A stretch of 64,000 bases of DNA from Ferrovibrio terrae (GTDB taxonomy: Bacteria > Pseudomonadota > Alphaproteobacteria > Ferrovibrionales > Ferrovibrionaceae): assembly GCF_007197755.1 (NCBI RefSeq), contig NZ_CP041636.1, forward strand, positions 248,001 to 312,000, given 5' to 3'. Below the pieces are notes generated by a model. The model worked only from the letters and a program-made list of their open reading frames with translations. It was not told the DNA's origin and ran no database searches. Position 1 is the stretch's first letter, and each line of letters opens with the position of its first letter. Positions 1 to 64,000 of the stretch are shown piece by piece. Made by a program: the position numbers and the translations under genes.

Positions 1-273
1 GGGGCCGCCGTAATGACGGCCGATGCGGATCGTGCCGGCGGCATTGAACAGCTCGGCTTCCGGGCCGACGAAGGCCCATTCAAAGGCACCGGCCTGACCT
101 TGCTTGGCGCGGCATTCGTAGATCTGCACGCCCTTGGCCGGCACCACCAGGGTGACCTGCTGGCTGGCGTCGCCTTTGATGGCGTCGGGAACGGCGACAA
201 GCGCCGGCGTGGTGCTGCAGGCAGCGAGGCCCAAAGCGGAGACAAGCAAAGTGGCGGCAACGGATGAACGCAT
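1..273 (-). CDS. DUF3455 domain lipoprotein, partial (3' end outside window)
   Basis: The first 91 codons of a gene that runs off the left edge. The N-terminus is a short basic stretch, a hydrophobic segment and a lipobox ending L-A-A-C at about residue 19, so export and lipidation are likely. The mature part contains V-P-D-A-I, then G-V-Q-I-Y-E-C, F-E-W-A-F-V-G-P-E-A-E-L-F and I-G-R-H-Y-G-G-P, the pattern I associate with DUF3455 proteins of unknown function. The ATG at 273 is the start that gives the signal peptide. A 7-bp hairpin (297-303 with 309-315) sits in the leader. No catalytic role can be assigned. Confidence 0.75.
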   Translation of the reverse strand, partial: MRSSVAATLLVSALGLAACSTTPALVAVPDAIKGDASQQVTLVVPAKGVQIYECRAKQGQAGAFEWAFVGPEAELFNAAGTIRIGRHYGGP

Positions 274-904
274 GACGGATAAACCTTTTATGGATTGCGG
301 TCTGGGTGAGACCGCTGTTTGGAGGTTTTATTCCGGCCTGTTGAGTGCTTTTTATGGACCTCTCGCATCTGTGTCGCAGCGCATAACCCCTGCGGATGAA
401 AGCGCGGCACATAAGATGCGCGATACCAGCAGCACGCCGACGAAAGGCGTCGTGATGAGGCCGAGTAAGGGACGTCGTGGACACCACAAAGCGGCCGCCG
501 GCAGACGCCGCCGCTCGACTGACGTGTCAGCAGTTAGATAAATATTCCTATATTATAGACCATTTTTGTTCTATACTCAGCTGGGCTTGTCGGCCATCCC
601 GTGCCGGCAGACACACCCCACTCCCGCCGATCCAATACGCCAGAATAAGTATCTGATAAAACTCGCTTTTCAGGAATTAAGCAGAAATAAGCACCAAACA
701 AGCCGGGATAACGCCGAATAAGGAGGCCCAAGCCGGGAGAAGCCCGGCGCCAGACCCGCAGCAGCAAATAAGTCACGGCGCGGCCGGAATTGTTTCAGGA
801 CAACGCGCAGCTTTGCCGGGCAAACTGGGCTTGGCCGAGTCGCCCTGGCCATTCCGGTTCCCGCGCTCACCCAGGCGTTCGACCATTCTGAAGGAGTTCC
901 CCTC
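274..904. other. Intergenic region, no supported gene
   Basis: 631 bases between two divergent genes. Short open frames exist on both strands but none has a good ribosome-binding site or recognisable protein sequence. An AT-rich patch at about 536-585 stands out against the GC-rich surroundings and could hold promoter elements. Small hairpins (297-315) are present. Nothing else is supported. Confidence 0.6.
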
Positions 905-1348
905 ATGTCGGCAGCCGCCGCCCGCGATATCCAGTCCCCCACCGAGCCCGGCGACGAGCGCACGGTCGTGCTGGTGGTGGAAGACGAAGTCCTGATCCGC
1001 ATGGTGGTCGCAGAATATCTGCGCGACTGCGGCTATGTGGTGGTCGAGGCCGGCAGCGCGCATGAAGCGCTGGCTTTATTCAAGGCCGATGTCGAAGTCG
1101 ATGTGGTGTTCAGCGATATCCAGATGCCCGGGCCGATGGACGGTTTCGGGCTGGCGCAATGGGTGCGGCAGAATAAGCCGGGCGTCGAGGTGATCCTCAC
1201 CTCGGGCGCCGCCAGCGCCGCCGACCGCGCCGCCGATCTGTGCGAGGAAGGCCCGCTGCTGCAGAAGCCGTATGAGTCCGACGAGGTGGATCGCCGGATC
1301 AAGCAGCTGCTGGCGGCGCGCGACCGCAATGGCAATGGTGGCCGCTGA
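905..1348 (+). CDS. Single-domain response regulator (CheY-like receiver)
   Basis: A 147-residue protein consisting of a roughly 20-residue leader and one receiver domain with no output domain. Visible receiver hallmarks: the acidic pair in V-V-E-D-E (residues 25-28), the phosphoacceptor Asp71 in F-S-D-I-Q-M-P, the Thr/Ser switch in I-L-T-S-G, and the conserved Lys in L-L-Q-K-P-Y. The start has an AAGGAG eight bases upstream. No kinase gene is adjacent, so it probably takes phosphate from an unlinked hybrid or orphan histidine kinase and acts by protein-protein contact. The partner is unknown. Confidence 0.9.
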   Translation: MSAAAARDIQSPTEPGDERTVVLVVEDEVLIRMVVAEYLRDCGYVVVEAGSAHEALALFKADVEVDVVFSDIQMPGPMDGFGLAQWVRQNKPGVEVILTSGAASAADRAADLCEEGPLLQKPYESDEVDRRIKQLLAARDRNGNGGR

Positions 1349-1356
1349 AACAGAAA

Positions 1357-1387
1357 AGGGCCGCTGGGATATCTCCGCAGCGGCCCT
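1357..1387. terminator. Bidirectional intrinsic terminator
   Basis: A perfect 10-bp stem (1357-1366 with 1378-1387, AGGGCCGCTG/CAGCGGCCCT) with an 11-nt loop lies between the convergent receiver gene and the acyl-CoA ligase gene. The left flank is AAAA, which gives a U-tract on the minus strand; the right flank is pyrimidine-rich (CGCTTCTTT). Confidence 0.85.
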
Positions 1388-1409
1388 CGCTTCTTTAGAG
1401 CTCGCGCGC

Positions 1410-3059
1410 TTACGCGCCTGGACTTGAAAACTTGAAGTCCTTGAACTGCTCGCGCAGCTTCACCTTCAGCAGCTTGCCGGTGGCGGTATGCGGCAGCTCG
1501 GTGACAAAGACCACATCGTCGGGCAGCCACCACTTGGCGACACGGCTTTCCAGGAAGCTCAGCATCTCCTCGCGCGTGACCTCCTGGCCGGCCTTCTTGA
1601 TCACCAGCAGCAGCGGGCGCTCCTGCCACTTCTCGTGATGCACGCCGATCACGGCGGCTTCCTGCACGGCGGGATGGCCGACCGCCGCATTCTCCAGGTC
1701 GATCGAGGAAATCCACTCGCCGCCTGACTTGATCACGTCCTTCGAGCGGTCGGTGATCTGCATGTAGCCGTCTTCGTCCAGCGTGGCGACGTCGCCGGTG
1801 GTGAACCAGCCGTCCTTGTCGAGCACGTTGCCGCCCTCGCCACGGAAATAGCCGCGCGTGATCCAGGGACCGCGCACCTTGACGTTGCCAAAGGCCTTGC
1901 CGTCGCGCGCCAGTTCCTGGCCCTCGTCATCGGTGATCTTGATCTCGACGCCATAGACGGTGCGGCCTTGCTTTGACTGGAGGTCGAGGCGCTGCTCCAG
2001 CGGCAGGTCGGCATGCTTCTTCAGCAGGTTGCCCGTGGTGCCGAGCGGCGACATCTCGGTCATGCCCCAGGCATGGATGACAAAGCAGCCGAACTGCTTG
2101 GCGAAGCGCTCGATCATCGCGCGCGGCGCCGCCGAGCCGCCGATCACGCAGCGCTCGAGCTTGATATCGGCCTTGGTGTCGAGATTCGGGTTGGCGTCGA
2201 CATACTGGAAGAAGGCGAGCCAGACAGTCGGCACGCCGAGCGAGAAGTTGCACTTCTCGTCGCGCAGCAGCTCATACACGCTTTTGCCGTCCAGCGCCGG
2301 GCCGGGGAAGACCAGCTTGGCGCCGCTCATGCAGGCGCCATAGGGCACGCCCCAGGCATTGGCGTGGAACAGCGGCACGATCACCAGAGCAGAATCGCCC
2401 GAGCCGAGATTGAGGCCGTCGCGCTGGCAGACAGCGTAGCTGTGCAGCACGCTCGAGCGGTGCGAGAACAGCACGCCCTTCGGGTTGCCGGTGGTGCCCG
2501 AGGTGTAGCAGAGCGAGGACGCCGTGCGCTCGTCGAATTCCGGCCAGGCGAAGTCCGGCGCCTCCTTGCCGATCAGGTCCTCGTAGCACAGCAGATTCGG
2601 GATCTTGCTGTCCTTGGGCATATGCGCCGCATCGGTCAGCAGCACGAAACCCTTCACCGTCTTGAGCTGCGGCACCAGCTTCTCGACGATCGGCAGGAAG
2701 GTGAGGTCGAAGAACAGATACTGGTCTTCGGCATGATTGACGATGTAGTCGATCTGCTCGGGGAACAGGCGCGGGTTCACGGTGTGCAGCACGGCACCCA
2801 TGCCCGACACGCCGTAATACAGTTCGAAATGCCGGTAGGTGTTCCAGGCCAGCGTGCCGATGCGGTCGCCCAGTTTCACGCCCAGCCGGGTCAGTGCATT
2901 GGCCAGCTGGCGCGAACGGTCGCGCAGGTCGCGATAGGTGTAGCGATGGATCGGGCCTTCCACCGTGCGAGTCACGATCTCGGTCTTGCCGTGATACAGC
3001 GCGGCATATTCGATCAGTTGCGAAATCAGCAACGGACGGTCCTGGATCAGGCCCAGCAT
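1410..3059 (-). CDS. Acyl-CoA synthetase, DmdB/medium-chain type
   Basis: A 549-residue AMP-forming acyl-CoA ligase that should activate a carboxylic acid to its CoA thioester through an acyl-adenylate. The P-loop [11 protein letters not shown], the hinge region [12 protein letters not shown], the [15 protein letters not shown] motif and the C-terminal T-A-T-G-K-L catalytic lysine are all present. The N-terminus ([12 protein letters not shown]) is typical of the family that includes 3-methylmercaptopropionyl-CoA ligase (DmdB). The start has an AGGAGG six bases upstream. It lies downstream of an enoyl-CoA hydratase-like gene on the same strand. The substrate could be a medium-chain fatty acid or methylthiopropionate; sequence alone does not decide. 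Confidence 0.9.
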
Positions 3060-3171
3060 CGGTTTCCTCCTCGTAAAACCTTATTGTTCTGGCGGCCAGT
3101 CTATGGGGGTGAAAATTCCCCCGCAAGCGGCGGCCGGGCCGCGCCGCGTTGCCGTGGCGTCAGTCCAGAAA

Positions 3172-3975
3172 TCAGCTGCCGGTGAAGACCGGTTTGCGCT
3201 TGGCGAGGAAGGCATCCCGCCCCTCGGCGAAATCGGCCGAGTTGAACAGCAGCGCCTGGCCATCGGCTTCCTGCGCCAGCAGCGCCTCCAGCGGCTGCGG
3301 GCCGCGCGCCAGCGCCGCCTTGATAAAGCCGACCGGCAGCGGCGCAAGGCTTGCGAATTTCGCCGCCAGCGCCAGCGCCGCGTTCAGCGCCTCACCCGGC
3401 GCAGTCACCTCATCCACCAGCCCGATGCGGCCGGCGGTGTCGCCATCGATCTCCTCGGCCAGCATCAGCAGCCGCTTCACCCAGCCGGCATTCACGCGCT
3501 GCGGCACCGTCCACAAAGCCGCCAGATCGGGCATCAGGCCGACCTTGCCAAACGAGCAGCAGAATTTGGCATCCTTTGCGGCCACCACCTGGTCGCAGAG
3601 CAGCGCCAGCGACATGCCGGCGCCATACGCGTAGCCCTCGACGGCGGCGATCACCGGCTTCGGCCCTGCCACGATCATCCGGGCCAACCGGTGCAGGTTG
3701 CCCAGACGCTGCCGCCCGGCCACGCCGGCGACATTCTGCATGGTGGAAATATCGCCGCCGGCGCAAAAGGCGCCGCCGCTGCCGGTCAGCACAATGGCGC
3801 GCACCGCCGGGTCAGCCATGGCGGATTCCACCGCGGCGATCAGTGCGGCCCGCAGGTCCAGCGACAGGGCGTTGCGCTTCGAGGGGTAGTTCAGCCGGAT
3901 CACCTGGATGCCGGGCGGAATCGCCCCTGATTCGGCGGATGTTTCGACAAAAACCAAAGGCTGCGCCGCCGTCAT
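3172..3975 (-). CDS. Enoyl-CoA hydratase/isomerase family protein, PaaG/ECI-like
   Basis: A 267-residue crotonase-fold enzyme. Oxyanion-hole segments G-G-A-F-C-A-G-G-D-I and Y-G-A-G-M-S-L-A-L are clear. The two glutamates used by true hydratases are missing: the position in the G-A-G-M-S-L segment is Ser, and the second is replaced in the segment F-C-C-S-F-G-K-V-G-L-M-P-D. The P-D at the end of that segment is the arrangement seen in PaaG-type isomerases, whose catalytic acid is this Asp. I therefore favour an isomerase-type reaction on an enoyl-CoA over hydration. It precedes the acyl-CoA ligase gene by about 110 bases and may be co-transcribed with it. Confidence 0.85.
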   Translation of the reverse strand: MTAAQPLVFVETSAESGAIPPGIQVIRLNYPSKRNALSLDLRAALIAAVESAMADPAVRAIVLTGSGGAFCAGGDISTMQNVAGVAGRQRLGNLHRLARMIVAGPKPVIAAVEGYAYGAGMSLALLCDQVVAAKDAKFCCSFGKVGLMPDLAALWTVPQRVNAGWVKRLLMLAEEIDGDTAGRIGLVDEVTAPGEALNAALALAAKFASLAPLPVGFIKAALARGPQPLEALLAQEADGQALLFNSADFAEGRDAFLAKRKPVFTGS

Positions 3976-4184
3976 GACCGTTTTCCCCCAATCTGTGGCG
4001 CGTTTGTAATTAAATTACCGACGCTCATTGCACAGATTTTATTCAATGTGACCGTTTCCCGGGACGAGTGTAACCGCAGAGACACAGTTCCCGGGCTCGG
4101 CGGTCATAATACAGGGTAAGTATTTGTCGGACAGGGGCTTCCCTGATTATCTCGTCGGCGAATTTCTTCTCGGAGGTTACCCCA

Positions 4185-4931
4185 ATGATCAAGTTTGCTT
4201 TCCGCGCCGCCCTTGTGGCCCTCGGCCTGGTTGCCGCGGCTCCCGCAATGGCTGCCGACGTTCCGCTCGGCGTTGCCGTCAACGCTGGCGTGGTTTCCGA
4301 CTACCGCTTCCGCGGCATCAGCCAGAGCGACAAGGACCCGGCCTTCCAGGCTGGTCTCGACGGCACCCTGGCGCCGAATGACTGGCTGACGATTTATGCC
4401 GGCCTGTGGGGCAGCAGCGTCGATTTCAATAACGGCACCACCGCCGAAGTTGATCTGGTCGGCGGCCTGCGCGGCACCTTCGACAAGCTGGGCGTCGATA
4501 TCGGCTTCATCCGCTACAACTACACCGGCAAGGGTCCGGAAACGCAGGACTTCACCGAAGCCAAGCTCGCTGTGAGCTATGACTTCGGCTACGTGCTGCC
4601 GAGCGCCGCAGTTTACTACAGCCCGGAATACTTCGGTAACAGCGGCACCGGCGTCTATTACACCGCCGGCGTTGCGATTCCGATCCCGGTGACCGAATTC
4701 GCCCCGACCATCAAGGCCAATATCGGCAAGCAGACCGTGGACGTGCCGGCCAACTTCGGCATCACCAAGGACAGCTACATGGACTACAACATCGGCCTGT
4801 TCGCCACTTACTGGGGCTTCACTGCCGGCATCCAGTATGTCGACACCAACCTGTCGAAGCCGGAATGCGGCGGCCTGAGCACCTGCGAAAGCGGCGTCGT
4901 GGTCTCGCTTAACTACGCCTACACCTTCTGA
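4185..4931 (+). CDS. TorF family putative porin
   Basis: A 248-residue outer-membrane beta-barrel protein. A signal peptide (residues 1-24, ending P-A-M-A-A) is followed by a mature start with S-D-Y-R-F-R-G-I-S-Q-S, a signature of the Gcw_chp/TorF family, then alternating hydrophobic strands and a C-terminal aromatic strand ending Y-A-Y-T-F, as expected for BAM-dependent insertion. GGAGG lies eight bases before the ATG. A strong terminator follows directly, so it is probably monocistronic. The transported solute is unknown. Confidence 0.88.
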   Translation: MIKFAFRAALVALGLVAAAPAMAADVPLGVAVNAGVVSDYRFRGISQSDKDPAFQAGLDGTLAPNDWLTIYAGLWGSSVDFNNGTTAEVDLVGGLRGTFDKLGVDIGFIRYNYTGKGPETQDFTEAKLAVSYDFGYVLPSAAVYYSPEYFGNSGTGVYYTAGVAIPIPVTEFAPTIKANIGKQTVDVPANFGITKDSYMDYNIGLFATYWGFTAGIQYVDTNLSKPECGGLSTCESGVVVSLNYAYTF

Positions 4932-4957
4932 TCCGATCCGCCTCCGGGCGGCCCGAG

Positions 4958-4992
4958 AACCGCCGCCATCGCAGGATGGCGGCGGTTTTTTT
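4958..4992 (+). terminator. Intrinsic terminator of the TorF porin gene
   Basis: A perfect 13-bp stem (4958-4970 with 4975-4987) with a GCAG tetraloop runs into an uninterrupted T-run (4986-4992). It begins about 27 bases after the porin stop codon. The convergent ThiE-like gene ends at the T-run, so the same hairpin may also serve the minus strand, where AA precedes it. Confidence 0.93.
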
Positions 4993-5620
4993 ATGCCTGT
5001 GAGAACATACTGATCGCGGCATAGCCCGCGAGCGGAACATGCCGCAGCCCAGCGATGCTGGCCGGCGTGATGCCGCCCAGCGCATAGACCGCCAGTCCTT
5101 GGCGCCGCGCATCACTCGCCAGCGCCGCGAAGCGCAGCACGCCGAGCGGCGGCGCACCGGGATGGCTGGCCGTGGCAAAAACCGGCGAGATCAGCACGGC
5201 ATCAGCGCCACGGCGCGCCGCCTGCGCGATGGCGCCGGCATCATGAGCGGCCACCGTGACCAGCCGCAGCCCGGCCCGGCGTGCCAGGGCGGTGTGGCCG
5301 ATCAATCCTTGCGGCAGATGCAGACCGGCGGCGGCCACCGCACGCGCCAGCCGCACATCGCCCGCCACCACCAGCACCAGACCAAGCCGGCGGCACAGCT
5401 CTGCCACCTGCCGCGCCAACGCCAGACGTTTCGCGGGGGGCAGTTCATAATGGCGGAACAGCACGCCATCGCCGCGTGTCAGCCGGCGGATGGCCGGCAG
5501 CGGATCCGCCAGGCGGCGCGCGTCGGTGACCAGCCAGCGCCCAGGCATGGACATGGGCAGCACGATGCGGGACTTCCGCCGATGCGGCCGGGTTGATAGC
5601 GTGCGGGCCCGAGTTTTCAT
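4991..5620 (-). CDS. Thiamine phosphate synthase/TenI-like protein
   Basis: A TIM-barrel protein of the ThiE/TenI family, about 209 residues from this start. Conserved pieces: A-G-L-H-L-P-Q-G (the 'G-x-H-L' phosphate region), A-D-A-V-L-I-S-P-V-F-A-T-x-S-H-P-G-A-P-P-L-G, and A-L-G-G-I-T near the C-terminus. The usual N-terminal L-R-E-K motif is degenerate (F-R-H-Y), so TenI-like or altered activity is possible. The start is uncertain: ATG at 5620 leaves only 14 bases to the divergent YggS gene and adds a basic N-terminal extension, while internal ATGs at 5554 or 5548 would leave a promoter-sized gap and match the family N-terminus better. Confidence 0.75.
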   Translation of the reverse strand: MKTRARTLSTRPHRRKSRIVLPMSMPGRWLVTDARRLADPLPAIRRLTRGDGVLFRHYELPPAKRLALARQVAELCRRLGLVLVVAGDVRLARAVAAAGLHLPQGLIGHTALARRAGLRLVTVAAHDAGAIAQAARRGADAVLISPVFATASHPGAPPLGVLRFAALASDARRQGLAVYALGGITPASIAGLRHVPLAGYAAISMFSQA

Positions 5621-5634
5621 CACAGCAGCCTGCC

Positions 5635-6330
5635 ATGACCCAGCCGTTGCCGGAAGCCACCGTAGCCTCGCGCCTCGCCGCCATCCGGCAGCAGATCGCC
5701 GATGCCGCCGCAACGTCCGGGCGTGCGCCCGATGCCGTGACCCTGGTGGCGGTCGCCAAGACCTTTCCGGCCGAAGCGGTGCTTGAGGCGCTGGCGGCCG
5801 GTCAGCGGCATTTTGGCGAGAACCGTGTGCAGGAAGGCATGGCGAAGTATCCAGCCCTGCGCCAGGCGCATCCCGACCTGGTGCTGCACCTGATCGGCCC
5901 GCTACAGACCAACAAGGTGAAGCAGGCGGTCGCACATTTCGACGTGATCCATACGCTGGATCGCGACAGCCTGGCGACAGAACTGGCCAGGGAGTTCGAG
6001 AAAAGCGGCCGCCGCCTGCCCTGCTTCGTGCAGGTGAATACCGGCGAGGAGCCGCAGAAGGCCGGCTGCGCGCCGCAGGAGGCCGATGCCTTCATCGCCG
6101 CCTGCCGTGCGCTGGACCTGCCTGTGGCGGGCCTGATGTGCATTCCGCCGGCCGAAGAAGAGCCAGCGCCGCATTTCGCGCTGCTCAACAAGATCGCGAA
6201 GCGCAACGGGCTTGATCAGCTCAGCATGGGCATGAGCAGCGATTTCGAGACGGCGGTGATGCTGGGCGCCACGCATGTGCGCGTGGGCAGCGCGATCTTC
6301 GGCGGGCGGAGTTACCCGCCCGCGCAGTAG
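5635..6330 (+). CDS. YggS/PLPBP family pyridoxal phosphate-binding protein
   Basis: A 231-residue PLP-homeostasis protein of the YggS/PROSC family, which binds PLP on a lysine but has no known enzymatic reaction. The PLP lysine lies in V-A-V-A-K-T-F-P, followed by G-E-N-R-V-Q-E, H-L-I-G-P-L-Q-T-N-K, the S-M-G-M-S-S-D-F phosphate-binding loop and V-R-V-G-S-A-I-F-G near the C-terminus. Length is normal for the family. The ATG at 5635 gives the standard N-terminus. It is divergent from the ThiE-like gene and convergent with a small lipoprotein gene 3 bases downstream. Confidence 0.93.
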   Translation: MTQPLPEATVASRLAAIRQQIADAAATSGRAPDAVTLVAVAKTFPAEAVLEALAAGQRHFGENRVQEGMAKYPALRQAHPDLVLHLIGPLQTNKVKQAVAHFDVIHTLDRDSLATELAREFEKSGRRLPCFVQVNTGEEPQKAGCAPQEADAFIAACRALDLPVAGLMCIPPAEEEPAPHFALLNKIAKRNGLDQLSMGMSSDFETAVMLGATHVRVGSAIFGGRSYPPAQ

Positions 6331-6333
6331 CGG

Positions 6334-6603
6334 CTACTGCTTCTTCGTCGTGCCGCCAGACGCCAGCGTGACGCTGTCGCCGGCAATCACGAAAGTGACC
6401 GAGCCATCGCTGGTCTTGTAAGTCCACTGTTCGAGCGGGCCGAGCTTCTGCAACTCGCTCGGCTTGCCCAGCGCCTTTTCCAGCGCGGCCCTGGTCTTGG
6501 CCGGTTCGGCTTTCTTCAGCGCTTCTTCCGTGGACGGCGGGCCGCAGGCAATCAGGGCCAGCGGCAGGACAAGCATCAATGCAAGGCGGGCCAGACGAGC
6601 CAT
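6334..6603 (-). CDS. Small lipoprotein of unknown function
   Basis: A protein of about 89 residues with a basic N-terminus, a hydrophobic core and the lipobox L-I-A-C, so a lipoprotein. The remainder, with E-E-A-L-K-K-A-E-P-A-K-T-R-A-A-L-E-K-A-L-G-K-P-S and a short beta-rich segment W-T-Y-K-T-S-D-G-S-V-T-F-V-I, resembles small envelope lipoproteins with an SmpA/OmlA-like or DUF-type domain, but I cannot name a family. Two ATGs lie 6 bases apart (6609, 6603); the AGGAG upstream is 3 bases from the first and 9 from the second, which favours 6603. Confidence 0.75.
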   Translation of the reverse strand: MARLARLALMLVLPLALIACGPPSTEEALKKAEPAKTRAALEKALGKPSELQKLGPLEQWTYKTSDGSVTFVIAGDSVTLASGGTTKKQ

Positions 6604-6620
6604 GATCATACACTCCTGAA

Positions 6621-6660
6621 ATCAAAGGGGCCGGGCCAGTTAAGCAACCAACCCGGCCCC
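6621..6660 (-). terminator. Intrinsic terminator downstream of serA
   Basis: A 9-bp GC-rich stem (6627-6635 with 6652-6660, GGGGCCGGG/CCCGGCCCC) and a 16-nt loop. On the minus strand it is followed by TTTGATTT, a broken U-tract. It lies 34 bases past the serA stop and just upstream of the small lipoprotein gene. Confidence 0.75.
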
Positions 6661-6694
6661 GGTAAAGCCGTAAACTCTCGATTTGACGCTTGAC

Positions 6695-8269
6695 TTAGAA
6701 CTGCAACGGGGTGGCCTGACGCACGCCCGGAATCGCTTTCACCTTCTCGGCCACATCGGCCGGGATGGGACCATCGACTTCGACCAGGCAGATCGCATCC
6801 TCGCCGCGCGCGGCGCGACCGAGATGGAAGGTGGCGATGTTGATGCCTGCATCGCCCAGCACCGTGCCGAGACGGCCGATGAAGCCCGGCTTGTCAGCAT
6901 TGGTGACATAGAGCATGTGCGGGCCCAGCTCGGCGTCGATATCGATCCCCTTGATTTCGACGACACGCGGGTTCTTGTTGGCGAACAGCGTGCCCGAGAG
7001 ATGGCGCACCTTGTCGGCATGGATGGTGACGCGCATCAGCGTGGCATAGTCACCTTCGCGCTCATGCTTCACCTCGGAGACCTCGATATTGCGCTCCTTG
7101 GCCACCAGCGGGGCATTGACCATATTGACGCTGCTGAGCTGACGCCGCAGCAGGCCTTCCAGCACGATGGCCGTGAGCGGGCGCGTATTCAGCGTCGCGA
7201 CATGGCCTTCGTACTCGATCATCACCTTGGTCAGGTTGGCTTCGGCCAGCTGGCCGACAAAGCTGCCGAGCTGTTCGGCCAGCTTCATGTAGGGGCGCAG
7301 CTTCGGGGCATCCTCCGCCGAGACCGACGGCATGTTCAGCGCGTTGGTGACGGCGCCACTCAGCAGGTAGTCGCTGATCTGTTCGGCCACCTGCAGGGCC
7401 ACATTCTCCTGCGCCTCGTTGGTCGAGGCGCCGAGATGCGGCGTGGCGATGAAACGCTCGTGGTTGAACAGCACGTTTTCCTTCGCCGGCTCGGTGACGA
7501 ACACGTCGAAGGCGGCGCCGGCCACCTGGCCATTATCCAAAGCGTCTTTCAGGGCCGCCTCGTCCACGAGGCCACCGCGAGCGCAGTTGATGATACGCAG
7601 GCCCTTCTTGGCCTTGGCCAGCGCCTTGGCGTCGAGGATGTTCCTGGTCTGCTCGGTCAGCGGGGTGTGCAGGCTGATGAAGTCGGCGCGGGCCAGCAAT
7701 TCATCCAGCTCCACCTTCTCGATGCCCAGCGAGGTGGCGCGTTCCGGCGTCAGGAAGGGATCGTAGCCGATCACCCGCATCTTCAGGCCTTGCGCGCGGT
7801 CGGCCACGATCGAGCCGATATTGCCGCAGCCGATCAGGCCGAGCGTCTTGCCATACAGCTCGACGCCCATGAAGCGGTTCTTTTCCCACTTGCCGGCCTG
7901 GGTGGAGCGGTCGGCCAGCGGGATTTCGCGGGCCAGCGCCATCATCATGGCGACGGCATGTTCAGCGGTGGTGATCGAATTGCCGAACGGGGTGTTCATC
8001 ACGCAGACGCCGCGCGCGGTGGCGGCCGGGATATCCACGTTATCGACGCCGATGCCGGCGCGACCGACGACCTTCAGCTTCTTGGCGGCTTCCAGCACCT
8101 TGGCGGTGACCTTGGTGGCCGAGCGGATCGCCAGGCCATCGTAATCGCCGATGATGGCGAGCAGTTCATCCGGCTTCAGGCCGGTCTTGATGTCCACCTC
8201 GACGCCGCGGGTCTTGAAGATGTCGACGGCGGCGGGGCTCAGTTCGTCGGAGATCAGAACCTTGACCAT
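6695..8269 (-). CDS. serA: D-3-phosphoglycerate dehydrogenase
   Basis: A 524-residue type I PGDH that catalyses the first step of serine synthesis, NAD-dependent oxidation of 3-phosphoglycerate. The NAD-binding loop is G-L-I-G-C-G-N-I-G; catalytic Arg, Glu and His are in N-C-A-R-G-G-L-V-D-E, F-V-T-E-P-A and T-P-H-L-G-A-S-T. The long C-terminal half holds the ASB domain and a terminal ACT domain (M-L-Y-V-T-N-A-D-K-P-G-F-I-G), consistent with serine feedback control. It follows serC on the same strand with 73 bases between them that contain a terminator hairpin. Confidence 0.97.
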   Translation of the reverse strand: MVKVLISDELSPAAVDIFKTRGVEVDIKTGLKPDELLAIIGDYDGLAIRSATKVTAKVLEAAKKLKVVGRAGIGVDNVDIPAATARGVCVMNTPFGNSITTAEHAVAMMMALAREIPLADRSTQAGKWEKNRFMGVELYGKTLGLIGCGNIGSIVADRAQGLKMRVIGYDPFLTPERATSLGIEKVELDELLARADFISLHTPLTEQTRNILDAKALAKAKKGLRIINCARGGLVDEAALKDALDNGQVAGAAFDVFVTEPAKENVLFNHERFIATPHLGASTNEAQENVALQVAEQISDYLLSGAVTNALNMPSVSAEDAPKLRPYMKLAEQLGSFVGQLAEANLTKVMIEYEGHVATLNTRPLTAIVLEGLLRRQLSSVNMVNAPLVAKERNIEVSEVKHEREGDYATLMRVTIHADKVRHLSGTLFANKNPRVVEIKGIDIDAELGPHMLYVTNADKPGFIGRLGTVLGDAGINIATFHLGRAARGEDAICLVEVDGPIPADVAEKVKAIPGVRQATPLQF

Positions 8270-8300
8270 GGGAGAGTCCTCGAATGTCAGAATGAGAAAG

Positions 8301-8330
8301 AAAAACAGGCGCGTTTTGTGAACGCGCCTG
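8301..8330 (-). terminator. Intercistronic terminator-like hairpin between serC and serA
   Basis: A 10-bp stem (8306-8315 with 8321-8330, CAGGCGCGTT/AACGCGCCTG) and a 5-nt loop, followed on the minus strand by TTTTTCTTTCTC. This has the form of an intrinsic terminator. Its position 12 bases after serC and about 30 before serA suggests either partial read-through that lowers serA relative to serC, or a separate serA promoter within or before the gap. Confidence 0.85.
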
Positions 8331-8342
8331 TGTCTGAATGGA

Positions 8343-9515
8343 TCAGGCGGCCGCAGCCGGCTTGTAGTTGGCCTTCACTTCCGCGAAGGCCCAGTCGAGC
8401 CAGGGGCAGAGCGCGGCGATGTCGCTGGTTTCCACCGTGGCGCCGCCCCAGATGCGCAGGCCCGGCGGGGCATCGCGGTAATGCGCGATGTCCATGGCCA
8501 CACCTTCCTTCTCCAGGATGGCGGCGATCTGCTTGGCCGCCGCTTCCTGGTCCTTCGGACCCAGCGCGGTGAACCAGGGATCGACCACCTTGAGGCAGAT
8601 CGAGGTGTTGGAGCGTACGGCCGCATCGCCGGCGAGGAAGTCGACCCAGGGGGTTTGGGCCTTCCAGTCCGAGATCGCCTTCAGGTTGGCTTCCGAACGG
8701 GCGATCATGCCCTTCAGGCCACCGACGCTCTCGCCCCATTTCAGGGCGTCGAGAATGTCTTCCACGCAGAGCATGGAGGGCGTGTTGATCGTCTCACCCT
8801 TGAAGATGCCGTCGATCAGCTTGCCATCCTTGGCCATGCGGAAAATCTTCGGCAGCGGCCAGGCCGGCGTGTAGGTTTCCAGACGCTGCACGGCGCGCGG
8901 GCTCAGCACGATCATGCCATGCGCCGCTTCGCCGCCGGTCGCCTTCTGCCACGACCAGGTCGTGACATCCAGCTTCGACCACGGCAGGTCCATGGCGAAT
9001 ACAGCCGAGGTGGCGTCGCAGATCGCAAGGCCTTCACGGGTGTCAGAAATCCAGTCGCCGTTCGGCACCTTCACGCCTGATGTGGTGCCGTTCCAGGTGA
9101 AGACGACGTCGCGGGTCCAGTCGACCTGCTTGAGATCGGGAATCTCGCCGTAGCCGGCCTTCAGCGTGCGGACATCCTTGAGCTTCAGCTCCTTGGAAAT
9201 GTCCGAGCCCCAGCCGGCGCCGAAGCTTTCCCAGGCCAGGACATCGACGCCGCGCGCACCCAGCATCGACCACAGCGCCATTTCCACGGCGCCGGTATCG
9301 GAGGCCGGCACGATGCCGATCTTGTAATCAGCCGGAATGCCGAGCAGCTTGCGATGCAACTCGATGGCATCGACCAGACGCTGCTTGCCCTCTTTCGAGC
9401 GATGCGAGCGGCCAACCAGGGCATTCTTGAGGAGTTCGGGGGTCCAGCCGGGGCGCTTGGCGCAGGGGCCGGAAGAGAAATGCGCGGAATTGGGGCGCGA
9501 AGCAGGCTTGGTCAT
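8343..9515 (-). CDS. serC: Phosphoserine aminotransferase
   Basis: A 390-residue PLP enzyme that converts 3-phosphohydroxypyruvate and glutamate to phosphoserine. The sequence starts [16 protein letters not shown], characteristic of the alphaproteobacterial phosphoserine transaminase subfamily, and contains the PLP lysine in [10 protein letters not shown]. The downstream gene is serA, the preceding enzyme of the pathway. A structured leader sits directly in front of the start codon, with the Shine-Dalgarno GGAAGGA inside a small hairpin, pointing to control at translation initiation. Confidence 0.96.
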
Positions 9516-9585
9516 GCGTCTATCCTTCCAGATAGTAAGCGCCCCGTTGGGGGGGCGTGTCCCACGGCCCTTCTACCCAAACTGG
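9516..9585 (-). promoter_or_regulatory. serC leader RNA (candidate cis-regulatory element)
   Basis: On the minus strand the 70 bases before serC form two tandem hairpins. The first pairs 9552-9557 with 9540-9545 (CGCCCC/GGGGCG). The second pairs 9531-9535 with 9520-9524 (CTATC/GATAG) with a 6-nt loop, and the Shine-Dalgarno GGAAGGA lies in the loop and the 3' arm. This layout in front of a serC-serA pair fits the published alphaproteobacterial serC RNA motif. I recall the motif by context and shape and could not run a covariance search. Sequestration of the ribosome-binding site implies translational control. Confidence 0.65.
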
Positions 9586-9755
9586 CCCGGGGGCGCAATG
9601 GCTGAAATGTCGCAACCCACCCGCCGCAGTACCCGCCACCCCGAAAAGGAGGCGGGCAACCGGGAATATATCTGGATCGTAACCTTCAACTTTGCTGCTG
9701 GCGGCCCCATTCTTCGTAAGGTGGCGGTAAGCCAGCCGCCCGATAAGAGCCCTCC

Positions 9756-10433
9756 ATGCGCCTGCTGCTGATCGAAGATGAAACTGCACTGCTTGACCTG
9801 ATACAGCGGAGCCTGGCTCGCGCAGGTTTCACCGTCGATACCGCCGGGGCGGCGGAAGGGGCGCGTGATGCGCTGGCGGCGTCGCGCTACGACGCCATTG
9901 TTCTCGATCTCGGCCTGCCGGATGAAGATGGCCTGGTGATCCTGAAGGACCTTCGCACCAAACGCGACACAACACCGGTGCTGATCCTCACGGCACGCGA
10001 TGGCGTCAACGACCGCGTGGCGGGGCTGAACAGCGGCGCCGACGACTATCTGCTGAAACCTTTTGCCGTCGACGAGCTGATCGCGCGGCTGAAGGCCCTG
10101 CTGCGTCGCCCCAATGGTGCGCTCGGCGTAGTGCTGGAAGCCGGCAACATCTCCTTCGATACCGTCGGCCGCACTGTCGCCATCGGAGACCAGACCCTGC
10201 CACTGACCGCCCGCGAAATGGCATTGCTGGAAAATCTGCTGAGGCGGGTTGGCCGCGTGGTGCCGAAGCGCCACCTGGAGGAGCGCATTTACGGCTTCGA
10301 CGATGAGGTGACGCCGAACTCGCTTGAGGTCCTGCTGCATCGTCTGCGCCGCAAACTGGCCGGCAGCGGTTTCTCGGGCGAGATTCATACCGTGCGCGGC
10401 GTGGGCTATCTGCTGTCGGAAACTCCCGCATGA
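9756..10433 (+). CDS. OmpR/PhoB-family response regulator
   Basis: A 225-residue two-domain regulator. The receiver domain (about 1-115) shows the acidic E-D-E at 7-9, phosphoacceptor Asp51 in I-V-L-D-L-G-L-P, the T-A-R switch and Lys in L-L-K-P-F. The C-terminal winged helix (about 125-225) includes L-T-A-R-E-M-A-L-L-E-N-L-L and S-L-E-V-L-L-H-R-L-R-R-K-L, typical of QseB/PmrA/TctD-type regulators. Its stop overlaps the start of the kinase gene by 4 bases, so the pair is translationally coupled. The LtaS-like gene downstream is the likely target or effector. Confidence 0.95.
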   Translation: MRLLLIEDETALLDLIQRSLARAGFTVDTAGAAEGARDALAASRYDAIVLDLGLPDEDGLVILKDLRTKRDTTPVLILTARDGVNDRVAGLNSGADDYLLKPFAVDELIARLKALLRRPNGALGVVLEAGNISFDTVGRTVAIGDQTLPLTAREMALLENLLRRVGRVVPKRHLEERIYGFDDEVTPNSLEVLLHRLRRKLAGSGFSGEIHTVRGVGYLLSETPA

Positions 10434-11809
10434 ACCGCCATTGGTCGTTGCAGGCGCGCCTGGCCTGGCGGCTGGGGCTGGTGCTGTTGGGGTCGACACT
10501 GCTGGTCGCCATGGTTATCAGCCAGTATGCCTGGTTCGCGCTCGACAATCTTGATGACGTCGGGTTGCAGATTCAGGCCAAGCAGATCGCGCCGCATGCG
10601 CGGGTCCGCAACGGCATCATGAGCGTCACGCTGCCGCAGGAACTGGAACAGGCTTATCGCAGCTCCGGCGATGGCTATCTCTACGCCGTGATCGATCCAA
10701 CCGGCCAGATCGTGGCTGCCTCCAGCGACAAGGCCCGCACCGCCTTTGCCGACCTGTCCTTCAGCCGCCACGCCGATGGCGAGACGGTTTTCCGTCTGCT
10801 TGATGCCGGGGGCGGCGAAAGCAGTTATTACGCACTCCAGAGCAGCGAAGGATTGCCCGCCGGTTATCGCGTGATCGTGGCACAGGGGCAGATCCACCCC
10901 GATGTCTACATCGACACCCTGCTCAGCGAATTCGCCCTGCATATCGGATGGACCGTGCCCGTGGTGCTGGCGGCAGCACTGCTGATGGCGGCATGGACGA
11001 TCCGCACCAGCCTCCGGCCGATCAAGGAGCTGTCGGCGCGCGCACTGCAGATCGGCCCGGAGACCCGCAACCTGCGCCTGCCGACCGACGATGTGGCGGA
11101 TGAAATCCGCGCACTGCCGATTGCCATCAACGCCGCTCTCGACCGCCTGGAACAGGGCTTTGAGATGCAGCGACGTTTCACCGCCAACGCCGCCCATGAA
11201 CTACGCACGCCACTGGCCGTTCTCACTGCGCGGGTTGCCGAACTCGAACCCAGTCCGGAAATGCGCCACCTGGCCGACGACATCGCCCGCATGAACCGGC
11301 TGGTGAGCCAGTTGCTGCAGGTGTCGCGACTGGAAGGCGCGCCGCTGCAATTCGCCACCGTCGATCTGAACAGCGTGGCGGAAACGGTGGTCACCTTTCT
11401 GGCGCCGCTGGCCATCGGCGCGCACAAGACGCTGGCCCTGACGGCCGCTCCGCACCCCATACTGGTAAAAGGCGCGGCCGAGGCGCTGGAAAATGCCCTG
11501 CGCAATCTCGTCGAAAATGCCATTGTCCATACTGCGCCTGGCACTGAAGTGACGATCATCGTCACCCCGGAACCTGCCATCGCGGTGCGCGATCATGGTC
11601 CTGGCGTGCCGCCGGGTCAGCGTAATGAGATATTCGAGCGATTCTGGCGCGGCCGGGTCCGGCTGCAGAGTGGCGGCGCCGGGCTTGGCCTGGCCATCGT
11701 GGCAGAAACCATGCGCGGCCACGGCGGCAGCGTCTCGGTCAGTGATTCAGCGGGCGGCGGGGCTGAATTCGTCCTGCACTTCCCGGCCTCCAATGGCGAG
11801 GCCTCGTAA
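10430..11809 (+). CDS. Membrane sensor histidine kinase, partner of the upstream regulator
   Basis: A 459-residue kinase. A first membrane helix lies at about 12-36 and a second at about 170-192, enclosing a periplasmic sensor domain of about 130 residues; a HAMP-like segment (R-P-I-K-E-L) follows. The H-box is F-T-A-N-A-A-H-E-L-R-T-P with phosphorylated His256. N, G1 and G2 boxes are N-L-V-E-N-A-I, V-R-D-H-G-P-G-V and G-A-G-L-G-L-A-I-V. The overall plan is QseC/PmrB-like. The signal is unknown; the neighbouring LtaS/EptA-fold gene suggests an envelope stress or cationic peptide cue. Confidence 0.94.
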   Translation: MNRHWSLQARLAWRLGLVLLGSTLLVAMVISQYAWFALDNLDDVGLQIQAKQIAPHARVRNGIMSVTLPQELEQAYRSSGDGYLYAVIDPTGQIVAASSDKARTAFADLSFSRHADGETVFRLLDAGGGESSYYALQSSEGLPAGYRVIVAQGQIHPDVYIDTLLSEFALHIGWTVPVVLAAALLMAAWTIRTSLRPIKELSARALQIGPETRNLRLPTDDVADEIRALPIAINAALDRLEQGFEMQRRFTANAAHELRTPLAVLTARVAELEPSPEMRHLADDIARMNRLVSQLLQVSRLEGAPLQFATVDLNSVAETVVTFLAPLAIGAHKTLALTAAPHPILVKGAAEALENALRNLVENAIVHTAPGTEVTIIVTPEPAIAVRDHGPGVPPGQRNEIFERFWRGRVRLQSGGAGLGLAIVAETMRGHGGSVSVSDSAGGGAEFVLHFPASNGEAS

Positions 11810-11865
11810 GCTTGCTGTAAGCCGAGCCGGGTACACAGTGGCAGCTTCCCCAATCCAGGCTTGCC

Positions 11866-13860
11866 ATGCTGCTCACGCCCCGGCGCGAAATCGCCCCTTT
11901 CCAGACACCAGACCGCATTCCGCCCAGACTCGGCTTCTGGCTGCTGTGCCTCGGCATCTTCATGGTGCTGTCGGCAGCCGTGCGACTGACACTGACGATC
12001 TGGATCGCCCTCGATACACCGGATTCGTTCCTGTCCTTTGCCGTGGCGTGGCTGGTCGGTCTGGCGGATGATGCTGCAACAGCCGTGCTGCTCGGCCTGC
12101 CGTTTCTGCTGGGACTCTATCTGCTGATTCGCGTCTTCCGGTGGCGCACCGGCAAGGCTCTGGCACATCTGCTGCTCGTGGGACTGCTCGGCCTCGCAGT
12201 CTTCGCCGCCGTGGCAGAGCTGTTTTTCTGGGACGAATACAACAGCCGCTTCAATGGCATTGCGGTCTACTACCTGATCTTCCCCAAGGAAGTGCTGGGC
12301 AATATCCGGGAATCCTTCGACCTGCGGATCTATCTGCCGGCAATCGCGGCCATCGTCCTGGCCATCTATGCTGTTTTGCGGCGTCGCCTGAATCATGTGC
12401 TGGAGACGCCGCTCCAGTCCGGCGAATGGCGACGCAGCGCAGCTGTCGCTGCCGCAGCAACATTGCTGGCCCTGCCCTTCCTCCTCGGCGGCCCCTATGA
12501 ACCGGTCATCGCGCGGACCACGAACGAGCTGGCCGTCAACGGCATGCACAGCATCCTGAATGCCTTCCTGACCAACGACAGCAAGTATGACGGCATCTAT
12601 CCCGGTATCGACGAGGCCGAAGCCATCCCCCTGCTGCGTGACATGGTGCGGCAGGACAACACGACCAACCTGGCGACGCCGGGCGAGCGCAGCCTGCGCC
12701 GACACATCGACAACGGCCCGATGCCGGCGAAAAAGCTGAATGTGGTTCTCGTGCTCGAGGAATCCTTCGGCTCGGTCTATTTCGAAGATGTCTTCGAAGA
12801 CCGGCAGCGTGACTATCGAAACACCGTGTCACCGAACTGGCACCGGATCGCGGAAGACAGCCTGCTCTTCACCAATATCTATGCCACCGGCGATCGCACG
12901 GTGCGCGCGCTGGAGGCCATCTTCACGTCGTTTCCGCCGATCCCCGGCATTTCCACGGCACGCCGCAACGGTTCCGAAGGCATGAATTCCCTGCCTTTCC
13001 TGCTCAGGCAGTTCGGTTATCGCTCGACCTTCCTTTACGGTGGACCAACCAGTTTCGACAATATGGGGTACTTCTGGCGCAGCATCGGATTCGACCGGGT
13101 GCTGGGCCAGAGCGACATCGCCGACCGCGGCTTCAAAACCATCTGGGGCGTGGCCGACGAATACATGTTCAAGGAGGCGCTCGCGCGCATCGACGACATG
13201 GCGGCTGAACCCGGGCCGTTTTTCTTTGCCTGCCTGACGGTCAGCAACCACCGCCCCTTCCGCTATCCCGATGGCCGGATTCCCCAGCGGCCAGGCCTCG
13301 GATTCAAGGAGCAGGCTGCTGCCTATGCCGACTGGTCGCTGGGCCAGTTCATCGACGCCGCCCGCGACAAGCCATGGTTCGACGACACCGTCTTCGTGCT
13401 GATCGGCGATCACGGACCGAAGGTCTGGGGCGCGGCGCAGATCCCGGTGCAGGGTTTCCGCGTGCCGCTGGTGATCTACGCGCCCAAGCATCTCAAACCG
13501 GCCCGCAATCCCGTGCTGGGCTCGAGCATGGACGTCGCCCCCACCCTGCTCGGCCTGCTGGGCCTGAGCTACGACAGCCCGTTCTTCGGCATCGACCTGC
13601 ATCGCGTGCCGCCGGGCGGCGGCCGGATCGCCATGGCGCATAATTTCGATGTGGCGGTGGGCGATGGCCGCAATGCCGTGATCCTGACTCCGAAAGGCGC
13701 CACGCGCCCTTATGCAATGCAGCCGGGTCCGTTCCAGCTGCAGCCCGTGCCTGCCGAAACCGTTCCCGCGCTGATCATGAAACAGGCAGCCGCACAGACA
13801 CAGACCGCGCATCGCATGTTTTATGCCCGGCAGTATCACGAACTTTCGGAAAAACCCTAG
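11866..13860 (+). CDS. LtaS/sulfatase-family membrane phosphotransferase
   Basis: A 664-residue inner-membrane protein: about five hydrophobic segments in the first 200 residues, then a periplasmic alkaline-phosphatase-fold domain (about 285-600). Metal and nucleophile sites are visible: the acidic residue in V-L-V-L-E-E-S-F-G-S, the candidate nucleophile Thr in Y-A-T-G-D-R-T-V-R-A-L-E-A, and D-H in L-I-G-D-H-G-P-K. The arrangement is that of LtaS-type phosphoglycerol transferases and EptA-like phosphoethanolamine transferases. Gram-negative bacteria have no lipoteichoic acid, so transfer of a head-group to glucans, lipid A or another envelope glycan is more likely. It follows the two-component pair by 56 bases and is probably co-transcribed. 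Confidence 0.88.
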   Translation: MLLTPRREIAPFQTPDRIPPRLGFWLLCLGIFMVLSAAVRLTLTIWIALDTPDSFLSFAVAWLVGLADDAATAVLLGLPFLLGLYLLIRVFRWRTGKALAHLLLVGLLGLAVFAAVAELFFWDEYNSRFNGIAVYYLIFPKEVLGNIRESFDLRIYLPAIAAIVLAIYAVLRRRLNHVLETPLQSGEWRRSAAVAAAATLLALPFLLGGPYEPVIARTTNELAVNGMHSILNAFLTNDSKYDGIYPGIDEAEAIPLLRDMVRQDNTTNLATPGERSLRRHIDNGPMPAKKLNVVLVLEESFGSVYFEDVFEDRQRDYRNTVSPNWHRIAEDSLLFTNIYATGDRTVRALEAIFTSFPPIPGISTARRNGSEGMNSLPFLLRQFGYRSTFLYGGPTSFDNMGYFWRSIGFDRVLGQSDIADRGFKTIWGVADEYMFKEALARIDDMAAEPGPFFFACLTVSNHRPFRYPDGRIPQRPGLGFKEQAAAYADWSLGQFIDAARDKPWFDDTVFVLIGDHGPKVWGAAQIPVQGFRVPLVIYAPKHLKPARNPVLGSSMDVAPTLLGLLGLSYDSPFFGIDLHRVPPGGGRIAMAHNFDVAVGDGRNAVILTPKGATRPYAMQPGPFQLQPVPAETVPALIMKQAAAQTQTAHRMFYARQYHELSEKP

Positions 13861-13869
13861 GGTCTGGGC

Positions 13870-14409
13870 TCAGCCGGACCTGGCGTGGTTCTCAGCCGCC
13901 AGTTCCATCAGGCGCGGCGCCCGGTCGGATACTTCACGCAGGATGGTTTCCGCCACCGTGAGGCGCTTGCGGGCATCGTCATCCAGCACGCCCTGGATTT
14001 TCTCGCGGTCGATGCGCTCCACCGTCTCGTGCAGTTCCCAGATGGTCGCAAGAAATACTTTCTGTGTGCCGACGGGAAGGACTTCCGCATTCTCCAGCGC
14101 GGGGAAAACCCGCAGCACCACATCGATCTTCATGCGCAGCAGATCGACGATCAGCTGGCTGTGGTATTCCTGCAACTGGACCGCGGCCTGCTTTTCCGCG
14201 TTCTCCATGCGATCCTCGATCAGGACCAGCACGCCTTCGATCTCGGTCAGCGACTCGCGGTATTCGTAATAGGGTTCGTAGGTGGCGTGACCGATGCGCT
14301 GGATCGCATCTTCGGCCTTGGCGCGTGCCCGTTTGGTCTGGCGCTTCAGCGCATCGAGCAGCGTCTCGATCTCGGCTTTCCGGTAGCTCTTGCCGGCAAT
14401 CTTGGTCAT
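13870..14409 (-). CDS. Conserved alpha-helical protein of unknown function
   Basis: A 179-residue, highly charged protein that appears almost entirely helical. Segments such as K-A-E-I-E-T-L-L-D-A-L-K-R-Q-T-K-R and D-R-M-E-N-A-E-K-Q-A-A-V-Q suggest coiled coil. No signal peptide or membrane helix, so presumably cytoplasmic. I do not recognise the family. The ATG at 14409 was preferred over upstream frames because the preceding 34 codons are Cys/Arg-rich and look untranslated. It is convergent with the LtaS-like gene. Confidence 0.7.
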   Translation of the reverse strand: MTKIAGKSYRKAEIETLLDALKRQTKRARAKAEDAIQRIGHATYEPYYEYRESLTEIEGVLVLIEDRMENAEKQAAVQLQEYHSQLIVDLLRMKIDVVLRVFPALENAEVLPVGTQKVFLATIWELHETVERIDREKIQGVLDDDARKRLTVAETILREVSDRAPRLMELAAENHARSG

Positions 14410-14513
14410 CGCTTGCGTCTTCTCTTGTCCGGCCCTGCAGCGGCACCGGGTCACCGCCGATACTAGCCGGACCATCACATTCCAGCCAACGGCATGTTGG
14501 TGACAGTTCATAC

Positions 14514-14545
14514 AAAAACGGCCACCCGGAGGTCCGGATGGCCGT
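14514..14545 (-). terminator. Intrinsic terminator of the TctC-type gene
   Basis: A hairpin with arms 14518-14524 and 14539-14545 (ACGGCCA/TGGCCGT) extended inward by CCGG/CCGG past one mismatch, with a 4-nt loop. On the minus strand it is followed by TTTT (14514-14517). It begins about 28 bases after the binding-protein stop codon. Confidence 0.88.
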
Positions 14546-14573
14546 CTTGTCAGTCAGAATCGACAAGAATTTT

Positions 14574-15563
14574 TCAATCGATCCGGGCGCCCGATGCCTT
14601 GGCCACTTCGGCCCAGCGCTTGATTTCGGCATTGAGGAAAGTACCGAAAGCCGCGCCCGCGACATTCGGAACGGCCGAGCCGTTGTTCTTCCAGATTTCC
14701 GTCAGTTCCGGCGATTTCATCGCGGTCTGCACTTCCTTGGTCATGCGATCGATGACCGGCTGCGGCGTGCCCTTGGGCGCCCACATGGCATACCAGGTCG
14801 AAACCACATAGCCATCCAGGCCGGCTTCCTTCGCGGTCGGGATATCGGGGAAGGCCGGCGAGCGCTGTTCGGCCGCAACCGCCAGCGGCTTGATGCGACC
14901 GCCCTTGATCTGCGCGGCCGAGGAGCCCAGGCCGTCGAAGATCATCTCGATGCCCTGGCCGCCGACCAGATCCTGCATCGCCGGGCCGGCGCCACGATAC
15001 GGCACATGGGCGATGTCGGTCTTGGTCAGGATCTTGAACAGCTCGCCCGCCAGATGATGCGAGGTGCCGTTGCCGGCCGAACCGTAAGACAGCTTGCCCG
15101 GCTTGGCCTTGGCTTCGTCGATCAGCTGCTTCAGCGTCGTTGCCGAGGTGCGGCTGGCGTTGACCACCACCACCTGCGGCGGCTGCGCGATCAGGATAAC
15201 CGGGATGAAGTCCTTCTCGATGTCGTAATCCAGCTTCGGATAGACCGAGGGCGCGATGGCATGGTGCGCACCGCCGATGAAGAAGTTATAGCCATCGGCC
15301 GGCGCGCGTGCCGCAAGACCGGCGCCGAGCGTGCCGCCCGCGCCGCCGCGGTTGTCGATCACGATCTGCTTCCCAAGCTGGTTGCCCAGATGGGCTGCCA
15401 GCGGACGGGCGAAAGCATCGGTACCGCCACCGGCCGGGAAGGGCACGATGAAGGTGATGGGCTTGTCGGGCCAGGTCTGCGCCTGGGCAGCGCCGGGCGC
15501 AAAGCTCATTGCAGCGAGAAGCGCACCCGATGCCACTGCCGTTAATGCCAGAATCCGCCGCAT
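14574..15563 (-). CDS. TctC/Bug-family extracytoplasmic solute receptor
   Basis: A 329-residue periplasmic binding protein of the tripartite tricarboxylate transporter family. The signal peptide ends G-A-A-Q-A-Q, and the mature protein begins W-P-D-K-P-I-T-F-I-V-P-F-P-A-G-G-G-T-D, the family signature, with I-D-N-R-G-G-A-G-G-T further on. It should capture a carboxylate for a TctAB-type permease, but no tctA or tctB is adjacent, as is common for orphan Bug proteins. A terminator downstream marks it as a single-gene unit. The ligand is unknown. Confidence 0.93.
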   Translation of the reverse strand: MRRILALTAVASGALLAAMSFAPGAAQAQTWPDKPITFIVPFPAGGGTDAFARPLAAHLGNQLGKQIVIDNRGGAGGTLGAGLAARAPADGYNFFIGGAHHAIAPSVYPKLDYDIEKDFIPVILIAQPPQVVVVNASRTSATTLKQLIDEAKAKPGKLSYGSAGNGTSHHLAGELFKILTKTDIAHVPYRGAGPAMQDLVGGQGIEMIFDGLGSSAAQIKGGRIKPLAVAAEQRSPAFPDIPTAKEAGLDGYVVSTWYAMWAPKGTPQPVIDRMTKEVQTAMKSPELTEIWKNNGSAVPNVAGAAFGTFLNAEIKRWAEVAKASGARID

Positions 15564-15732
15564 ATCTGAATCTCCCTTCTAAGCGCACCGGTTCATTCCG
15601 GTCATCGCGCGTTTCCTCAGGGGGAAAGTTTTACCGGCAAATGCGGGCGCAAACCAACCCATTTCGTTGGACATGCAACCTTTTTGCAGTGCCCGGGCTT
15701 TTTGCAGTGCACTGGGCGCGGTTGCCCAAATC

Positions 15733-16311
15733 TCAGCCGGTCAGCAGCAGCACCAGCGCGAGCAGCAGGAAGGCTGACGCTGCCAGATAGCGCGCGAGAT
15801 TCAGCGGCAGGCGGCGCATCAGCGCCTTGCCGAGAAACACGACGGGCACATTCGCCAGCATCAGGCCCAGCGTGCTGGCGAATGTGACAATCAGGATCGC
15901 GTCGTAGCGCGCGGCCAGCGCCGTGGTGGCCAGCTGCGTCTTGTCACCGATCTCGGCGATGAAGAACATCGCCAGCGTGGTGAGGAACGCGCCCCAGCGC
16001 CCGGTGTTTTGTGCAGCGTCGTCTTCGAGCTTGTCGGGGATCAGCGTCCACACCGCCATCGCCACGAAAGAGGCAATCAGCACCCAGCGCAGCACCTGCG
16101 GCGCCAGCAGGTCTTCGAGCCACACACCCAGTGCGGCGGCGGCCAGATGATTGGCGACGGTGGCGGCAAGGATACCGGCCAGGATCGGCCAGGGCCGGTT
16201 GAAGCGCGCCGCCAGCAGCAGCGACAGCAGTTGCGTCTTGTCGCCGATCTCGGCGACGGCAACCACGCCGGTGGTGGTAAGGAAGGCGGATAATTCCGGG
16301 GCAGCAAACAT
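15733..16311 (-). CDS. TMEM165/GDT1-family manganese transporter
   Basis: A 192-residue membrane protein with about six helices and an internal duplication. Each half carries the family motif E-x-G-D-K-T (A-E-I-G-D-K-T-Q-L in both halves), which forms the cation site of UPF0016/GDT1 transporters. Members are Mn2+ or Ca2+ exchangers, and the bacterial ones (MneA/Mnx type) export manganese. A yybP-ykoY Mn2+ riboswitch lies directly upstream on the same strand, which argues strongly for manganese export induced by excess Mn2+. No clear Shine-Dalgarno precedes the ATG. Confidence 0.93.
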   Translation of the reverse strand: MFAAPELSAFLTTTGVVAVAEIGDKTQLLSLLLAARFNRPWPILAGILAATVANHLAAAALGVWLEDLLAPQVLRWVLIASFVAMAVWTLIPDKLEDDAAQNTGRWGAFLTTLAMFFIAEIGDKTQLATTALAARYDAILIVTFASTLGLMLANVPVVFLGKALMRRLPLNLARYLAASAFLLLALVLLLTG

Positions 16312-16376
16312 GGGACAGGCACATCGGGGACCGGGCGGCGATCAAGGCCATAGGCTGTCCCGTCGCCGCCCGGTCC
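16312..16376 (-). promoter_or_regulatory. Expression platform of the Mn2+ riboswitch
   Basis: Between the aptamer and the ATG at 16311 the RNA can form a perfect 14-bp hairpin (16363-16376 with 16328-16341). Its loop contains GGGACAG (16355-16361 on the opposite strand), which is complementary to CTGTCCC immediately before the start codon (16312-16318). The initiation region could thus be paired by a pseudoknot or by an alternative stem. There is no U-tract after the hairpin, so control of translation seems likelier than termination. Confidence 0.6.
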
Positions 16377-16389
16377 GGGATGCAACGGT

Positions 16390-16545
16390 ACAAGCCTAAG
16401 GTCTCGCCATACCGGAGATCGAACTCCGGTCCGGAAGCGCCAAGGCAGCGGGCAGATTGCTGGTCGCCCGTGCCTAGTCTGTTGACGCTTCCCCCGCTCA
16501 ATCTTCTGCAAGACGGCGGACGGCTACTCCCCAAAGGGTGCGGGG
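16390..16545 (-). ncRNA. yybP-ykoY (mntP-type) manganese riboswitch aptamer
   Basis: Read on the minus strand, the leader of the GDT1 gene contains the diagnostic yybP-ykoY blocks in order: TTTGGGGAGTAGCCG (with GGGGAGTAGCCG at 16532-16521), then GCGTCAACAGAC (about 16487-16476), and GGCGAGACC (16408-16400). Between them lie nested helices GGAAGCG/CGCTTCC and AGGCA/TGCCT and a hairpin with 7-bp arms 16430-16424 and 16417-16411. The class binds Mn2+ and turns on manganese exporters, which fits the downstream gene. The 5' boundary is approximate. Confidence 0.92.
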
Positions 16546-16676
16546 TCTGTGTAGCGCGGATCGGCCGGGCTGCCAAGAGATCCCGCGCATACGGCAATAT
16601 TCCTAGTGCGCGAGATATTTTAGTAAAAACAATCTGGAGTATTTGTTTCTCAAGGAACAAAGAATAAACTGAAGCC

Positions 16677-18224
16677 ATGGTCGCACGTTGCCGCACGGTC
16701 GCATTCCAGGGCATCGAAGTGATGCCGGTCGAGGCGCAGGTGCAACTGGCAAACGGCCTGCCCGCCTTTGCCGTGGTCGGCCTCGCCGACAAGGCAGTGG
16801 GCGAGAGCCGTGAACGCGTGCGCGGCGCACTTGGCGCCATCGGTCTGGCCCTGCCGCCCAAACGCATCACCGTCAATCTCGCACCCGCCGACCTGCCCAA
16901 GGAAGGCAGCCATTACGACCTGCCGATTGCGCTGGCGCTGCTCGCGGCGATGGGCGTGCTGCCGCCCGATGCACTGGACGGCTATCTCGCGCTCGGCGAA
17001 CTCGGCCTCGACGGCGCGGTCGGGCCCGTCACCGGCATATTGCCGGCCGCTCTCTCAGCGCATGCGCAGGATCGCGGCCTGATCTGTCCGCAGGCACAGG
17101 GCAGCGAGGCGGCCTGGGCCGGCGATGCCGAACGCGTGCTGGCAACGCCCTCGCTGCTGGCGCTGATCAATCACTTCAAGGGCAGCCAGGTGCTGCCCAA
17201 CCCACGACCAGGTATTGCCGCCGAGGACGGCGCGACTCTGCCCGACCTGCGCGACATCAAGGGCCAGGAAAGCGCCAAACGTGCGCTGGAAGTCGCTGCA
17301 GCAGGCTCGCACAATCTGCTGCTGATCGGTCCGCCGGGCGCGGGCAAGTCGATGCTGGCCCAGCGCCTGCCTGGCATCTTGCCGCCGCTGGATTCGGCCG
17401 AGATTCTCGAAGTCAGCATGATCGCCTCGCTGGCCGGACAGTTGCCGGATGGCAAACTGACACGCCGCCGTCCGTTCCGCGCGCCGCATCATTCGGCCTC
17501 GATGGCGGCGCTGGTCGGCGGCGGGTTGCGCGTGAAGCCCGGCGAAGTCAGCCTCGCGCATCTCGGCGTGCTGTTCCTCGACGAGCTGCCCGAATTCAAT
17601 CGCCAGACGCTCGACAGTCTGCGTCAGCCGCTGGAGACCGGCGAATGCGTGGTGGCGCGCGCCAATGCGCATGTCAGTTATCCGGCCCGCGTGCAGCTGG
17701 TGGCGGCGATGAATCCCTGTCGCTGCGGCCATCTCGGCGATCCGGCCCAGGCCTGCAGCCGCGCACCGAAATGCGGCGCCGATTATCAGGCACGCCTGTC
17801 GGGTCCGCTGCTCGACCGCATCGATCTCACGCTCGAAGTGCCGGCCGTCAGCCCCGATGATCTGGCCGCGCCACCGCCGAGCGAAGACTCAGCCACGGTT
17901 GCCGCCCGCGTGGCACAGGCGCGCGACATCCAGCGCGACCGCTATGCCCGCACCGGCAGCGGCGGGCTGTCGAAAGACGGCCGCGACGTGATCCGCACCA
18001 ATGCGCAGGCCGATGGCCAGCTGCTGGAGCGGATCGCCGCGCCCGACGATGCCGGGCGGAATCTGCTCACCGAAGCGGCCAAGGCGATGCACCTGACCGC
18101 GCGCGGCTACCACCGCGTGCTGCGCGTCGCGCGTACTCTGGCCGACCTCGACGGCTGCGACAGCGTGCGCCGCATGCATGTGGCGGAAGCCCTGAGCTAT
18201 CGCAGGCTGGGGTTTGTGCGGTGA
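16677..18224 (+). CDS. YifB/ComM family Mg chelatase-like AAA+ ATPase
   Basis: A 515-residue protein with the three-part ComM plan: an N-terminal ChlI-like (Lon-protease-fold) domain, an AAA+ core with Walker A G-P-P-G-A-G-K-S and Walker B L-F-L-D-E-L-P-E-F, and a C-terminal Mg_chelatase_C domain with T-A-R-G-Y-H-R-V-L-R-V-A-R-T. The Cys cluster N-P-C-R-C-G-H and C-S-R-A-P-K-C is conserved in the family. ComM is a hexameric DNA helicase that promotes branch migration during natural transformation. No other competence genes are nearby. The divergent riboswitch leader shares the upstream AT-rich region. Confidence 0.95.
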   Translation: MVARCRTVAFQGIEVMPVEAQVQLANGLPAFAVVGLADKAVGESRERVRGALGAIGLALPPKRITVNLAPADLPKEGSHYDLPIALALLAAMGVLPPDALDGYLALGELGLDGAVGPVTGILPAALSAHAQDRGLICPQAQGSEAAWAGDAERVLATPSLLALINHFKGSQVLPNPRPGIAAEDGATLPDLRDIKGQESAKRALEVAAAGSHNLLLIGPPGAGKSMLAQRLPGILPPLDSAEILEVSMIASLAGQLPDGKLTRRRPFRAPHHSASMAALVGGGLRVKPGEVSLAHLGVLFLDELPEFNRQTLDSLRQPLETGECVVARANAHVSYPARVQLVAAMNPCRCGHLGDPAQACSRAPKCGADYQARLSGPLLDRIDLTLEVPAVSPDDLAAPPPSEDSATVAARVAQARDIQRDRYARTGSGGLSKDGRDVIRTNAQADGQLLERIAAPDDAGRNLLTEAAKAMHLTARGYHRVLRVARTLADLDGCDSVRRMHVAEALSYRRLGFVR

Positions 18225-19103
18225 CTAGCTGCGGGTAAACCGCCGCATGCCGAAGGCGAACAGCAGCCCGCCAGCATACATCAGCACGCCATAGAGACCG
18301 CCCGGTATTGCCAGCGCGTCATCCTGCAGCACGGTGCTGGCGATCACGATGGCAAGCGTCGCATTCTGCACGGCCGTCTCGATGCCGAGCGTGACCGACT
18401 GGCGGCGCGACAACCGCGCCAGCCAGGCGACCAGGAAACCGACGGCGAGCATCAGCAGATTGAGCCCGATGGCGAAACCCGCGAGGCTGCCGAAATTGTC
18501 GCGCAGCAACACCCAGTTCTTGGCCACCGCGCCGAGCACGATGAGGATGAACAGCACGGCCGCCACGCGCGTCGCCCGCGGCTCCCAGCGCAGCGCGCCG
18601 TCCGGCCAGCGGGCGCGCACCAGCATGCCCAGACCGACCGGCACGCCGAGCATCAGGAAAATCTGCCCCATCATCAGGCCGACCGGCACGGTGACGCCGG
18701 CCCCGCCTGCTCCTTGCGCGTTGCCGCCGAAATGCTGCATCGACCAGATCACGATCGGCGGCAGGGTGAAGATCGTCGCCACGCTGGCCACCGCCGTGAA
18801 GCTGACCGCCAGCGCCACATCGCCGCGCGCGATATAGGTAAGCAGGTTCGAAGTGGTGCCGGTAGGACAGGCGGCGAGAATCATGAAACCGATGGCGAAG
18901 ACGCCGCCGATGCCGACCGCCTTGAGCAGCAGGAAGCAGATCAGGGGCAGCAGCACGAAATGACACAGCACGCCGACGAGAAGCGCGCGCGGCTGTCGCA
19001 CGATGCGCACGAAATCCTCGACGGTCAGGCCGAGGCCGAGCGAGAACATGATGAAGGCCAGAATGCCCGGCAGCAGGATGGTGGTTACGATATCGCCTTC
19101 CAT
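18225..19103 (-). CDS. Bile acid:sodium symporter (SBF) family protein
   Basis: A 292-residue polytopic membrane protein with about nine helices, beginning M-E-G-D-I-V-T-T-I-L-L-P-G-I-L-A-F-I-M-F. The segment A-C-P-T-G-T-T-S-N-L-L-T-Y-I-A-R-G-D is the SBF-family sodium/substrate region, and G-I-E-T-A-V-Q-N-A-T-L-A is the second crossover motif. It likely carries an organic anion together with Na+. The start at 19103 was chosen because everything upstream in frame is Arg-rich and non-membranous. It abuts the ComM gene convergently, with no gap. Confidence 0.92.
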   Translation of the reverse strand: MEGDIVTTILLPGILAFIMFSLGLGLTVEDFVRIVRQPRALLVGVLCHFVLLPLICFLLLKAVGIGGVFAIGFMILAACPTGTTSNLLTYIARGDVALAVSFTAVASVATIFTLPPIVIWSMQHFGGNAQGAGGAGVTVPVGLMMGQIFLMLGVPVGLGMLVRARWPDGALRWEPRATRVAAVLFILIVLGAVAKNWVLLRDNFGSLAGFAIGLNLLMLAVGFLVAWLARLSRRQSVTLGIETAVQNATLAIVIASTVLQDDALAIPGGLYGVLMYAGGLLFAFGMRRFTRS

Positions 19104-19335
19104 GTCGTCTCGCCCCTTGTTCGGCCGTCTGCAGCGGCACTTTTTCTCGGCGACACACCGCATCGCCCGCCACGACGATACGCCAAGCCGAACGCGGTTT
19201 CCACGCCTGCCGCCGCGTATTGTCAGGATGCAATCGCGCGGTCGCCATAGTTCGGTCGGGGCCGTAGCATGAGTAGATGAACCGGCGAAGGCGGCATGGC
19301 ATGGTGCAGCCGAACCGCTCACTGGAACCGTCCGC

Positions 19336-20247
19336 ATGAACACCGCCGCCATCTCCACCCCGCCCCGCTCTCTCGCATTCGAGCTGCTGCTGCTCGCGGC
19401 CCTTGCCACACTCTGGGGTGCGTCCTTCACCTTCATCAAGCTGGGCGTGGAAACCATTCCTCCGGTGACCTTCATCGCCGCGCGTACCGTGATCGCCGGC
19501 GGCCTTCTGCTCTGCATTCTGCGCGCCCGTGGCATCAGGCTGCCGCGCGATCGCGCCACCTGGCGCAGCCTGGCCATCCAGGCCTGCCTCAACTCGGTGA
19601 TGCCGTTTACGCTGATCGCCTGGGCCGAAACCCGCATCGATGCCGGCCTTGCAACGATCCTGAATTCCACCACGCCGATCTTCGCCTTCCTGATCACCTG
19701 GGCGATCACGCGGCATGAAGCTGTCACCGGGCGCAAGCTGTTCGGCACGGTGATGGGAATCAGCGGCGTCTGCATGATCATGGGGGTCGGGGCACTGACC
19801 GGCCTGGGCAGCGATATGTGGGGTCAGCTCGCCATGCTGGCGGCGTCGCTGTCCTACGGCGCAGCGGCCATCTACGGCCACAATTTCAAGCATCTCGATT
19901 CGATGGTGCCAGCGGCGGGCTCGATGCTCTGCGGCGCCGTGATCCTGGTGCCGCTCAGCCTGATCGTCGACCAGCCCTGGACCCTGCAGCCATCGGACAC
20001 CTCGCTGCTGGCGCTGGTCGCGCTGTCAGTGTTTTCGACCGCGCTGGCCTTCGTGATCTATTTCCGGCTGGTGCGCACGCTGGGCTCGGTCGGCGTGACG
20101 TCGCAAGCCTACCTGCGCATCCCGATCGGTGTCGGCATCGGCGTGGTATTCCTCGGCGAAACCCTTGCGGGCTCGGCCTGGCTCGGTCTGATCTTCGTGG
20201 TGATCGGCGTGGCGGCGATGTCGCTGCCAGCCCGCAAGGCCGGCTGA
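19336..20247 (+). CDS. EamA/DMT family transporter
   Basis: A 303-residue protein with ten predicted helices in two EamA repeats. Typical markers: L-W-G-A-S-F-T-F-I-K in helix 1, a central A-R-T-V-I-A-G-G, and a second repeat with F-R-L-V-R-T-L-G-S-V-G-V and G-E-T-L-A-G-S-A-W-L-G. These transporters usually export amino acids or other metabolites; the substrate cannot be inferred. It is divergent from the SBF gene and convergent with the PAS gene 3 bases downstream. Confidence 0.9.
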   Translation: MNTAAISTPPRSLAFELLLLAALATLWGASFTFIKLGVETIPPVTFIAARTVIAGGLLLCILRARGIRLPRDRATWRSLAIQACLNSVMPFTLIAWAETRIDAGLATILNSTTPIFAFLITWAITRHEAVTGRKLFGTVMGISGVCMIMGVGALTGLGSDMWGQLAMLAASLSYGAAAIYGHNFKHLDSMVPAAGSMLCGAVILVPLSLIVDQPWTLQPSDTSLLALVALSVFSTALAFVIYFRLVRTLGSVGVTSQAYLRIPIGVGIGVVFLGETLAGSAWLGLIFVVIGVAAMSLPARKAG

Positions 20248-20250
20248 GAT

Positions 20251-20730
20251 TTAGTCGGCATCCGACAGGTAGATCGCGCCGAGAATCTTGGTGACACGGC
20301 CGCCTTCCATCAGCGGCAGCGCCAGCTTGTCGACCTGCAGGTATTCGCGCGCCGAGGGGCTGATCCGCGAGGCATAGACCGGCGCGCTGACCCGCACCAC
20401 CCTGGCATATTCGTCCAGCGGCTTATCACCGATGCGGTCGGCCGAGGCGCTGACCATCTTGCCGGTGAGATCGAAACCGAACAGCGTCGTGAGTGCTGTC
20501 CCGTACAGGCGATAGCGGTATTCGTTGTTGTCGAGGCAATCGAGCAGCATCAGGTGGCCGAACCAGGGCAACAGGTCTTCATGCGAGAAATCGCTGCGCG
20601 GCGGCGCCTGACGGCTGCCCCGCCTGGCATCCCAGAGATCGAACAGGCCGCGCAGCTTCGGATGCGAGATCGCCACGTCGTGGCTGTCGTCGTGGTAGGA
20701 CAGACTCTGGCGCTTGAACTGCATCATCAT
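20251..20730 (-). CDS. PAS-domain protein (PAS_5-like), stand-alone
   Basis: A 159-residue soluble protein that appears to be a single PAS-like module: S-H-P-K-L-R-G-L-F-D-L-W-D-A-R-R-G near the start, D-L-L-P-W-F-G-H-L-M-L-L-D, Y-R-Y-R-L-Y-G-T and L-P-L-M-E-G-G-R-V-T-K-I-L-G-A-I-Y-L. This is the pattern of short PAS proteins common in Rhodospirillales-type genomes, with no output domain. Three consecutive ATGs open the gene; GGAG is 8 bases from the first. Role unknown, possibly ligand or light sensing through a partner. Confidence 0.82.
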   Translation of the reverse strand: MMMQFKRQSLSYHDDSHDVAISHPKLRGLFDLWDARRGSRQAPPRSDFSHEDLLPWFGHLMLLDCLDNNEYRYRLYGTALTTLFGFDLTGKMVSASADRIGDKPLDEYARVVRVSAPVYASRISPSAREYLQVDKLALPLMEGGRVTKILGAIYLSDAD

Positions 20731-21037
20731 CGGGTAAGCTCCGGCGAATCTCGCCTGTTGGGGTGTCGAGGTATCCCAACCCCGATTGCCCGGCCGAACC
20801 CAGTGCTTTTCCGGTTCGAGTGCGGCCCTTGCGCGAAAATTCCGGTAACCTTCTGTCTACTTCGGGCGTTAGGCCTGTAACCCTTCTCGGGGACATTCTC
20901 GCCCGTCGGGCGGATTCGTGACGGTCAACGCAGCCTGACGGGTAGTCGGCCGCGCCGGAAGCCGTTAAAAACTTGCCACACATTTGGCCAGATTACCGGC
21001 TTTCCTGTCTGCCTGTAGCGTGGATGCATTCGCAGCG
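20731..21037. other. Divergent intergenic region, presumed promoters
   Basis: 307 bases between the PAS gene and the reductase gene. It contains small inverted repeats such as TTGGG...CCCAA at about 20758-20780 and a GC-rich dyad near 20910, but no convincing sigma-70 pair, riboswitch or small gene. Presumed to hold two divergent promoters. Confidence 0.45.
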
Positions 21038-22078
21038 ATGACTGTTCAGAAAACAGATGTTGTCATTATCGGCGCGGGCCCGGTCGGCCTGTTCGCCGTA
21101 TTCGAATGCGGTATGGTGGGGCTGAACTGCCACGTGATCGATGCGCTCGACGCCATCGGGGGACAGTGCAGCGCGCTGTATCCGGAAAAGCCGATCTACG
21201 ACATTCCCGGCTTCCCACAGATCAGCGGGGCCGGCCTGGTGGAGCAGCTTGAACTCCAGGCCGCCCCGTTCAAGCCGGTCTATCATCTGGGCCAGCGCGT
21301 CGACAAACTCGAACAGCCCAACGGTGTCGGCGGCGGCTTCCGTCTCACAACATCAAAGGGCAATGTGATCGAGGCCGGCGCGGTGATCATCGCGGCCGGG
21401 GCCGGCGCGTTTGGCCCCAACCGCCCGCCGCTGGCCAATATCGAATCCTTCGAGGGCCAGCCCGGCGGCTGCGGCGTGCATTACCTGGTGCGGCGCGCCG
21501 AGGATTTCCGCGCCCGCCGCATCGTGATCGCAGGCGGCGGCGACAGCGCGGTGGATTGGGCGCTGATGCTGCATGGCGTCGCCGCGCAGATCTGGTTCGT
21601 GCATCGCCGCGACCAGTTCCGTGCCGCGCCCGACAGCGTGGCCAAACTGCGTGCGCTGGACGGCTATGGCCTGGATATCGTGGTGCCCTACCAGCTCGAT
21701 GCGCTGGAGGGCGGTAATGGTGTGCTGACCGGCGTGACGGTGAAAACACTGGAGGGTCAGACGAGAAGCCTGCCGGCCGATGCGCTGCTCGCCTTCTTCG
21801 GCCTGAAGAGCGATCTGGGGCCGATTGCGCAGTGGGGCATGGAACTGGATCGCCACCACCTGCCGGTCGATCCGGCCAACTGCCAGACTTCCGTCCCCGG
21901 CATCTTCGCCATCGGCGATGTGGCCACGTACCGCGGTAAGCTCAAGCTGATACTAACGGGCTTCGCCGAGGCAGCCTCAGCGGCACATGCGATCTATCCG
22001 CTGCTCAACGACGGCAAGCCGCTGCATTTCGAGTATTCGACCTCGAAGGGTACGCCCGGAAGCGGCGTCAAAGCCTAA
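21038..22078 (+). CDS. Thioredoxin-reductase-like ferredoxin--NADP+ reductase
   Basis: A 346-residue FAD/NADPH enzyme of the TrxR-like FNR type (YumC-like). The FAD Rossmann motif I-I-G-A-G-P-V-G is at residues 10-17, followed by G-G-Q-C-S-A-L-Y-P-E-K-P-I-Y-D-I-P-G-F-P, diagnostic of this FNR clade, and the NADPH-binding V-I-A-G-G-G-D-S-A-V. There is no C-x-x-C redox pair, so it is not a thioredoxin reductase. It should transfer electrons between NADPH and ferredoxin or flavodoxin. The ATG at 21038 gives the family N-terminus, although the Shine-Dalgarno is weak. The stop overlaps the convergent ligase gene by 4 bases. Confidence 0.92.
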   Translation: MTVQKTDVVIIGAGPVGLFAVFECGMVGLNCHVIDALDAIGGQCSALYPEKPIYDIPGFPQISGAGLVEQLELQAAPFKPVYHLGQRVDKLEQPNGVGGGFRLTTSKGNVIEAGAVIIAAGAGAFGPNRPPLANIESFEGQPGGCGVHYLVRRAEDFRARRIVIAGGGDSAVDWALMLHGVAAQIWFVHRRDQFRAAPDSVAKLRALDGYGLDIVVPYQLDALEGGNGVLTGVTVKTLEGQTRSLPADALLAFFGLKSDLGPIAQWGMELDRHHLPVDPANCQTSVPGIFAIGDVATYRGKLKLILTGFAEAASAAHAIYPLLNDGKPLHFEYSTSKGTPGSGVKA

Positions 22079-23634
22079 ACGATACGGCTGGTGCGGTTGC
22101 CCCAGTAGCGATCCTTGATCAGCCGCTTGTAGAGCTTGCCGGTCGCATGACGCGGCAGGGCTTCCTCGAAATCGATCGAGCGCGGGCATTTGATGGCGGC
22201 CAGATGCTGGCGACAATAGGCCAGCAGTTCCTCGGCCAGCGCCGGGCCTGCGTCTTTCATATCGACCGGCTGCACGACCGCCTTCACTTCTTCGCCGAAA
22301 TCCTCGTTGGGCACGCCGATCACAGCGACATCCGCCACCTTAGGATGCTCAATCAGCACATTCTCGGCTTCCTGCGGATAGATATTCACACCGCCGGAAA
22401 TGATCATGAAAGCCTTGCGGTCAGTGAGATAGAGATAGCCCTCGGCATCGAGATAGCCGATATCGCCCAGCGTGCTCCAACCCTTGTCGTTGAAGGCCTG
22501 TTTCGTCTTGGCATCGTCATTGTGATAGGTGAAGGGCTGGCCGTTGCCGAAATAGACTAGGCCAGACTCAGCCGTGCCCAGTTCCGCGCCGCTCTCGTCA
22601 TCGACGATATGCAGTTCGCCGATAATGGCGCGGCCGACCGAGCCTTTATGCGTCTGCCAGTCCTGGCTGGTAATGAAGGTCATGCCGTTGCCTTCTGAAG
22701 CCGCGTAATATTCAAACAGCACCGGACCCCACCAGTCGATCATCTGCTGCTTGGTCACGCTCGAGACCGGACCGGCGCCATGAATGGCCACGCGATGCGA
22801 CGAGAGATCGTAACGGCTACGGACTTCCGCCGGCAGCTTGAGCATTCGCACGAACATGGTAGGCACCCAGTTGCTGTGCGTGATCCGGTGCTTTTCGATC
22901 AGCCGCAACGCCGCTTCGGCGTCGAAATGCTGCATGATCACCAACGCGCCACCGACGCGCAGGACCAGCATGCAGTAGCGCAAAGGTGCCGCATGATAGA
23001 GCGGCGCCGGATTGAGGTAGCGCATCTGCGGGCTGTAGTCGTACAGCCTGTAGCCGTTGTCGACGAAATAGCTGCGGGTGCCGACCGGATCACCGTTGAT
23101 CGGCCGCTTGATGCCCTTCGGCTTGCCGGTGGTACCCGACGAATACAGCATGTCGCGGCCCTGCATCTCGTCCGCCACCGGTGTCGCCGGCATGGCGGCG
23201 ACGGCAGCCTCCCAGCTTTCATAGCCCGGCTCAGGCTGACCGCCGATCATGTAGAAGCGCTCGACGCCTTTGCACTGCGCGTGTAGTTCGGCAGCGATAC
23301 TGCGGAATTCGTCGGTGATCACCAGCACGCGCGCGCCGGCATCGCTGGTGATATAGGCAATCTCGGGCGCACTCAGCCGCGTGCTGACCGGTGTGTAATA
23401 CAGTCCGGCGCGGTCAGCGCCGAAACAGATCTCAAAGAATTCCGGCCGGTTTTCGATCACCAGCGCCATATGGCTGCGTGGGCCGAGGCCGAGCTTGCGA
23501 AACAGCTGCGCGGCACGGTTCGAGGCCGACTCAAGCTGGCCGAAGGTGGTGACGGCGCCGGTCTCGGCCATGACGATGGCCGGCTTGTCAGGCGTCTTTT
23601 GTGCATGCTCGGTGATATAGACGAGGTCGGACAA
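22075..23634 (-). CDS. AMP-dependent acyl-CoA synthetase
   Basis: A 519-residue acyl-adenylate-forming ligase. P-loop M-L-Y-S-S-G-T-T-G-K-P-K-G-I, hinge W-S-T-L-G-D-I-G-Y-L-D-A-E-G-Y, D-R-K-A-F-M-I-I-S-G-G-V-N-I-Y-P, and the catalytic lysine in R-H-A-T-G-K-L are present. The start is TTG at 23634, with AAGGAAGG five bases upstream, and lies one base after the stop of the upstream ligase gene, so the two are translationally linked. The substrate is unresolved (fatty or aromatic acid). Confidence 0.9.
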   Translation of the reverse strand: MSDLVYITEHAQKTPDKPAIVMAETGAVTTFGQLESASNRAAQLFRKLGLGPRSHMALVIENRPEFFEICFGADRAGLYYTPVSTRLSAPEIAYITSDAGARVLVITDEFRSIAAELHAQCKGVERFYMIGGQPEPGYESWEAAVAAMPATPVADEMQGRDMLYSSGTTGKPKGIKRPINGDPVGTRSYFVDNGYRLYDYSPQMRYLNPAPLYHAAPLRYCMLVLRVGGALVIMQHFDAEAALRLIEKHRITHSNWVPTMFVRMLKLPAEVRSRYDLSSHRVAIHGAGPVSSVTKQQMIDWWGPVLFEYYAASEGNGMTFITSQDWQTHKGSVGRAIIGELHIVDDESGAELGTAESGLVYFGNGQPFTYHNDDAKTKQAFNDKGWSTLGDIGYLDAEGYLYLTDRKAFMIISGGVNIYPQEAENVLIEHPKVADVAVIGVPNEDFGEEVKAVVQPVDMKDAGPALAEELLAYCRQHLAAIKCPRSIDFEEALPRHATGKLYKRLIKDRYWGNRTSRIV

Positions 23635-23635
23635 A

Positions 23636-25153
23636 TCAGCCTTCCTTTTCCAGCAGGACGCGCAGTTCGGTTTTCAGCACCTTGCCGTAATTGTTTTTCG
23701 GCAGGGCCGACAGGAAACGATACTGTTTGGGCCGCTTGAAGCGCGCGATATGATCGAGGCAGAGCGCGTCCAGTGCCGCCTCGCCGACGGATGCACCATT
23801 GCGACGCACGACAAAAGCCACGACTTCCTCGCCCCAGTCGGCATGCGGCTTGCCAACCACCGACACCTCGTCCACGTCGGGGTGCTGCAGCAGCACCTCC
23901 TCCACTTCGCGCGGATAGATGTTGCTGCCGCCCGAGATGATCATATCCTTGGAGCGGTCTTTCAGGGTCAGGTAGCCGTCGTCGTCGAAACTGCCGACAT
24001 CGCCGGTATGCAGCCAGCCATTGCGCAGTGTCTGCGCTGATGCCTCGGGGTTGCGCCAGTAGCCGGCCATCACCACATCGCCGCGGCAGATGATCTCGCC
24101 GATCTCGCCATTGGGCAGCGGAGTGTCGTCGGCATCGACCACCCGAACTTCGACATCCGTGCGCGCCACGCCTGCAGACCCCAGCCGCGCCAGATACCGG
24201 GCATGCCCGGTATCGACATGCATCTCCTTGTCCATGCCGGTGATCGTCATCGGCGCTTCGCCCTGGCCATAGATCTGCGCCAGCTTCGGACCCAGAACGC
24301 GCATGGCATCCTGCAGGTCGGCGACATACATCGGCCCACCGCCATAGACGATGGTTTTCAGATTGGACGTGTCAGCCGTCGCGATCTCGGGCGCATGCAC
24401 CAGGCGATGCACCATGGTGGGTGCGAAGAAGAAGCTGCAGCCCGGCCAATGCGCGATCAGTTCCAGCGTCTCGGCCGGATCGAAACCTCCGGAGGCGGGG
24501 ATTACCTGATTGGCGCCGCGCGCCACATGCGGCAGGCCATACAGGCCGGAGCCATGGCTGATTGGCGCACAATGGATGATGCAATCCTGCGGACTGACAT
24601 GATCGACATCGGCGTAATAATTCATCACCGCCGCCACCAGGTTGCGATGCGTCAGCATCGCGCCTTTCGGCCGCCCGGTGGTGCCAGAGGTATAGAAAAG
24701 CCAGGCCAGATCGTCGGGTGCGACATCCGCCACCGGCATGGCCGGCGCATCATACAGCGCCGCGAAAGCCGGTTCTTCCAGCAGGATCAGCGGAGTCTGG
24801 GTCAGCGGTTTCAGCTCGTCGGCCAGCGCGCTGGAGACCACGGCCAGCCTGGCCCCGGCATTGTCGAGAATCCAGGCTACCTCGCGCGGATGCAGTTTGG
24901 CATTGACCGGCACGGCCACCATGCCGGCATGCCAGAGCGCGAACAGCAGTTCCCAGTATTCGGGGCAGTTCTTCAGCAGCAGCGCCACGCGGTCGCCGCG
25001 CTGCAGTTTGCCGGCCGCGACCAGGCCTGCCGCCAGTCTCGGCACGCGCCGCCCGGTCTCGGCATAGGTGAGCCGCACGGTCTTGCCGACCGACAAAGCC
25101 GGCCTGTCGCCCCAAACTTTGGCTGCGCGGTGCAGCAGATGCGCCAGATTCAT
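23636..25153 (-). CDS. Long-chain-fatty-acid/aryl-CoA ligase family protein
   Basis: A 505-residue AMP-forming ligase with P-loop F-Y-T-S-G-T-T-G-R-P-K-G-A-M-L-T-H-R, hinge W-L-H-T-G-D-V-G-S-F-D-D-D-G-Y, D-R-S-K-D-M-I-I-S-G-G-S-N-I-Y-P and a terminal N-Y-G-K-V-L with the catalytic lysine. It is the first gene of a two-ligase operon; the second ligase begins one base after its stop. Two different ligases in tandem suggest activation of two acids in one pathway, or a paralogue pair with different chain-length ranges. No beta-oxidation genes are adjacent. Confidence 0.9.
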   Translation of the reverse strand: MNLAHLLHRAAKVWGDRPALSVGKTVRLTYAETGRRVPRLAAGLVAAGKLQRGDRVALLLKNCPEYWELLFALWHAGMVAVPVNAKLHPREVAWILDNAGARLAVVSSALADELKPLTQTPLILLEEPAFAALYDAPAMPVADVAPDDLAWLFYTSGTTGRPKGAMLTHRNLVAAVMNYYADVDHVSPQDCIIHCAPISHGSGLYGLPHVARGANQVIPASGGFDPAETLELIAHWPGCSFFFAPTMVHRLVHAPEIATADTSNLKTIVYGGGPMYVADLQDAMRVLGPKLAQIYGQGEAPMTITGMDKEMHVDTGHARYLARLGSAGVARTDVEVRVVDADDTPLPNGEIGEIICRGDVVMAGYWRNPEASAQTLRNGWLHTGDVGSFDDDGYLTLKDRSKDMIISGGSNIYPREVEEVLLQHPDVDEVSVVGKPHADWGEEVVAFVVRRNGASVGEAALDALCLDHIARFKRPKQYRFLSALPKNNYGKVLKTELRVLLEKEG

Positions 25154-25214
25154 GGTCGCGCCCCAATGATCCCTGTCGGGTTTCCGTTTCCTCTGGGACG
25201 AATGTTACGCAAAG

Positions 25215-25241
25215 AAAAACGGCGCCGGAAGCCGGCGCCGT
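25215..25241 (-). terminator. Intrinsic terminator downstream of olsB
   Basis: A 10-bp GC stem (25219-25228 with 25232-25241, ACGGCGCCGG/CCGGCGCCGT) with a 3-nt loop, followed on the minus strand by TTTTTCTTTG. It lies 35 bases after the olsB stop and separates olsB from the ligase operon. Confidence 0.92.
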
Positions 25242-25276
25242 CCATCATTTCGGGGTCAGAGCGACCTTACGCCACG

Positions 25277-26146
25277 TCAGGCGTGGTATTCGGTCACGAC
25301 CAGGCCCTCATCGGGCGAGAAGCGATTCTGGTATTTCGGCGCAATCCGGTCGACCGGCAGCAGGATGAACACGTCGGTGGTGCCGAACTGCTGGTCGATC
25401 ACCGCGCCATCGCCGATATAGGCGCCGAGCCGGAGGTAGCCCTTGATCAGTGGCGGCAGGGCATGCAGCGCAGTGCGCATGTTGACCTGGTCGGCCGGCA
25501 TCAGGTTCATCGACACGAAGCGCTCAGGCAGCGCGCGCACGCGCCATTGCGGCGGCGGCAGATGATTGTGATGCAGATAGCTCAGCGCCATGGCATGCCG
25601 CTCCGGGTCGGTGCCCGGAAAAGACGCGCAGCCGAACATGAAACCGATATCGTGGTCAGTGATATAGGTGGAGATGCCGCGCCACAGCAGCTGGATCGTC
25701 GCATTGGTGCGGTAGTCGCGATGCACGCAGGAACGACCGAGTTCCAGCAGGCCGCCACCGGCGCCGGCATAATCCAGCATCGGCTTCAGGTCATATTCCG
25801 AGGCGGAGTAGAAGCCGCCATGCGTCTCGGCGAATTCGCGACGCAGCAGACGGTATGTGCCCACGGCCTGCTCGCCATCGGGATGGCGGCGGTCGAAGAC
25901 CATCAGATGATCGCAGAGCCGGTCGAACTGATCGAAATCGCGACCCAGCCGGGCCATCTCGGGCGACGGCTCGGCAGCCATCTCCTCATAGAAAACTTTG
26001 TAGCGCAGGCGCTGGGCGGCCGCGATGTCATCCGGGCTGCGGGTCAGGCGCACCTCGAACCGGCCATCGGCAGACGTGCACTGCCAGCCGCGACGGGTGA
26101 CGCGGGGCTGTGGGATGACCGATGGAACGGAGAGTGGCAACTGCAT
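25277..26146 (-). CDS. olsB: L-ornithine N(alpha)-acyltransferase-like (OlsB family)
   Basis: A 289-residue GNAT-fold N-acyltransferase. The order R-Y-K-V-F-Y-E-E-M, F-D-Q-F-D-R-L-C-D-H-L-M-V, V-G-T-Y-R-L-L-R-R, L-E-L-G-R-S-C-V-H and P-L-I-K-G-Y-L-R-L-G-A matches the OlsB/hemolysin-related acyltransferase family, which transfers a 3-hydroxyacyl group from ACP to ornithine to give lyso-ornithine lipid. No olsA acyltransferase is adjacent. Of the clustered starts, ATG 26146 has GGAG at a 7-base spacing, while the one at 26152 has a spacing of only 1. A family relative with another amine substrate cannot be excluded. Confidence 0.82.
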   Translation of the reverse strand: MQLPLSVPSVIPQPRVTRRGWQCTSADGRFEVRLTRSPDDIAAAQRLRYKVFYEEMAAEPSPEMARLGRDFDQFDRLCDHLMVFDRRHPDGEQAVGTYRLLRREFAETHGGFYSASEYDLKPMLDYAGAGGGLLELGRSCVHRDYRTNATIQLLWRGISTYITDHDIGFMFGCASFPGTDPERHAMALSYLHHNHLPPPQWRVRALPERFVSMNLMPADQVNMRTALHALPPLIKGYLRLGAYIGDGAVIDQQFGTTDVFILLPVDRIAPKYQNRFSPDEGLVVTEYHA

Positions 26147-26310
26147 GTTCATGCTCCGACTATCGCTATACACGATGATGCAATAGTGTCAAATCTATGA
26201 CAGATATATTAAAACGCGTAGCCAAGAAAAATATGTTGCGGGTGCACAACCCTGACAACCCCTAAATGTTGGGGGTCTCACTGAACGGTCTCATTGCCGA
26301 TTCGTGAGAG

Positions 26311-27696
26311 TCAGTCTTCGGTTCCTGCTCCGGCGTTACCCGCCCTGCGCGTGTCGAGCCGAGTCTCGGCACCGTTCCGGGTCAGCCAGGCCAGCAGAGC
26401 CAGACCGGGCAGCGCGGCTACCGTTGTCAGCAGGAAGAAAACCGGCCAGCCGAGCCCGCCAGCCAGGAAGCCGGCATAGGACGACAGCAGGGTGCGGGCC
26501 ACCGCCGTCAGCGACGACAGCAGGGCATATTGCGTGGCGGTGTAGGCCACGTCGCAGAGCGCCGAGAGATAGGCCACCAGTACCGCCGTACCCATTCCGC
26601 CCGCCAGATTCTCCAGCCCCACGGTGAGCGCCAGGAACCATGGGTCATGCCCGCGCAGGGCCAGCAGGGCAAACAGCAGGTTGGACCCCATCTGCAGCAG
26701 GCCGCAGACCCACAGCGAGCGGTACAGGCCGATTGCCTGCATCATCCAGCCACCGATGAACAGCCCGATCAGGGTGGCGCCGAAGCCATACAGCTTGCTG
26801 ATCTCGGCGATCTCCGTCTTGGTGAAGCCTATGTCGAGATAGAAGCTGGTGGCCAGCACGCCCGCCAGGCTGTCACCCAGTTTGAACAGCATCACGAACA
26901 GCAGGATGCCAACCCAGCCCTTGCGCGACATGAACTGCAGGAATGGTCCCGCGACGCTGGCATAGAGCCAGGCCATAGTGGCAGCCATGGGACCCGAGAG
27001 ATGCGGGCGTGCGCTGAGCCAGGCCTGCGCCTCGACGAAGCGTCGCTCGGCATCGCCGCGCGGCAGCATTTTCGGCTCACCGATCAGCAGCACTGTGATC
27101 GCGCCAACCACCAGCAGGGCCGCCATGGCGAGATAGACCAGCGGCCAGGCGAACTGGTCGGCCAGATAGAGTGCACCGGCCGAGGATACCAGCATGCCGA
27201 GGCGATAGCCGAACACGATGGACGCCGCGCCGGCGGCAAGCTGGCGCTGCTCCAGGATCTCGACGCGCCAGGCGTCGATGACGATATCTTGCGTGGCGGA
27301 GGCAAAAGCGACTCCGACAGCGAAGATGGCAGTGAGCGCCAGCGCCTGCGCCGGATTGCTGAATGCCAGCCCAACGATGGCGGCCATCAGCAGCGCCTGC
27401 GAAAAGATCAGCCAGCCGCGTCGGCGGCCGAGCCAGCGCGTCAGGATCGGCAGCGGCAGGCGGTCGATCAGCGGTGCCCAGAGGAATTTCAGCGTGTAGG
27501 GCACTCCGACCAGCGCGAACAGCCCGATGGATTGCAGCGAGACGCCGGATTCCTTCAGCCAGGCCTGCAGCGTTTGCCCGGTCAGCGCGAGCGGCAGGCC
27601 AGAGGCGAAGCCCAGAACCAGAATCGCCAGCACGCGGCGGTCACGATAGACCGTGAGCGCCGACAGCCAGGATGAAACGCGCGGACTGAGCGGCAC
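26311..27696 (-). CDS. ampG: AmpG-type muropeptide permease (MFS)
   Basis: A 461-residue MFS protein with 12 predicted helices. The N-terminal block F-A-S-G-L-P-L-A-L-T-G-Q-T-L-Q-A-W-L, followed by F-L-W-A-P-L-I-D-R, and A-S-A-T-Q-D-I-V-I-D-A-W-R are hallmarks of AmpG, which imports anhydromuropeptides for cell-wall recycling. The C-terminal half contains N-L-A-G-G-M-G-T-A and T-A-T-Q-Y-A-L-L-S-S-L, also AmpG-like. It starts 3 bases after the propionyl-CoA synthetase gene on the same strand. I see no ampD or beta-lactamase gene nearby. Confidence 0.9.
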   Translation of the reverse strand: MPLSPRVSSWLSALTVYRDRRVLAILVLGFASGLPLALTGQTLQAWLKESGVSLQSIGLFALVGVPYTLKFLWAPLIDRLPLPILTRWLGRRRGWLIFSQALLMAAIVGLAFSNPAQALALTAIFAVGVAFASATQDIVIDAWRVEILEQRQLAAGAASIVFGYRLGMLVSSAGALYLADQFAWPLVYLAMAALLVVGAITVLLIGEPKMLPRGDAERRFVEAQAWLSARPHLSGPMAATMAWLYASVAGPFLQFMSRKGWVGILLFVMLFKLGDSLAGVLATSFYLDIGFTKTEIAEISKLYGFGATLIGLFIGGWMMQAIGLYRSLWVCGLLQMGSNLLFALLALRGHDPWFLALTVGLENLAGGMGTAVLVAYLSALCDVAYTATQYALLSSLTAVARTLLSSYAGFLAGGLGWPVFFLLTTVAALPGLALLAWLTRNGAETRLDTRRAGNAGAGTED

Positions 27697-27699
27697 CGA

Positions 27700-29601
27700 T
27701 CAGGGCCGCTTGGCGTAGCCGAGCGGCTGCAGCACCTCGGAGATCTCGCCCAGGATGGCGGGATCATCGATGGTGGCAGGCATGCGGTAGTCCTGCGCGT
27801 CGGCGATTTTCTGCATGGTGCCGCGCAGTATCTTGCCCGAGCGCGTTTTCGGCAACCGTTTGACCACGGCAGCCTGCTTGAAGGCCGCCACCGGGCCGAT
27901 TCGCTCGCGCACCAGCTGCACCAGTTCGCGCAGGATCTGGTCATCCGCTTTCGTCACGCCAGCCTTCAGCACCACGAAGCCGAGCGGCACCTGACCTTTC
28001 AGCGCATCAGCCACGCCGACCACGGCGCATTCCGCCACATCGGGATGCGAGGCCAGCACCTCCTCCATGCCGCCGGTCGACAGACGATGGCCGGCGACAT
28101 TGATGATGTCATCGGTGCGACTCATGATGAAGATATAGCCGTCTTCGTCGATGAAGCCGGCATCGCCGGTGTTGTAATAGCCGGGGAAACGCGCGAGATA
28201 ACTTCTCCTGTAGCCGTCGTCGTTGTTCCACAGCGTCGGCAGGCAGCCCGGTGGCATCGGCAGCTTGATCACGATATTGCCGATATTGCCGGCCTTCACC
28301 GGATGACCTTCATCGTCCAGCACCTGCACGTCATAACCCGGCACGATGCGCGTCGGCGAGCCATGCTTGACCGGCAGGACTTCGATACCCATGCAGTTCG
28401 ACGCCACCGGCCAGCCGGTCTCGGTCTGCCACCAGTGATCGATCACCGGCTTGCCGAGCGCATCCTCGGCCCATTTCACCGTATCGGGATCGGCACGTTC
28501 ACCGGCCAGGAACAGCGTGCGGAAATGCGAAAGATCATACTTCTTCAGCAGCTCCGCTTTCGGATCTTCCTTCTTGATCGCGCGGAAGGCCGTTGGCGCG
28601 GTGAACAGCGCCACCACCTTATGCTGCTCGATCACGCGCCAGTAGGCGCCGGCATCTGGCGTGCCGACCGGCTTGCCTTCGTAGAGCAGCGTAGTGCAGC
28701 CGGCGATCAGCGGCGCATAGACGATGTAGGAATGTCCCACCACCCAGCCGACATCGGACGCAGCCCAGTACACCTCACCGGGATTGACGCCGTAGATGTT
28801 TTTCATCGACCAGTTCAGCGCCACCATATGGCCGCCATTCTGGCGCACGACGCCTTTGGGAATACCGGTGGTGCCAGACGTGTAGAGCACATAGAGCGGA
28901 TCGGTCGCCTGTACCGGTACGCAGTCAGCCGGCGCCGCCTTGGCGATCTCGGCATCGAAATCGAAATCGCGTCCTTCGGTCATCGGTCCGGCATACATAG
29001 GGCGCTGGAACACCAGACAGGCCGACGGCTTATGCGCGGCCATATCGATCGCCTGATCGAGCAGCGGCTTGTATTCCACCACGCGGCCAGCCTCGAGACC
29101 GCAGGAGGTGGCGATGATCAGCTTCGGCTTGGCATCGTCGATGCGGGTGGCCAGTTCGCGCGGCGCGAAGCCGCCGAAGACCACGGAATGGATCGCGCCG
29201 ATGCGGGCGCAGGCCAGCATGGCCATCATGGCTTCCGGCGTCATCGCCATGTAGATGATGACGCGGTCGCCCTTGACGATACCCCGCGACTGCAGCGCGC
29301 CGGCCAGCTTCGCGACCTTGTCGCGCAGTTCCAGCGTGGTGAATTTGCGGATCGTATTGGTGACTGGCGAGTCGTAGATCAGCGCGATGCGGTCGCCATG
29401 GCCGGCCTCGATATGACGGTCGAGCGCATTGTAGCAGGTGTTGCATTCCGCGCCGGCAAACCAGCGATAGAATGGCGGGTTCGAGGCGTCCAGCACGCGA
29501 TCCCAGGTTTTGGTCCAGTGCAGCGCGCGCGCCGCTTCGGCCCAGAAACCTTCCGGATCAGCTTTCGCGGCTGCGTAAACCTGTTCGTAGCGGCTCGCCA
29601 T
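27700..29601 (-). CDS. prpE: Propionyl-CoA synthetase
   Basis: A 633-residue ligase of the acetyl/propionyl-CoA synthetase class. N-terminal W-T-K-T-W-D-R-V-L-D, then F-A-G-A-E-C-N-T-C-Y-N-A-L-D-R-H, a P-loop L-Y-T-S-G-T-T-G-I-P-K-G-V, the D-H-W-W-Q-T-E-T-G-W-P active-site loop and the catalytic lysine in T-R-S-G-K-I-L-R-G-T. Propionate activation is favoured by the N-terminal signature of PrpE over Acs. GGGAGG lies 5 bases upstream of the ATG. No prpB, prpC or prpD is in the window, so propionyl-CoA must be processed by genes elsewhere. Confidence 0.94.
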   Translation of the reverse strand: MASRYEQVYAAAKADPEGFWAEAARALHWTKTWDRVLDASNPPFYRWFAGAECNTCYNALDRHIEAGHGDRIALIYDSPVTNTIRKFTTLELRDKVAKLAGALQSRGIVKGDRVIIYMAMTPEAMMAMLACARIGAIHSVVFGGFAPRELATRIDDAKPKLIIATSCGLEAGRVVEYKPLLDQAIDMAAHKPSACLVFQRPMYAGPMTEGRDFDFDAEIAKAAPADCVPVQATDPLYVLYTSGTTGIPKGVVRQNGGHMVALNWSMKNIYGVNPGEVYWAASDVGWVVGHSYIVYAPLIAGCTTLLYEGKPVGTPDAGAYWRVIEQHKVVALFTAPTAFRAIKKEDPKAELLKKYDLSHFRTLFLAGERADPDTVKWAEDALGKPVIDHWWQTETGWPVASNCMGIEVLPVKHGSPTRIVPGYDVQVLDDEGHPVKAGNIGNIVIKLPMPPGCLPTLWNNDDGYRRSYLARFPGYYNTGDAGFIDEDGYIFIMSRTDDIINVAGHRLSTGGMEEVLASHPDVAECAVVGVADALKGQVPLGFVVLKAGVTKADDQILRELVQLVRERIGPVAAFKQAAVVKRLPKTRSGKILRGTMQKIADAQDYRMPATIDDPAILGEISEVLQPLGYAKRP

Positions 29602-29684
29602 CTTTTCCTCCCGCCCGGATCTTTGTCCGATCTATAGCAGACCCAGACCTGCAGAAACATGGGGCAGGAGGAATAAGGGGGGCC

Positions 29685-30674
29685 TTACTCGGCTGCTGCG
29701 CGGCCCTGACCCACGCCCAGAAGCTCGGCCTTGGCGGCGTCGTATTCGCGCTTGAGCCTGGCGACCAGGTCGGCCACTGACGGCGAATCCTGGATCAGGC
29801 CAACACCCTGCCCCGCGCCCCAGATGTCGCGCCAGGCTTTCGACTTCGAGGTGCCGCCCGAACCAAAGCTCATCGTGCTCTTGTCGGCTTCGGGCAGGTT
29901 GTCGGGATCCATGCCGGCAGCCGTAATGCTCTTTTTCAGATAATTGCCATGCACGCCGGTGAACAGCGAGGAATAGACGATGTCGCCGGCCGCAGAATCG
30001 ATCAGCATCTGCTTGTAGCCCGACGCGGCATTGGCTTCCTGCGTCGCGATGAAGCGCGTGCCCATATAGGCGAAATCGGCCCCCATCGCCTGGGCGGCCA
30101 GAACCTGACTGCCATGCGAGATCGAACCCGACAGCGCAATCGGTCCCTTGAAGAACTGGCGCACTTCGGAGACCAGCGCAAAGGGGCTGAGCGTGCCGGC
30201 ATGGCCGCCGGCACCGGCGCAGACCAGGATCAGGCCATCGACGCCGGCTTCCAGCGCCTTCTTGGCATGGCGGATGTTGATCACGTCATGCAGCACGATG
30301 CCGCCATAGGAGTGGATCGCATCGACCACCTCATTCGGTGCGCGCAAGCTGGTGATGACGATCGGCACCTTGTACTTCACGCACATTTCCACGTCGTGCT
30401 GCAGGCGATCGTTCGACTGATGCACGATCTGGTTGACGGCAAACGGCGCCACCGGCTTGTCGGGATTCTTGGCGCGGTAGTCGTCCAGCTCGGTGGTGAT
30501 GCGCTGCAGCCACTGCTCCAGCACCTCGGCCGGGCGGGCATTCAGCGCCGGGAAAGAACCGACGATGCCGGCCTTGCACTGGGCGATCACCAGTTCCGGT
30601 CCCGAGACGATAAACATCGGCGAACCGATCACCGGCAGCGAGAGCCGGCCCTGAACGACAGCGGGAAGCGTCAT
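29685..30674 (-). CDS. Nitronate monooxygenase family protein
   Basis: A 329-residue FMN-dependent TIM-barrel protein. P-V-I-G-S-P-M-F-I-V-S-G-P-E-L near the N-terminus, V-C-A-G-A-G-G-H-A-G-T with the catalytic-type His, and G-A-D-F-A-Y-M-G-T-R-F-I-A-T-Q-E-A, which binds the FMN phosphate, identify the 2-nitropropane dioxygenase/NMO family. Members oxidise alkyl nitronates or act as enoyl reductase-like oxidoreductases. GGAGG is 6 bases before the ATG. The position upstream of prpE hints at propionate-3-nitronate or short-acyl metabolism, but this is only suggestive. Confidence 0.92.
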   Translation of the reverse strand: MTLPAVVQGRLSLPVIGSPMFIVSGPELVIAQCKAGIVGSFPALNARPAEVLEQWLQRITTELDDYRAKNPDKPVAPFAVNQIVHQSNDRLQHDVEMCVKYKVPIVITSLRAPNEVVDAIHSYGGIVLHDVINIRHAKKALEAGVDGLILVCAGAGGHAGTLSPFALVSEVRQFFKGPIALSGSISHGSQVLAAQAMGADFAYMGTRFIATQEANAASGYKQMLIDSAAGDIVYSSLFTGVHGNYLKKSITAAGMDPDNLPEADKSTMSFGSGGTSKSKAWRDIWGAGQGVGLIQDSPSVADLVARLKREYDAAKAELLGVGQGRAAAE

Positions 30675-30824
30675 GGTTTTCCTCCAGGAATTTCGTTGGC
30701 GGGATGATCCGACAGGCCTTTGGTGCCGTCAATCGCGCCGTGTGTGAATCCGTCACGATTGACGTTACGGCAGTCATCCGTTTGCCCCGCCGATGCGTAA
30801 AAGAACACAAACTCGCGGAAACCC

Positions 30825-31751
30825 ATGCTGACAGCCCTGCTTATCCTAGGCGCCACCCTGTTCGGTCTCGGCGCAGCCAGCGAACATATCGCCAGACAGG
30901 CGGAACAGGATTTTCCGGCCACCGGGAATTTCATCACCGCTGGCGGCATTCGCCAGCATGTGATCGAGCGTGGCGATGGCCCGGCACTGGTGATGATCCA
31001 CGGCGCCTATGGCGCTGCCGCAGATTTCGAGGCCAGCCTGATGCCGCAGACCGCGCGGCAATTCCGGTCCATCGCCGTCGACCGGCCGGGCCATGGCTAC
31101 AGCGATGCCATCGACAGCGACACGCCTGATGCGCAGGCCAGGATGCTGCATGCCGCACTGGAGACGCTTGGTGTACGCCGGCCGGTGCTGCTCGGGTTTT
31201 CCTATGGCGGAGCGGTCGCGCTGAGCTATGCCCTGCAATATCCCGACGCGGTGGCCGCACTGGTGCTGGTCAGCCCGGCGACGCATCCCTGGCGCCGCAG
31301 CGAACCGCTGCCCTTCGGCATCGCCGATGCGCCGCTGGTCGGTCCGTTGCTGAAACACACGATCGTCACACCAGCAGGGATGCTGCTGAAGGATTCCGCT
31401 GTCGCCTCCATCTTCGCGCCAAGTGCCGTGCCGCAGTCCTTCGCCGGCGCTCCGGTCGCATTGGGCCTGCGACCGGACGACTATGCAGCCACAGCGCGGG
31501 AAATCCGCGTCCTCGATGCCTTCCTGCGCCAACAGGTGCCACAATACCCCGGCTTGCGCATGCCGGTCGCCATCGTGGTCAATGATGCGGACACATCGGT
31601 CTGGTCGACGGTGCATGGCCGTCCGCTTGCATCTGTGCTGCGCGATGTGAAACTGATGGCAACCGATGGCGGCGGCCATCCGCTGCATTTCTCGCGGCCT
31701 GCTTCGGTGCTGGCCGCCATCGACTGGGCGGCCGCCAAGTCTGGGTATTAG
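30825..31751 (+). CDS. Alpha/beta hydrolase
   Basis: A 308-residue alpha/beta-hydrolase-fold protein. The N-terminus is a hydrophobic segment (L-T-A-L-L-I-L-G-A-T-L-F-G-L) that may be a signal or anchor. The oxyanion region is M-I-H-G-A-Y-G-A, the nucleophile elbow is L-G-F-S-Y-G-G, and candidate acid and base are in V-N-D-A-D-T and G-G-G-H-P-L-H-F. Substrate unknown; esterase, lipase and epoxide-hydrolase relatives share this pattern. It converges on the L,D-transpeptidase gene. Confidence 0.9.
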   Translation: MLTALLILGATLFGLGAASEHIARQAEQDFPATGNFITAGGIRQHVIERGDGPALVMIHGAYGAAADFEASLMPQTARQFRSIAVDRPGHGYSDAIDSDTPDAQARMLHAALETLGVRRPVLLGFSYGGAVALSYALQYPDAVAALVLVSPATHPWRRSEPLPFGIADAPLVGPLLKHTIVTPAGMLLKDSAVASIFAPSAVPQSFAGAPVALGLRPDDYAATAREIRVLDAFLRQQVPQYPGLRMPVAIVVNDADTSVWSTVHGRPLASVLRDVKLMATDGGGHPLHFSRPASVLAAIDWAAAKSGY

Positions 31752-31763
31752 ATGGGCAGGATA

Positions 31764-32273
31764 TTAGCCCATGCGCAAATCGATCTGTGTGATCGGCCGC
31801 AACACGGCCAGCAACGCCAGCAGATCGGACAGCGCCAGTGCAACGCAGCCTTCGGTGCCGCTGTAATCCGGCCGGGCAACATGCATGAAAATGGCACTGC
31901 CCAGACCGGGCACCGGCGGATCATCGTTATGCCCCAGCACCACGATCACATCGTAGACCGCATCCTCGCGCCAGAGTTTTTCATGGCTGGCGGCATAGGG
32001 CAGCGCGACGAAACGATTGTAGGCCGGATCAAGCGGATCGTCGCACCAGCCGTCCTGCGGGGTCAGCGCCTGCAGCGGCAGTCTGGTCTGCGGCGCAGCC
32101 ATGCGATCGGGCCGATAGAAAACCTGGCGTAACGGATAACGGCCGAGCGGTGTGGCGCCATCGCCTTCGCGCTTCTCGGCCTCGGGCAGCGCGCCGCCCT
32201 TGCCGAGCGTGCAGCGGAAACGCAGGCCGCCGAATTGCAGCATTCCGTCGGAGGTGACGATGATGTCGCTCAT
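31764..32273 (-). CDS. L,D-transpeptidase-type YkuD domain protein
   Basis: A 169-residue protein that is almost entirely a YkuD (ErfK/YbiS) domain. The catalytic motif is M-H-V-A-R-P-D-Y-S-G-T-E-G-C-V-A-L, with the His and nucleophile Cys in place; the Arg that usually follows (S-H-G-C-V-R) is Ala here. No signal peptide is visible, unlike periplasmic transpeptidases, as in the short YkuD-only 'YafK-like/YbiS-like' proteins often annotated as L,D-transpeptidase catalytic domain. It may crosslink or cleave peptidoglycan peptides, or have another cysteine-peptidase role. Confidence 0.85.
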   Translation of the reverse strand: MSDIIVTSDGMLQFGGLRFRCTLGKGGALPEAEKREGDGATPLGRYPLRQVFYRPDRMAAPQTRLPLQALTPQDGWCDDPLDPAYNRFVALPYAASHEKLWREDAVYDVIVVLGHNDDPPVPGLGSAIFMHVARPDYSGTEGCVALALSDLLALLAVLRPITQIDLRMG

Positions 32274-32324
32274 ACCGTCATCAGGCGGGATTCAGGATCA
32301 CGACGCAAGAGGCGGAATGGCAGC

Positions 32325-33338
32325 TTACGGCACGACGCCAGCGCGGCGGTTCTTCTCGTTCTGCATCTCATAATATTTCTGATAGGCGTCGGTGGCGCGG
32401 TTGGACCACTCGTTCTGTTTCTCGCCCTGCACCATCGCAGCCGCAGACGCCGTCGCCGATTGCGGCGTGGCCAGATAGTTGTTGCCGCGCACCGTGCCGA
32501 ATTTCGCGGTTGCGTTGGCCTGGGTCACCGGCGAGGTGCCGACCGAACGGGTCGGAACGCCGCCACCACCGATGGGATGTGCGGGGAACCAGGTGCGACC
32601 ATCGATCTGTTGGGCAGGACGGCCACTCGAGTTGACCTGCATCGGCCCGACAGAGTGCGCCTGCTGCTGCTGACCGGGCAACGGATTGGCGCGGGTATTG
32701 TTGATCGCGTCGGAGCGTGCGTCGGCCTGCTGGGTGGCGGCATTCTGTTTCAGGGCCTGGAACAGGTCACCGGGCAATTCGATCGCACCATTGGCATTGC
32801 TGGCAATCGGCTGGCCGGCCTGCTTCATGGGCGCAGGCTTACGATCGGCCGCGCGCGGATCCATGGCGACGCCGAGCTTCATTTCGGGTTGCGGCATGGC
32901 TTGCGCCTGAGCCTGGAGTTCAGCCGGCACGGCATCCGATGCCGAGGCCAGCATGGTCTGCGGAGCATCCTTGTTGCCGGGACCGAGATCGATGCCCAGC
33001 GCGGCCAGGGCATGTTCGCCCGGATCCTTGCCGGTGGATTCTTCCACCATGCCGCTGACCAGCGAAGCGACCAGGCCGATCGGACCGCCGAACAGGCCGC
33101 CGCCGGCAAGGCGCGAACCCGGATCGATCTTGTCGCCGGTCATGGCGCGATAAACCGTGTTGACGATCGGGATATGCTGCAGCGGATTGATGATGTCGAG
33201 GAAGTCGCTGAAGGTGAAACCATCCTCGCCGAACAGCGGCTTGCCAGCCTTCTCACCAGACGCGGTCGCGTCGGTCGCCCTGGCGCGCGGTGCCAGGTCG
33301 TTGATGCCATGGACATCGTAAGTGGTCAGGCTCGACAT
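32325..33338 (-). CDS. Uncharacterised protein with a conserved N-terminal block and Gln/Ala-rich tail
   Basis: A 337-residue protein I cannot assign to a named family. After about 35 variable residues there is a compact block F-T-F-S-D-F-L-D-I-I-N-P-L-Q-H-I-P-I-V then Y-R-A-M-T-G-D-K-I-D-P and a Gly-rich hydrophobic stretch G-G-G-L-F-G-G-P-I-G-L-V-A-S-L-V, which could insert in or contact a membrane. The remainder is low complexity, rich in Ala, Gln, Pro and Asn. No signal peptide. AGGA is 6 bases before the ATG at 33338. It lies 51 bases upstream of the YkuD gene and may share its transcript, suggesting an envelope role. Confidence 0.75.
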   Translation of the reverse strand: MSSLTTYDVHGINDLAPRARATDATASGEKAGKPLFGEDGFTFSDFLDIINPLQHIPIVNTVYRAMTGDKIDPGSRLAGGGLFGGPIGLVASLVSGMVEESTGKDPGEHALAALGIDLGPGNKDAPQTMLASASDAVPAELQAQAQAMPQPEMKLGVAMDPRAADRKPAPMKQAGQPIASNANGAIELPGDLFQALKQNAATQQADARSDAINNTRANPLPGQQQQAHSVGPMQVNSSGRPAQQIDGRTWFPAHPIGGGGVPTRSVGTSPVTQANATAKFGTVRGNNYLATPQSATASAAAMVQGEKQNEWSNRATDAYQKYYEMQNEKNRRAGVVP

Positions 33339-33450
33339 GATGGTCCTTTCTCGGGACATATCATTGCAAGCCGCAGGCCAAGAGACCTGCTAAGAAAATC
33401 ATATAGTTAATGGCGGGAGGCGCCCCACCCGGCAATTCCTGCCGGGCAGG

Positions 33451-34563
33451 TTAGAGGTAGTGGCCGGAGCGTTTGCGCTTGGCGGCCAGATAGGCCTCGT
33501 TATGGGCGTTGGTCGGGAATTTGTGCGGTACGCGCTCGACCACCTCGATGCCGCAGGCAGCCAGGCCCGACACCTTCTCCGGATTGTTGGTCAGCAGCCG
33601 TACCCGGCTGAAGCCCAGCTTCTGCAGCATGCGCGCCGCCGGCAGGAACCAGCGTTCGTCGGCATCGAAGCCGAGCCGCTGGTTGGCATCCACCGTATCG
33701 AAGCCCTGGTCCTGCAACTGGTAGGCGCGCAGCTTGTTGACCAGACCGATACCGCGGCCCTCCTGCGCCAGATAGAGCAGCACGCCGCCGCCGGCCTCGT
33801 TGATGATGCGGATCGCGCCGCGCAGCTGTTCGCCGCAATCGCAGCGCAGGCTGCCGAGCAGATCGCCGGTGAAACATTCCGAATGCAGGCGCGTCAGCAC
33901 CGGCTGCGCCGGATCGGGCGTGCCGATGACGAGGGCGAAATGCTCCTGCCGGCCATCGGCCGGGCGGAAGGCGAATAGCTGCGCATTCTCGGCGTCTGCC
34001 ACCGGCAGCCGGGCACGGCTGACCGCCTGAAGCGTTTCGGCCGCCGCCGTGTCGTAGACGGCAACCGCGGCTTCGGGCAGCGACAGCAGGTCGGCCGGCA
34101 GCGCAGCATCCGCTGTCAGTTCGATGTGAATGGCGGCCGGCAGCAGATAGGCCGTCTTGGCCAGCTTCACAGCCAGACGCGCGCTTTCCGGCGGCGCGGC
34201 CTTGAGACGGGTAAACGGCCCGCGCAGTGGTGCGGCAAGGTCGCGGCTGGCATCGGCGAGATCGCGGATCAGGGCCGCACGTTCCTCGGCGGGAGCCGGC
34301 AGGTCATGCAGGGGTAACAGAAGCGTGTCATGTCCGGTCGGGCCGATATGCAGCACGGCGGCACGCGAGGCCGGCAGGACCAGCGCCGCCGTATTGTCGA
34401 AGCGCTGCAGATCGGCGAGGGTTGCTTCCGTCAGGGTTTCCGCCGCCAGCACCAGCGTGCGACGGGTCCCGCCGCCAAGCAGCAGCACCGGACGGCCGCG
34501 ACGCAGTTCGTGGCCGGCGCGGTCAACGGCAATGGCGGCAGCGGCAGGGGAAAGTTCAGTCAT
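33451..34563 (-). CDS. ribA: GTP cyclohydrolase II with a degenerate RibB-like N-terminal domain
   Basis: A 370-residue protein. The C-terminal part (about 170-370) is GTP cyclohydrolase II: zinc cysteines in E-C-F-T-G-D-L-L-G-S-L-R-C-D-C-G, then Q-E-G-R-G-I-G-L-V-N-K and N-Q-R-L-G-F-D. It opens GTP to the first pyrimidine of riboflavin synthesis. The N-terminal part retains a RibB-like outline (L-R-R-G-R-P-V-L-L-L then L-V-L-A-A-E-T-L-T), but the acidic catalytic motif D-D-E-x-R-E-N-E has become G-G-G-T-R-R-T, so DHBP synthase activity is not expected. The ATG at 34563 overlaps a possible start of the divergent hydrolase gene. Confidence 0.93.
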   Translation of the reverse strand: MTELSPAAAAIAVDRAGHELRRGRPVLLLGGGTRRTLVLAAETLTEATLADLQRFDNTAALVLPASRAAVLHIGPTGHDTLLLPLHDLPAPAEERAALIRDLADASRDLAAPLRGPFTRLKAAPPESARLAVKLAKTAYLLPAAIHIELTADAALPADLLSLPEAAVAVYDTAAAETLQAVSRARLPVADAENAQLFAFRPADGRQEHFALVIGTPDPAQPVLTRLHSECFTGDLLGSLRCDCGEQLRGAIRIINEAGGGVLLYLAQEGRGIGLVNKLRAYQLQDQGFDTVDANQRLGFDADERWFLPAARMLQKLGFSRVRLLTNNPEKVSGLAACGIEVVERVPHKFPTNAHNEAYLAAKRKRSGHYL

Positions 34564-34660
34564 GACCGATCCGATGTACGACTCTGGGGGCGACCCGGCA
34601 AGCCGCCCGGGCACCGACCTGCAGAGCGATGTGACGTCTGCCGCAGGGATTTCTGCCCGG

Positions 34661-35593
34661 ATGCCGCCCGGCTCGGCTGAATTTGCACCCTGGACGACAC
34701 CCAGCCTGCAGGCCCGCCTGATCGCCCGCGGCCTGCGCCGCCTGATCAAGCCGCGCCGGGTCGGCCGCGCCGATCTGCCGCTGATCCGCGTCCTGATGGC
34801 GGCCATGACCCGCAGCCGTCCCCTGCCCGGCGTGACGGTCGAACGGGTGAAGGCACCTGTGCATGGCGAATGGCTGCGGCCGCGACAGCCCCGGCGCGGC
34901 CGGGCGCTGCTGTATCTGCACGGCGGCGGTTATATGGCCGGCAGCCCGCGCACGCATCGCGCCATCACCGCGCGGCTGGCGCATCGTCTTGGCGCCGCGG
35001 TCTTCGCGCTCGACTATCGCCTGGCGCCAGAACACCCCTATCCCGCCGCGCTGGAGGATGCGCTGACAGCCTGGCGCTGGCTGCTGGACGACGGCTGGCG
35101 CCCAGACCGCATCTGGCTGGCGGGCGATTCCGCTGGAGGCGGACTTGCCCTGGCACTGATGCTGGCCTGCAAGCAGCAAAACCTGCCGCTGCCAGCCGCG
35201 GCAGCACTGTTTTCGCCCTGGACCGACCTGACCTGCAGCGGCGCCGCCATCACCGAGAATGCCGGGCGTTGCGCCTGGTTCACCGCCCAGCAGCTGGATT
35301 TCGCCGCCCGGCTCTACGCTGACCGCCATACGCCGGGGGATCCCCTGATCTCGCCGCTGCTGGGCGACCTGTCGGGTCTGCCGCCGCTGCTGCTGCATGT
35401 CAGCGACAGTGAGCTGCTGCGCGACGACTCGCTGCGGCTGGAGGCGAAGGCCCGTGCCGCCGGCACTTCGGTCCGCCTGCGGCTGTGGCATGGCCTGCCA
35501 CATGCCTGGCCGAACTTCGCCGGCCTCATGCCTGAGGGCGATGCCTGTCTGGAAGACACCGCCAGCGCCCTGCTTGCCCTCTCAGCCAATTAA
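34661..35593 (+). CDS. Alpha/beta hydrolase, hormone-sensitive-lipase type
   Basis: A 310-residue esterase-type hydrolase from this start. The oxyanion motif L-Y-L-H-G-G-G-Y, the nucleophile elbow A-G-D-S-A-G-G-G, the acid in V-S-D-S-E-L-L-R-D-D and the His in G-L-P-H-A-W define the HSL/type IV carboxylesterase group. The frame is open further upstream to an ATG at 34562, whose first bases overlap the ribA start codon on the other strand; the intervening 33 residues are Gly/Ser/Pro-rich. I prefer 34661 because ribA needs upstream promoter space, but the longer form is possible. Substrate unknown. Confidence 0.82.
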   Translation: MPPGSAEFAPWTTPSLQARLIARGLRRLIKPRRVGRADLPLIRVLMAAMTRSRPLPGVTVERVKAPVHGEWLRPRQPRRGRALLYLHGGGYMAGSPRTHRAITARLAHRLGAAVFALDYRLAPEHPYPAALEDALTAWRWLLDDGWRPDRIWLAGDSAGGGLALALMLACKQQNLPLPAAAALFSPWTDLTCSGAAITENAGRCAWFTAQQLDFAARLYADRHTPGDPLISPLLGDLSGLPPLLLHVSDSELLRDDSLRLEAKARAAGTSVRLRLWHGLPHAWPNFAGLMPEGDACLEDTASALLALSAN

Positions 35594-35688
35594 ACCCGGC
35601 CGCTTCTTAACTGCTTGAGCCGCAAGGCCTTAACGGGCAGACTCGGAGTCGTGGCCGCGCCGCAGCCGCAGGACCGGGGGAGACCTGC

Positions 35689-38166
35689 TTGCAGGAAAAA
35701 GAACTGCGCCTTGCGCTGGTATGCTTTGGCGGCGTCTCGCTCGCCATCTACATGCATGGCGTCACCAAGGAAATCCTCAAGCTGGTCCGCGCCTCGCGAG
35801 CCTATCACGAGCTGCCCAAGGGGTCCGCGCGCGACAGCGCAGGTTTCGCGGACCATGTGCAGGCCAGCGACACCGAGTATGACAGCGAGCACGCCTATTT
35901 CGAACTGCTGCAGGACGTCGGCAAGCATATCGACCTGCGCGTGGTGGTCGATGTCATCGCCGGCGCCTCGGCCGGCGGCATCAACGGCCTGATTCTCGGC
36001 CGCGCGCTGGCGCATAACCTGCGCATCGATCATTTCCGCAACCTCTGGCTCCGCGAAGCCGATGTCGAACGTCTGCTCGATACCGAGAAACGCGCCGGCC
36101 AGTGGAGCAAGGCCTATATGCGGCCGCTGCTGTGGCTGGCGGCACGCTCGCGGTTCGGCCGGCTGCTGCTCGGCGATGCCGAAGTGCTGCAGAAACTGTC
36201 GCTGTTCACCCGGTCGCGCTGGTTCCAGCCGCCATTCGACGGCACGCATCTGCTGCGCCAGCTGATGGCCGGGCTGGAGGGAATGGGCAATCCGACGACA
36301 CCAGGCGATTCACTGATGCCGGCCAATCTGGCGCTCGACCTGTTCGTGACGCTGACCGACTTCTACGGCTTCCTGCAGCATATCCCGATCCACGACCCGC
36401 CCTATGTGCGTGATCGCGAGCATCGTCATGTGCTGCGCTACAGTTATCGCCGCTGGCCCGGTGGCGAGGAGCAGTCGGATTTCACGCGCGCCGATGCGCC
36501 GGCGCTGGCCTTTGCCGGCCGCGCCACATCCGCTTTTCCCGGCGCCTTCCCGCCGGCGCAGATCGGCGAGATCGACCGGCTGCTGGCCGAACAGGGCCGG
36601 CAATGGGACAACCGCGCCAGCTTCATCAATCGCAATTTCGCCGGCTACCTGCGCGCCGATCTCGATCCGGAGCTGACCTCCTTCGTCGATGGCGGCGTGT
36701 TGGCGAACAAGCCCTTCGCCGCCGCGATGAAGGCGATCCGCGGCCGCCCCGCCTATCGTGAGGTCGACCGCCGTCTGGTCTATATCGATCCGCAGCCACT
36801 GCGCCCGCCGCCGCCGCCGACCGGGCGCATTCCAGGCTTCTTCCGCGTGCTGAAAGGCGCGCTGAGCGATATTCCGCGCAACGAGCCGATTGCCGACGAA
36901 CTGCTCGGCGTCAGCCGCTTCAACGAGCGCGTGCGCCACCTGCGCGGTGTGATCGAGGCGACGCAGCCGCAGATCGCGCAGCTGGTGGAGGAAAGCGCAC
37001 CGCAGCATCTGGATGCCGCACTTAGCGAAATGGAAGTGCGGCTCTGGCGCATGCAGGTGAGCGAACGCGCCGTGCGCGAGGCCGGCTTTGCCTACGAAGG
37101 CTATGTGCGCCTCAAGCTGGGGAGCGTACTCGACTTCGTGACCAGGCTGGTCTGCGATGCCTGCGGCTATGGTGAACGCTCCACGGAAGCTCAGTGGACA
37201 CGGCAGGCCCTGCTGCACTGGGCCGAGGCACGCGGCGTCTGCTACACGGTGCAGCGGTTCGAGAAGGCGCGCCCGGGCGCTGGTATCGACGACCTGCCCG
37301 GCTGGGTGCGTTTCCTGCTGCGCTTCGACGTTGCCTTCCGCCAGCGCCGCGTCCGTTTCCTGGTGCAGCAGCTCAACCAGCTTTACGGCAAGCTGACCGA
37401 GCCCGAGCATCGCGGCCTGAAGGCCGAGGAACTCGACAAGCTGAAACGCGCGCTCTACGAGGCGCAGGAAACCCTGCGTCATTTCGAGAGCGCCAGTTGC
37501 CTGTCATCCATCACCATCGACCAGATCAAGGCGCTGTTCTTCCGCCGCGTGGCGCTGCAGCATGCTGAACTGCTGGCGCAGGACGCGCAGGCTTTTGCGG
37601 CGAAGAACCTTGTCGCCATCGATGAGGCCATCGATGCGATGGGCGCCGACATCGACCTGAACCGCCGCACGGATCAACTGGATACGCTGTTCGCCGATCT
37701 GTCGCCGCAGGACTGGAGCAGCCAGGCACGGCAGACTTTGCTGGTCAGCTATATCGGCTTCCCGTTCTGGGATGTGCTGACCTTCACCATCACCAACTGG
37801 CGCGACCTGGGCGAGTTCAACGAAATCCGCATCGACCGCATCAGCCCGGAAGACGCTGTCGCGATCCGCAAGGGCAATACCCTGAAAGGCGTCAACCTCG
37901 GCCGCTTCGGCGGCTTCTTCAGCCGCGCCCATCGCGAGAACGATTATCTCTGGGGCCGCCTGCATGCCGCCGACCGCCTGATCGACATCGTCTACGATGC
38001 CGCCAGCGGACCGGGCCTCGAGATTCCGCTCGACCGGACCGCGATCAAGCTGAAAGCCTTCCGCCTGATCCTGGACCGCGAAGCCGCCAACCTTGCCGTC
38101 AGCCAGACGCTGATCGCCGATCTGCGCCTCGAACTGGACGCCATCGCAGCCGGTAAGGCGGCCTGA
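35689..38166 (+). CDS. Large patatin-like protein (TIGR03607-type)
   Basis: An 825-residue protein. The N-terminus L-R-L-A-L-V-C-F-G-G-V-S-L-A-I-Y-M-H-G-V-T-K is the glycine-rich oxyanion region of the patatin-related TIGR03607 family; the nucleophile elbow is A-G-A-S-A-G-G-I-N-G and the dyad Asp is in F-V-D-G-G-V-L-A-N-K-P-F. The roughly 500 residues after the patatin domain are helical and charged and unlike known lipid-binding domains. The start is TTG with GGGGGAG 6 bases upstream; no in-frame ATG precedes the conserved block. It probably hydrolyses phospholipid or another acyl ester. No signal peptide, so cytoplasmic or membrane-associated. Confidence 0.9.
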   Translation: MQEKELRLALVCFGGVSLAIYMHGVTKEILKLVRASRAYHELPKGSARDSAGFADHVQASDTEYDSEHAYFELLQDVGKHIDLRVVVDVIAGASAGGINGLILGRALAHNLRIDHFRNLWLREADVERLLDTEKRAGQWSKAYMRPLLWLAARSRFGRLLLGDAEVLQKLSLFTRSRWFQPPFDGTHLLRQLMAGLEGMGNPTTPGDSLMPANLALDLFVTLTDFYGFLQHIPIHDPPYVRDREHRHVLRYSYRRWPGGEEQSDFTRADAPALAFAGRATSAFPGAFPPAQIGEIDRLLAEQGRQWDNRASFINRNFAGYLRADLDPELTSFVDGGVLANKPFAAAMKAIRGRPAYREVDRRLVYIDPQPLRPPPPPTGRIPGFFRVLKGALSDIPRNEPIADELLGVSRFNERVRHLRGVIEATQPQIAQLVEESAPQHLDAALSEMEVRLWRMQVSERAVREAGFAYEGYVRLKLGSVLDFVTRLVCDACGYGERSTEAQWTRQALLHWAEARGVCYTVQRFEKARPGAGIDDLPGWVRFLLRFDVAFRQRRVRFLVQQLNQLYGKLTEPEHRGLKAEELDKLKRALYEAQETLRHFESASCLSSITIDQIKALFFRRVALQHAELLAQDAQAFAAKNLVAIDEAIDAMGADIDLNRRTDQLDTLFADLSPQDWSSQARQTLLVSYIGFPFWDVLTFTITNWRDLGEFNEIRIDRISPEDAVAIRKGNTLKGVNLGRFGGFFSRAHRENDYLWGRLHAADRLIDIVYDAASGPGLEIPLDRTAIKLKAFRLILDREAANLAVSQTLIADLRLELDAIAAGKAA

Positions 38167-38262
38167 AATCCGGCCGCCCCCAAACTGGCCATGCCTTGTC
38201 CCAAACGGGATTTGGCGTATGCTCTCGGCCGCCCTTTTTCAGCTAGCCAAGCGAGCCTTGCC

Positions 38263-39150
38263 GTGACCCGTTCGATCCGTTCCGCCCTTCTCATTGCTGC
38301 TGCCGTGGTGGCGCTCAGCCCTGCTGCTTTCGCGCAGCAGAAGCAGCCCGCAAAGGCCGCTGACGATCCGGTGGTGGCGCGCGTGAACGGCCAGCCGATC
38401 CATCGCTCGACTGTGCTGGATTTCTACAGCCAGCTGCCGCCACAGATGGCGCAGATCCCGCTGGAGCAGATCCTGCCCGGCATCATCAACGAACTGGCCG
38501 CGCGCCGGCTGCTGAGCGAGGCGGCCGAAAAGGCCAAGCTGGGCGATAACGCCGATGTGAAGAAGCAGCTTCAGTCGGCTCGTGAGCAGGTGCTGCAGCA
38601 GGCCTATCTTGATCGCAAGGTGAAGGAAGAAATCACCGATGCGAAGATGAAGGCGCGCTACGACGAGTTGATCCAGCAGCAGCCGCCGCAGGAAGAAGTG
38701 CATGCCCGCCACATCCTGGTGGCCAGCGAGGCCGATGCGAAAGCCGCGTTGGACGAAGTGAAGAAGGGCGCCGACTTCACCGAAGTATCGAAAAAGCGTT
38801 CGACCGGGCCGACGGCTGCGACCGGCGGCGATCTTGGCTTCTTCACCAAGGACAAGATGGTGCCGCCCTTTGCCGAAGCGGCCTTCAAGCTGCAGCCCGG
38901 CCAGGTGACCGAGGTGCCGGTGCAGACCCAGTTCGGCTGGCACGTCATCAAGGTGGAAGCGCGCCGCAAGTCCGAGCCGCCGAAGTTCGAGGATGTGCGC
39001 GGCCAGGTGCAGGAAATGATGAGCGGCGAAGTCGTCGAAAAGATCGTGGCCGACCTGCGCAAGGGCGCCAAGATCGAGACGCTGGACTGGCCGCAGGAAG
39101 GTGGCGGCAATCGCCTGCCGACCATTGCACCGGCCCCGAAGAAGAACTGA
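38263..39150 (+). CDS. PpiC/parvulin-type peptidyl-prolyl isomerase, periplasmic
   Basis: About 295 residues from a GTG start. A signal peptide ends P-A-A-F-A-Q, then a SurA_N-like helical chaperone region, then a parvulin domain with H-A-R-H-I-L-V, A-D-F-T-E-V-S-K-K-R-S-T-G, G-G-D-L-G-F-F-T-K and V-Q-T-Q-F-G-W-H-V-I-K-V-E. It should assist folding of exported proteins, including outer-membrane proteins. It is followed by argJ after 37 bases. Frame is open upstream to an ATG at 38191, but the added residues would bury the signal peptide. Confidence 0.9.
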   Translation: MTRSIRSALLIAAAVVALSPAAFAQQKQPAKAADDPVVARVNGQPIHRSTVLDFYSQLPPQMAQIPLEQILPGIINELAARRLLSEAAEKAKLGDNADVKKQLQSAREQVLQQAYLDRKVKEEITDAKMKARYDELIQQQPPQEEVHARHILVASEADAKAALDEVKKGADFTEVSKKRSTGPTAATGGDLGFFTKDKMVPPFAEAAFKLQPGQVTEVPVQTQFGWHVIKVEARRKSEPPKFEDVRGQVQEMMSGEVVEKIVADLRKGAKIETLDWPQEGGGNRLPTIAPAPKKN

Positions 39151-39187
39151 TCCTCAAGACAATACGAGAAAGCCCAGGAGCACCACG

Positions 39188-40423
39188 ATGGCTGCGCATC
39201 CGGTTTCGCCGCTGGCCCCCAAGTCCTATCCGACCCTGCCGGCCGTCGCCGGTGCGCGCTTCGCCACGGCGCTGTCCGGCATCCGCTACAAGGGCCGCGA
39301 CGATCTGGTGCTGATCGACTTCGCCCCGGGCACCAAGGCGGCGGGACTCTTCACCCGTTCCTCGATGCCGGGCGCGCCGGTGGAATGGTGCCGCAAGATC
39401 CTGCCCAGCGGTGCCGCGCGTGCGCTGGTGGTGAATGCCGGCATCGCCAATGTGTTCACCGGCAAGGCCGGCGCGCAGGCGGTGAAGGTCACGGCCGATG
39501 GCGCGGCCAAGGCGCTCGGCTGCAAGGCCAATGAAGTCTATCTGGCGTCGACCGGCGTGATCGGCCAGATCCTGCCAGCCGAGAAGATCGTGGCGCAGAT
39601 GCCGAAGCTGAAGGCCGGCCTGAAGGACAGCGACTGGATGAGCGCCGCCAAGGCGATCATGACCACCGACACCTTCCCCAAGCTGGCCACCGCCAAGTGC
39701 AAGATCGACGGCAAGGTCGTGACCATCAACGGTTTCTGCAAGGGCTCGGGCATGATCGCGCCGGATATGGCGACCATGCTGGCTTTCATCGTCACCGATG
39801 CCAAACTGCCGGCCGATGTGCTGCAGGCCCTGCTGAAAGCCAGCAACAACCAGAGCTTCAACTGTCTGACGGTCGACGGCGACACCTCCACGTCAGATAC
39901 CGTGCTGCTGTTTGCCACCGGCAAGGCCGGCAATACCGCGCATGCCAAGGCGTCCGACAAGCGGCTGGCCGAGTTCCGCAAGGCGCTGACCGCCGTGATG
40001 TCCGACCTGGCGCAGCAGATCGCCGCCGATGGCGAAGGCGCGCAGAAGCTGGTGACCATCGACGTGACCGGCGCCAGGAGCGATGCTTCGGCCCGCGTGA
40101 TTGCGCGCTCGATCGCCAATTCGCCGCTGGTGAAGACCGCGATTGCCGGCGCCGACGCCAACTGGGGCCGCATCATCATGGCGGTCGGAAAATCTGCCGA
40201 ACCCGCCAACCGCGACAAGCTGGTGATCAAGATCGGCGGCAAGGCCGTGACCAAGAACGGCATGGTGCGTCCCGATCACGACGATGCTGCCGCCACCAAA
40301 CATTTCCAGAGCCGCGATGTGCGCATCGAGGTGGATGTCGCCGTCGGCAAGGGCGCGGCGCGCGTCTGGACCTGCGACCTGACGCACGGCTATATCGACA
40401 TCAATGCCGACTACCGCAGCTGA
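39188..40423 (+). CDS. argJ: Bifunctional glutamate N-acetyltransferase/amino-acid acetyltransferase
   Basis: A 411-residue Ntn-fold enzyme that transfers acetyl from N-acetylornithine to glutamate, recycling acetyl in arginine synthesis. The self-cleavage site is in L-A-S-T-G-V-I-G-Q (Thr becomes the N-terminal nucleophile of the beta chain), with K-G-S-G-M-I-A-P-D-M-A-T-M-L and T-V-D-G-D-T-S-T-S-D-T around the active site, and N-A-D-Y-R-S at the C-terminus. AGGAG lies 7 bases before the ATG. The mutT gene begins 20 bases before its stop. Confidence 0.97.
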   Translation: MAAHPVSPLAPKSYPTLPAVAGARFATALSGIRYKGRDDLVLIDFAPGTKAAGLFTRSSMPGAPVEWCRKILPSGAARALVVNAGIANVFTGKAGAQAVKVTADGAAKALGCKANEVYLASTGVIGQILPAEKIVAQMPKLKAGLKDSDWMSAAKAIMTTDTFPKLATAKCKIDGKVVTINGFCKGSGMIAPDMATMLAFIVTDAKLPADVLQALLKASNNQSFNCLTVDGDTSTSDTVLLFATGKAGNTAHAKASDKRLAEFRKALTAVMSDLAQQIAADGEGAQKLVTIDVTGARSDASARVIARSIANSPLVKTAIAGADANWGRIIMAVGKSAEPANRDKLVIKIGGKAVTKNGMVRPDHDDAAATKHFQSRDVRIEVDVAVGKGAARVWTCDLTHGYIDINADYRS

Positions 40424-40868
40424 CGATCCGCTCTGCCCCGGCGACGCCGCGGCGCTGCTGACGCCCAAGCCGGTCGTGCTGGTCGTGGCGGTGGCGCTGG
40501 TCGATGCCGACAACCGCGTGCTGCTGACCCAGCGTCCGCCAGGCAAGAAGCTGGCTGGCCTGTGGGAGTTTCCCGGCGGCAAGGTGGAGAAGAACGAGAC
40601 GCCGGAAGCAGCCCTGATCCGCGAACTGCATGAAGAACTGCATCTCGATATCTCGGCGGCCTGCCTGGCGCCCTATGCCTTTGCCAGCCATTCCTACGAC
40701 GATTTCCACCTGCTGATGCCGCTCTATGTCTGCCGCCGCTGGGCCGGGCAGCCGCAGCCGCGCGAGGGCCAGGCGATGAAATGGCTGCGGCCGGTGAAGA
40801 TGAATCCGCAGGAGATGCCGCCAGCCGATGTACCGCTTGTGGCGATGCTGCGCGATCTGCTGACCTAG
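40404..40868 (+). CDS. mutT: (Deoxy)nucleoside triphosphate pyrophosphohydrolase, MutT type
   Basis: A 154-residue Nudix hydrolase. The box G-K-V-E-K-N-E-T-P-E-A-A-L-I-R-E-L-H-E-E fits G-x5-E-x7-R-E-x2-E-E exactly. L-A-G-L-W-E-F-P-G-G and the flanking Q-R-P-P-G-K-K are typical of MutT enzymes that hydrolyse 8-oxo-dGTP and prevent A:T to C:G transversions. The start overlaps argJ by 20 bases, implying coupled translation, an arrangement common in alphaproteobacteria. It is the last gene of the PpiC-argJ-mutT run. Confidence 0.93.
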   Translation: MPTTAADDPLCPGDAAALLTPKPVVLVVAVALVDADNRVLLTQRPPGKKLAGLWEFPGGKVEKNETPEAALIRELHEELHLDISAACLAPYAFASHSYDDFHLLMPLYVCRRWAGQPQPREGQAMKWLRPVKMNPQEMPPADVPLVAMLRDLLT

Positions 40869-41209
40869 GCGCTGTCCGACTGCATCCAATCCGGAGCCTG
40901 TTCGGAGCCAGTTCCGTCCTGTTTGAGCCTGTTTGAGCCTGTTTGGGCCTGTTTGGGCCTGTTTCGTCCTGTTTCGTCCTGTTTCAGCCCGTTTAAAGCC
41001 GGCTAAACCCTTGGCATTTTGTGCCAAGCCATTGATTTCCCTATCCACGATGTCCAACAGCGGCGCTATTTCGGCGAATGGCGCATTGATGCGCATGCCC
41101 AAATATGCGAACAATTGTTCTCATAAATAGGAATAATAGCATTATTTGTCACAGGGACCAAGGCAAATGAGCCAGTCCGCCCATTCGCCGCAAAAGCCCT
41201 CACTATTCC
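40869..41209. repeat. Decamer tandem repeat (40911-41000) in a 341-base intergenic gap
   Basis: From 40911 to 41000 there are nine consecutive 10-base units of the form GTTTnnnCCT (first and last units imperfect). The variants occur in adjacent identical pairs: GAG, GAG, GGG, GGG, CGT, CGT. Looser copies extend left to about 40890. The period of 10 breaks any reading frame, so it is not coding. A 7-bp hairpin (41010-41016 with 41022-41028, CTTGGCA/TGCCAAG) follows without a T-run. Nothing else is supported between mutT and the VOC gene. Confidence 0.85.
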
Positions 41210-41644
41210 CTACTTCGACACCTGCTCCAGCGCCTCCGCGCTGTACTGCGCGGCGAATTCCGCCGAGGGCGGGATCGGCTTGATCACATCGACCAGCACG
41301 CCGCTCGGATCGGCGACGATGAAATGCCGCTGGCCGAAGGCTTCGTCACGCAGCGTGAGCCGGATATTCAGCCCCGCCGCCTGCACCTGCGCATAGGCAG
41401 CATCGACATCCTCGACCTCGAAATTGATCAGGAAACCCTGCGCCGGCTTGCGGAAACCTTCCGGGATGGTCTCGTGCGTGTGGTCGAGTATGGCAAGATT
41501 GACCCGCGAATCGCTCCGGCTGGTCAGATGCACATACCAGTCGCTCTCGAAGGCCGGGGCAAAATCGAAATGGGTTTCATAGAAGGCCCGGGTCTCGGCC
41601 AGTTTGTCGGTGCAGATCACGGGGTAATAGCTGGTGAGTTTCAT
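41210..41644 (-). CDS. VOC (glyoxalase/bleomycin resistance) family protein
   Basis: A 144-residue protein of paired beta-alpha-beta-beta-beta units. [21 protein letters not shown] at the start, then [17 protein letters not shown] and [15 protein letters not shown] are the usual VOC pattern. The enzymatic or binding role is unknown; many members bind metals or small toxic molecules. GGGAG is 8 bases upstream of the ATG. It is divergent from a TetR gene with a palindromic operator between them, so it is probably the target of that regulator. Confidence 0.88.
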
Positions 41645-41731
41645 GGGGAAGACTCCCTGTTATGCGGTCCGGGTGGCAGTGGCGGATGGCGCTGTGAAAT
41701 GACTGGACTGGCCGTCCTGGGCTTGATATAA

Positions 41732-41748
41732 ACATACAGGTTGTATGT
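41732..41748. promoter_or_regulatory. Palindromic TetR-type operator
   Basis: A perfect inverted repeat, ACATACA-GGT-TGTATGT, ends on the base before the tetR ATG. It includes the AGG that would serve as Shine-Dalgarno. It is like the AcrR/TtgR-class half-site ACATACA. Binding here would block both the tetR start region and the divergent VOC promoter. Confidence 0.75.
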
Positions 41749-42357
41749 ATGCAAGAGAAGCGTCAGAGCAAGGCTGAAAAACATGCGGCGACGCGGGCGG
41801 CCCTGCTGGCCACCGCGCGCGGGCTGTTTGCCGCCAAGGGATTTGCCGCCACCGGCACCGAAGAGGTCGTGGCGCAGGCCGACGTCACGCGCGGCGCGCT
41901 CTATTATCACTTCACCGACAAGCAGGCTTTGTTCGCCGCCGTGGTCGAACAGGTGGCGCAGGAAGTGCTGGCCGCCATCGAGGCCGCAGCAGCAAAAGCG
42001 AAATCGCCGCTGGATGGCCTGGTGCGCGGCAGCCAGGCCTTCATCGCTGCCTGTCTGGAGCCCGGCGCGCGACAGATCTATCTGATCGACGCGCCTTCGG
42101 TGATCGGCTGGCAGCGCTGGCGCGAGATCGATGCCCGGCATGGCATGGGCTCGCTGCGTCAGGGCGTCGAAGCGGCCCTTGCCGACCTGCCGCGTGGGCA
42201 GAAACTGTCGGCAGAGGCGCTCACCTACCTGCTGAGCGGCGCGATGAACGAGGCCGTGCTCTGGCTCGCCGAGGCCAAGGATGAAATCGCGGCGCGCAAG
42301 GCAGCCGAAGCCGCGCTGAAGCGCATCCTCGAACTGCTGTTCACGCCGGAAGACTGA
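41749..42357 (+). CDS. TetR/AcrR family transcriptional regulator
   Basis: A 202-residue regulator. The N-terminal helix-turn-helix shows A-A-T-R-A-A-L-L-A-T-A-R-G-L-F-A-A-K-G-F, T-G-T-E-E-V-V-A-Q-A-D-V-T-R-G-A-L-Y-Y-H-F-T-D-K-Q-A-L-F, nearly ideal for TetR. The C-terminal ligand domain is helical and unassigned. The gene starts immediately after a 17-bp palindrome that is probably its own operator, so it is likely an autorepressor that also controls the divergent VOC gene. It abuts the convergent methyltransferase gene with no gap. Confidence 0.93.
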   Translation: MQEKRQSKAEKHAATRAALLATARGLFAAKGFAATGTEEVVAQADVTRGALYYHFTDKQALFAAVVEQVAQEVLAAIEAAAAKAKSPLDGLVRGSQAFIAACLEPGARQIYLIDAPSVIGWQRWREIDARHGMGSLRQGVEAALADLPRGQKLSAEALTYLLSGAMNEAVLWLAEAKDEIAARKAAEAALKRILELLFTPED

Positions 42358-43251
42358 TCAGTTCGGCTTGAGAGGCCCGCCGATGGGATGCGCCATCGTG
42401 CCCAGCGCATCAGCCAGGCTATGCGTCGCCTGCCCCGGCCGCAGTGGTTTCTGCTGGCTTTCATGCGGCGACCAGCCAGTCAGCGTGATCATCTCGAAGC
42501 TGGCCGGAATGCGGCCATCCGGACCAGCAAACCGCTGCTGATAGAGTTCGGCCATGCGCAACAGCGTGGCCCGCCGCGTGAACGTCCTGCGCCGGGTCAG
42601 CACCGCATTGGTCTCGCCCATGCCGCGCAGGTCGCGCATCAGGCTGAAGGCATCAGTATAGGTGACCGGAATGATGTCGCTGTCGGCAACGGGCAATGCA
42701 AAGCCTGCGCGTTGCAGCAGCGCCGCGCCATCCAGCGTTTCCGCCATCGGCGAGATGCGCGGGCTGGCGCCACCCTCGATTTCGGCTTCGGCCGCGAGCC
42801 AGCATTGCCGCATCTCGCTGAGCGTCGAACCGCCCAGCATGGCGCCGAGGAACAGGCCATCGGGTTTCAGCACACGGCGGATCTGGATCAGCGCGCCAGG
42901 CAGGTCGTTCACCCAGTGCAGGTTGAGCAGCGCGATGACGAGATCGAACTTGCCTTCGGCAAAGGGCAGGAATTCCTCATCGCCTACCGCATGCAACCCG
43001 CTGCCGCCGACTGAGTCCATCGACACGATCCGCTCGATCTGGCCGCGCGACCCCAGATGCGTCTGCAGCCAGGCGGCATCGCAGCCCTGCACCAGCGCCA
43101 GCGGAAAGCTGCGGCGGATATCGTCCAGCCGGTCGAGCAGGCGTTCGGCTACGGCGGCGCGCAGGAAGTCGTAATCAGCCGCCTTCGCGGCCACCCGCTG
43201 ACGCTGACGCCGCTTGGCGGCGCGATCGAAGACCTGCATAGTGTCGCTCAT
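42358..43251 (-). CDS. SAM-dependent methyltransferase, BioC/NDUFAF5-like
   Basis: A 297-residue class I methyltransferase. It starts M-x-V-F-D-R-A-A-K-R-R-Q-R-Q-R, the lead-in of the alphaproteobacterial/mitochondrial NDUFAF5-like family, with F-A-E-G-K-F-D-L-V-I-A-L-L-N-L-H-W-V-N-D-L-P-G as the post-motif region and V-L-K-P-D-G-L-F-L-G-A as motif III. The glycine-rich SAM loop is weak, as in relatives that act as hydroxylases or assembly factors for complex I. BioC-like malonyl-ACP methylation is the other reading. No biotin genes are nearby. Confidence 0.88.
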   Translation of the reverse strand: MSDTMQVFDRAAKRRQRQRVAAKAADYDFLRAAVAERLLDRLDDIRRSFPLALVQGCDAAWLQTHLGSRGQIERIVSMDSVGGSGLHAVGDEEFLPFAEGKFDLVIALLNLHWVNDLPGALIQIRRVLKPDGLFLGAMLGGSTLSEMRQCWLAAEAEIEGGASPRISPMAETLDGAALLQRAGFALPVADSDIIPVTYTDAFSLMRDLRGMGETNAVLTRRRTFTRRATLLRMAELYQQRFAGPDGRIPASFEMITLTGWSPHESQQKPLRPGQATHSLADALGTMAHPIGGPLKPN

Positions 43252-43285
43252 CGCTGCATTCTGCCACGGGCCATCGCACCTCGCC

Positions 43286-44383
43286 ATGCCGGTACGGAGC
43301 AAAATTAAAAAGGCTGTCGCCAAGGCCATCAAGAAGCCCGTGGCGAAGCTGACGGCCACGCGGCGATTGCGAAAGCGCAAACCGATCAATCTGGCCCTGC
43401 AGGGCGGCGGCACCCACGGCGCCTTCACCTGGGGCGTGCTGGACCGCCTGCTGGAAGAAGACTGCTTCGAGATCGAGGGCATCAGCGGGACCTCCGCTGG
43501 CGCGATGAATGCCGCCGTGCTGGCCTATGGGCTGCACAAGGGCGGCCCGGACATGGCGCGCGCAAGTTTGCGCGAGTTCTGGAAGCGCGTCGCCGATGCG
43601 GCGGCGCTCTCGCCCTTCCGCCCGACCCTGCTGGACCAGTGGTTCAAATTCGGCGGGATCGATTACTCGCCGAGCTACCAGCTGATGGAACTGACCACCA
43701 AGCTGGCCTCGCCCTACCAGACATTGTCGGGCGGCGAGAATCCGCTGCGCGACATCCTGGAAAAGACCATTGACTGCGACAGCCTGCATGACTGCATCTC
43801 GGTGAAACTGTTCGTCTGCGCCACCGACGTGCTGGAAAGCAAGATCAAGGTGTTCCAGAACCAGGAACTCAGTATCGACGCCCTGCTCGCCTCGGCCTGC
43901 CTGCCGCAGCTGTTCCAGGCGGTGAAGATCGGCAAGAGCTATTACTGGGACGGCGGCTTCATGGGCAACCCGCCGATTTTCCCGATCATCTACAATTGCG
44001 ACTGCCGCGACGTGCTGATCGTGCAGATCAACCCGATGAAGATTCCCGGCGTGCCGAAAACTCCGCAGGCCATTCTTGATCGCGCCAATACGCTGAGTTT
44101 CAATTCCAGCCTGGTGCGCGAGATGCGGGCGATCAACTTCGTCACCCGGCTGGTCGAATCCGGCTTCGACGATGGCGGTCGACTGAAGCATATGCTGATC
44201 CACACCATCGATGCGGAAGAGCAGCTGGCCGCCTTTGGCGCCACCAGCAAATACAATGTCGACTGGGGTTTCCTGCAGAAGCTCTATGCGCTCGGCCGCC
44301 GGCAGGCCACTACCTTCCTGCGCAAGCATTACGATGCCGTCGGCAAGACCTCGACCACCGACATCGCCGCGAAGTTCCTCTGA
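43286..44383 (+). CDS. Patatin-like phospholipase family protein
   Basis: A 365-residue protein with a strongly basic N-terminus (K-I-K-K-A-V-A-K-A-I-K-K-P-V-A-K) and a patatin domain: oxyanion G-G-G-T-H-G-A-F-T-W-G, nucleophile elbow I-S-G-T-S-A-G-A-M-N and dyad Asp in Y-W-D-G-G-F-M-G-N-P-P. It corresponds to the RssA/PlpD-like or PHA-granule-associated lipase group. The basic leader may bind membranes or a polymer surface. It is unrelated outside the patatin core to the much larger protein at 35.7 kb. Confidence 0.92.
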   Translation: MPVRSKIKKAVAKAIKKPVAKLTATRRLRKRKPINLALQGGGTHGAFTWGVLDRLLEEDCFEIEGISGTSAGAMNAAVLAYGLHKGGPDMARASLREFWKRVADAAALSPFRPTLLDQWFKFGGIDYSPSYQLMELTTKLASPYQTLSGGENPLRDILEKTIDCDSLHDCISVKLFVCATDVLESKIKVFQNQELSIDALLASACLPQLFQAVKIGKSYYWDGGFMGNPPIFPIIYNCDCRDVLIVQINPMKIPGVPKTPQAILDRANTLSFNSSLVREMRAINFVTRLVESGFDDGGRLKHMLIHTIDAEEQLAAFGATSKYNVDWGFLQKLYALGRRQATTFLRKHYDAVGKTSTTDIAAKFL

Positions 44384-44400
44384 GCGCTATTCTGCTGCCA

Positions 44401-45051
44401 TTATTCTGCAGCTTGGGCCGGCTGGATCATGCGCATGATGGCCCGCGCCCGCTTGGCCACCTTCTGCGCCGTGAAGCCCGGCTTGTAGAGCGCGCCGCCA
44501 AAGCCGAAACCGGCCGCGCCGGCTTCCAGCCAGCCATCCATGTTATCGGCATTGATGCTGCCGACCGGGATCACCGGCATGGTGCGCGGCAGCACGGCGC
44601 GCAGGCTCTTCAGCACGGCAGGGGACGCCGCCTCGGCCGGAAACAGCTTCAGCCCGTCGGCACCGGCCTCGATCATGTCAAAGGCCTCGGTCGGCGTGAA
44701 GAAGCCCGGCACGGCATACATGTCGAGCACCTTGGCCTTCTGCACCACGTCGGCACAGGCATGCGGCGAGACGGTCAGCCGGCCGCCAGCCTGTGCGATG
44801 CGCTTGACCATGGTGCAGTCCACCACGGTGCCGGCGCCAATCAGCGCCTTGTCGCCGAAATGCTTTGCCAGATTGCTGATGCTGACGAGCGGATCGGGCG
44901 AGTTGAGCGGCACTTCGATGATGCGGATGCCGGTCTCGATCAAGGCGGCACCGATTTCGACCACTTCCTCGGGCTTCACGCCGCGCAGGATGGCGATGGC
45001 GGGACTCGCCTGCAGCCAGGCGGTCAGGTCTTTTGTGTTATGGTCCTTCAT
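44401..45051 (-). CDS. dgoA: 2-dehydro-3-deoxy-6-phosphogalactonate/gluconate aldolase
   Basis: A 216-residue class I aldolase of the KDPG/KDPGal family that cleaves the phosphorylated keto-deoxy acid to pyruvate and glyceraldehyde 3-phosphate. A-I-L-R-G-V-K-P at the start, the Glu in I-I-E-V-P-L-N-S-P, and the Schiff-base Lys in A-D-G-L-K-L-F-P-A-E are present; the pattern is closer to DgoA (KDPGal) than to Eda. GAGGAGG precedes the ATG, which overlaps the dgoK stop by 4 bases. Last gene of the ABC transporter-dgoK-dgoA operon. Confidence 0.93.
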   Translation of the reverse strand: MKDHNTKDLTAWLQASPAIAILRGVKPEEVVEIGAALIETGIRIIEVPLNSPDPLVSISNLAKHFGDKALIGAGTVVDCTMVKRIAQAGGRLTVSPHACADVVQKAKVLDMYAVPGFFTPTEAFDMIEAGADGLKLFPAEAASPAVLKSLRAVLPRTMPVIPVGSINADNMDGWLEAGAAGFGFGGALYKPGFTAQKVAKRARAIMRMIQPAQAAE

Positions 45052-45950
45052 GGCGTCCTCCTCGCCGCGAGCTGCCCCAGGCGATAAAGCCCGATGGCCG
45101 CGGCATCTTCCGGCGCCACATCGGCATCGATACCGAGGAAGGCGAAAGCCTTCCGGTAACGCATCGCCAGACCGCCGGTTCCGACGATGACGACCTGTCC
45201 GGCCCAGGCGGTTGCCCGCAATTCATGGCCGATCAGGATACCTGAAAGATAGTGCGCCGCAGCCTCGGCGGAAAGCTCATTGAACAGCCTTCGCGTCCGC
45301 ACACTGAAAATGTGATGCAGCAGCCCGCCCGGCTGGCCCGACAGCGCAAGGCCGCTTTCGAAAGCGGCGGTATCCAGTTCCTCCGGCTTTGAATCAGCCG
45401 GCGCCAGCATGGCGGCGATCAGACCATGGCTTTTCAGCAGGGCGAAGACCTCGCCGGTCATCGCCGTGGCGAAACCGGCGATGCGGCCATCGCGGATCTG
45501 CACATGCTTGGAATGCGTGCCGGGCATACAGAGCGTCGCCTCTGCCGGCAAGTCGAGACCGAATATCTGGGTTTCCTCGCCGCGCATCACATCCGGATTG
45601 CCATTGGCGCCACGGCAGGACAGGCCGGGCACGATATCGGCTTGGCGGCCGCCACCGAGATCGACCGGGCAGAAGTTCGCCGCCAATTCGGACATGCCGG
45701 CCGGGCATTCGGCATAAGCAGCCTCGCGCCAGCCCTGGCGGCTGCCGACCATGCCACTGAGCAGCACAGGCGTTGTGGGTTCATCACGCAGCCAGTCACC
45801 AATCTGCTGCTGCAGCACGACGGCGTAGTCGGTGGGCGTCAGGCTGGCGATGCCCGACGCGGCCGTGCGGCGCTCGCGGAGGATGCCGTCGTCACTCAGG
45901 CGATAGGCGCGGAATCCGCTGCTGCCCCAATCAATCCCGATCACTGGCAA
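45048..45950 (-). CDS. dgoK: 2-dehydro-3-deoxygalactonokinase
   Basis: A 300-residue kinase of the DgoK family (ASKHA fold), which phosphorylates 2-keto-3-deoxygalactonate at C6. I-G-I-D-W-G-S-S-G-F-R-A-Y at the start is the phosphate-1 loop, with L-L-S-G-M-V-G-S-R-Q-G-W and P-G-T-H-S-K-H-V typical of the family. The stop overlaps the dgoA start (ATGA). It stands 24 bases after the transporter ATPase gene, so uptake, phosphorylation and cleavage are in one transcript. Confidence 0.94.
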   Translation of the reverse strand: MPVIGIDWGSSGFRAYRLSDDGILRERRTAASGIASLTPTDYAVVLQQQIGDWLRDEPTTPVLLSGMVGSRQGWREAAYAECPAGMSELAANFCPVDLGGGRQADIVPGLSCRGANGNPDVMRGEETQIFGLDLPAEATLCMPGTHSKHVQIRDGRIAGFATAMTGEVFALLKSHGLIAAMLAPADSKPEELDTAAFESGLALSGQPGGLLHHIFSVRTRRLFNELSAEAAAHYLSGILIGHELRATAWAGQVVIVGTGGLAMRYRKAFAFLGIDADVAPEDAAAIGLYRLGQLAARRTP

Positions 45951-45974
45951 TCCTGATCATTGGCTATCTGGCAT

Positions 45975-47048
45975 TCAGCCGGCCAGACGCTGCCCCGAGC
46001 CGGCATCGAACAGATGCACGCGATCCAGCCGCGGCATCATCGTCATGCTGCTGCCGGGATTGACGCCGGGATGCTCGGCGAAGACACCGCAGATCTGCGC
46101 ACCGCTGAGATCGGCATAGACAAAAGTACTCGCGCCGGTCGGTTCCACCACGCTCACCGTGACCGGCAGGCCGCCGCTATCCGCGGGCGCCAGATGCTCG
46201 GGCCGGATGCCATAGACCACCGGCTGGCCGTCCTGGCCGCCGGCATGGCCATTCAGCGGCAAATCGAGGCCGGCGTCGGTGGCGACCCAGTTGCGGCCGC
46301 CCTCGCGCCGCAGCGTGCCGCGGATCAGGTTGATCGCCGGCGAGCCGATGAAGCCGGCCACGAACAAATTGGCTGGCCGTTCATAGAGTTCAAGCGGCGA
46401 GCCGATCTGCTCGACGATGCCGTCATGCATCACCACGATGCGGTCGGCCATGGTCATCGCCTCGATCTGGTCATGCGTGACATAGATCGAGGTGGTCTTG
46501 AGCTGCTGGTGCAAGGCCTTGATCTCGGTACGCATCTGCACACGCAGCTTGGCATCGAGATTCGACAGCGGCTCGTCGAACAGGAAGACCTGCGGGTTGC
46601 GCACGATGGCGCGGCCCATGGCGACGCGCTGGCGCTGGCCGCCCGACAGCTGCTTGGGATAGCGCTCGAGATAGGGATCGAGACCGAGAATCTGCGAGGC
46701 TTTCTTGACGCGTTCGGCGATCACGCCGCGCTCGGCTTTGCGCAGCTTCAACGAGAAGCCCATATTCTCGCGCACCGTCATATGCGGATAGAGCGCGTAA
46801 TTCTGGAACACCATGGCGATGTCGCGATCCTTCGACGGAACCTCGTTCACTACCTTGTCGCCAATGCGGATCACGCCGCCGGAAATCTCCTCCAGCCCGG
46901 CGATCATGCGCAGCAGGGTGGATTTGCCGCAACCGGAAGGCCCGACCAGCACGACGAACTCGCCATCGGGAATCTGGATATCGATGCCGTGAATGACTTC
47001 CAGGGCGCCATAGCGCTTCCGCACCGCCTCAACGCTCACACTCGCCAT
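45975..47048 (-). CDS. Sugar ABC transporter ATP-binding protein (UgpC/MalK type)
   Basis: A 357-residue ATPase. Walker A G-P-S-G-C-G-K-S-T, signature L-S-G-G-Q-R-Q-R-V-A-M-G-R-A, Walker B V-F-L-F-D-E-P-L-S-N-L-D and the H-loop V-T-H-D-Q are intact. The C-terminal 120 residues form the OB/TOBE regulatory domain of the MalK/UgpC/MsmX group. It powers the two permeases and binding protein encoded upstream in the same operon. The spacing of 37 bases from the permease gene and the GGGAG upstream support co-expression. Confidence 0.95.
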   Translation of the reverse strand: MASVSVEAVRKRYGALEVIHGIDIQIPDGEFVVLVGPSGCGKSTLLRMIAGLEEISGGVIRIGDKVVNEVPSKDRDIAMVFQNYALYPHMTVRENMGFSLKLRKAERGVIAERVKKASQILGLDPYLERYPKQLSGGQRQRVAMGRAIVRNPQVFLFDEPLSNLDAKLRVQMRTEIKALHQQLKTTSIYVTHDQIEAMTMADRIVVMHDGIVEQIGSPLELYERPANLFVAGFIGSPAINLIRGTLRREGGRNWVATDAGLDLPLNGHAGGQDGQPVVYGIRPEHLAPADSGGLPVTVSVVEPTGASTFVYADLSGAQICGVFAEHPGVNPGSSMTMMPRLDRVHLFDAGSGQRLAG

Positions 47049-47085
47049 TGCATACTCCCTGTGACTCTATTTTCTTGTACTGACG

Positions 47086-47928
47086 TTACGACTTCACCGC
47101 CCCCGCGGTGAGGCCGGCCACCATATAGCGGCGGAATGCGTAATAGATCGCCGCCGGCGGCAGGGCATAGATGATCCCGGTCGCCATCAGCAGGTTCCAT
47201 GGCGCGTCGTCGGTGCTGAGAAAATGCCCGAGCGCCACTGACAGCGTGATTTCCGTATCGGCCGACAGCAGCAGGAAGGCATAGAGATACTCGTTCCAGG
47301 CCAGCAGCAGCGCGTAGGTGCCGATCGCCACCATGGACGGCATCATCAGCGGCAGGTAGATCAGCCAGAAAATCTGCAGCGGACTGGCGCCATCGATGCG
47401 CGCCGCTTCGTCGAGTTCATAGGGCAGCTTGTCGGCATATTGCCGCAGCATCCAGATCGCATAGGGACTGGCGAAGGTGACCATGGTCAGGATCAGCGAC
47501 CAGCGGCTGCCGAGCAGGCCGTACTGCCCCATCGTGGCGTACATCGGGATTGCCAGGAAAGCGGCCGGAATCAGGTAGGTGAGCAGCGCGAGGTTCGACA
47601 CGGTCTCGCCGATCCGCACCTTCAGGCGGCTGATCGCGAAACTGGCGCAGGTGCCGATGGTCAGGGTCAGCACCGCCACAGCCACGGCCACCATGGCCGA
47701 ATTGAACAGCTGCTGCCAGAAATGGCCGAGGAAGTAATGCCCCTGGGTCAGCACGGTGGTGTAGTTGTCGAGCGTAGGATTTTTCGGCCAGACCGCACCG
47801 GCAAAAGCCTCGGCCTGCGGCGTGATCGACATGACGAACAGGTGGTAGATCGGGATCAGGGTCCAGATCAGGACGAGCACGCCAACCAGAACGAGACGGG
47901 CCTCATCAAAGGCCTTGCGGGGGCTCAT
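47086..47928 (-). CDS. Carbohydrate ABC transporter permease (MalG type)
   Basis: A 280-residue membrane protein with six predicted helices and the coupling helix E-A-A-R-I-D-G-A-S-P-L-Q-I-F-W-L-I-Y-L-P-L, typical of MalG-type CUT1 permeases. Its start overlaps the stop of the first permease by 4 bases. Together with the partner permease it forms the channel for the sugar or sugar-acid ligand of the operon's binding protein. Confidence 0.94.
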   Translation of the reverse strand: MSPRKAFDEARLVLVGVLVLIWTLIPIYHLFVMSITPQAEAFAGAVWPKNPTLDNYTTVLTQGHYFLGHFWQQLFNSAMVAVAVAVLTLTIGTCASFAISRLKVRIGETVSNLALLTYLIPAAFLAIPMYATMGQYGLLGSRWSLILTMVTFASPYAIWMLRQYADKLPYELDEAARIDGASPLQIFWLIYLPLMMPSMVAIGTYALLLAWNEYLYAFLLLSADTEITLSVALGHFLSTDDAPWNLLMATGIIYALPPAAIYYAFRRYMVAGLTAGAVKS

Positions 47929-48800
47929 CGGTCTTCTCCGCGCAGGCGCTTTACCATCAGGACCACGATCGGCACCATGAAGGGCAGCGCCACGATAATC
48001 GTCGCCACGCCAGACCGCACCTCGCTCATGCCAAAGGCATAACGGATGCCGAGCGTGGCCAGCACTTGGGTGGAATCAGCCGGGCCGCCGCCGGTCAGCA
48101 GGTAGATCGAGTTGAAATCACCCAGCGTCCAGATCGTCGAGAGCAGCGTCGATGTGATGTACATGTTCCGCACGCCGGGGAAGGTGATGTAGAGGAATTT
48201 CTGCAGCCCGCTGGCGCCGTCGACATCGGCCGATTCATACAGGTCCTTCGAGATGGTCAGCCGCGCGGCGACCAGGATCAGCGTCCAGAACGGCAGATAT
48301 TTCCAGATATGAATTGTGATGATCGAGCCCAGACCGTAGACGCGGTCGAGCAGCCAGCCCGGACCGTCCTGGAAGGTGAACTGGAAGATCAGCGAATTGA
48401 TCATCCCCCATTCCGCATTCAGCATCCAGCGGAAGGACAGGATGGTGGGGATCGACGGAATCGCCCAGGGCAGGATGAAGATGAAGCTGAGCCAGCGGAT
48501 CCAGCGCCGTTCATGCACGAAAAAGCCGGACAGCAGCAAAGCCAGCATCAGTTTGATGTTTACCGCCAGGCCCAGGAAGATGACGGTATTGGCCAGCGTG
48601 CGCAGGAAGATCGGGTCGTCGAAGATGCGGCGATAGGCCTTGATCTCGGTGCCGAGATAGAGGCCGTAGCCGACCGGATAGAGCACGAAAGTCAGGAAAA
48701 TGGCGATATAGGGGATCAGCATGATGAGCCCCCAGGTCGCTTCGGCCGACATGCGGCCGGAGCGGCGGGAGGGCGCGACGTCCTGCGCGAGTGACACCAT
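47925..48800 (-). CDS. Sugar ABC transporter permease (MalF/UgpA type)
   Basis: A 291-residue permease with six helices. The coupling motif is E-S-A-D-V-D-G-A-S-G-L-Q-K-F-L-Y-I-T-F-P, and the C-terminus lists the conserved G-V-A-T-I-I-V-A-L helix. It lies 26 bases after the binding-protein gene and overlaps the second permease by 4 bases. Length and motifs fit the smaller MalF-like class without the large periplasmic loop. Confidence 0.94.
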   Translation of the reverse strand: MVSLAQDVAPSRRSGRMSAEATWGLIMLIPYIAIFLTFVLYPVGYGLYLGTEIKAYRRIFDDPIFLRTLANTVIFLGLAVNIKLMLALLLSGFFVHERRWIRWLSFIFILPWAIPSIPTILSFRWMLNAEWGMINSLIFQFTFQDGPGWLLDRVYGLGSIITIHIWKYLPFWTLILVAARLTISKDLYESADVDGASGLQKFLYITFPGVRNMYITSTLLSTIWTLGDFNSIYLLTGGGPADSTQVLATLGIRYAFGMSEVRSGVATIIVALPFMVPIVVLMVKRLRGEDR

Positions 48801-48826
48801 TCGTCGCGCCCTCCCCTTTACGCTTC

Positions 48827-50197
48827 TTACTGAGCCACCAGCACCTTGATGCGGGCGATCATCTCGTCGACCGCCTGCTCCGCCGGGATTTTGTCGCCGG
48901 CGACACGTGCAATGGCGCGGCCCCAGACGTTCTCGGCGTTGATCGTGGTGAAGTGGTAATCATAGACGAACTGGAAGGGGATGGTGCCTTCCGTGATGAA
49001 CTGCTGGTAGACCTGCTTGCGATGCGGGTCCGAGCCGTCCTTCCAGAACGCACGATCAGCGCCCGCCTTGGTGACGGTGAACCAGCGGCCCAGCGCGCCT
49101 TCGACGAACGGATTGAGGTTCTCGTCTTCCAGCAGCATGGCGAGGAACTGCTTGCCCAGCGCTTTCTGCTTGGCATCGGCAAAGACCACGGCGGTCTTCA
49201 CGGCAGCCAGGTTGGGCAGCGTGCCGCCATCCGGCTTCTTGGGCCAGCCGCCGGTGATGATCAGTTCATTGTAGTTCTTGCGCGCCTGGGCATCGCCCTT
49301 GTTGGCATTGTCCAGATGCGACGACGGGATCGAGATGGTCGCGTTATGCGTCATCACGGTCGTCTTGTTGTGGAAGTTGACGTTGTTGTCGGTGTCGGTC
49401 CAGGTCACCGAGGACGGCGGCGTGCAACCCTTCAGGTTGACGTCGGCATAGTCCTTCAGCGCGTTGACCAGGCCCTGCTTCACCTTCGGATTGTCCACCA
49501 GCAGCTTGCCGTCCTTGTCGACCGGCGAAGCATCATAGGCATTCACGAAAGTCAGGAAGCTGTAGAAGGTGTCGCTGGCAGCGATCGAGCTGGGATGGCC
49601 GACGCCGTAGACGCGCTTGCCCTTCGAGCGCAGCGCCGGCTGCACCTTGTCGCACCAGAAGCTCCAGTAGCCCTTCCAGTCACTCGGGATATCCGAAGCC
49701 TTGAAGCCGGCTTCCTCGATCATGTCCTTCCAGTAGAAGGTATGAATCGTCTGCTGCTGCACCGGCATCGCGTAATAGGCCTTCTTCTTGGCCGTATTAT
49801 TTTGCAGGTACACCGTTTCCAGCGTGCCGGGCAGGAAGCGGTCCTTGATCGGCGTGATGATGTCGGTCAGGTCTTCGATCTTGTTATCGAAAGCCCACTT
49901 GCCGGTGGTGCGGAAATCGTAAGTGGTGCCGAAGCCGACATCTGGCGGCGTGCCGGCTTCGACGGCGCTCACCGTCTTGGTGATGATGTCCTCGGTGCTG
50001 AACAGGCTGAGTTGCACCTTGGCGTTATGCTTTTTCTCGAAGCGCTCGATGAAGGCGTAGAGCGCCTTGTCTTCGGCCTCGTAGAAGCCCTTGGTAAACC
50101 ACACCGTCACCGTCTGCTGGGCAGCGGCGGGCATGGCGAAGCCGGCAATGCCGGCGACTGCGGTGGACGCGAGAATCAGGCCCAATGCTTTACGCAT
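48827..50197 (-). CDS. Extracellular solute-binding protein (CUT1 family)
   Basis: A 456-residue periplasmic binding protein. The signal peptide ends M-P-A-A-A-Q-Q; mature V-T-V-W-F-T-K-G-F-Y-E-A-E and a long two-lobe body follow, as in family 1 sugar-binding proteins. GGGAGG is 9 bases before the ATG at 50197, which is preferred to an upstream frame. First gene of the ABC-dgoK-dgoA unit. A palindrome-like site (50278-50289) about 80 bases upstream resembles those before the regulator and the RraA operon. The ligand is probably an aldonic acid, its sugar or an oligomer, inferred from neighbours only. Confidence 0.93.
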   Translation of the reverse strand: MRKALGLILASTAVAGIAGFAMPAAAQQTVTVWFTKGFYEAEDKALYAFIERFEKKHNAKVQLSLFSTEDIITKTVSAVEAGTPPDVGFGTTYDFRTTGKWAFDNKIEDLTDIITPIKDRFLPGTLETVYLQNNTAKKKAYYAMPVQQQTIHTFYWKDMIEEAGFKASDIPSDWKGYWSFWCDKVQPALRSKGKRVYGVGHPSSIAASDTFYSFLTFVNAYDASPVDKDGKLLVDNPKVKQGLVNALKDYADVNLKGCTPPSSVTWTDTDNNVNFHNKTTVMTHNATISIPSSHLDNANKGDAQARKNYNELIITGGWPKKPDGGTLPNLAAVKTAVVFADAKQKALGKQFLAMLLEDENLNPFVEGALGRWFTVTKAGADRAFWKDGSDPHRKQVYQQFITEGTIPFQFVYDYHFTTINAENVWGRAIARVAGDKIPAEQAVDEMIARIKVLVAQ

Positions 50198-50277
50198 CTT
50201 CTTGTACCTCCCTGGAACAGACCCGTTGTGGGTTCTGAATGTCGTTAAATGCAGCGCCAACTCCCCGGCGGTTGCAT

Positions 50278-50289
50278 CTTATATATCAG
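50278..50289. promoter_or_regulatory. Candidate GntR operator, site A
   Basis: CTTATATATCAG, one base different from the perfect palindrome CTGATATATCAG found at 58735. It lies 81 bases upstream of the binding-protein ATG, in the only gap where the promoter of the ABC-dgoK-dgoA operon can sit. Confidence 0.65.
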
Positions 50290-50388
50290 TTTAGCCAGCC
50301 CTCGGCGGCCTGCCAAGCCCCGAAGCGCCGGACATCCGCCGATCTTTCGCGCACCAGTTACGCGGAGTTTACGGCCGCCTCAGCGCTG

Positions 50389-52167
50389 TCAGTGATTGTG
50401 CCGCGGCACCCCGAAGGTTTCGGCGATTTTCTGGTAGTCGGTGGCAAAGTCGAGGCAGCCGCCGGTGGACAACTGACCGACATATTTGCGCTGCAGTTCC
50501 TGCCACGGTGTCTGGTTTACCAGCTTGGGCGGCACCCAGGCCTTGCGACGCTTCTCCAGTTCCTCGGCAGAAATCATGATATCAGCGCTGCGCTTGTTCA
50601 GATCGATCCGGATCCTGTCGCCGGTCTGCAGCAGAGCAAGGCCACCGCCGACCGCCGATTCCGGCGAGGCATTGAGGATCGACGGGCTGCCGGACGTGCC
50701 GCTCTGGCGACCATCGCCGATGCAGGGCAGCAGGTTGATGCCCTGTTTCACCAGCCGGTCGGGCGGCAGCATGTTCACCACTTCCGCCGCGCCCGGGTAT
50801 CCAATCGGCCCGGTGCCGCGAATGACGAGAATGCTGTTCTCATCCACCGGCAGCTTCGGATCGTTGATCCGCTCGTGATAATCCTCCGGCCCCTCGAAGA
50901 CGATGGCGGTACCCTCGAAGGCATTCGGATCGCCGGGACGCTCGAGATACTTCTTGCGGAATTCGGGCGAGACCACCGAGGTCTTCATCACCGCGGAGTC
51001 GAACAGCGAGCCCGAAAGCACGGCAAAACCGGCTTCCGGCAGCATCGGCTGCTTATATGGCTTGATCACATTGCGATCTTCGCAGACAGCAGTCTTCACA
51101 TTCTCGCCCATGCTCTTGCCGTTCACAGTCAGCGCATCGGCATGCAGCTTGCCGGCCTCCAGCAGCTCGCGCATCACCACCGGCACGCCGCCGGCATGGT
51201 GGAAGCCCTCGCCGAGATATTCGCCGGCGGGCATCAGGTTGACCAGCAGCGGGATATCATAGCCCACCTTGTCCCAGTCGGTCACATCCAGCTCGACACC
51301 GATGTGGCGCGCGATGGCATTCAGATGCGGCGGGCAGTTGGTGGAGGCGCCGAGCGCACTGGCGGCGACGATGGCATTCTCGAAGGCCTTGCGCGTCATG
51401 ATCTTGGAGGGACGCAGGTCCTCATGCACGATCTCCACGGCGCGGCGGCCGGTTTCGTAGGCCATCTGCGCGCGCTCGCGATACGGCGCCGGGATCGAGG
51501 CGCAGCCGGGCAGCGACATGCCGAGCGCTTCGGCCATGCTGTTCATCGACAGCGCGGTGCCCATGGTGTTGCAGTGACCCGGGCTGGGCGCCGAAGACGC
51601 GACCATCTCGAGGAACTGGTCGTAGTTGATGCGGCCCGCCGCCAGTTCCTGGCGCGCGAACCACACGACGGTGCCGGAACCGGCGCGCATGCCCTTGTAC
51701 CAGCCATCCAGCATCGGACCGCCCGACAGCACAATGGCGGGAATGTCCACGGTGGCGGCGGCCATCAGCATGCCCGGCGTGGTCTTGTCGCAACCCGTCG
51801 TCAGCACCACGCCGTCGAGCGGGTAGGAATAGAGCAGCTCGGCGAGCGTCATGTAGAGCAGGTTGCGGTCGAGCGCCGCCGTCGGCCGCTTGCCGGTTTC
51901 CTGGATCGGATGGGTGGGGAATTCCATCGGGATGCCGCCGGCATCGCGGATACCGTCACGGATGCGCGTCGCCAGATCGAGATGGTGGCGGTTGCAGGGC
52001 GAGAGATCGCTGCCGGACTGGGCGATGCCGATGATCGGCTTGCCACCGCGCAGCTCGGCGAGCGTCAGGCCGAAATTCAGGTAGCGTTCCAGATACAGCG
52101 CGGTCATGCCCGGATCATGCGGGTTGTCGAACCATTCGCGGCTGCGCAGCTTTTTCTTCTCGGTCAT
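50389..52167 (-). CDS. IlvD/Edd family aldonate dehydratase
   Basis: A 592-residue Fe-S dehydratase. The three cluster cysteines are in [20 protein letters not shown] and [10 protein letters not shown]. Length and sequence fit the pentonate/hexonate dehydratases (L-arabonate, D-xylonate, D-galactonate type) better than IlvD or Edd. It should convert an aldonate to 2-keto-3-deoxyaldonate, which the kinases DgoK or the PfkB protein then phosphorylate for the aldolase. GGGAG lies 6 bases upstream. It is downstream of the GntR and DMT genes on the same strand. The exact stereochemistry of the substrate cannot be read from sequence here. Confidence 0.92.
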
Positions 52168-52203
52168 TTGGGGCTCCCTGAATCTTCTTTTCGACTTGCT
52201 GGT

Positions 52204-53097
52204 CTATTCGGCCTTGATCTGGCGTTCTCGGTGCAAAACAAACAATCCGCTGGCGACAATGATCCCTGCACCGAGCAGCATCAGCGGCGTCGGCAGATCG
52301 GCGAAGAACAGCCAGCCGAGCAGGATCGCCCAGAGCAGCGAGGTATAGGTAAAGGGCACGACCACGGCGGCCGGCGCGAGTTTCAGCGACTGGTTCATGC
52401 ACATATGGGCAGCGGTGGCGACCACGCCGATCAGCGCCAGATAGCCAATGCCGGGCAGATCCACCGGTTCCCAGCCCCAGGGCAGCGTCAGCAGCCCGAC
52501 GCCGCCCACAGCGATGCTGTGATAAACGATCAGGGACAGCGAGTTGGTTTCGCGCAGCTTGCGCGTCGCCACCATCGACAATGCATAAGTGACGCTGCCG
52601 CCCAGCGCGATCAGCGCCGGTGTCGTAAAGACGCCGCCATCGGGTTGCAGCACCAGCAGCACGCCGATAAAGCCTAAGCCGACCGCCAGGCCGCGCCGCC
52701 AGCCGACCGCCTCGCCCAGCAGCGGGATGGCCAGAACCGTCACGATCAGCGGCGTCGCCTGATAGACCGCCATGACGTCGGCCAGCGGCAGATGCCGCAC
52801 CGCGAGATAGAAGCAGAAGACCTCGGCCACGATGAAGGCAAGACGCAGGACATGCTGGCCCGGCTGATGCAACACGAAAACCTTGCGCCAGCCGGCCCGA
52901 TGAACTACCGGCAACAGGACGACCAGCGCGGTGGCCGAGCGGATGAACAGCAGCTGGCCGACGGCGACGCTCGCCACCATCCATTTGCCGAGCGCATCGT
53001 TGAAGGTGAACAGCGCGGTGCCGAGCAGCATGAAGACAATGCCGCGCCAATGGCCGGATTCCATCGCCACTCCCGTACTCACGGCGCGTTCGGACAT
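52204..53097 (-). CDS. EamA/DMT family permease
   Basis: A 297-residue protein with ten predicted helices in two EamA repeats (M-L-L-G-T-A-L-F-T-F-N-D-A-L-G-K-W-M in helix 1; P-F-T-Y-T-S-L-L-W-A-I-L-L-G-W in the second repeat, as in the RhaT/YdcZ-like DMT group). It lies between the regulator and the dehydratase genes, 2 bases after the GntR stop, so it belongs to the sugar-acid unit. It may import the acid or export an overflow intermediate. Confidence 0.9.
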   Translation of the reverse strand: MSERAVSTGVAMESGHWRGIVFMLLGTALFTFNDALGKWMVASVAVGQLLFIRSATALVVLLPVVHRAGWRKVFVLHQPGQHVLRLAFIVAEVFCFYLAVRHLPLADVMAVYQATPLIVTVLAIPLLGEAVGWRRGLAVGLGFIGVLLVLQPDGGVFTTPALIALGGSVTYALSMVATRKLRETNSLSLIVYHSIAVGGVGLLTLPWGWEPVDLPGIGYLALIGVVATAAHMCMNQSLKLAPAAVVVPFTYTSLLWAILLGWLFFADLPTPLMLLGAGIIVASGLFVLHRERQIKAE

Positions 53098-53099
53098 GC

Positions 53100-53807
53100 C
53101 TAGCCGCTCCGCCTTTCGCGGCCGCGGGCCTGTTCATGCAGAATGATCTGGTAGTCTCGCGAGGCGGCGCGGATATGCACACCCAGCAGGTTCATCGCCT
53201 TGGTCTTCTCCTTGGCGCGCAGCAGCTTCACGATATTCTGATGCTCGGCCAGTGAATCGCCGACCGTGCGTTCCTTCGACGTAACGCTGGCGCGCAAAGC
53301 CTGGATCTTCATCTCCAGCTGCTGGTGCGCCAGAGTCAGGAAGCGATTGTTGGCGCGCAGCAGAATGTGGCGATGATATTCGGTGTCGAGCCGGCGATAG
53401 GCGGGCATGTCGCCATCGGCCACCGCCTTGGCCATGCGCTTCACATTCTGCTCCAGCGCGTCGACCAGTCCGGCCTCATCGTTCTGCAATGCATCGCGCA
53501 GAGCGGCGGCCTCCAGGATGACGCGGTACTGGCACATCTCGGCGGCCTCTTCGGGCGCCAGCGAAAATACGAAACTGCCACGCTGCGGCTGAATGTCGAC
53601 CAGGCCTTCCAGCTTCAGTTGCAGCAAAGCCTCGCGGACCGGAGTCTTGGAAATGCCGAGCTGGGCCGCTAGAACATTCTCTGAAAGCGCTTCGCCGAGC
53701 GCCAGCTCACCATTGGTGATCCGCCCACGGACATGGTCTTTGACCAGTTCGGTGAGGGATTTCGGGCGCTCCAGCCGCGTTGTGCGTGCTGTGCCAGCTT
53801 TTGCCAT
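53100..53807 (-). CDS. GntR family regulator with FCD domain
   Basis: A 235-residue regulator. The winged helix is at 10-80 (G-I-S-K-T-P-V-R-E-A-L-L-Q-L is the recognition helix), and the all-helical FCD effector domain has candidate metal ligands D-x3-H in L-D-T-E-Y-H-R-H-I, H in L-A-E-H-Q-N-I and H in L-G-V-H-I-R. FCD regulators of this type bind keto-deoxy or uronic acids and relieve repression. The divergent kinase gene and near-identical palindromes at 53883, 58735 and 50278 make it the likely repressor of the surrounding catabolic units, including its own gene. Confidence 0.93.
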   Translation of the reverse strand: MAKAGTARTTRLERPKSLTELVKDHVRGRITNGELALGEALSENVLAAQLGISKTPVREALLQLKLEGLVDIQPQRGSFVFSLAPEEAAEMCQYRVILEAAALRDALQNDEAGLVDALEQNVKRMAKAVADGDMPAYRRLDTEYHRHILLRANNRFLTLAHQQLEMKIQALRASVTSKERTVGDSLAEHQNIVKLLRAKEKTKAMNLLGVHIRAASRDYQIILHEQARGRERRSG

Positions 53808-53882
53808 GACGGACGGACCTTGTTTACCTGCTCAGCCGGCAGCGTAGCAGCGGCATCCGGGTGGCATCAAGCCGGATAGTAT

Positions 53883-53894
53883 CTGATATGTCAG
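53883..53894. promoter_or_regulatory. Candidate GntR operator, site B
   Basis: CTGATATGTCAG, one base different from the perfect palindrome at 58735, between the divergent gntR (start 53807) and PfkB kinase (start 53956) genes. Placed to control both directions. Confidence 0.7.
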
Positions 53895-53955
53895 CTGGCT
53901 TGCCCTTGCCGTCCCTGTCGGCTAGGAAAGGCATGGAACAGGAGATGCCCGGACG

Positions 53956-54903
53956 ATGCCTTTCGACATCCTCTGCCTCGGCGAAGCCATGGTCGAGTTC
54001 AACCAGACCGGTGGCGCCGACAGCGACCAGTATCTGCGCGGCTATGGTGGCGATACCTCGAACTGCGCCATTGCCGCCGCCCGCCAGGGCGCCGCGTCGG
54101 CCTATTGCACGCTGGTCGGCCAGGATGTGTTCGGCGACCTGCTGCTCGATCTTTGGCAGCGCGAACAGGTGGATACCAGCACCGTCGGCCGCCGCAGCGA
54201 CACGCCCACCGCAGTCTACTTCGTGACCCATGGCGAGACGGGCCATACCTTCACCTATTATCGCAAGGGCTCGGCCGCCAGCCATATGGCCCCGGCCGAC
54301 CTGCCCGGCGAAACGCTGGAACAGGCCAAGCTGCTGCATGTGTCCGGCATCACGCTGGCCGTCAGCGAGTCTTTACGCGACACCGCGATGACCGCGATGG
54401 CCCGCATGCGCAAGGCCGGCAAGACGGTGTCCTTCGATACCAATCTGCGGCTCAAGCTGTGGCCGCTGGAAACCGCGCGCGACGCCATCCATGCCGCGCT
54501 GAAGCAGAGCGACATCGCCCTGCCAAGCCTGGAAGACGCCACGGCGCTGACGGGCCTGAGCGATCCGTTCGCTATCCTCGACCACTATCGCGGCATGGGC
54601 ATTCCGCTGGTGGTGCTGAAATGCGGTTCCGAGGGCGTGATCGTGGCGAACAGCGACGGCCGCTGGCGCCTGCCCGGCCATCGCGTGCCGACGGTGGATG
54701 CCACCGGCGCCGGCGACTGCTTCGACGGCGCTTTCCTGGCCGAACTGGTGCGCGGCGCCTCGCCGCTCGATGCCGTGGCCTATGCCAATGCGGCGGCCGC
54801 GCTCACCACCATCGGCTACGGCGCAGTCGCGCCGATCCCGCGCCGCGCCGCGGTGGACGCCTTCTTCCAGTCGGTCGGGCGCAAGGCGCCCGAACCGATC
54901 TGA
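53956..54903 (+). CDS. PfkB-family sugar kinase, 2-keto-3-deoxygluconate kinase type
   Basis: A 315-residue ribokinase-fold kinase. L-C-L-G-E-A-M-V-E-F-N-Q at the start and G-Y-G-G-D-T-S-N-C-A-I-A-A-A-R-Q-G form the substrate site, and D-A-T-G-A-G-D-C-F-D-G-A-F carries the catalytic Asp and anion hole. The N-terminus resembles KdgK (2-keto-3-deoxygluconate kinase). It is transcribed away from the gntR unit across site B. With DgoK it is the second keto-deoxy-sugar-acid kinase in the locus, so the two may serve different epimers. Confidence 0.92.
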   Translation: MPFDILCLGEAMVEFNQTGGADSDQYLRGYGGDTSNCAIAAARQGAASAYCTLVGQDVFGDLLLDLWQREQVDTSTVGRRSDTPTAVYFVTHGETGHTFTYYRKGSAASHMAPADLPGETLEQAKLLHVSGITLAVSESLRDTAMTAMARMRKAGKTVSFDTNLRLKLWPLETARDAIHAALKQSDIALPSLEDATALTGLSDPFAILDHYRGMGIPLVVLKCGSEGVIVANSDGRWRLPGHRVPTVDATGAGDCFDGAFLAELVRGASPLDAVAYANAAAALTTIGYGAVAPIPRRAAVDAFFQSVGRKAPEPI

Positions 54904-54916
54904 AAGTCAGAGATAC

Positions 54917-55765
54917 TCAACCTTTATAATTCCGCGCAGTCTGGTGCTGTTCACCCAGACCGGCGATGCCAAGATGGATCTTGTCGCCGTCTTTCAGATA
55001 GAGCGGCGGCTTCTGGCCCATGCCGACACCCGGTGGCGTGCCGGTCGAGATGATGTCGCCCGGCTGCAGCGACATGAACTGGCTCAGATAGCTGATCAGA
55101 TAGCGTACGCCGTAGACCATGGTCTTGGTCGAGCCATTCTGGAACCGCTTGCCGTTGATGTCGCAGAACATCGGCAAATCCTGCGGATCCGGAATCTCGT
55201 CGGCCGTCACCAGCCAGGGGCCGATCGGGCCGAAACTGTCGGCGCTCTTGCCTTTGGTCCACTGGCCGTGGCGCTCGGTCTGGAAAGCGCGTTCCGAAAC
55301 GTCATTGATCAGGCAGTAGCCGGCGACATGCTTCATCGCGTCGGCTTCGCTGACATAGCGCGCCACCGAACCGATCACCACGCCGAGTTCAACTTCCCAG
55401 TCGGTCTTTTCGGAATTCTTCGGGATGATCACATCGTCGTTCGGGCCGGTGATCGCCGAGGTGGCTTTCATGAAGATGATCGGCTCCGGTGGCACGGTAG
55501 CGCCGGTCTCGGCCGCATGATCGGAATAATTCAGGCCGATGCAGATGAACTTGCCGACGCCGGTGACGCAGGGTCCGATGCGCGGATTGCCCGCGACCGC
55601 CTTCAGCGCCTTGGGATCGAGCGACTTCAGCTTGTCCAGGCCGGCAGGACTGAGCGAACTGCTGCTGATATCCGGCACAACGGTGGACAGGTCACGGAGG
55701 GTGCCTGTGGCATCGAGCAGGCCGGGTTTTTCCTGGCCCACAGGGCCGTAACGCAGCAGTTTCAT
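54917..55765 (-). CDS. Fumarylacetoacetate hydrolase family protein, diketo-deoxy-acid hydrolase candidate
   Basis: A 282-residue FAH-fold enzyme. The metal ligands are in D-W-E-V-E-L-G-V-V-I-G and N-D-V-S-E-R-A-F-Q, with K-x-x-S-A-I-T-G-P-N-D and G-D-I-I-S-T-G-T-P-P-G-V-G-M-G also conserved. The last gene of unit III, next to an SDR related to 2-keto-3-deoxy-L-fuconate dehydrogenase; this pair is known from L-fucose and related pathways, where the hydrolase splits 2,4-diketo-3-deoxyacids into pyruvate and a hydroxyacid. That role fits here but substrate is inferred. AGGAG is about 8 bases from the ATG. Confidence 0.9.
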   Translation of the reverse strand: MKLLRYGPVGQEKPGLLDATGTLRDLSTVVPDISSSSLSPAGLDKLKSLDPKALKAVAGNPRIGPCVTGVGKFICIGLNYSDHAAETGATVPPEPIIFMKATSAITGPNDDVIIPKNSEKTDWEVELGVVIGSVARYVSEADAMKHVAGYCLINDVSERAFQTERHGQWTKGKSADSFGPIGPWLVTADEIPDPQDLPMFCDINGKRFQNGSTKTMVYGVRYLISYLSQFMSLQPGDIISTGTPPGVGMGQKPPLYLKDGDKIHLGIAGLGEQHQTARNYKG

Positions 55766-55788
55766 GAGTGCATCTCCTGTTCAGACAA

Positions 55789-56556
<768 letters not shown>

Positions 56557-57765
56557 TTACGCGACCGCCGGCAGGCAGGCCGGACCGATCGGTTCAAAAC
56601 TCTTGTAGGTGAGGATGAATTCCTGGTGCCCCAGGCCTTCGGATCTCGTCATCTCGCCGGCGCCGACCTGCTTGATCAGGTCGAAGATTTCGCGGCCCAC
56701 AGTATCCAGATCGGCCGTGCCTTCCAGAATCCGCCCGGCATTCACGTCCATGTCGTCGGCCATGCGCGCATAAGTGCGCGGATTGGCGCAGACCTTGATC
56801 ACCGGGGCCAGTGCCGAACCGACCACTGAGCCGCGTCCCGTGGAAAACAGGATGACATGCGAGCCGCAGGCGATGAGCTCGGCGATTTCGGCATTATCGC
56901 TGATATTGGGAAAACCGAAACGCACCTCGCCGTCGGGCACGACATCGAGCAGATACAGGCCGCCACGCGGCGGGATGTCTCCCGGCTTGATGATGCCGCT
57001 GATCGGCGAGGCACCGCTCTTGGCATAGGCGCCAAGCGACTTCTCCTCAATCGTCGTCAGCCCGCCATCGGCATTGCCCGGCGCGAAGCTGGGATAACCC
57101 AGCGTTTCGTAATAGCGCGCGGCTTTCGCCACGCAGGCCTTCAGCTCGTCGCCAAGTTCCGGCGTGATGGCGCGTTCGGCCATCCAGCCTTCCATGCCGA
57201 TCAGTTCGCCGGTTTCCTCGAAGATCGCCGCGGCTTTTTGTTCCACCAGGAAATCGAAGGCACGGCCCATCGCCGGATTGGCAGTGAGACCGGACGTGGC
57301 ATCCGAACCGCCGCAAATCGTGCCGACCACCAGTTCGGACACGTCCATCGGCTCGGTCGGCTGCGCCGCCAGTTCCTTCAGCTGCGCTTCAACCCAGTCG
57401 CGGCCCTTCTGGATGGTGGCGCGGGTGCCGCCGTTTTCCTGGATCGCCAGCAGTTGCACCGGACGGCCGCTGTCTTTGATCGTGCGTTCCAGCAGCTTCT
57501 TGTTGAAACCCTCGCAGCCCAGCGAGACCAGCAGCACGGCGCCCACGTTGGGATGGGTGCAGAGCCGCTGCATCATCTTCAGCGCATAGGCATTGGGATA
57601 GCAGCCGGGAAAACCGATCACATGCGCGCCCTGTTCACGATAGGGCCAGGCGATCTCTTTTGAAACGTGATGGGCGCATTCGACCAGATAGGCCACGGCC
57701 ACATAATTGCGGATGCCCTTGCGCCCATCGGAACGGCGCCAGCCGCGCATTGCGATCTCGGTCAT
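56557..57765 (-). CDS. UxaA-family dehydratase, large subunit
   Basis: A 402-residue protein of the altronate/galactarate dehydratase C-terminal family, here encoded apart from its N-terminal SAF domain. V-A-Y-L-V-E-C-A-H-H-V at the start, G-F-P-G-C-Y-P-N, L-V-S-L-G-C-E-G-F-N, V-G-T-I-C-G-G-S-D-A-T-S-G-L-T-A-N-P-A-M-G and S-T-G-R-G-S-V-V-G-S hold the cluster and substrate residues typical of UxaA/SuyB/GarD. Its start overlaps the SAF gene by 4 bases. It should dehydrate a sugar acid to the 2-keto-3-deoxy compound. Sulfolactate sulfo-lyase (SuyAB) has the same split layout, but the neighbours speak for sugar acids. Confidence 0.91.
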   Translation of the reverse strand: MTEIAMRGWRRSDGRKGIRNYVAVAYLVECAHHVSKEIAWPYREQGAHVIGFPGCYPNAYALKMMQRLCTHPNVGAVLLVSLGCEGFNKKLLERTIKDSGRPVQLLAIQENGGTRATIQKGRDWVEAQLKELAAQPTEPMDVSELVVGTICGGSDATSGLTANPAMGRAFDFLVEQKAAAIFEETGELIGMEGWMAERAITPELGDELKACVAKAARYYETLGYPSFAPGNADGGLTTIEEKSLGAYAKSGASPISGIIKPGDIPPRGGLYLLDVVPDGEVRFGFPNISDNAEIAELIACGSHVILFSTGRGSVVGSALAPVIKVCANPRTYARMADDMDVNAGRILEGTADLDTVGREIFDLIKQVGAGEMTRSEGLGHQEFILTYKSFEPIGPACLPAVA

Positions 57766-58070
57766 GGGGCAGCCTCCACCGGCACGGTACTGGGCATGTA
57801 GTCGCTGGCCAGGTTGTGGCTATGCACATAGCCGCCATGCGGGATCGCTTGCGTGGCGCTGCCGATCGGCGCGCCATATTTCACGATCCGCTCGCCAGCC
57901 GCGATATCGCGCAGCGCGATCTTGTGGCCAAAGCCCATCGCACGCTGCAAGGTCACGCTGCGGCCCGCCACCTGCAGGGCCGTGCCGACGGCAATCTCCA
58001 GCCGCGCCACGGCGATATTGTCGCCCGGCGCGAGCACCAGCAGACGCGGGTCTGTCTCAGAATTTGCCAT
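57762..58070 (-). CDS. UxaA-family dehydratase, small SAF-domain subunit
   Basis: A 102-residue SAF-domain protein, the separate N-terminal half of a UxaA-type dehydratase. L-L-V-L-A-P-G-D-N-I-A-V-A-R near the start, G-F-G-H-K-I-A-L-R-D-I-A-A-G-E-R-I-V-K-Y and P-I-G-S-A-T are characteristic. It overlaps the RraA stop by 14 bases and the large subunit by 4, so the subunits should be made in equal amounts. It completes the active site of the large subunit. Confidence 0.92.
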   Translation of the reverse strand: MANSETDPRLLVLAPGDNIAVARLEIAVGTALQVAGRSVTLQRAMGFGHKIALRDIAAGERIVKYGAPIGSATQAIPHGGYVHSHNLASDYMPSTVPVEAAP

Positions 58071-58722
58071 AACGCTTGTAGGCTTCCTGCGGGTCCATGC
58101 CGGCCATGATGTGGCGCCGGACTTCGCCTTCGGTGCTCATCACCTCTTCGGTGCGGGTCACCACGGCCTCGGCCATGGCTTTGGGGATGATCACGATGCC
58201 GTCGCGATCGGCGATCACATAGTCGCCGGTACAGATCGTGACGGTGCCGATGGTGATCGGCGCCCCGAAACTGTCGGGCACCCAGCGCGCCACGATGTCG
58301 GACGGCGTGTAGAAACTGCACCAGGTGGGGAAATCGATCTCGTCGATCATCGCCGCATCGCGGCAACCGCCATCGACAATGTAGCCGCGCACGCCCTTGA
58401 GCTGCAGCGCCGAGGCCGACAGCTCGCCCATCAGCGCCACTTCCTTGTTGTTCGGCTGGCAGATCACCACCTTGCCGCCCGGTGCCTTCGACAGCACGCC
58501 GGTCCATTCCAGCAGGGTTTCATGCGCCGAGCGCGTACGGTCGATATGGCCGCTGACGGTCCAGATCTCGCCGGCCAGCGTATGTTTGATGTTCAGCGGG
58601 CGGATATCGTGGGGCAGCAGGCAGTTGTCATGCCCCTGGGCGCGCAGCACGTCATGGACGGCGGAGGCGTAGCAGCGGCTCAGGCGATCCGCGAGCGGAT
58701 TCGCCGGCAGTGTCCCGGACAT
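58057..58722 (-). CDS. RraA-like protein (HMG/CHA-type aldolase family)
   Basis: A 221-residue RraA-fold protein. The Gly-rich and catalytic part is V-R-G-Y-I-V-D-G-G-C-R-D-A-A-M-I with the Arg-Asp pair used by class II pyruvate aldolases of the 4-hydroxy-4-methyl-2-oxoglutarate type, followed by F-P-T-W and the C-terminal G-D-Y-V-I-A-D-R-D-G-I-V-I-I-P. True RNase E inhibitors are shorter. In this operon an aldolase, or an isomerase or decarboxylase of a keto-acid, is more plausible than a regulator of RNase. GGGAG is 5 bases before the ATG at 58722, and the palindrome CTGATATATCAG is 13 bases upstream. Confidence 0.87.
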   Translation of the reverse strand: MSGTLPANPLADRLSRCYASAVHDVLRAQGHDNCLLPHDIRPLNIKHTLAGEIWTVSGHIDRTRSAHETLLEWTGVLSKAPGGKVVICQPNNKEVALMGELSASALQLKGVRGYIVDGGCRDAAMIDEIDFPTWCSFYTPSDIVARWVPDSFGAPITIGTVTICTGDYVIADRDGIVIIPKAMAEAVVTRTEEVMSTEGEVRRHIMAGMDPQEAYKRYGKF

Positions 58723-58734
58723 CTTCACTCCCAT

Positions 58735-58746
58735 CTGATATATCAG
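58735..58746. promoter_or_regulatory. Candidate GntR operator, site C
   Basis: CTGATATATCAG, a perfect 12-bp palindrome immediately upstream of the Shine-Dalgarno of the RraA gene, first gene of unit III. Sites A and B differ from it by one base each. Confidence 0.75.
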
Positions 58747-58879
58747 TTGTCGCAACTGTAGCCAGATTCTTGCGAGCTGGCTAGAGCATGCCGACATGAC
58801 TGTTGCTGACACCCGGCGGGCGGGCGGATAATCCAGCCTGTCGGGAGCCAGGCAGGCTGCACCGGAAGGACATACCGCC

Positions 58880-59707
58880 ATGATGAAGAAAATCGCTCTT
58901 GCCCTTGCCATCGTCGTGATCGCGATTGCCGGCGCCGCCTATTACTTTGCCTCCAACCTCGACAGCATCGTGAAAGCGGTGATCGAGCGCTACGGCTCGG
59001 AAGCCACCCAGGCGAGCGTGACGCTGAAATCCGTCAAGTTGTCGCCCACGGCAGGCAGCGGCGAACTCAGCACCCTGACGGTGAAAAATCCCAAGGGCTA
59101 CAGCAGCGCCGATGCCATCATGCTGGGCGACATCAAACTCAGCCTCGACCTTTCGACCGTGCAGTCGAATGTGATCGTGGTGAAGGATGTGACCATCCTG
59201 CAGCCCGCCGTGCTGTATGAGTATGCCGGCATCGGCGGCAATCTGGAGGCGATCCAGAAAAATGTTCAGTCCTATGCCGCCAAGTTCAGCGGCGGCAAGA
59301 CCGAGCCGAACAAGAGCGCCGGCGATCCCGGCCAGTCGGCCAGCAAGCAGCCAGAAAAGAAAGTGATCATCGAGAATCTGGTAATCCGCGACGGCAAGGT
59401 CTCGGTGACCCACCAGGCGCTGCAGGGGCGCACGCTTTCCGTGCCCCTGCCCACCATCCAGCTCAAGGATATCGGCAAGGACAAGGGCGGCGCGACGCCG
59501 GCTGAAGTGGCCGAAAAGGTGATCGGCGCGATCAGCGCCCAGGCATCGCGCGTCGCCACCGCCGAACTGCAGAAACAGGCCGGGGATCTCCTCAAGAACC
59601 AGGCTGGTGGCCTGCTCGGCGGGGCGACGGGCGGCAGCACGGGCGGAGCTGCTGGCGGAACGAGCGGCGGCACCACCGACAAGCTGAAAGGCCTGCTCGG
59701 TAAATAG
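58880..59707 (+). CDS. AsmA-like membrane-anchored protein of unknown function
   Basis: A 275-residue protein with one N-terminal membrane helix (I-A-L-A-L-A-I-V-V-I-A-I-A-G-A-A-Y-Y-F) and a periplasmic beta-rich domain: V-T-L-K-S-V-K-L-S, L-S-T-L-T-V-K-N-P-K-G-Y and D-I-K-L-S-L-D-L-S-T-V are AsmA/DUF748-like repeats found in lipid-transport proteins. The C-terminus is a Gly/Ser/Thr-rich repeat (G-G-A-T-G-G-S-T-G-G-A). Probably an envelope protein; function not assigned. Two ATGs open it (58880, 58883); AAGGA lies 9 bases before the first. Confidence 0.78.
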   Translation: MMKKIALALAIVVIAIAGAAYYFASNLDSIVKAVIERYGSEATQASVTLKSVKLSPTAGSGELSTLTVKNPKGYSSADAIMLGDIKLSLDLSTVQSNVIVVKDVTILQPAVLYEYAGIGGNLEAIQKNVQSYAAKFSGGKTEPNKSAGDPGQSASKQPEKKVIIENLVIRDGKVSVTHQALQGRTLSVPLPTIQLKDIGKDKGGATPAEVAEKVIGAISAQASRVATAELQKQAGDLLKNQAGGLLGGATGGSTGGAAGGTSGGTTDKLKGLLGK

Positions 59708-59837
59708 CGGCGAAGACCCTGCGCGAAAACGCATAGGAGCCATCGCGTAAATTTATGGCGCTGTCGGTCGTCGCTGCGGTGGCGGCAGGCTAACATGCCG
59801 CCTGCTTCATTCTTCGCTGCTTGCCCCCGGCCACCCG

Positions 59838-60989
59838 ATGATCAGTCCCGCCATCCGTAATGCCCTCGCCGGCCTGGGCGCGCTGTTGCTCGGCCTGGGT
59901 ATTGGCCGCTTCGGCTACACGCCGCTGATGCCGGTATTGATCGAACAGGGCTGGCTCAGCGTCGGCGATGCCGGCTATCTCGGCGCCACCAACCTGTTCG
60001 GCTATGTCCTCGGCAGTCTGCTTGCCGCCACGCTGGCGCGCCAGATACCCGTGCCGTTGCTGACCCGCATCTCGATGGTGACGGTCGCCATCAGCCTGGT
60101 GGCCTGTGCGCTGCCGTGGGGCTTCATCTGGTTCGCGCCCTGGCGCTTCCTCGCCGGTTTCACCGGCGGGCTGCTGATGGTCGGCGCGATTCCGCTGGTG
60201 CTGTCGCGCGCGCCGCTGAACCAGCGCGGCCGCGCCAACGGTATTATTTTTACCGGCGTCGGCTCCGGCATCATCGTGTCCGGTGCGCTGGTGCCGGCGC
60301 TGGCCGGTTTCGGACCCTCGGCGATCTGGGCCGGCATGGGGCTGCTCGCGCTGCTGATCGCCGCACTGACCTGGAAGCAATGGGATGGCGATGCCGCCCT
60401 GCCCCCGCCGCCCGCCGAAGCCGCACCGGCACGCGTCTTCACGCTGCCCATCGCACTGCTGCTCGCGGCCTATACGATCGACTCCGCCGGCTTCATCCCG
60501 CACACGGTGTTCCTGGCCGACTATGTCGCGCGCGGCCTGGAACGCGGCGTGGCGGCGGGCGGCCTCACCTGGGTACTGTTCGGCATCGGCGCGCTCTGCG
60601 GCCCGCTGCTGGTCGGGTTTGCGGCTGAATGGTTCGGCTTCTATCGCAGCATCATCGGTGTGCTGGCGATCAAGAGCGCGGCGATTGCCATTCCGCTGAT
60701 GTCGCAGCATCCGGTGGCACTGGGGATTTCGGCTGTCACGGTCGGTGCGATGACGCCGGGTATCTCGGCGCTGGCATCCGGCCGCGTCGCCGAACTGGTC
60801 GGCTTTGGCGCACATCGTAAGGTCTGGGGCTGGCTGACCGCCGGCTTCGCCGGCGCATCCGCCGGCGTCGGCTACTTCTTCTCCTGGCTTTTCGACCAGA
60901 CGCATTCCTACAATCTGCTGTTCGCGCTCGGTGCCAGTGGCATTTTCATCGCCATGCTGCTCACCATCTTCGTGCGTAAACCCAGCTAG
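59838..60989 (+). CDS. YbfB/YjiJ family MFS transporter
   Basis: A 383-residue MFS-type protein with about 12 helices. G-L-G-I-G-R-F-G-Y-T-P-L-M-P in helix 1 and L-G-A-T-N-L-F-G-Y-V-L-G-S in helix 2 are characteristic of the YbfB/YjiJ group. N-x-R-G-R-A-N-G-I-I-F-T-G-V-G-S-G-I follows the loop between helices 4 and 5. Substrate unknown. The gene is alone between the AsmA-like gene and the sulfide operon. Confidence 0.9.
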   Translation: MISPAIRNALAGLGALLLGLGIGRFGYTPLMPVLIEQGWLSVGDAGYLGATNLFGYVLGSLLAATLARQIPVPLLTRISMVTVAISLVACALPWGFIWFAPWRFLAGFTGGLLMVGAIPLVLSRAPLNQRGRANGIIFTGVGSGIIVSGALVPALAGFGPSAIWAGMGLLALLIAALTWKQWDGDAALPPPPAEAAPARVFTLPIALLLAAYTIDSAGFIPHTVFLADYVARGLERGVAAGGLTWVLFGIGALCGPLLVGFAAEWFGFYRSIIGVLAIKSAAIAIPLMSQHPVALGISAVTVGAMTPGISALASGRVAELVGFGAHRKVWGWLTAGFAGASAGVGYFFSWLFDQTHSYNLLFALGASGIFIAMLLTIFVRKPS

Positions 60990-61032
60990 ACTCTCATTAT
61001 TTTCGAAGCTGCCAAATTCCACACCACGACAC

Positions 61033-61061
61033 TTGACATTTATATTAGTATTTTCTAAATT
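61033..61061 (+). promoter_or_regulatory. Promoter with BigR-like dyad for the sulfide operon
   Basis: TTGACA (61033-61038), a 17-base spacer and TAAATT (61056-61061) form a good sigma-70 pair. A dyad TTAG-N6-CTAA (61045-61058) lies in the spacer and -10 box, similar to AT-rich BigR/SqrR boxes, so bound repressor would block polymerase. The whole stretch is far more AT-rich than its surroundings. Confidence 0.72.
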
Positions 61062-61087
61062 AGCGATACCTAAACTATAGCTGAAAC

Positions 61088-61399
61088 ATGAACGCCAACC
61101 TGAATCAATTGCAAGCCAGCGCCGCCGAAGCCAGCCGCTTCCTGCGCGCCCTCGCCAACGAAAAGCGACTGCTGACCTTGTGTCAGCTGGTCGACAGCGA
61201 GCAGTCGGTCGGCGCACTGGCCGAAGCCGTCGGCTTGAGCCAGTCGGCCCTGTCGCAGCATCTGACGAGGCTGCGCGAGGACGGTCTGGTCGCGACGCGT
61301 CGCGACAGCCAGACCATCTACTACCGCCTCGCCGATCCGCGCATCGAAGCCATGATCGGCCTGCTCTACGACCAATTCTGCAAACCTTCCCGGCGCTGA
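61088..61399 (+). CDS. ArsR-family persulfide-sensing repressor, BigR/SqrR type
   Basis: A 103-residue winged-helix repressor. The DNA-binding helix is V-G-L-S-Q-S-A-L-S-Q-H-L-T-R-L-R. Two cysteines, Cys32 (T-L-C-Q-L) and Cys98 (Q-F-C-K), are 66 residues apart, the same spacing as the sensing pair of SqrR and BigR, which form a polysulfide bridge and leave DNA when sulfide rises. There are no other cysteines or metal-binding pattern. It is first in an operon with rhodanese, persulfide dioxygenase and sulfite exporter genes. Confidence 0.93.
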   Translation: MNANLNQLQASAAEASRFLRALANEKRLLTLCQLVDSEQSVGALAEAVGLSQSALSQHLTRLREDGLVATRRDSQTIYYRLADPRIEAMIGLLYDQFCKPSRR

Positions 61400-61413
61400 A
61401 ACAGGAGCCTGTC

Positions 61414-61944
61414 ATGTCCCTTCCCAAGATCTCCCCCGCCGAATTGCAGCGCCGCCTGCAGGCCGACAGCGCGGTGCTGATCGATATCCGGGAGCCATCC
61501 GAATTTGCACGCGAGCATATCCTCGGTGCCCGGCTCGTGCCGCTGACCGCGATCGACAGCCACGATTTCGACACGCAGCACGACAAGGCCGCGGTCTTCA
61601 CCTGTCGCAGCGGGAACCGCACGACGATGAATGCGGCCCGACTGCTCGCCAAGGGTTTCCGCGAGGCCTATGTGCTTGATGGCGGCCTGGACGGCTGGAA
61701 GCGCGCCGGTCTGCCGGTGCATTTCAATGCCGCCGCGCCGATCGACCTGCAGCGCCAGGTGCAGATCGCAGCGGGTAGTCTGGCCGCCACCAGTGCGCTG
61801 CTCGCCTGGCTGGTATCGCCCGGCTTCATCCTGCTCAGCGGTTTCGTCGGCGCCGGTCTCGTCATGGCCGGTGTGACCGGCTTCTGCGGCATGGCGAAAA
61901 TCCTGGCGTTGCTGCCCTGGAACCGAAAATTCATGACCGCGTGA
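61414..61944 (+). CDS. Rhodanese with C-terminal membrane domain
   Basis: A 176-residue protein: a rhodanese domain (1-105) with D-I-R-E-P-S-E-F-A-R-E-H-I-L-G-A and active-site loop C-R-S-G-N-R, and two C-terminal helices of the DUF2892 type ending C-G-M-A-K-I-L-A-L-L-P-W-N. It should move sulfane sulfur between persulfide donors and thiols at the membrane. AGGAG is 6 bases upstream. It begins 14 bases after the repressor gene. Confidence 0.93.
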   Translation: MSLPKISPAELQRRLQADSAVLIDIREPSEFAREHILGARLVPLTAIDSHDFDTQHDKAAVFTCRSGNRTTMNAARLLAKGFREAYVLDGGLDGWKRAGLPVHFNAAAPIDLQRQVQIAAGSLAATSALLAWLVSPGFILLSGFVGAGLVMAGVTGFCGMAKILALLPWNRKFMTA

Positions 61945-61955
61945 GGGATATCGAC

Positions 61956-62819
61956 ATGACTCCGCAAGTGCATGCCTTCTTCGATGAAGCCACCTTTACG
62001 GTCAGCTATGTCGTGATCGATCCGGCGACCAGAAACTGTGCCATCGTGGACTCGGTACTCGACTACGATCCGGCGTCCGGCCGCACAAAAACCGCGTCCG
62101 CTGACAGCATCATCGCCTTCATCCGCCAGCAGGGCCTGACGCTCGACTGGATTCTTGAAACGCATGTCCATGCCGATCATCTTTCCGCCGCGCCTTATAT
62201 CAAGCAGCAGCTGGACGGCCGGATCGGCATCGGCTTCAACATCACCGTCGTTCAGAACGTGTTCGGCAAGGTGTTCAATGCCGGCACCGAATTCGCCCGC
62301 GACGGCAGCCAGTTCGACCATCTGTTCCGCGATGGCGAGACGTTCCGGATCGGCAATATCGAAGCCCGCGTTCTGCATACCCCCGGCCATACGCCGGCCT
62401 GCATGACCTATGTGATCGGCGATGTCGCCTTCGTCGGCGATACGCTGTTCATGCCCGATTACGGCACGGCGCGCTGCGACTTCCCCGGCGGCGATGCGCG
62501 CGAACTCTATCGCTCGATCCGCAAGATCTTCGCCCTGCCGCCGGAAACGCGCCTGTTCATGTGCCATGACTACAAGGCGCCGGGCCGCGAGGACTATCGC
62601 TGGGAAACCACGGTGGCGGCGGAGCGCACCGGCAATATCCATGTTCATGACGGCGTGGACGAGGACAGCTTCGTCGCCATGCGGCGCAAGCGCGACGCCA
62701 CCCTGGATATGCCGCGTCTGATCCTGCCATCGGTGCAGGTCAATATGCGCGCCGGCAAACTGCCGCCGGCAGAGAGCAACGGCACGCGCTATCTGAAAAT
62801 CCCGCTCGACGCCCTCTGA
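61956..62819 (+). CDS. MBL-fold persulfide dioxygenase-type protein
   Basis: A 287-residue metallo-beta-lactamase-fold protein of the ETHE1/Blh group. Iron or zinc ligands are T-H-V-H-A-D-H, H-T-P-G-H-T-P-A, G-D-T-L-F-M and F-M-C-H-D-Y. The family oxidises glutathione persulfide to sulfite. The downstream gene is a TauE/SafE-type sulfite exporter, which fits that product. GAGGGA is 7 bases before the ATG; an upstream GTG at 61941 is less likely. In some species the enzyme is fused to a rhodanese; here they are separate. Confidence 0.92.
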   Translation: MTPQVHAFFDEATFTVSYVVIDPATRNCAIVDSVLDYDPASGRTKTASADSIIAFIRQQGLTLDWILETHVHADHLSAAPYIKQQLDGRIGIGFNITVVQNVFGKVFNAGTEFARDGSQFDHLFRDGETFRIGNIEARVLHTPGHTPACMTYVIGDVAFVGDTLFMPDYGTARCDFPGGDARELYRSIRKIFALPPETRLFMCHDYKAPGREDYRWETTVAAERTGNIHVHDGVDEDSFVAMRRKRDATLDMPRLILPSVQVNMRAGKLPPAESNGTRYLKIPLDAL

Positions 62820-62821
62820 TC

Positions 62822-63598
62822 ATGCTGACACTTACGGCAGCACAGACAGCCTTGGCGCTGGCCTCGGGCGGCGTGGTCGGCTTAGCCCTGGCGCTGGTCG
62901 GCGGCGGCGGGTCGATCCTTGCCGTTCCCGCACTGCTCTATCTCGTCGGCCTGAGCGACACGCACCTCGCCATCGGCACCAGCGCGCTGGCGGTTGCCGT
63001 AAATGCCTTTGCCAATCTCGCCATGCACGCGCGTCAGCAGCCGGTGAAATGGCGTTGTGCCGCCGTCTATGCCGCCAGCGGCGTGCTGGGGGCCGCCATC
63101 GGCTCCACATTCGGCAAGCTGGTGGATGGCCGCCAGCTTCTGCTGCTGTTCGCGGCTGCCATGGTGGCGGTGGGATTCGCGATGCTGCGGCCCAAGGCGG
63201 CCGGCGGCGATCCGGATGTCCAGCTCAACGCCCGCATCTTTCCGAAACTGGCGATCTTCGGCCTGATGACCGGATTGGCGAGCGGCTTTTTCGGCATCGG
63301 CGGCGGCTTCATGGTCGTGCCGGGACTGATGGCCGGCAGCGGCATGCCCATGCTGAACGCGGTTGCCGCGTCTCTGCTTTCGGTCGGCAGTTTCGGATTC
63401 ACCACGGCTGCGAATTACGCATTCAGCAGTCAGGTTCACTGGATCGCCGCCGGCTGGTTTATCGCCGGTGGTCTGATCGGCGGCGTGATCGGGCTCCGCC
63501 TTGCCGTTCATGCCGCAACCCGCAAGGGATTGCTGAACCGGATCTTCGCCGCACTGATCTTCTGCGTCGCCGCCTACATTGTCTGGCGCGCGATCTGA
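62822..63598 (+). CDS. TauE/SafE family sulfite/sulfonate exporter
   Basis: A 258-residue membrane protein with seven to eight helices in two repeats: G-L-A-L-A-L-V-G-G-G-G-S-I-L-A-V-P in the first and F-G-I-G-G-G-F-M-V-V-P-G-L in the second, the family's glycine-rich signature. It starts 2 bases after the persulfide dioxygenase stop. With sulfite produced by that enzyme, export of sulfite is the natural role. It is convergent with the monooxygenase gene and abuts it. Confidence 0.93.
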   Translation: MLTLTAAQTALALASGGVVGLALALVGGGGSILAVPALLYLVGLSDTHLAIGTSALAVAVNAFANLAMHARQQPVKWRCAAVYAASGVLGAAIGSTFGKLVDGRQLLLLFAAAMVAVGFAMLRPKAAGGDPDVQLNARIFPKLAIFGLMTGLASGFFGIGGGFMVVPGLMAGSGMPMLNAVAASLLSVGSFGFTTAANYAFSSQVHWIAAGWFIAGGLIGGVIGLRLAVHAATRKGLLNRIFAALIFCVAAYIVWRAI

Positions 63599-64000
63599 TC
63601 AGCCGCCATACAGCCAGTCATTGCCGGCATAGGCCTGCGCCTGGTTGCGGCCCGACAGCAGGCCATTGCGCAGTTCACGTACCGGTCCGGTGGCGTGATA
63701 AAAATCGCCATAGACCCGCGCCATCACCTGCACCCGCGCGGTGCGCAGGTAACGTTCCTGCTGATAGGCCAGGAAAGCGGCATGAGGATCGTCACGCCGC
63801 GCCGCCATTTTCTCGGCCAGGCAGACGGCATCTTCGATCGCCATGCAGGCACCCTGCGCCAGATACTGCAGCATCGGATGCGCCGCATCACCCAGCAGCA
63901 CGATGCGGCCCTTCGTCCAGTTCGCCACCGGCTCGCGGTCGCACAGCACCCACATGCGCCAGGAATCGATCTTGCCGAGCAGGTTATGCACCTGCGGCTG
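63599..64000 (-). CDS. FAD-dependent monooxygenase, partial (5' end outside window)
   Basis: The last 133 codons of an aromatic-type hydroxylase. The FAD segment I-V-L-L-G-D-A-A-H-P-M-L-Q-Y-L-A-Q-G-A-C-M-A-I-E-D-A is the G-D-A-A-H-P loop shared by salicylate and 3-hydroxybenzoate 6-hydroxylases and their relatives. The C-terminal Y-Q-Q-E-R-Y-L-R-T-A-R-V-Q and H-A-T-G-P-V-R-E-L-R-N fit the 3-hydroxybenzoate 6-hydroxylase-like clade. The N-terminal FAD Rossmann fold is beyond the right edge. The reading frame enters at the window end without a start codon. Confidence 0.87.
   Translation of the reverse strand, partial: QPQVHNLLGKIDSWRMWVLCDREPVANWTKGRIVLLGDAAHPMLQYLAQGACMAIEDAVCLAEKMAARRDDPHAAFLAYQQERYLRTARVQVMARVYGDFYHATGPVRELRNGLLSGRNQAQAYAGNDWLYGG

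Follow-up and report, generated by a model that had tools for sequence, protein, structure and literature searches.

The window, the whole 64-kb stretch of DNA analysed here, contains a sugar-acid catabolic locus that includes gntR (53100-53807, minus strand), encoding an FCD-type GntR regulator with the recognition helix SKTPVRE and a Lys at HTH position 38. The second gene of the gntR operon encodes an EamA-family transporter (52204-53097, minus strand), and the operon also includes the gene for an IlvD/Edd-family sugar-acid dehydratase (50389-52167, minus strand), whose nearest solved chains are the galactonate dehydratase 7m3k and the IlvD/Edd dehydratase 5oyn. On the plus strand, pfkB (53956-54903) encodes a PfkB-family kinase that resembles 2-keto-3-deoxy-gluconate/galactonate kinases, with a score of 199 bits that falls short of the NCBIfam cut-off (400).

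A second operon on the minus strand begins with the gene for an ABC solute-binding protein (SBP; 48827-50197), whose start we placed at the ATG behind GGGAGG. It continues with ABC permease 1 (47925-48800), ABC permease 2 (47086-47928) and an ABC ATPase (45975-47048), three open reading frames named from sequence reading whose order is kept in clade 1. These are followed by a dgoK-like kinase gene (45048-45950), which had no NCBIfam match and takes its name from the first-pass annotation and sequence reading, and by dgoA (44401-45051), encoding a 2-dehydro-3-deoxy-6-phosphogalactonate aldolase (NCBIfam PRK09140, 263 bits, above the cut-off of 207).

A third operon, also on the minus strand, begins with rraA (58057-58722), encoding an RraA/aldolase-family protein. 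Next come uxaS (57762-58070) and uxaL (56557-57765), for the SAF-domain small subunit and the large subunit of a split UxaA/galactarate-type dehydratase, an SDR dehydrogenase gene (55789-56538) and a FAH-family hydrolase gene (54917-55765). The SDR protein is equally close to human DHRS6 (2ag5, 329 bits) and to bacterial L-2-keto-3-deoxyfuconate 4-dehydrogenase (8xwk and 8y4j, 324 bits), and the FAH protein lies near L-2,4-diketo-3-deoxyrhamnonate hydrolase (333 bits to 8gsr; NCBIfam 427 bits, cut-off 500). Among solved chains, both lie by sequence near enzymes of the non-phosphorylating L-fucose/L-rhamnose pathway (FucC-FucF-FucG; LRA5-LRA6) as set out in excerpts of PMC11199699, although the hydrolase falls short of its NCBIfam cut-off. 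Fucose dehydrogenase and lactonase do not appear among the genes named here. The locus differs from that pathway in its dehydratases, which are of the IlvD and split UxaA types, and in DgoK/DgoA and the PfkB kinase, which add phosphorylating routes.

A 12-bp palindrome at three promoter gaps

The first-pass annotation had reported a repeated 12-mer at three positions, and the sequence matches that report exactly. Site C (58735-58746, minus strand) is the perfect palindrome CTGATATATCAG and precedes the rraA start by 12 nt; the other two are one-mismatch copies of it. Site A (50278-50289), a putative operator reading CTGATATATAAG on the minus strand, precedes the ABC-dgoK-dgoA operon at a distance of 80 nt from the SBP start, and site B (53883-53894), a putative operator reading CTGACATATCAG on the minus strand, lies 75 nt from gntR and 61 nt from pfkB. 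As had also been claimed, each occupies a gap able to hold a promoter: by our gene list, A, B and C fill the sole three gaps of at least 60 bp in the catabolic locus.

At site A, the promoter scan found one promoter-like pair against a shuffle mean of 0.0, a consensus match rather than proof. This candidate promoter of the ABC operon (50288-50316, minus strand; TTGGCA-17-TAAACT) has the final two bases of its -10 inside operator A, and the alignment shows CTTGGCA conserved across both clades. The scan called no promoter at sites B and C. A likely -10 of the rraA operon (58755-58760, minus strand), read by eye from the alignment, is TACAGT here and TAAAGT in most relatives, and it would place operator C near the transcription start. 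At pfkB, the alignment by eye puts the operator upstream of a possible -35.

Sites A, B and C are the only matches in the window at up to two mismatches. Shuffled windows gave a mean of 0.85 matches and reached three or more in 4 of 100 shuffles, so on its own the count for the window carries little weight; nor is a perfect 12-bp palindrome special in itself, as the window holds 31 of them. The best 12-mer common to the three gaps matches with two mismatches in all, a result reached by 0 of 200 dinucleotide shuffles (3 of 200 reached three mismatches). When the genome (4,264,634 bp) was scanned, CTGATATATCAG occurred exactly once, and eight matches were found at up to one mismatch compared with two for the reversed pattern. 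The clustering for which the first-pass annotation had suggested a check was observed: three of the eight lie within 8,469 bp at this locus, and by our arithmetic the probability of any such cluster among eight random places is about 7e-4. At up to two mismatches there were 80 matches versus 70 for the control; this tier is therefore noise, and no regulon claim is drawn from it. Of the five remaining copies at up to one mismatch, three precede genes that retain the site in relatives, one is intragenic (L008) and one falls in an ill-defined gap (L005).

Conservation of the palindrome among relatives

Comparison of orthologous promoters in ten genus genomes showed the palindrome kept at the same operons while its flanks diverged. 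A counterpart of site C with at most one mismatch was present in 10/10 genomes, five before rraA and five before the SDR gene, and a counterpart of site B with at most two mismatches occupied the gntR/pfkB gap in 10/10. In 9/10, site A had a counterpart in front of the matching ABC genes; in genome G011, ABC genes were not found in the 18 kb around gntR. Five genomes have gntR and the SDR-FAH operon on separate contigs, and the operon still carries the exact palindrome. For each of five promoters in clade 1, 11 of 12 site columns were invariant versus 71 to 95 of 170 flanking columns.

The ten genus genomes contained 80 sites at up to one mismatch versus 15 for the reversed pattern. With a rough gene caller, 35 of these could be placed at six promoters (C, 10; A, 9; B, 4; a dehydrogenase gene, 5; a carboxylase gene, 5; GntR2, 2), 24 lay deep inside predicted genes and 21 were neither, so the count of 80 sites is not a count of operators. 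Abundant intragenic copies had been named beforehand as evidence against an operator; one of the five other copies in this genome is intragenic, as are the 24 of 80 in the genus. All ten genus genomes have gntR, and hence none serves as a negative control; the genus homologue comparisons were limited in one case to matches above 38% identity and in another to matches above 50%. Seven family genomes without a homologue above 35% identity held 12 sites at up to one mismatch versus 25 for the reversed pattern. Genome G004, where a 41% homologue is preceded by a site, contained seven such sites versus one.

The regulator and its recognition helix

The gntR product contains a GntR winged-helix domain (PF00392, 64.4 bits, cut-off 27) and an FCD effector domain (PF07729, 77 bits, cut-off 24.3). 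Four residues of the FCD domain, one Asp and three His, align with the metal-site residues of chain 3fms. The same combination of winged helix, FCD domain and palindromic (here putative) operator is found in the FadR-subfamily regulators of sugar and organic acids DgoR, UxuR, ExuR and LldR; against the NCBIfam equivalogs, the product scored far below the cut-off for UxuR (22.5/442 bits), ExuR (26.3/396), LldR (27.3/311) and GlcC (29.5/301). The 19 families listed in that comparison included no model for DgoR. The palindrome and GntR would form a new branch of this well-known kind of bacterial switch.

In excerpts of the survey PMC4494728, the operator consensus of the FadR/FCD subfamily is TKGT/ACMA. 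The three putative operators and the genus matrix lack these boxes; FadR-type operators have a GT/AC core, whereas the core here is TGAT/ATCA (GAT/ATC-like). Membership of the protein in the FadR/FCD group stands despite this atypical putative operator, because the same excerpts describe known exceptions in the subfamily, among them BioR-type FCD regulators, whose operator TTATMKATAA is without GT/AC. The half-site of that operator differs from the one here. BioR controls biotin genes.

Table 1 of PMC4494728, as excerpted, lists a base-contacting Arg at HTH position 38 in FadR and AraR. This residue is Arg45 in FadR and a Lys in the GntR studied here. Among 59 more distant homologues, the palindrome was found upstream of 19/26 with Lys38 and 0/29 with Arg38, and within the range of 33-41% identity upstream of 8/12 and 0/22, respectively. 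The Lys38 exceptions were four of 26 without a site (four to five mismatches) and three of 26 with three mismatches, and the single Gln38 homologue had a one-mismatch site upstream. The 59, which include GntR2 of this genome, were drawn from 71 loci; the others were dropped because they lacked a match at 1e-8, because the match began beyond residue 25 or because too little upstream sequence was present. Plasmid records were matched in overlapping lists of 64 and 55, and 21 stretches were used. The homologues are not independent (two are from Bosea and several from single genera), so a Fisher test overstates the certainty. Upstream of the Arg38 homologues, a GT/AC motif with a 2-nt spacer showed no clear excess (exact, 2/29 versus a shuffle mean of 0.33; up to one mismatch, 10/29 versus 7.0), and with a 3-nt spacer no excess (exact, 0/29; up to one mismatch, 4/29 versus 7.5).

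Computation established where the sites lie, that they are conserved and that they occur together with the regulator and with its recognition helix. Chance, or a structural repeat of the DNA without a regulator, is a highly improbable source of the repeated palindrome: the 31 perfect palindromes, the weak window count and the 24 genus sites deep inside genes would fit it, but it does not account for sites conserved at orthologous promoters that lie on different contigs, for a surplus of sites confined to genomes with a close gntR or for the link between helix and operator. It was rejected on the conservation and the helix link, the window count alone being insufficient.

We tentatively propose, at somewhat less than even confidence, that these proteins may form an unrecognised FCD branch in which an Arg-to-Lys change at HTH position 38 pairs with a G-to-A change in the GT/AC core, giving TGATATATCA. 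If the proposal is true, this one change would let protein sequence by itself predict which alpha- and betaproteobacterial GntR proteins of unknown function control sugar-acid loci via TGATATATCA, and this operator would become predictable for FCD regulators of unknown function. The link also bears on how DNA specificity shifts among GntR proteins at a base that the published survey counts within the conserved core.

Literature searches, with most subscription papers outside their scope, returned no match joining TGATATATCA with GntR or GATATATC with 'GntR family'. TGATATATCA alone matched 30 papers, and in one of them it stood in a primer. Titles and abstract starts among the matches listed did not describe the regulon, a set that mostly leaves out subscription papers and does not imply unpublished status.

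Predicted control and extent of the regulon

Because the palindrome stands at three catabolic starts and recurs beside gntR in relatives, it is most likely the landing site of GntR. The proposal that the local FCD regulator reads the palindrome gained support from site conservation at orthologous promoters, overlap with the promoter at A, a position suited to autoregulation and the tracking of the recognition helix. On this sequence evidence, CTGATATATCAG is very probably the operator of GntR (53100-53807), which would repress three promoters and be released by a sugar-acid intermediate; GntR binding, repression and the class of inducer are what we infer. A GntR dimer would bind the palindrome at its own operon, gntR-eamA-ilvD, together with the divergent kinase gene, at the ABC-dgoK-dgoA operon and at the rraA-uxaSL-SDR-FAH operon, acting as an autoregulated repressor that blocks RNA polymerase. 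GntR would leave the DNA when its FCD domain binds an intermediate of sugar-acid breakdown, most plausibly a 2-keto-3-deoxy acid, and uptake and several routes to pyruvate would be switched on together. The single keto-acid inducer for all three units that the first-pass annotation proposed is a possibility suggested by the enzyme functions. Autoregulation is usual among FadR-subfamily GntR regulators. Among the arrangements that the excerpts of PMC4494728 analyse for such regulators is one with a lone site between two divergent genes.

Repression is the most likely mode since operator A overlaps a -10 and the sites at C and at an unlinked D-2-hydroxyacid dehydrogenase gene lie near the inferred transcription start. 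Were GntR instead an activator that binds the palindrome and recruits RNA polymerase with inducer, the pfkB site would be suitably placed, and its position upstream of a possible -35 makes repression less clear there. Activation is nonetheless improbable given the overlap at A and given that the sites at C and the dehydrogenase gene come after the inferred -10 and stand 12-16 nt before the start codon.

The first-pass annotation had tied three units together by one GntR operator. The comparison of genomes bears out this shared operator, but the regulon as claimed was too narrow, since the unlinked dehydrogenase gene is, from its sequence context, a probable distal member. The site stands 15-16 nt from its start in 5/5 clade-1 genomes, and GntR would thus bind there in near relatives as well; in 4/4 testable clade-2 genomes (of five), the gene had no site within two mismatches. 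Dehydrogenases of this class adjoin related regulators in Limnohabitans, Polaromonas, Acidovorax and Pantoea At-9b. The outcome would be a concrete regulon in a little-studied genus, with a named regulator, a putative operator and a list of targets.

A paralogous regulator, GntR2, is 42% identical to GntR, has the same SKTPVRE helix and carries CTGGTATATCAG 75 nt upstream, and it may bind sites A to C too and share the regulon. The palindrome could then be an operator common to several related FCD regulators (GntR, GntR2 and others) in an overlapping network rather than a private regulon, which we consider unlikely. The shared helix and near-identical site of GntR2 would fit such a network, as would conserved clade-2 copies ahead of SDR genes and of a gene for an NMT1-type binding protein, the lack of a gntR or GntR2 homologue in six longer clade-2 stretches (L161, L162, L166, L168, L169 and L177; tblastn, 1e-6) and more distant homologues (28-35%) in G006, G007 and G009. 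Against such a network, a second homologue of about 42% was found in only 2/10 genus genomes (G000 and G010), whereas 10/10 have both the sites and the orthologous gntR. A gene resembling those for propionyl-CoA carboxylase, with its site at genome position 3538782, is a weak candidate for the GntR regulon: the site is found in 5/5 clade-1 and 0/5 clade-2 genomes, 124-175 nt from the start and above a block conserved in all ten genomes.

Palindrome sites and genes of the locus

The three 12-bp palindromes reported by the first-pass annotation were all confirmed at its positions: site A (50278-50289; CTGATATATAAG), site B (53883-53894; CTGACATATCAG) and site C (58735-58746; CTGATATATCAG), each given in its minus-strand reading. 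By the gene list used, they occupy the sole three gaps of at least 60 bp inside the catabolic locus. Operon A encodes a solute-binding protein, two permeases, an ATPase, a dgoK-like product and dgoA; operon B comprises gntR-eamA-ilvD on the minus strand, with gntR (53100-53807) encoding the FCD-type regulator, and a PfkB kinase gene on the plus strand; operon C contains rraA and genes for a split UxaA-type dehydratase, an SDR and a FAH hydrolase. Among solved chains, IlvD was nearest to galactonate dehydratase and the FAH hydrolase to L-2,4-diketo-3-deoxyrhamnonate hydrolase; those nearest the SDR were human DHRS6 (329 bits) and L-2-keto-3-deoxyfuconate 4-dehydrogenase (324 bits). We infer that the locus enzymes would form at least two routes by which 2-keto-3-deoxy sugar acids are both produced and consumed.

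The whole genome (4,264,634 bp, one contig) was scanned with the 12-mer, as the first-pass annotation had proposed, and with its reversed pattern as a control. The exact palindrome occurred once. Within one mismatch there were 8 copies, three of them in the locus, compared with 2 for the control; within two mismatches there were 80 compared with 70. The signal is confined to the exact and one-mismatch tiers.

Conservation and promoter geometry in the genus

The nearest named relatives of GntR were from Ferrovibrio (98% identity in stretch L039). Ten genomes of the genus held 80 sites within one mismatch (control, 15), whereas seven family genomes of other genera, in which the best GntR homologue, if any, was at most 35% identical, held 12 (control, 25). 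The related genome G004, with a 41% identical homologue, had 7 sites and 1 control match. The 80 genus sites comprised 35 at the six promoters discussed, 24 deep inside predicted genes and 21 in neither class.

Gene content divided the genus into two clades. Clade 1 (G000, the genome of the window, with G008, G010, G012 and G013) has the whole locus arranged as in the window; clade 2 (G005, G006, G007, G009 and G011) has gntR-eamA-ilvD with pfkB, and the SDR-FAH operon on a separate contig. Since three of the five clade-2 assemblies are fragmented, the distance from gntR to this operon is certain only as far as the contigs show; those of G006 are long. An exact palindrome precedes the SDR gene in all five clade-2 genomes, the FAH gene behind it having been observed in G006. 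The gntR/pfkB gap held a copy in all ten genomes (four with one mismatch, six with two), and the ABC genes had a site in nine. The latter precedes the solute-binding gene in clade 1, ATPase-dgoK-dgoA in G005 and G006, and a binding-protein-like ORF in G007 and G009, with ATPase, dgoK and dgoA observed behind that ORF in G009 only; none of the ABC-operon genes was found in the 18 kb around gntR in G011. The comparison of orthologous promoters suggested by the first-pass annotation found genus sites before rraA/SDR, the ABC genes and gntR/pfkB. That annotation's proposal that the local FCD regulator uses the palindrome as its operator, tying the three units together, is well supported by comparison as a prediction, and the single inducer that it posits for them is a hypothesis.

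The gntR operon of G005, G006 and G011 (L174, L178, L175) continues immediately after ilvD with a distinct split UxaA-type dehydratase (34-41% identity); the copy that clade 1 possesses belongs to operon C. The G011 gntR match (L021, G011:C30:23068-23760) contains one in-frame TGA.

At each of five clade-1 promoters, 11 of 12 site columns were invariant; in the flanks, which are partly coding, 71 to 95 of 170 columns were kept. Recurrent half-site changes were third-base G to C or T and fifth-base T to C or G, with a single case of fourth-base A to G. A weighted matrix preferred A or T in the positions directly bordering the 12 bp, which lengthens the predicted operator to about 16 bp (Limnohabitans ATCTGATATATCAGAT, Polaromonas ATCTGATATCTCAGAT).

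At site A, the promoter scan found one sigma-70-like pair, TTGGCA-17-TAAACT, the sole one in the region (shuffle mean 0.0), whose -10 overlaps the predicted operator by two bases; the CTTGGCA stretch is kept in both clades. A GCTA block lies immediately upstream of site C and of a site at a distal dehydrogenase gene (GGCTAAAGTT, CGCTAGGGTT). Read as a -10 element, it would place both operators near the transcription start, a putative reading since the scan called no promoter at B or C. This geometry favors repression, with pfkB less clear.

Recognition helix and predicted operator

Position 38 of the HTH is Arg45 in FadR, where it is tabulated as contacting G specifically (PMC4494728, Table 1 and section 5); in GntR it is Lys, within SKTPVRE. 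Fifty-nine homologues outside the orthologous group, including the paralogue GntR2, were searched over 245 bp (200 upstream and 45 downstream of the inferred start). The palindrome was present within two mismatches for 19 of 26 Lys38 homologues and for 0 of 29 with Arg38, all of which were at 4-5 mismatches (reversed control mostly 4-6); other residues gave Thr 0/2, Ser 0/1 and Gln 1/1. Shared ancestry within the Lys clan is a possible source of this link. At 33-41% identity the contrast held (8/12 for Lys38 versus 0/22 for Arg38), and overall similarity is therefore not the full explanation.

The published subfamily consensus TKGT/ACMA retains GT/AC (PMC4494728, section 10), whereas the G of GT/AC is A in the operator predicted here. 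We infer that Lys38 with A may take the place of Arg38 with G. GntR also has Asn at position 28, Gln at 59 and Pro at 40; in PMC4494728, Arg is commonest at 28 and Gly at 59, Pro is common at 40, and, by our reading of the numbering, these positions correlate with a neighboring half-site base. Relative to its subfamily, the predicted operator is a variant that departs from the consensus.

The sole non-Lys38 homologue with a site among the 59 was that of Rhodovulum robiginosum (L069; Gln38, 28% identical), with the one-mismatch copy CTGATATATTAG upstream. A Lys38 homologue on Sinorhizobium meliloti pSymB (L216), with CTGATATCTCAG upstream, adjoins SDR, glycerol and D-threitol dehydrogenase genes, which suggests a possible role for the operator clan at sugar-alcohol loci as well.

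Candidate regulon genes outside the locus

The distal gene (G000:C1:3874807-3875742) encodes a D-2-hydroxyacid dehydrogenase (Pfam 2-Hacid_dh) and lies 3.57 Mb from site C along the contig, a distance that shrinks to 0.7 Mb should the contig close into a circle. Its site stands 15-16 nt from the start in all five clade-1 genomes, as an exact palindrome with changed flanks in G013; in G008 the gene match is split in two pieces. No site within two mismatches was found in the four of five clade-2 genomes testable. In Limnohabitans (L051), an exact CTGATATATCAG separates the gntR homologue from a divergent cluster of TRAP-type transporter (named by reading), 2-hydroxyacid dehydrogenase, RraA, PfkB and SDR, in that order. 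On Polaromonas and Acidovorax plasmids the regulator adjoins a TRAP transporter, a C-terminal binding protein (assigned by Pfam to the 2-hydroxyacid dehydrogenases in Polaromonas), RraA and a sugar kinase; in Pantoea At-9b it adjoins a C-terminal binding protein, RraA, DgoK and DgoA, and no site was found upstream of gntR. Recurrence of these partners argues for the dehydrogenase as a genuine member of the regulon, which probably reaches past the locus.

GntR2 (G000:C1:1293385-1294029) is 42% identical to GntR with an identical recognition helix, and CTGGTATATCAG lies 75 nt upstream, between GntR2 and a TRAP binding-protein gene. It may cross-bind the palindrome sites; a second homologue at about 42% identity was found in only two of ten genus genomes, so GntR2 is not their constant partner.

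A weak candidate is a propionyl-CoA carboxylase beta-like gene with a copy, CTGATATATGAG (G000:C1:3538782; L006), 147 nt upstream; this site was present in all five clade-1 genomes (exact in two) and absent from all five clade-2 orthologues. In clade 2, an NMT1-type (TAXI TRAP-like) binding-protein gene has CTCATATATCAG or its complement upstream or alongside (L087, L108, L121, L126; Pfam run on L108 only), with no gntR or GntR2 homologue within the surrounding 10-12 kb in G006 and G009. Copies also recur in clade 2 upstream of two SDR genes (L088, L091, L114 and L112, L117, L132), one of them divergent from a permease-like gene; both are possible regulon members of that clade.
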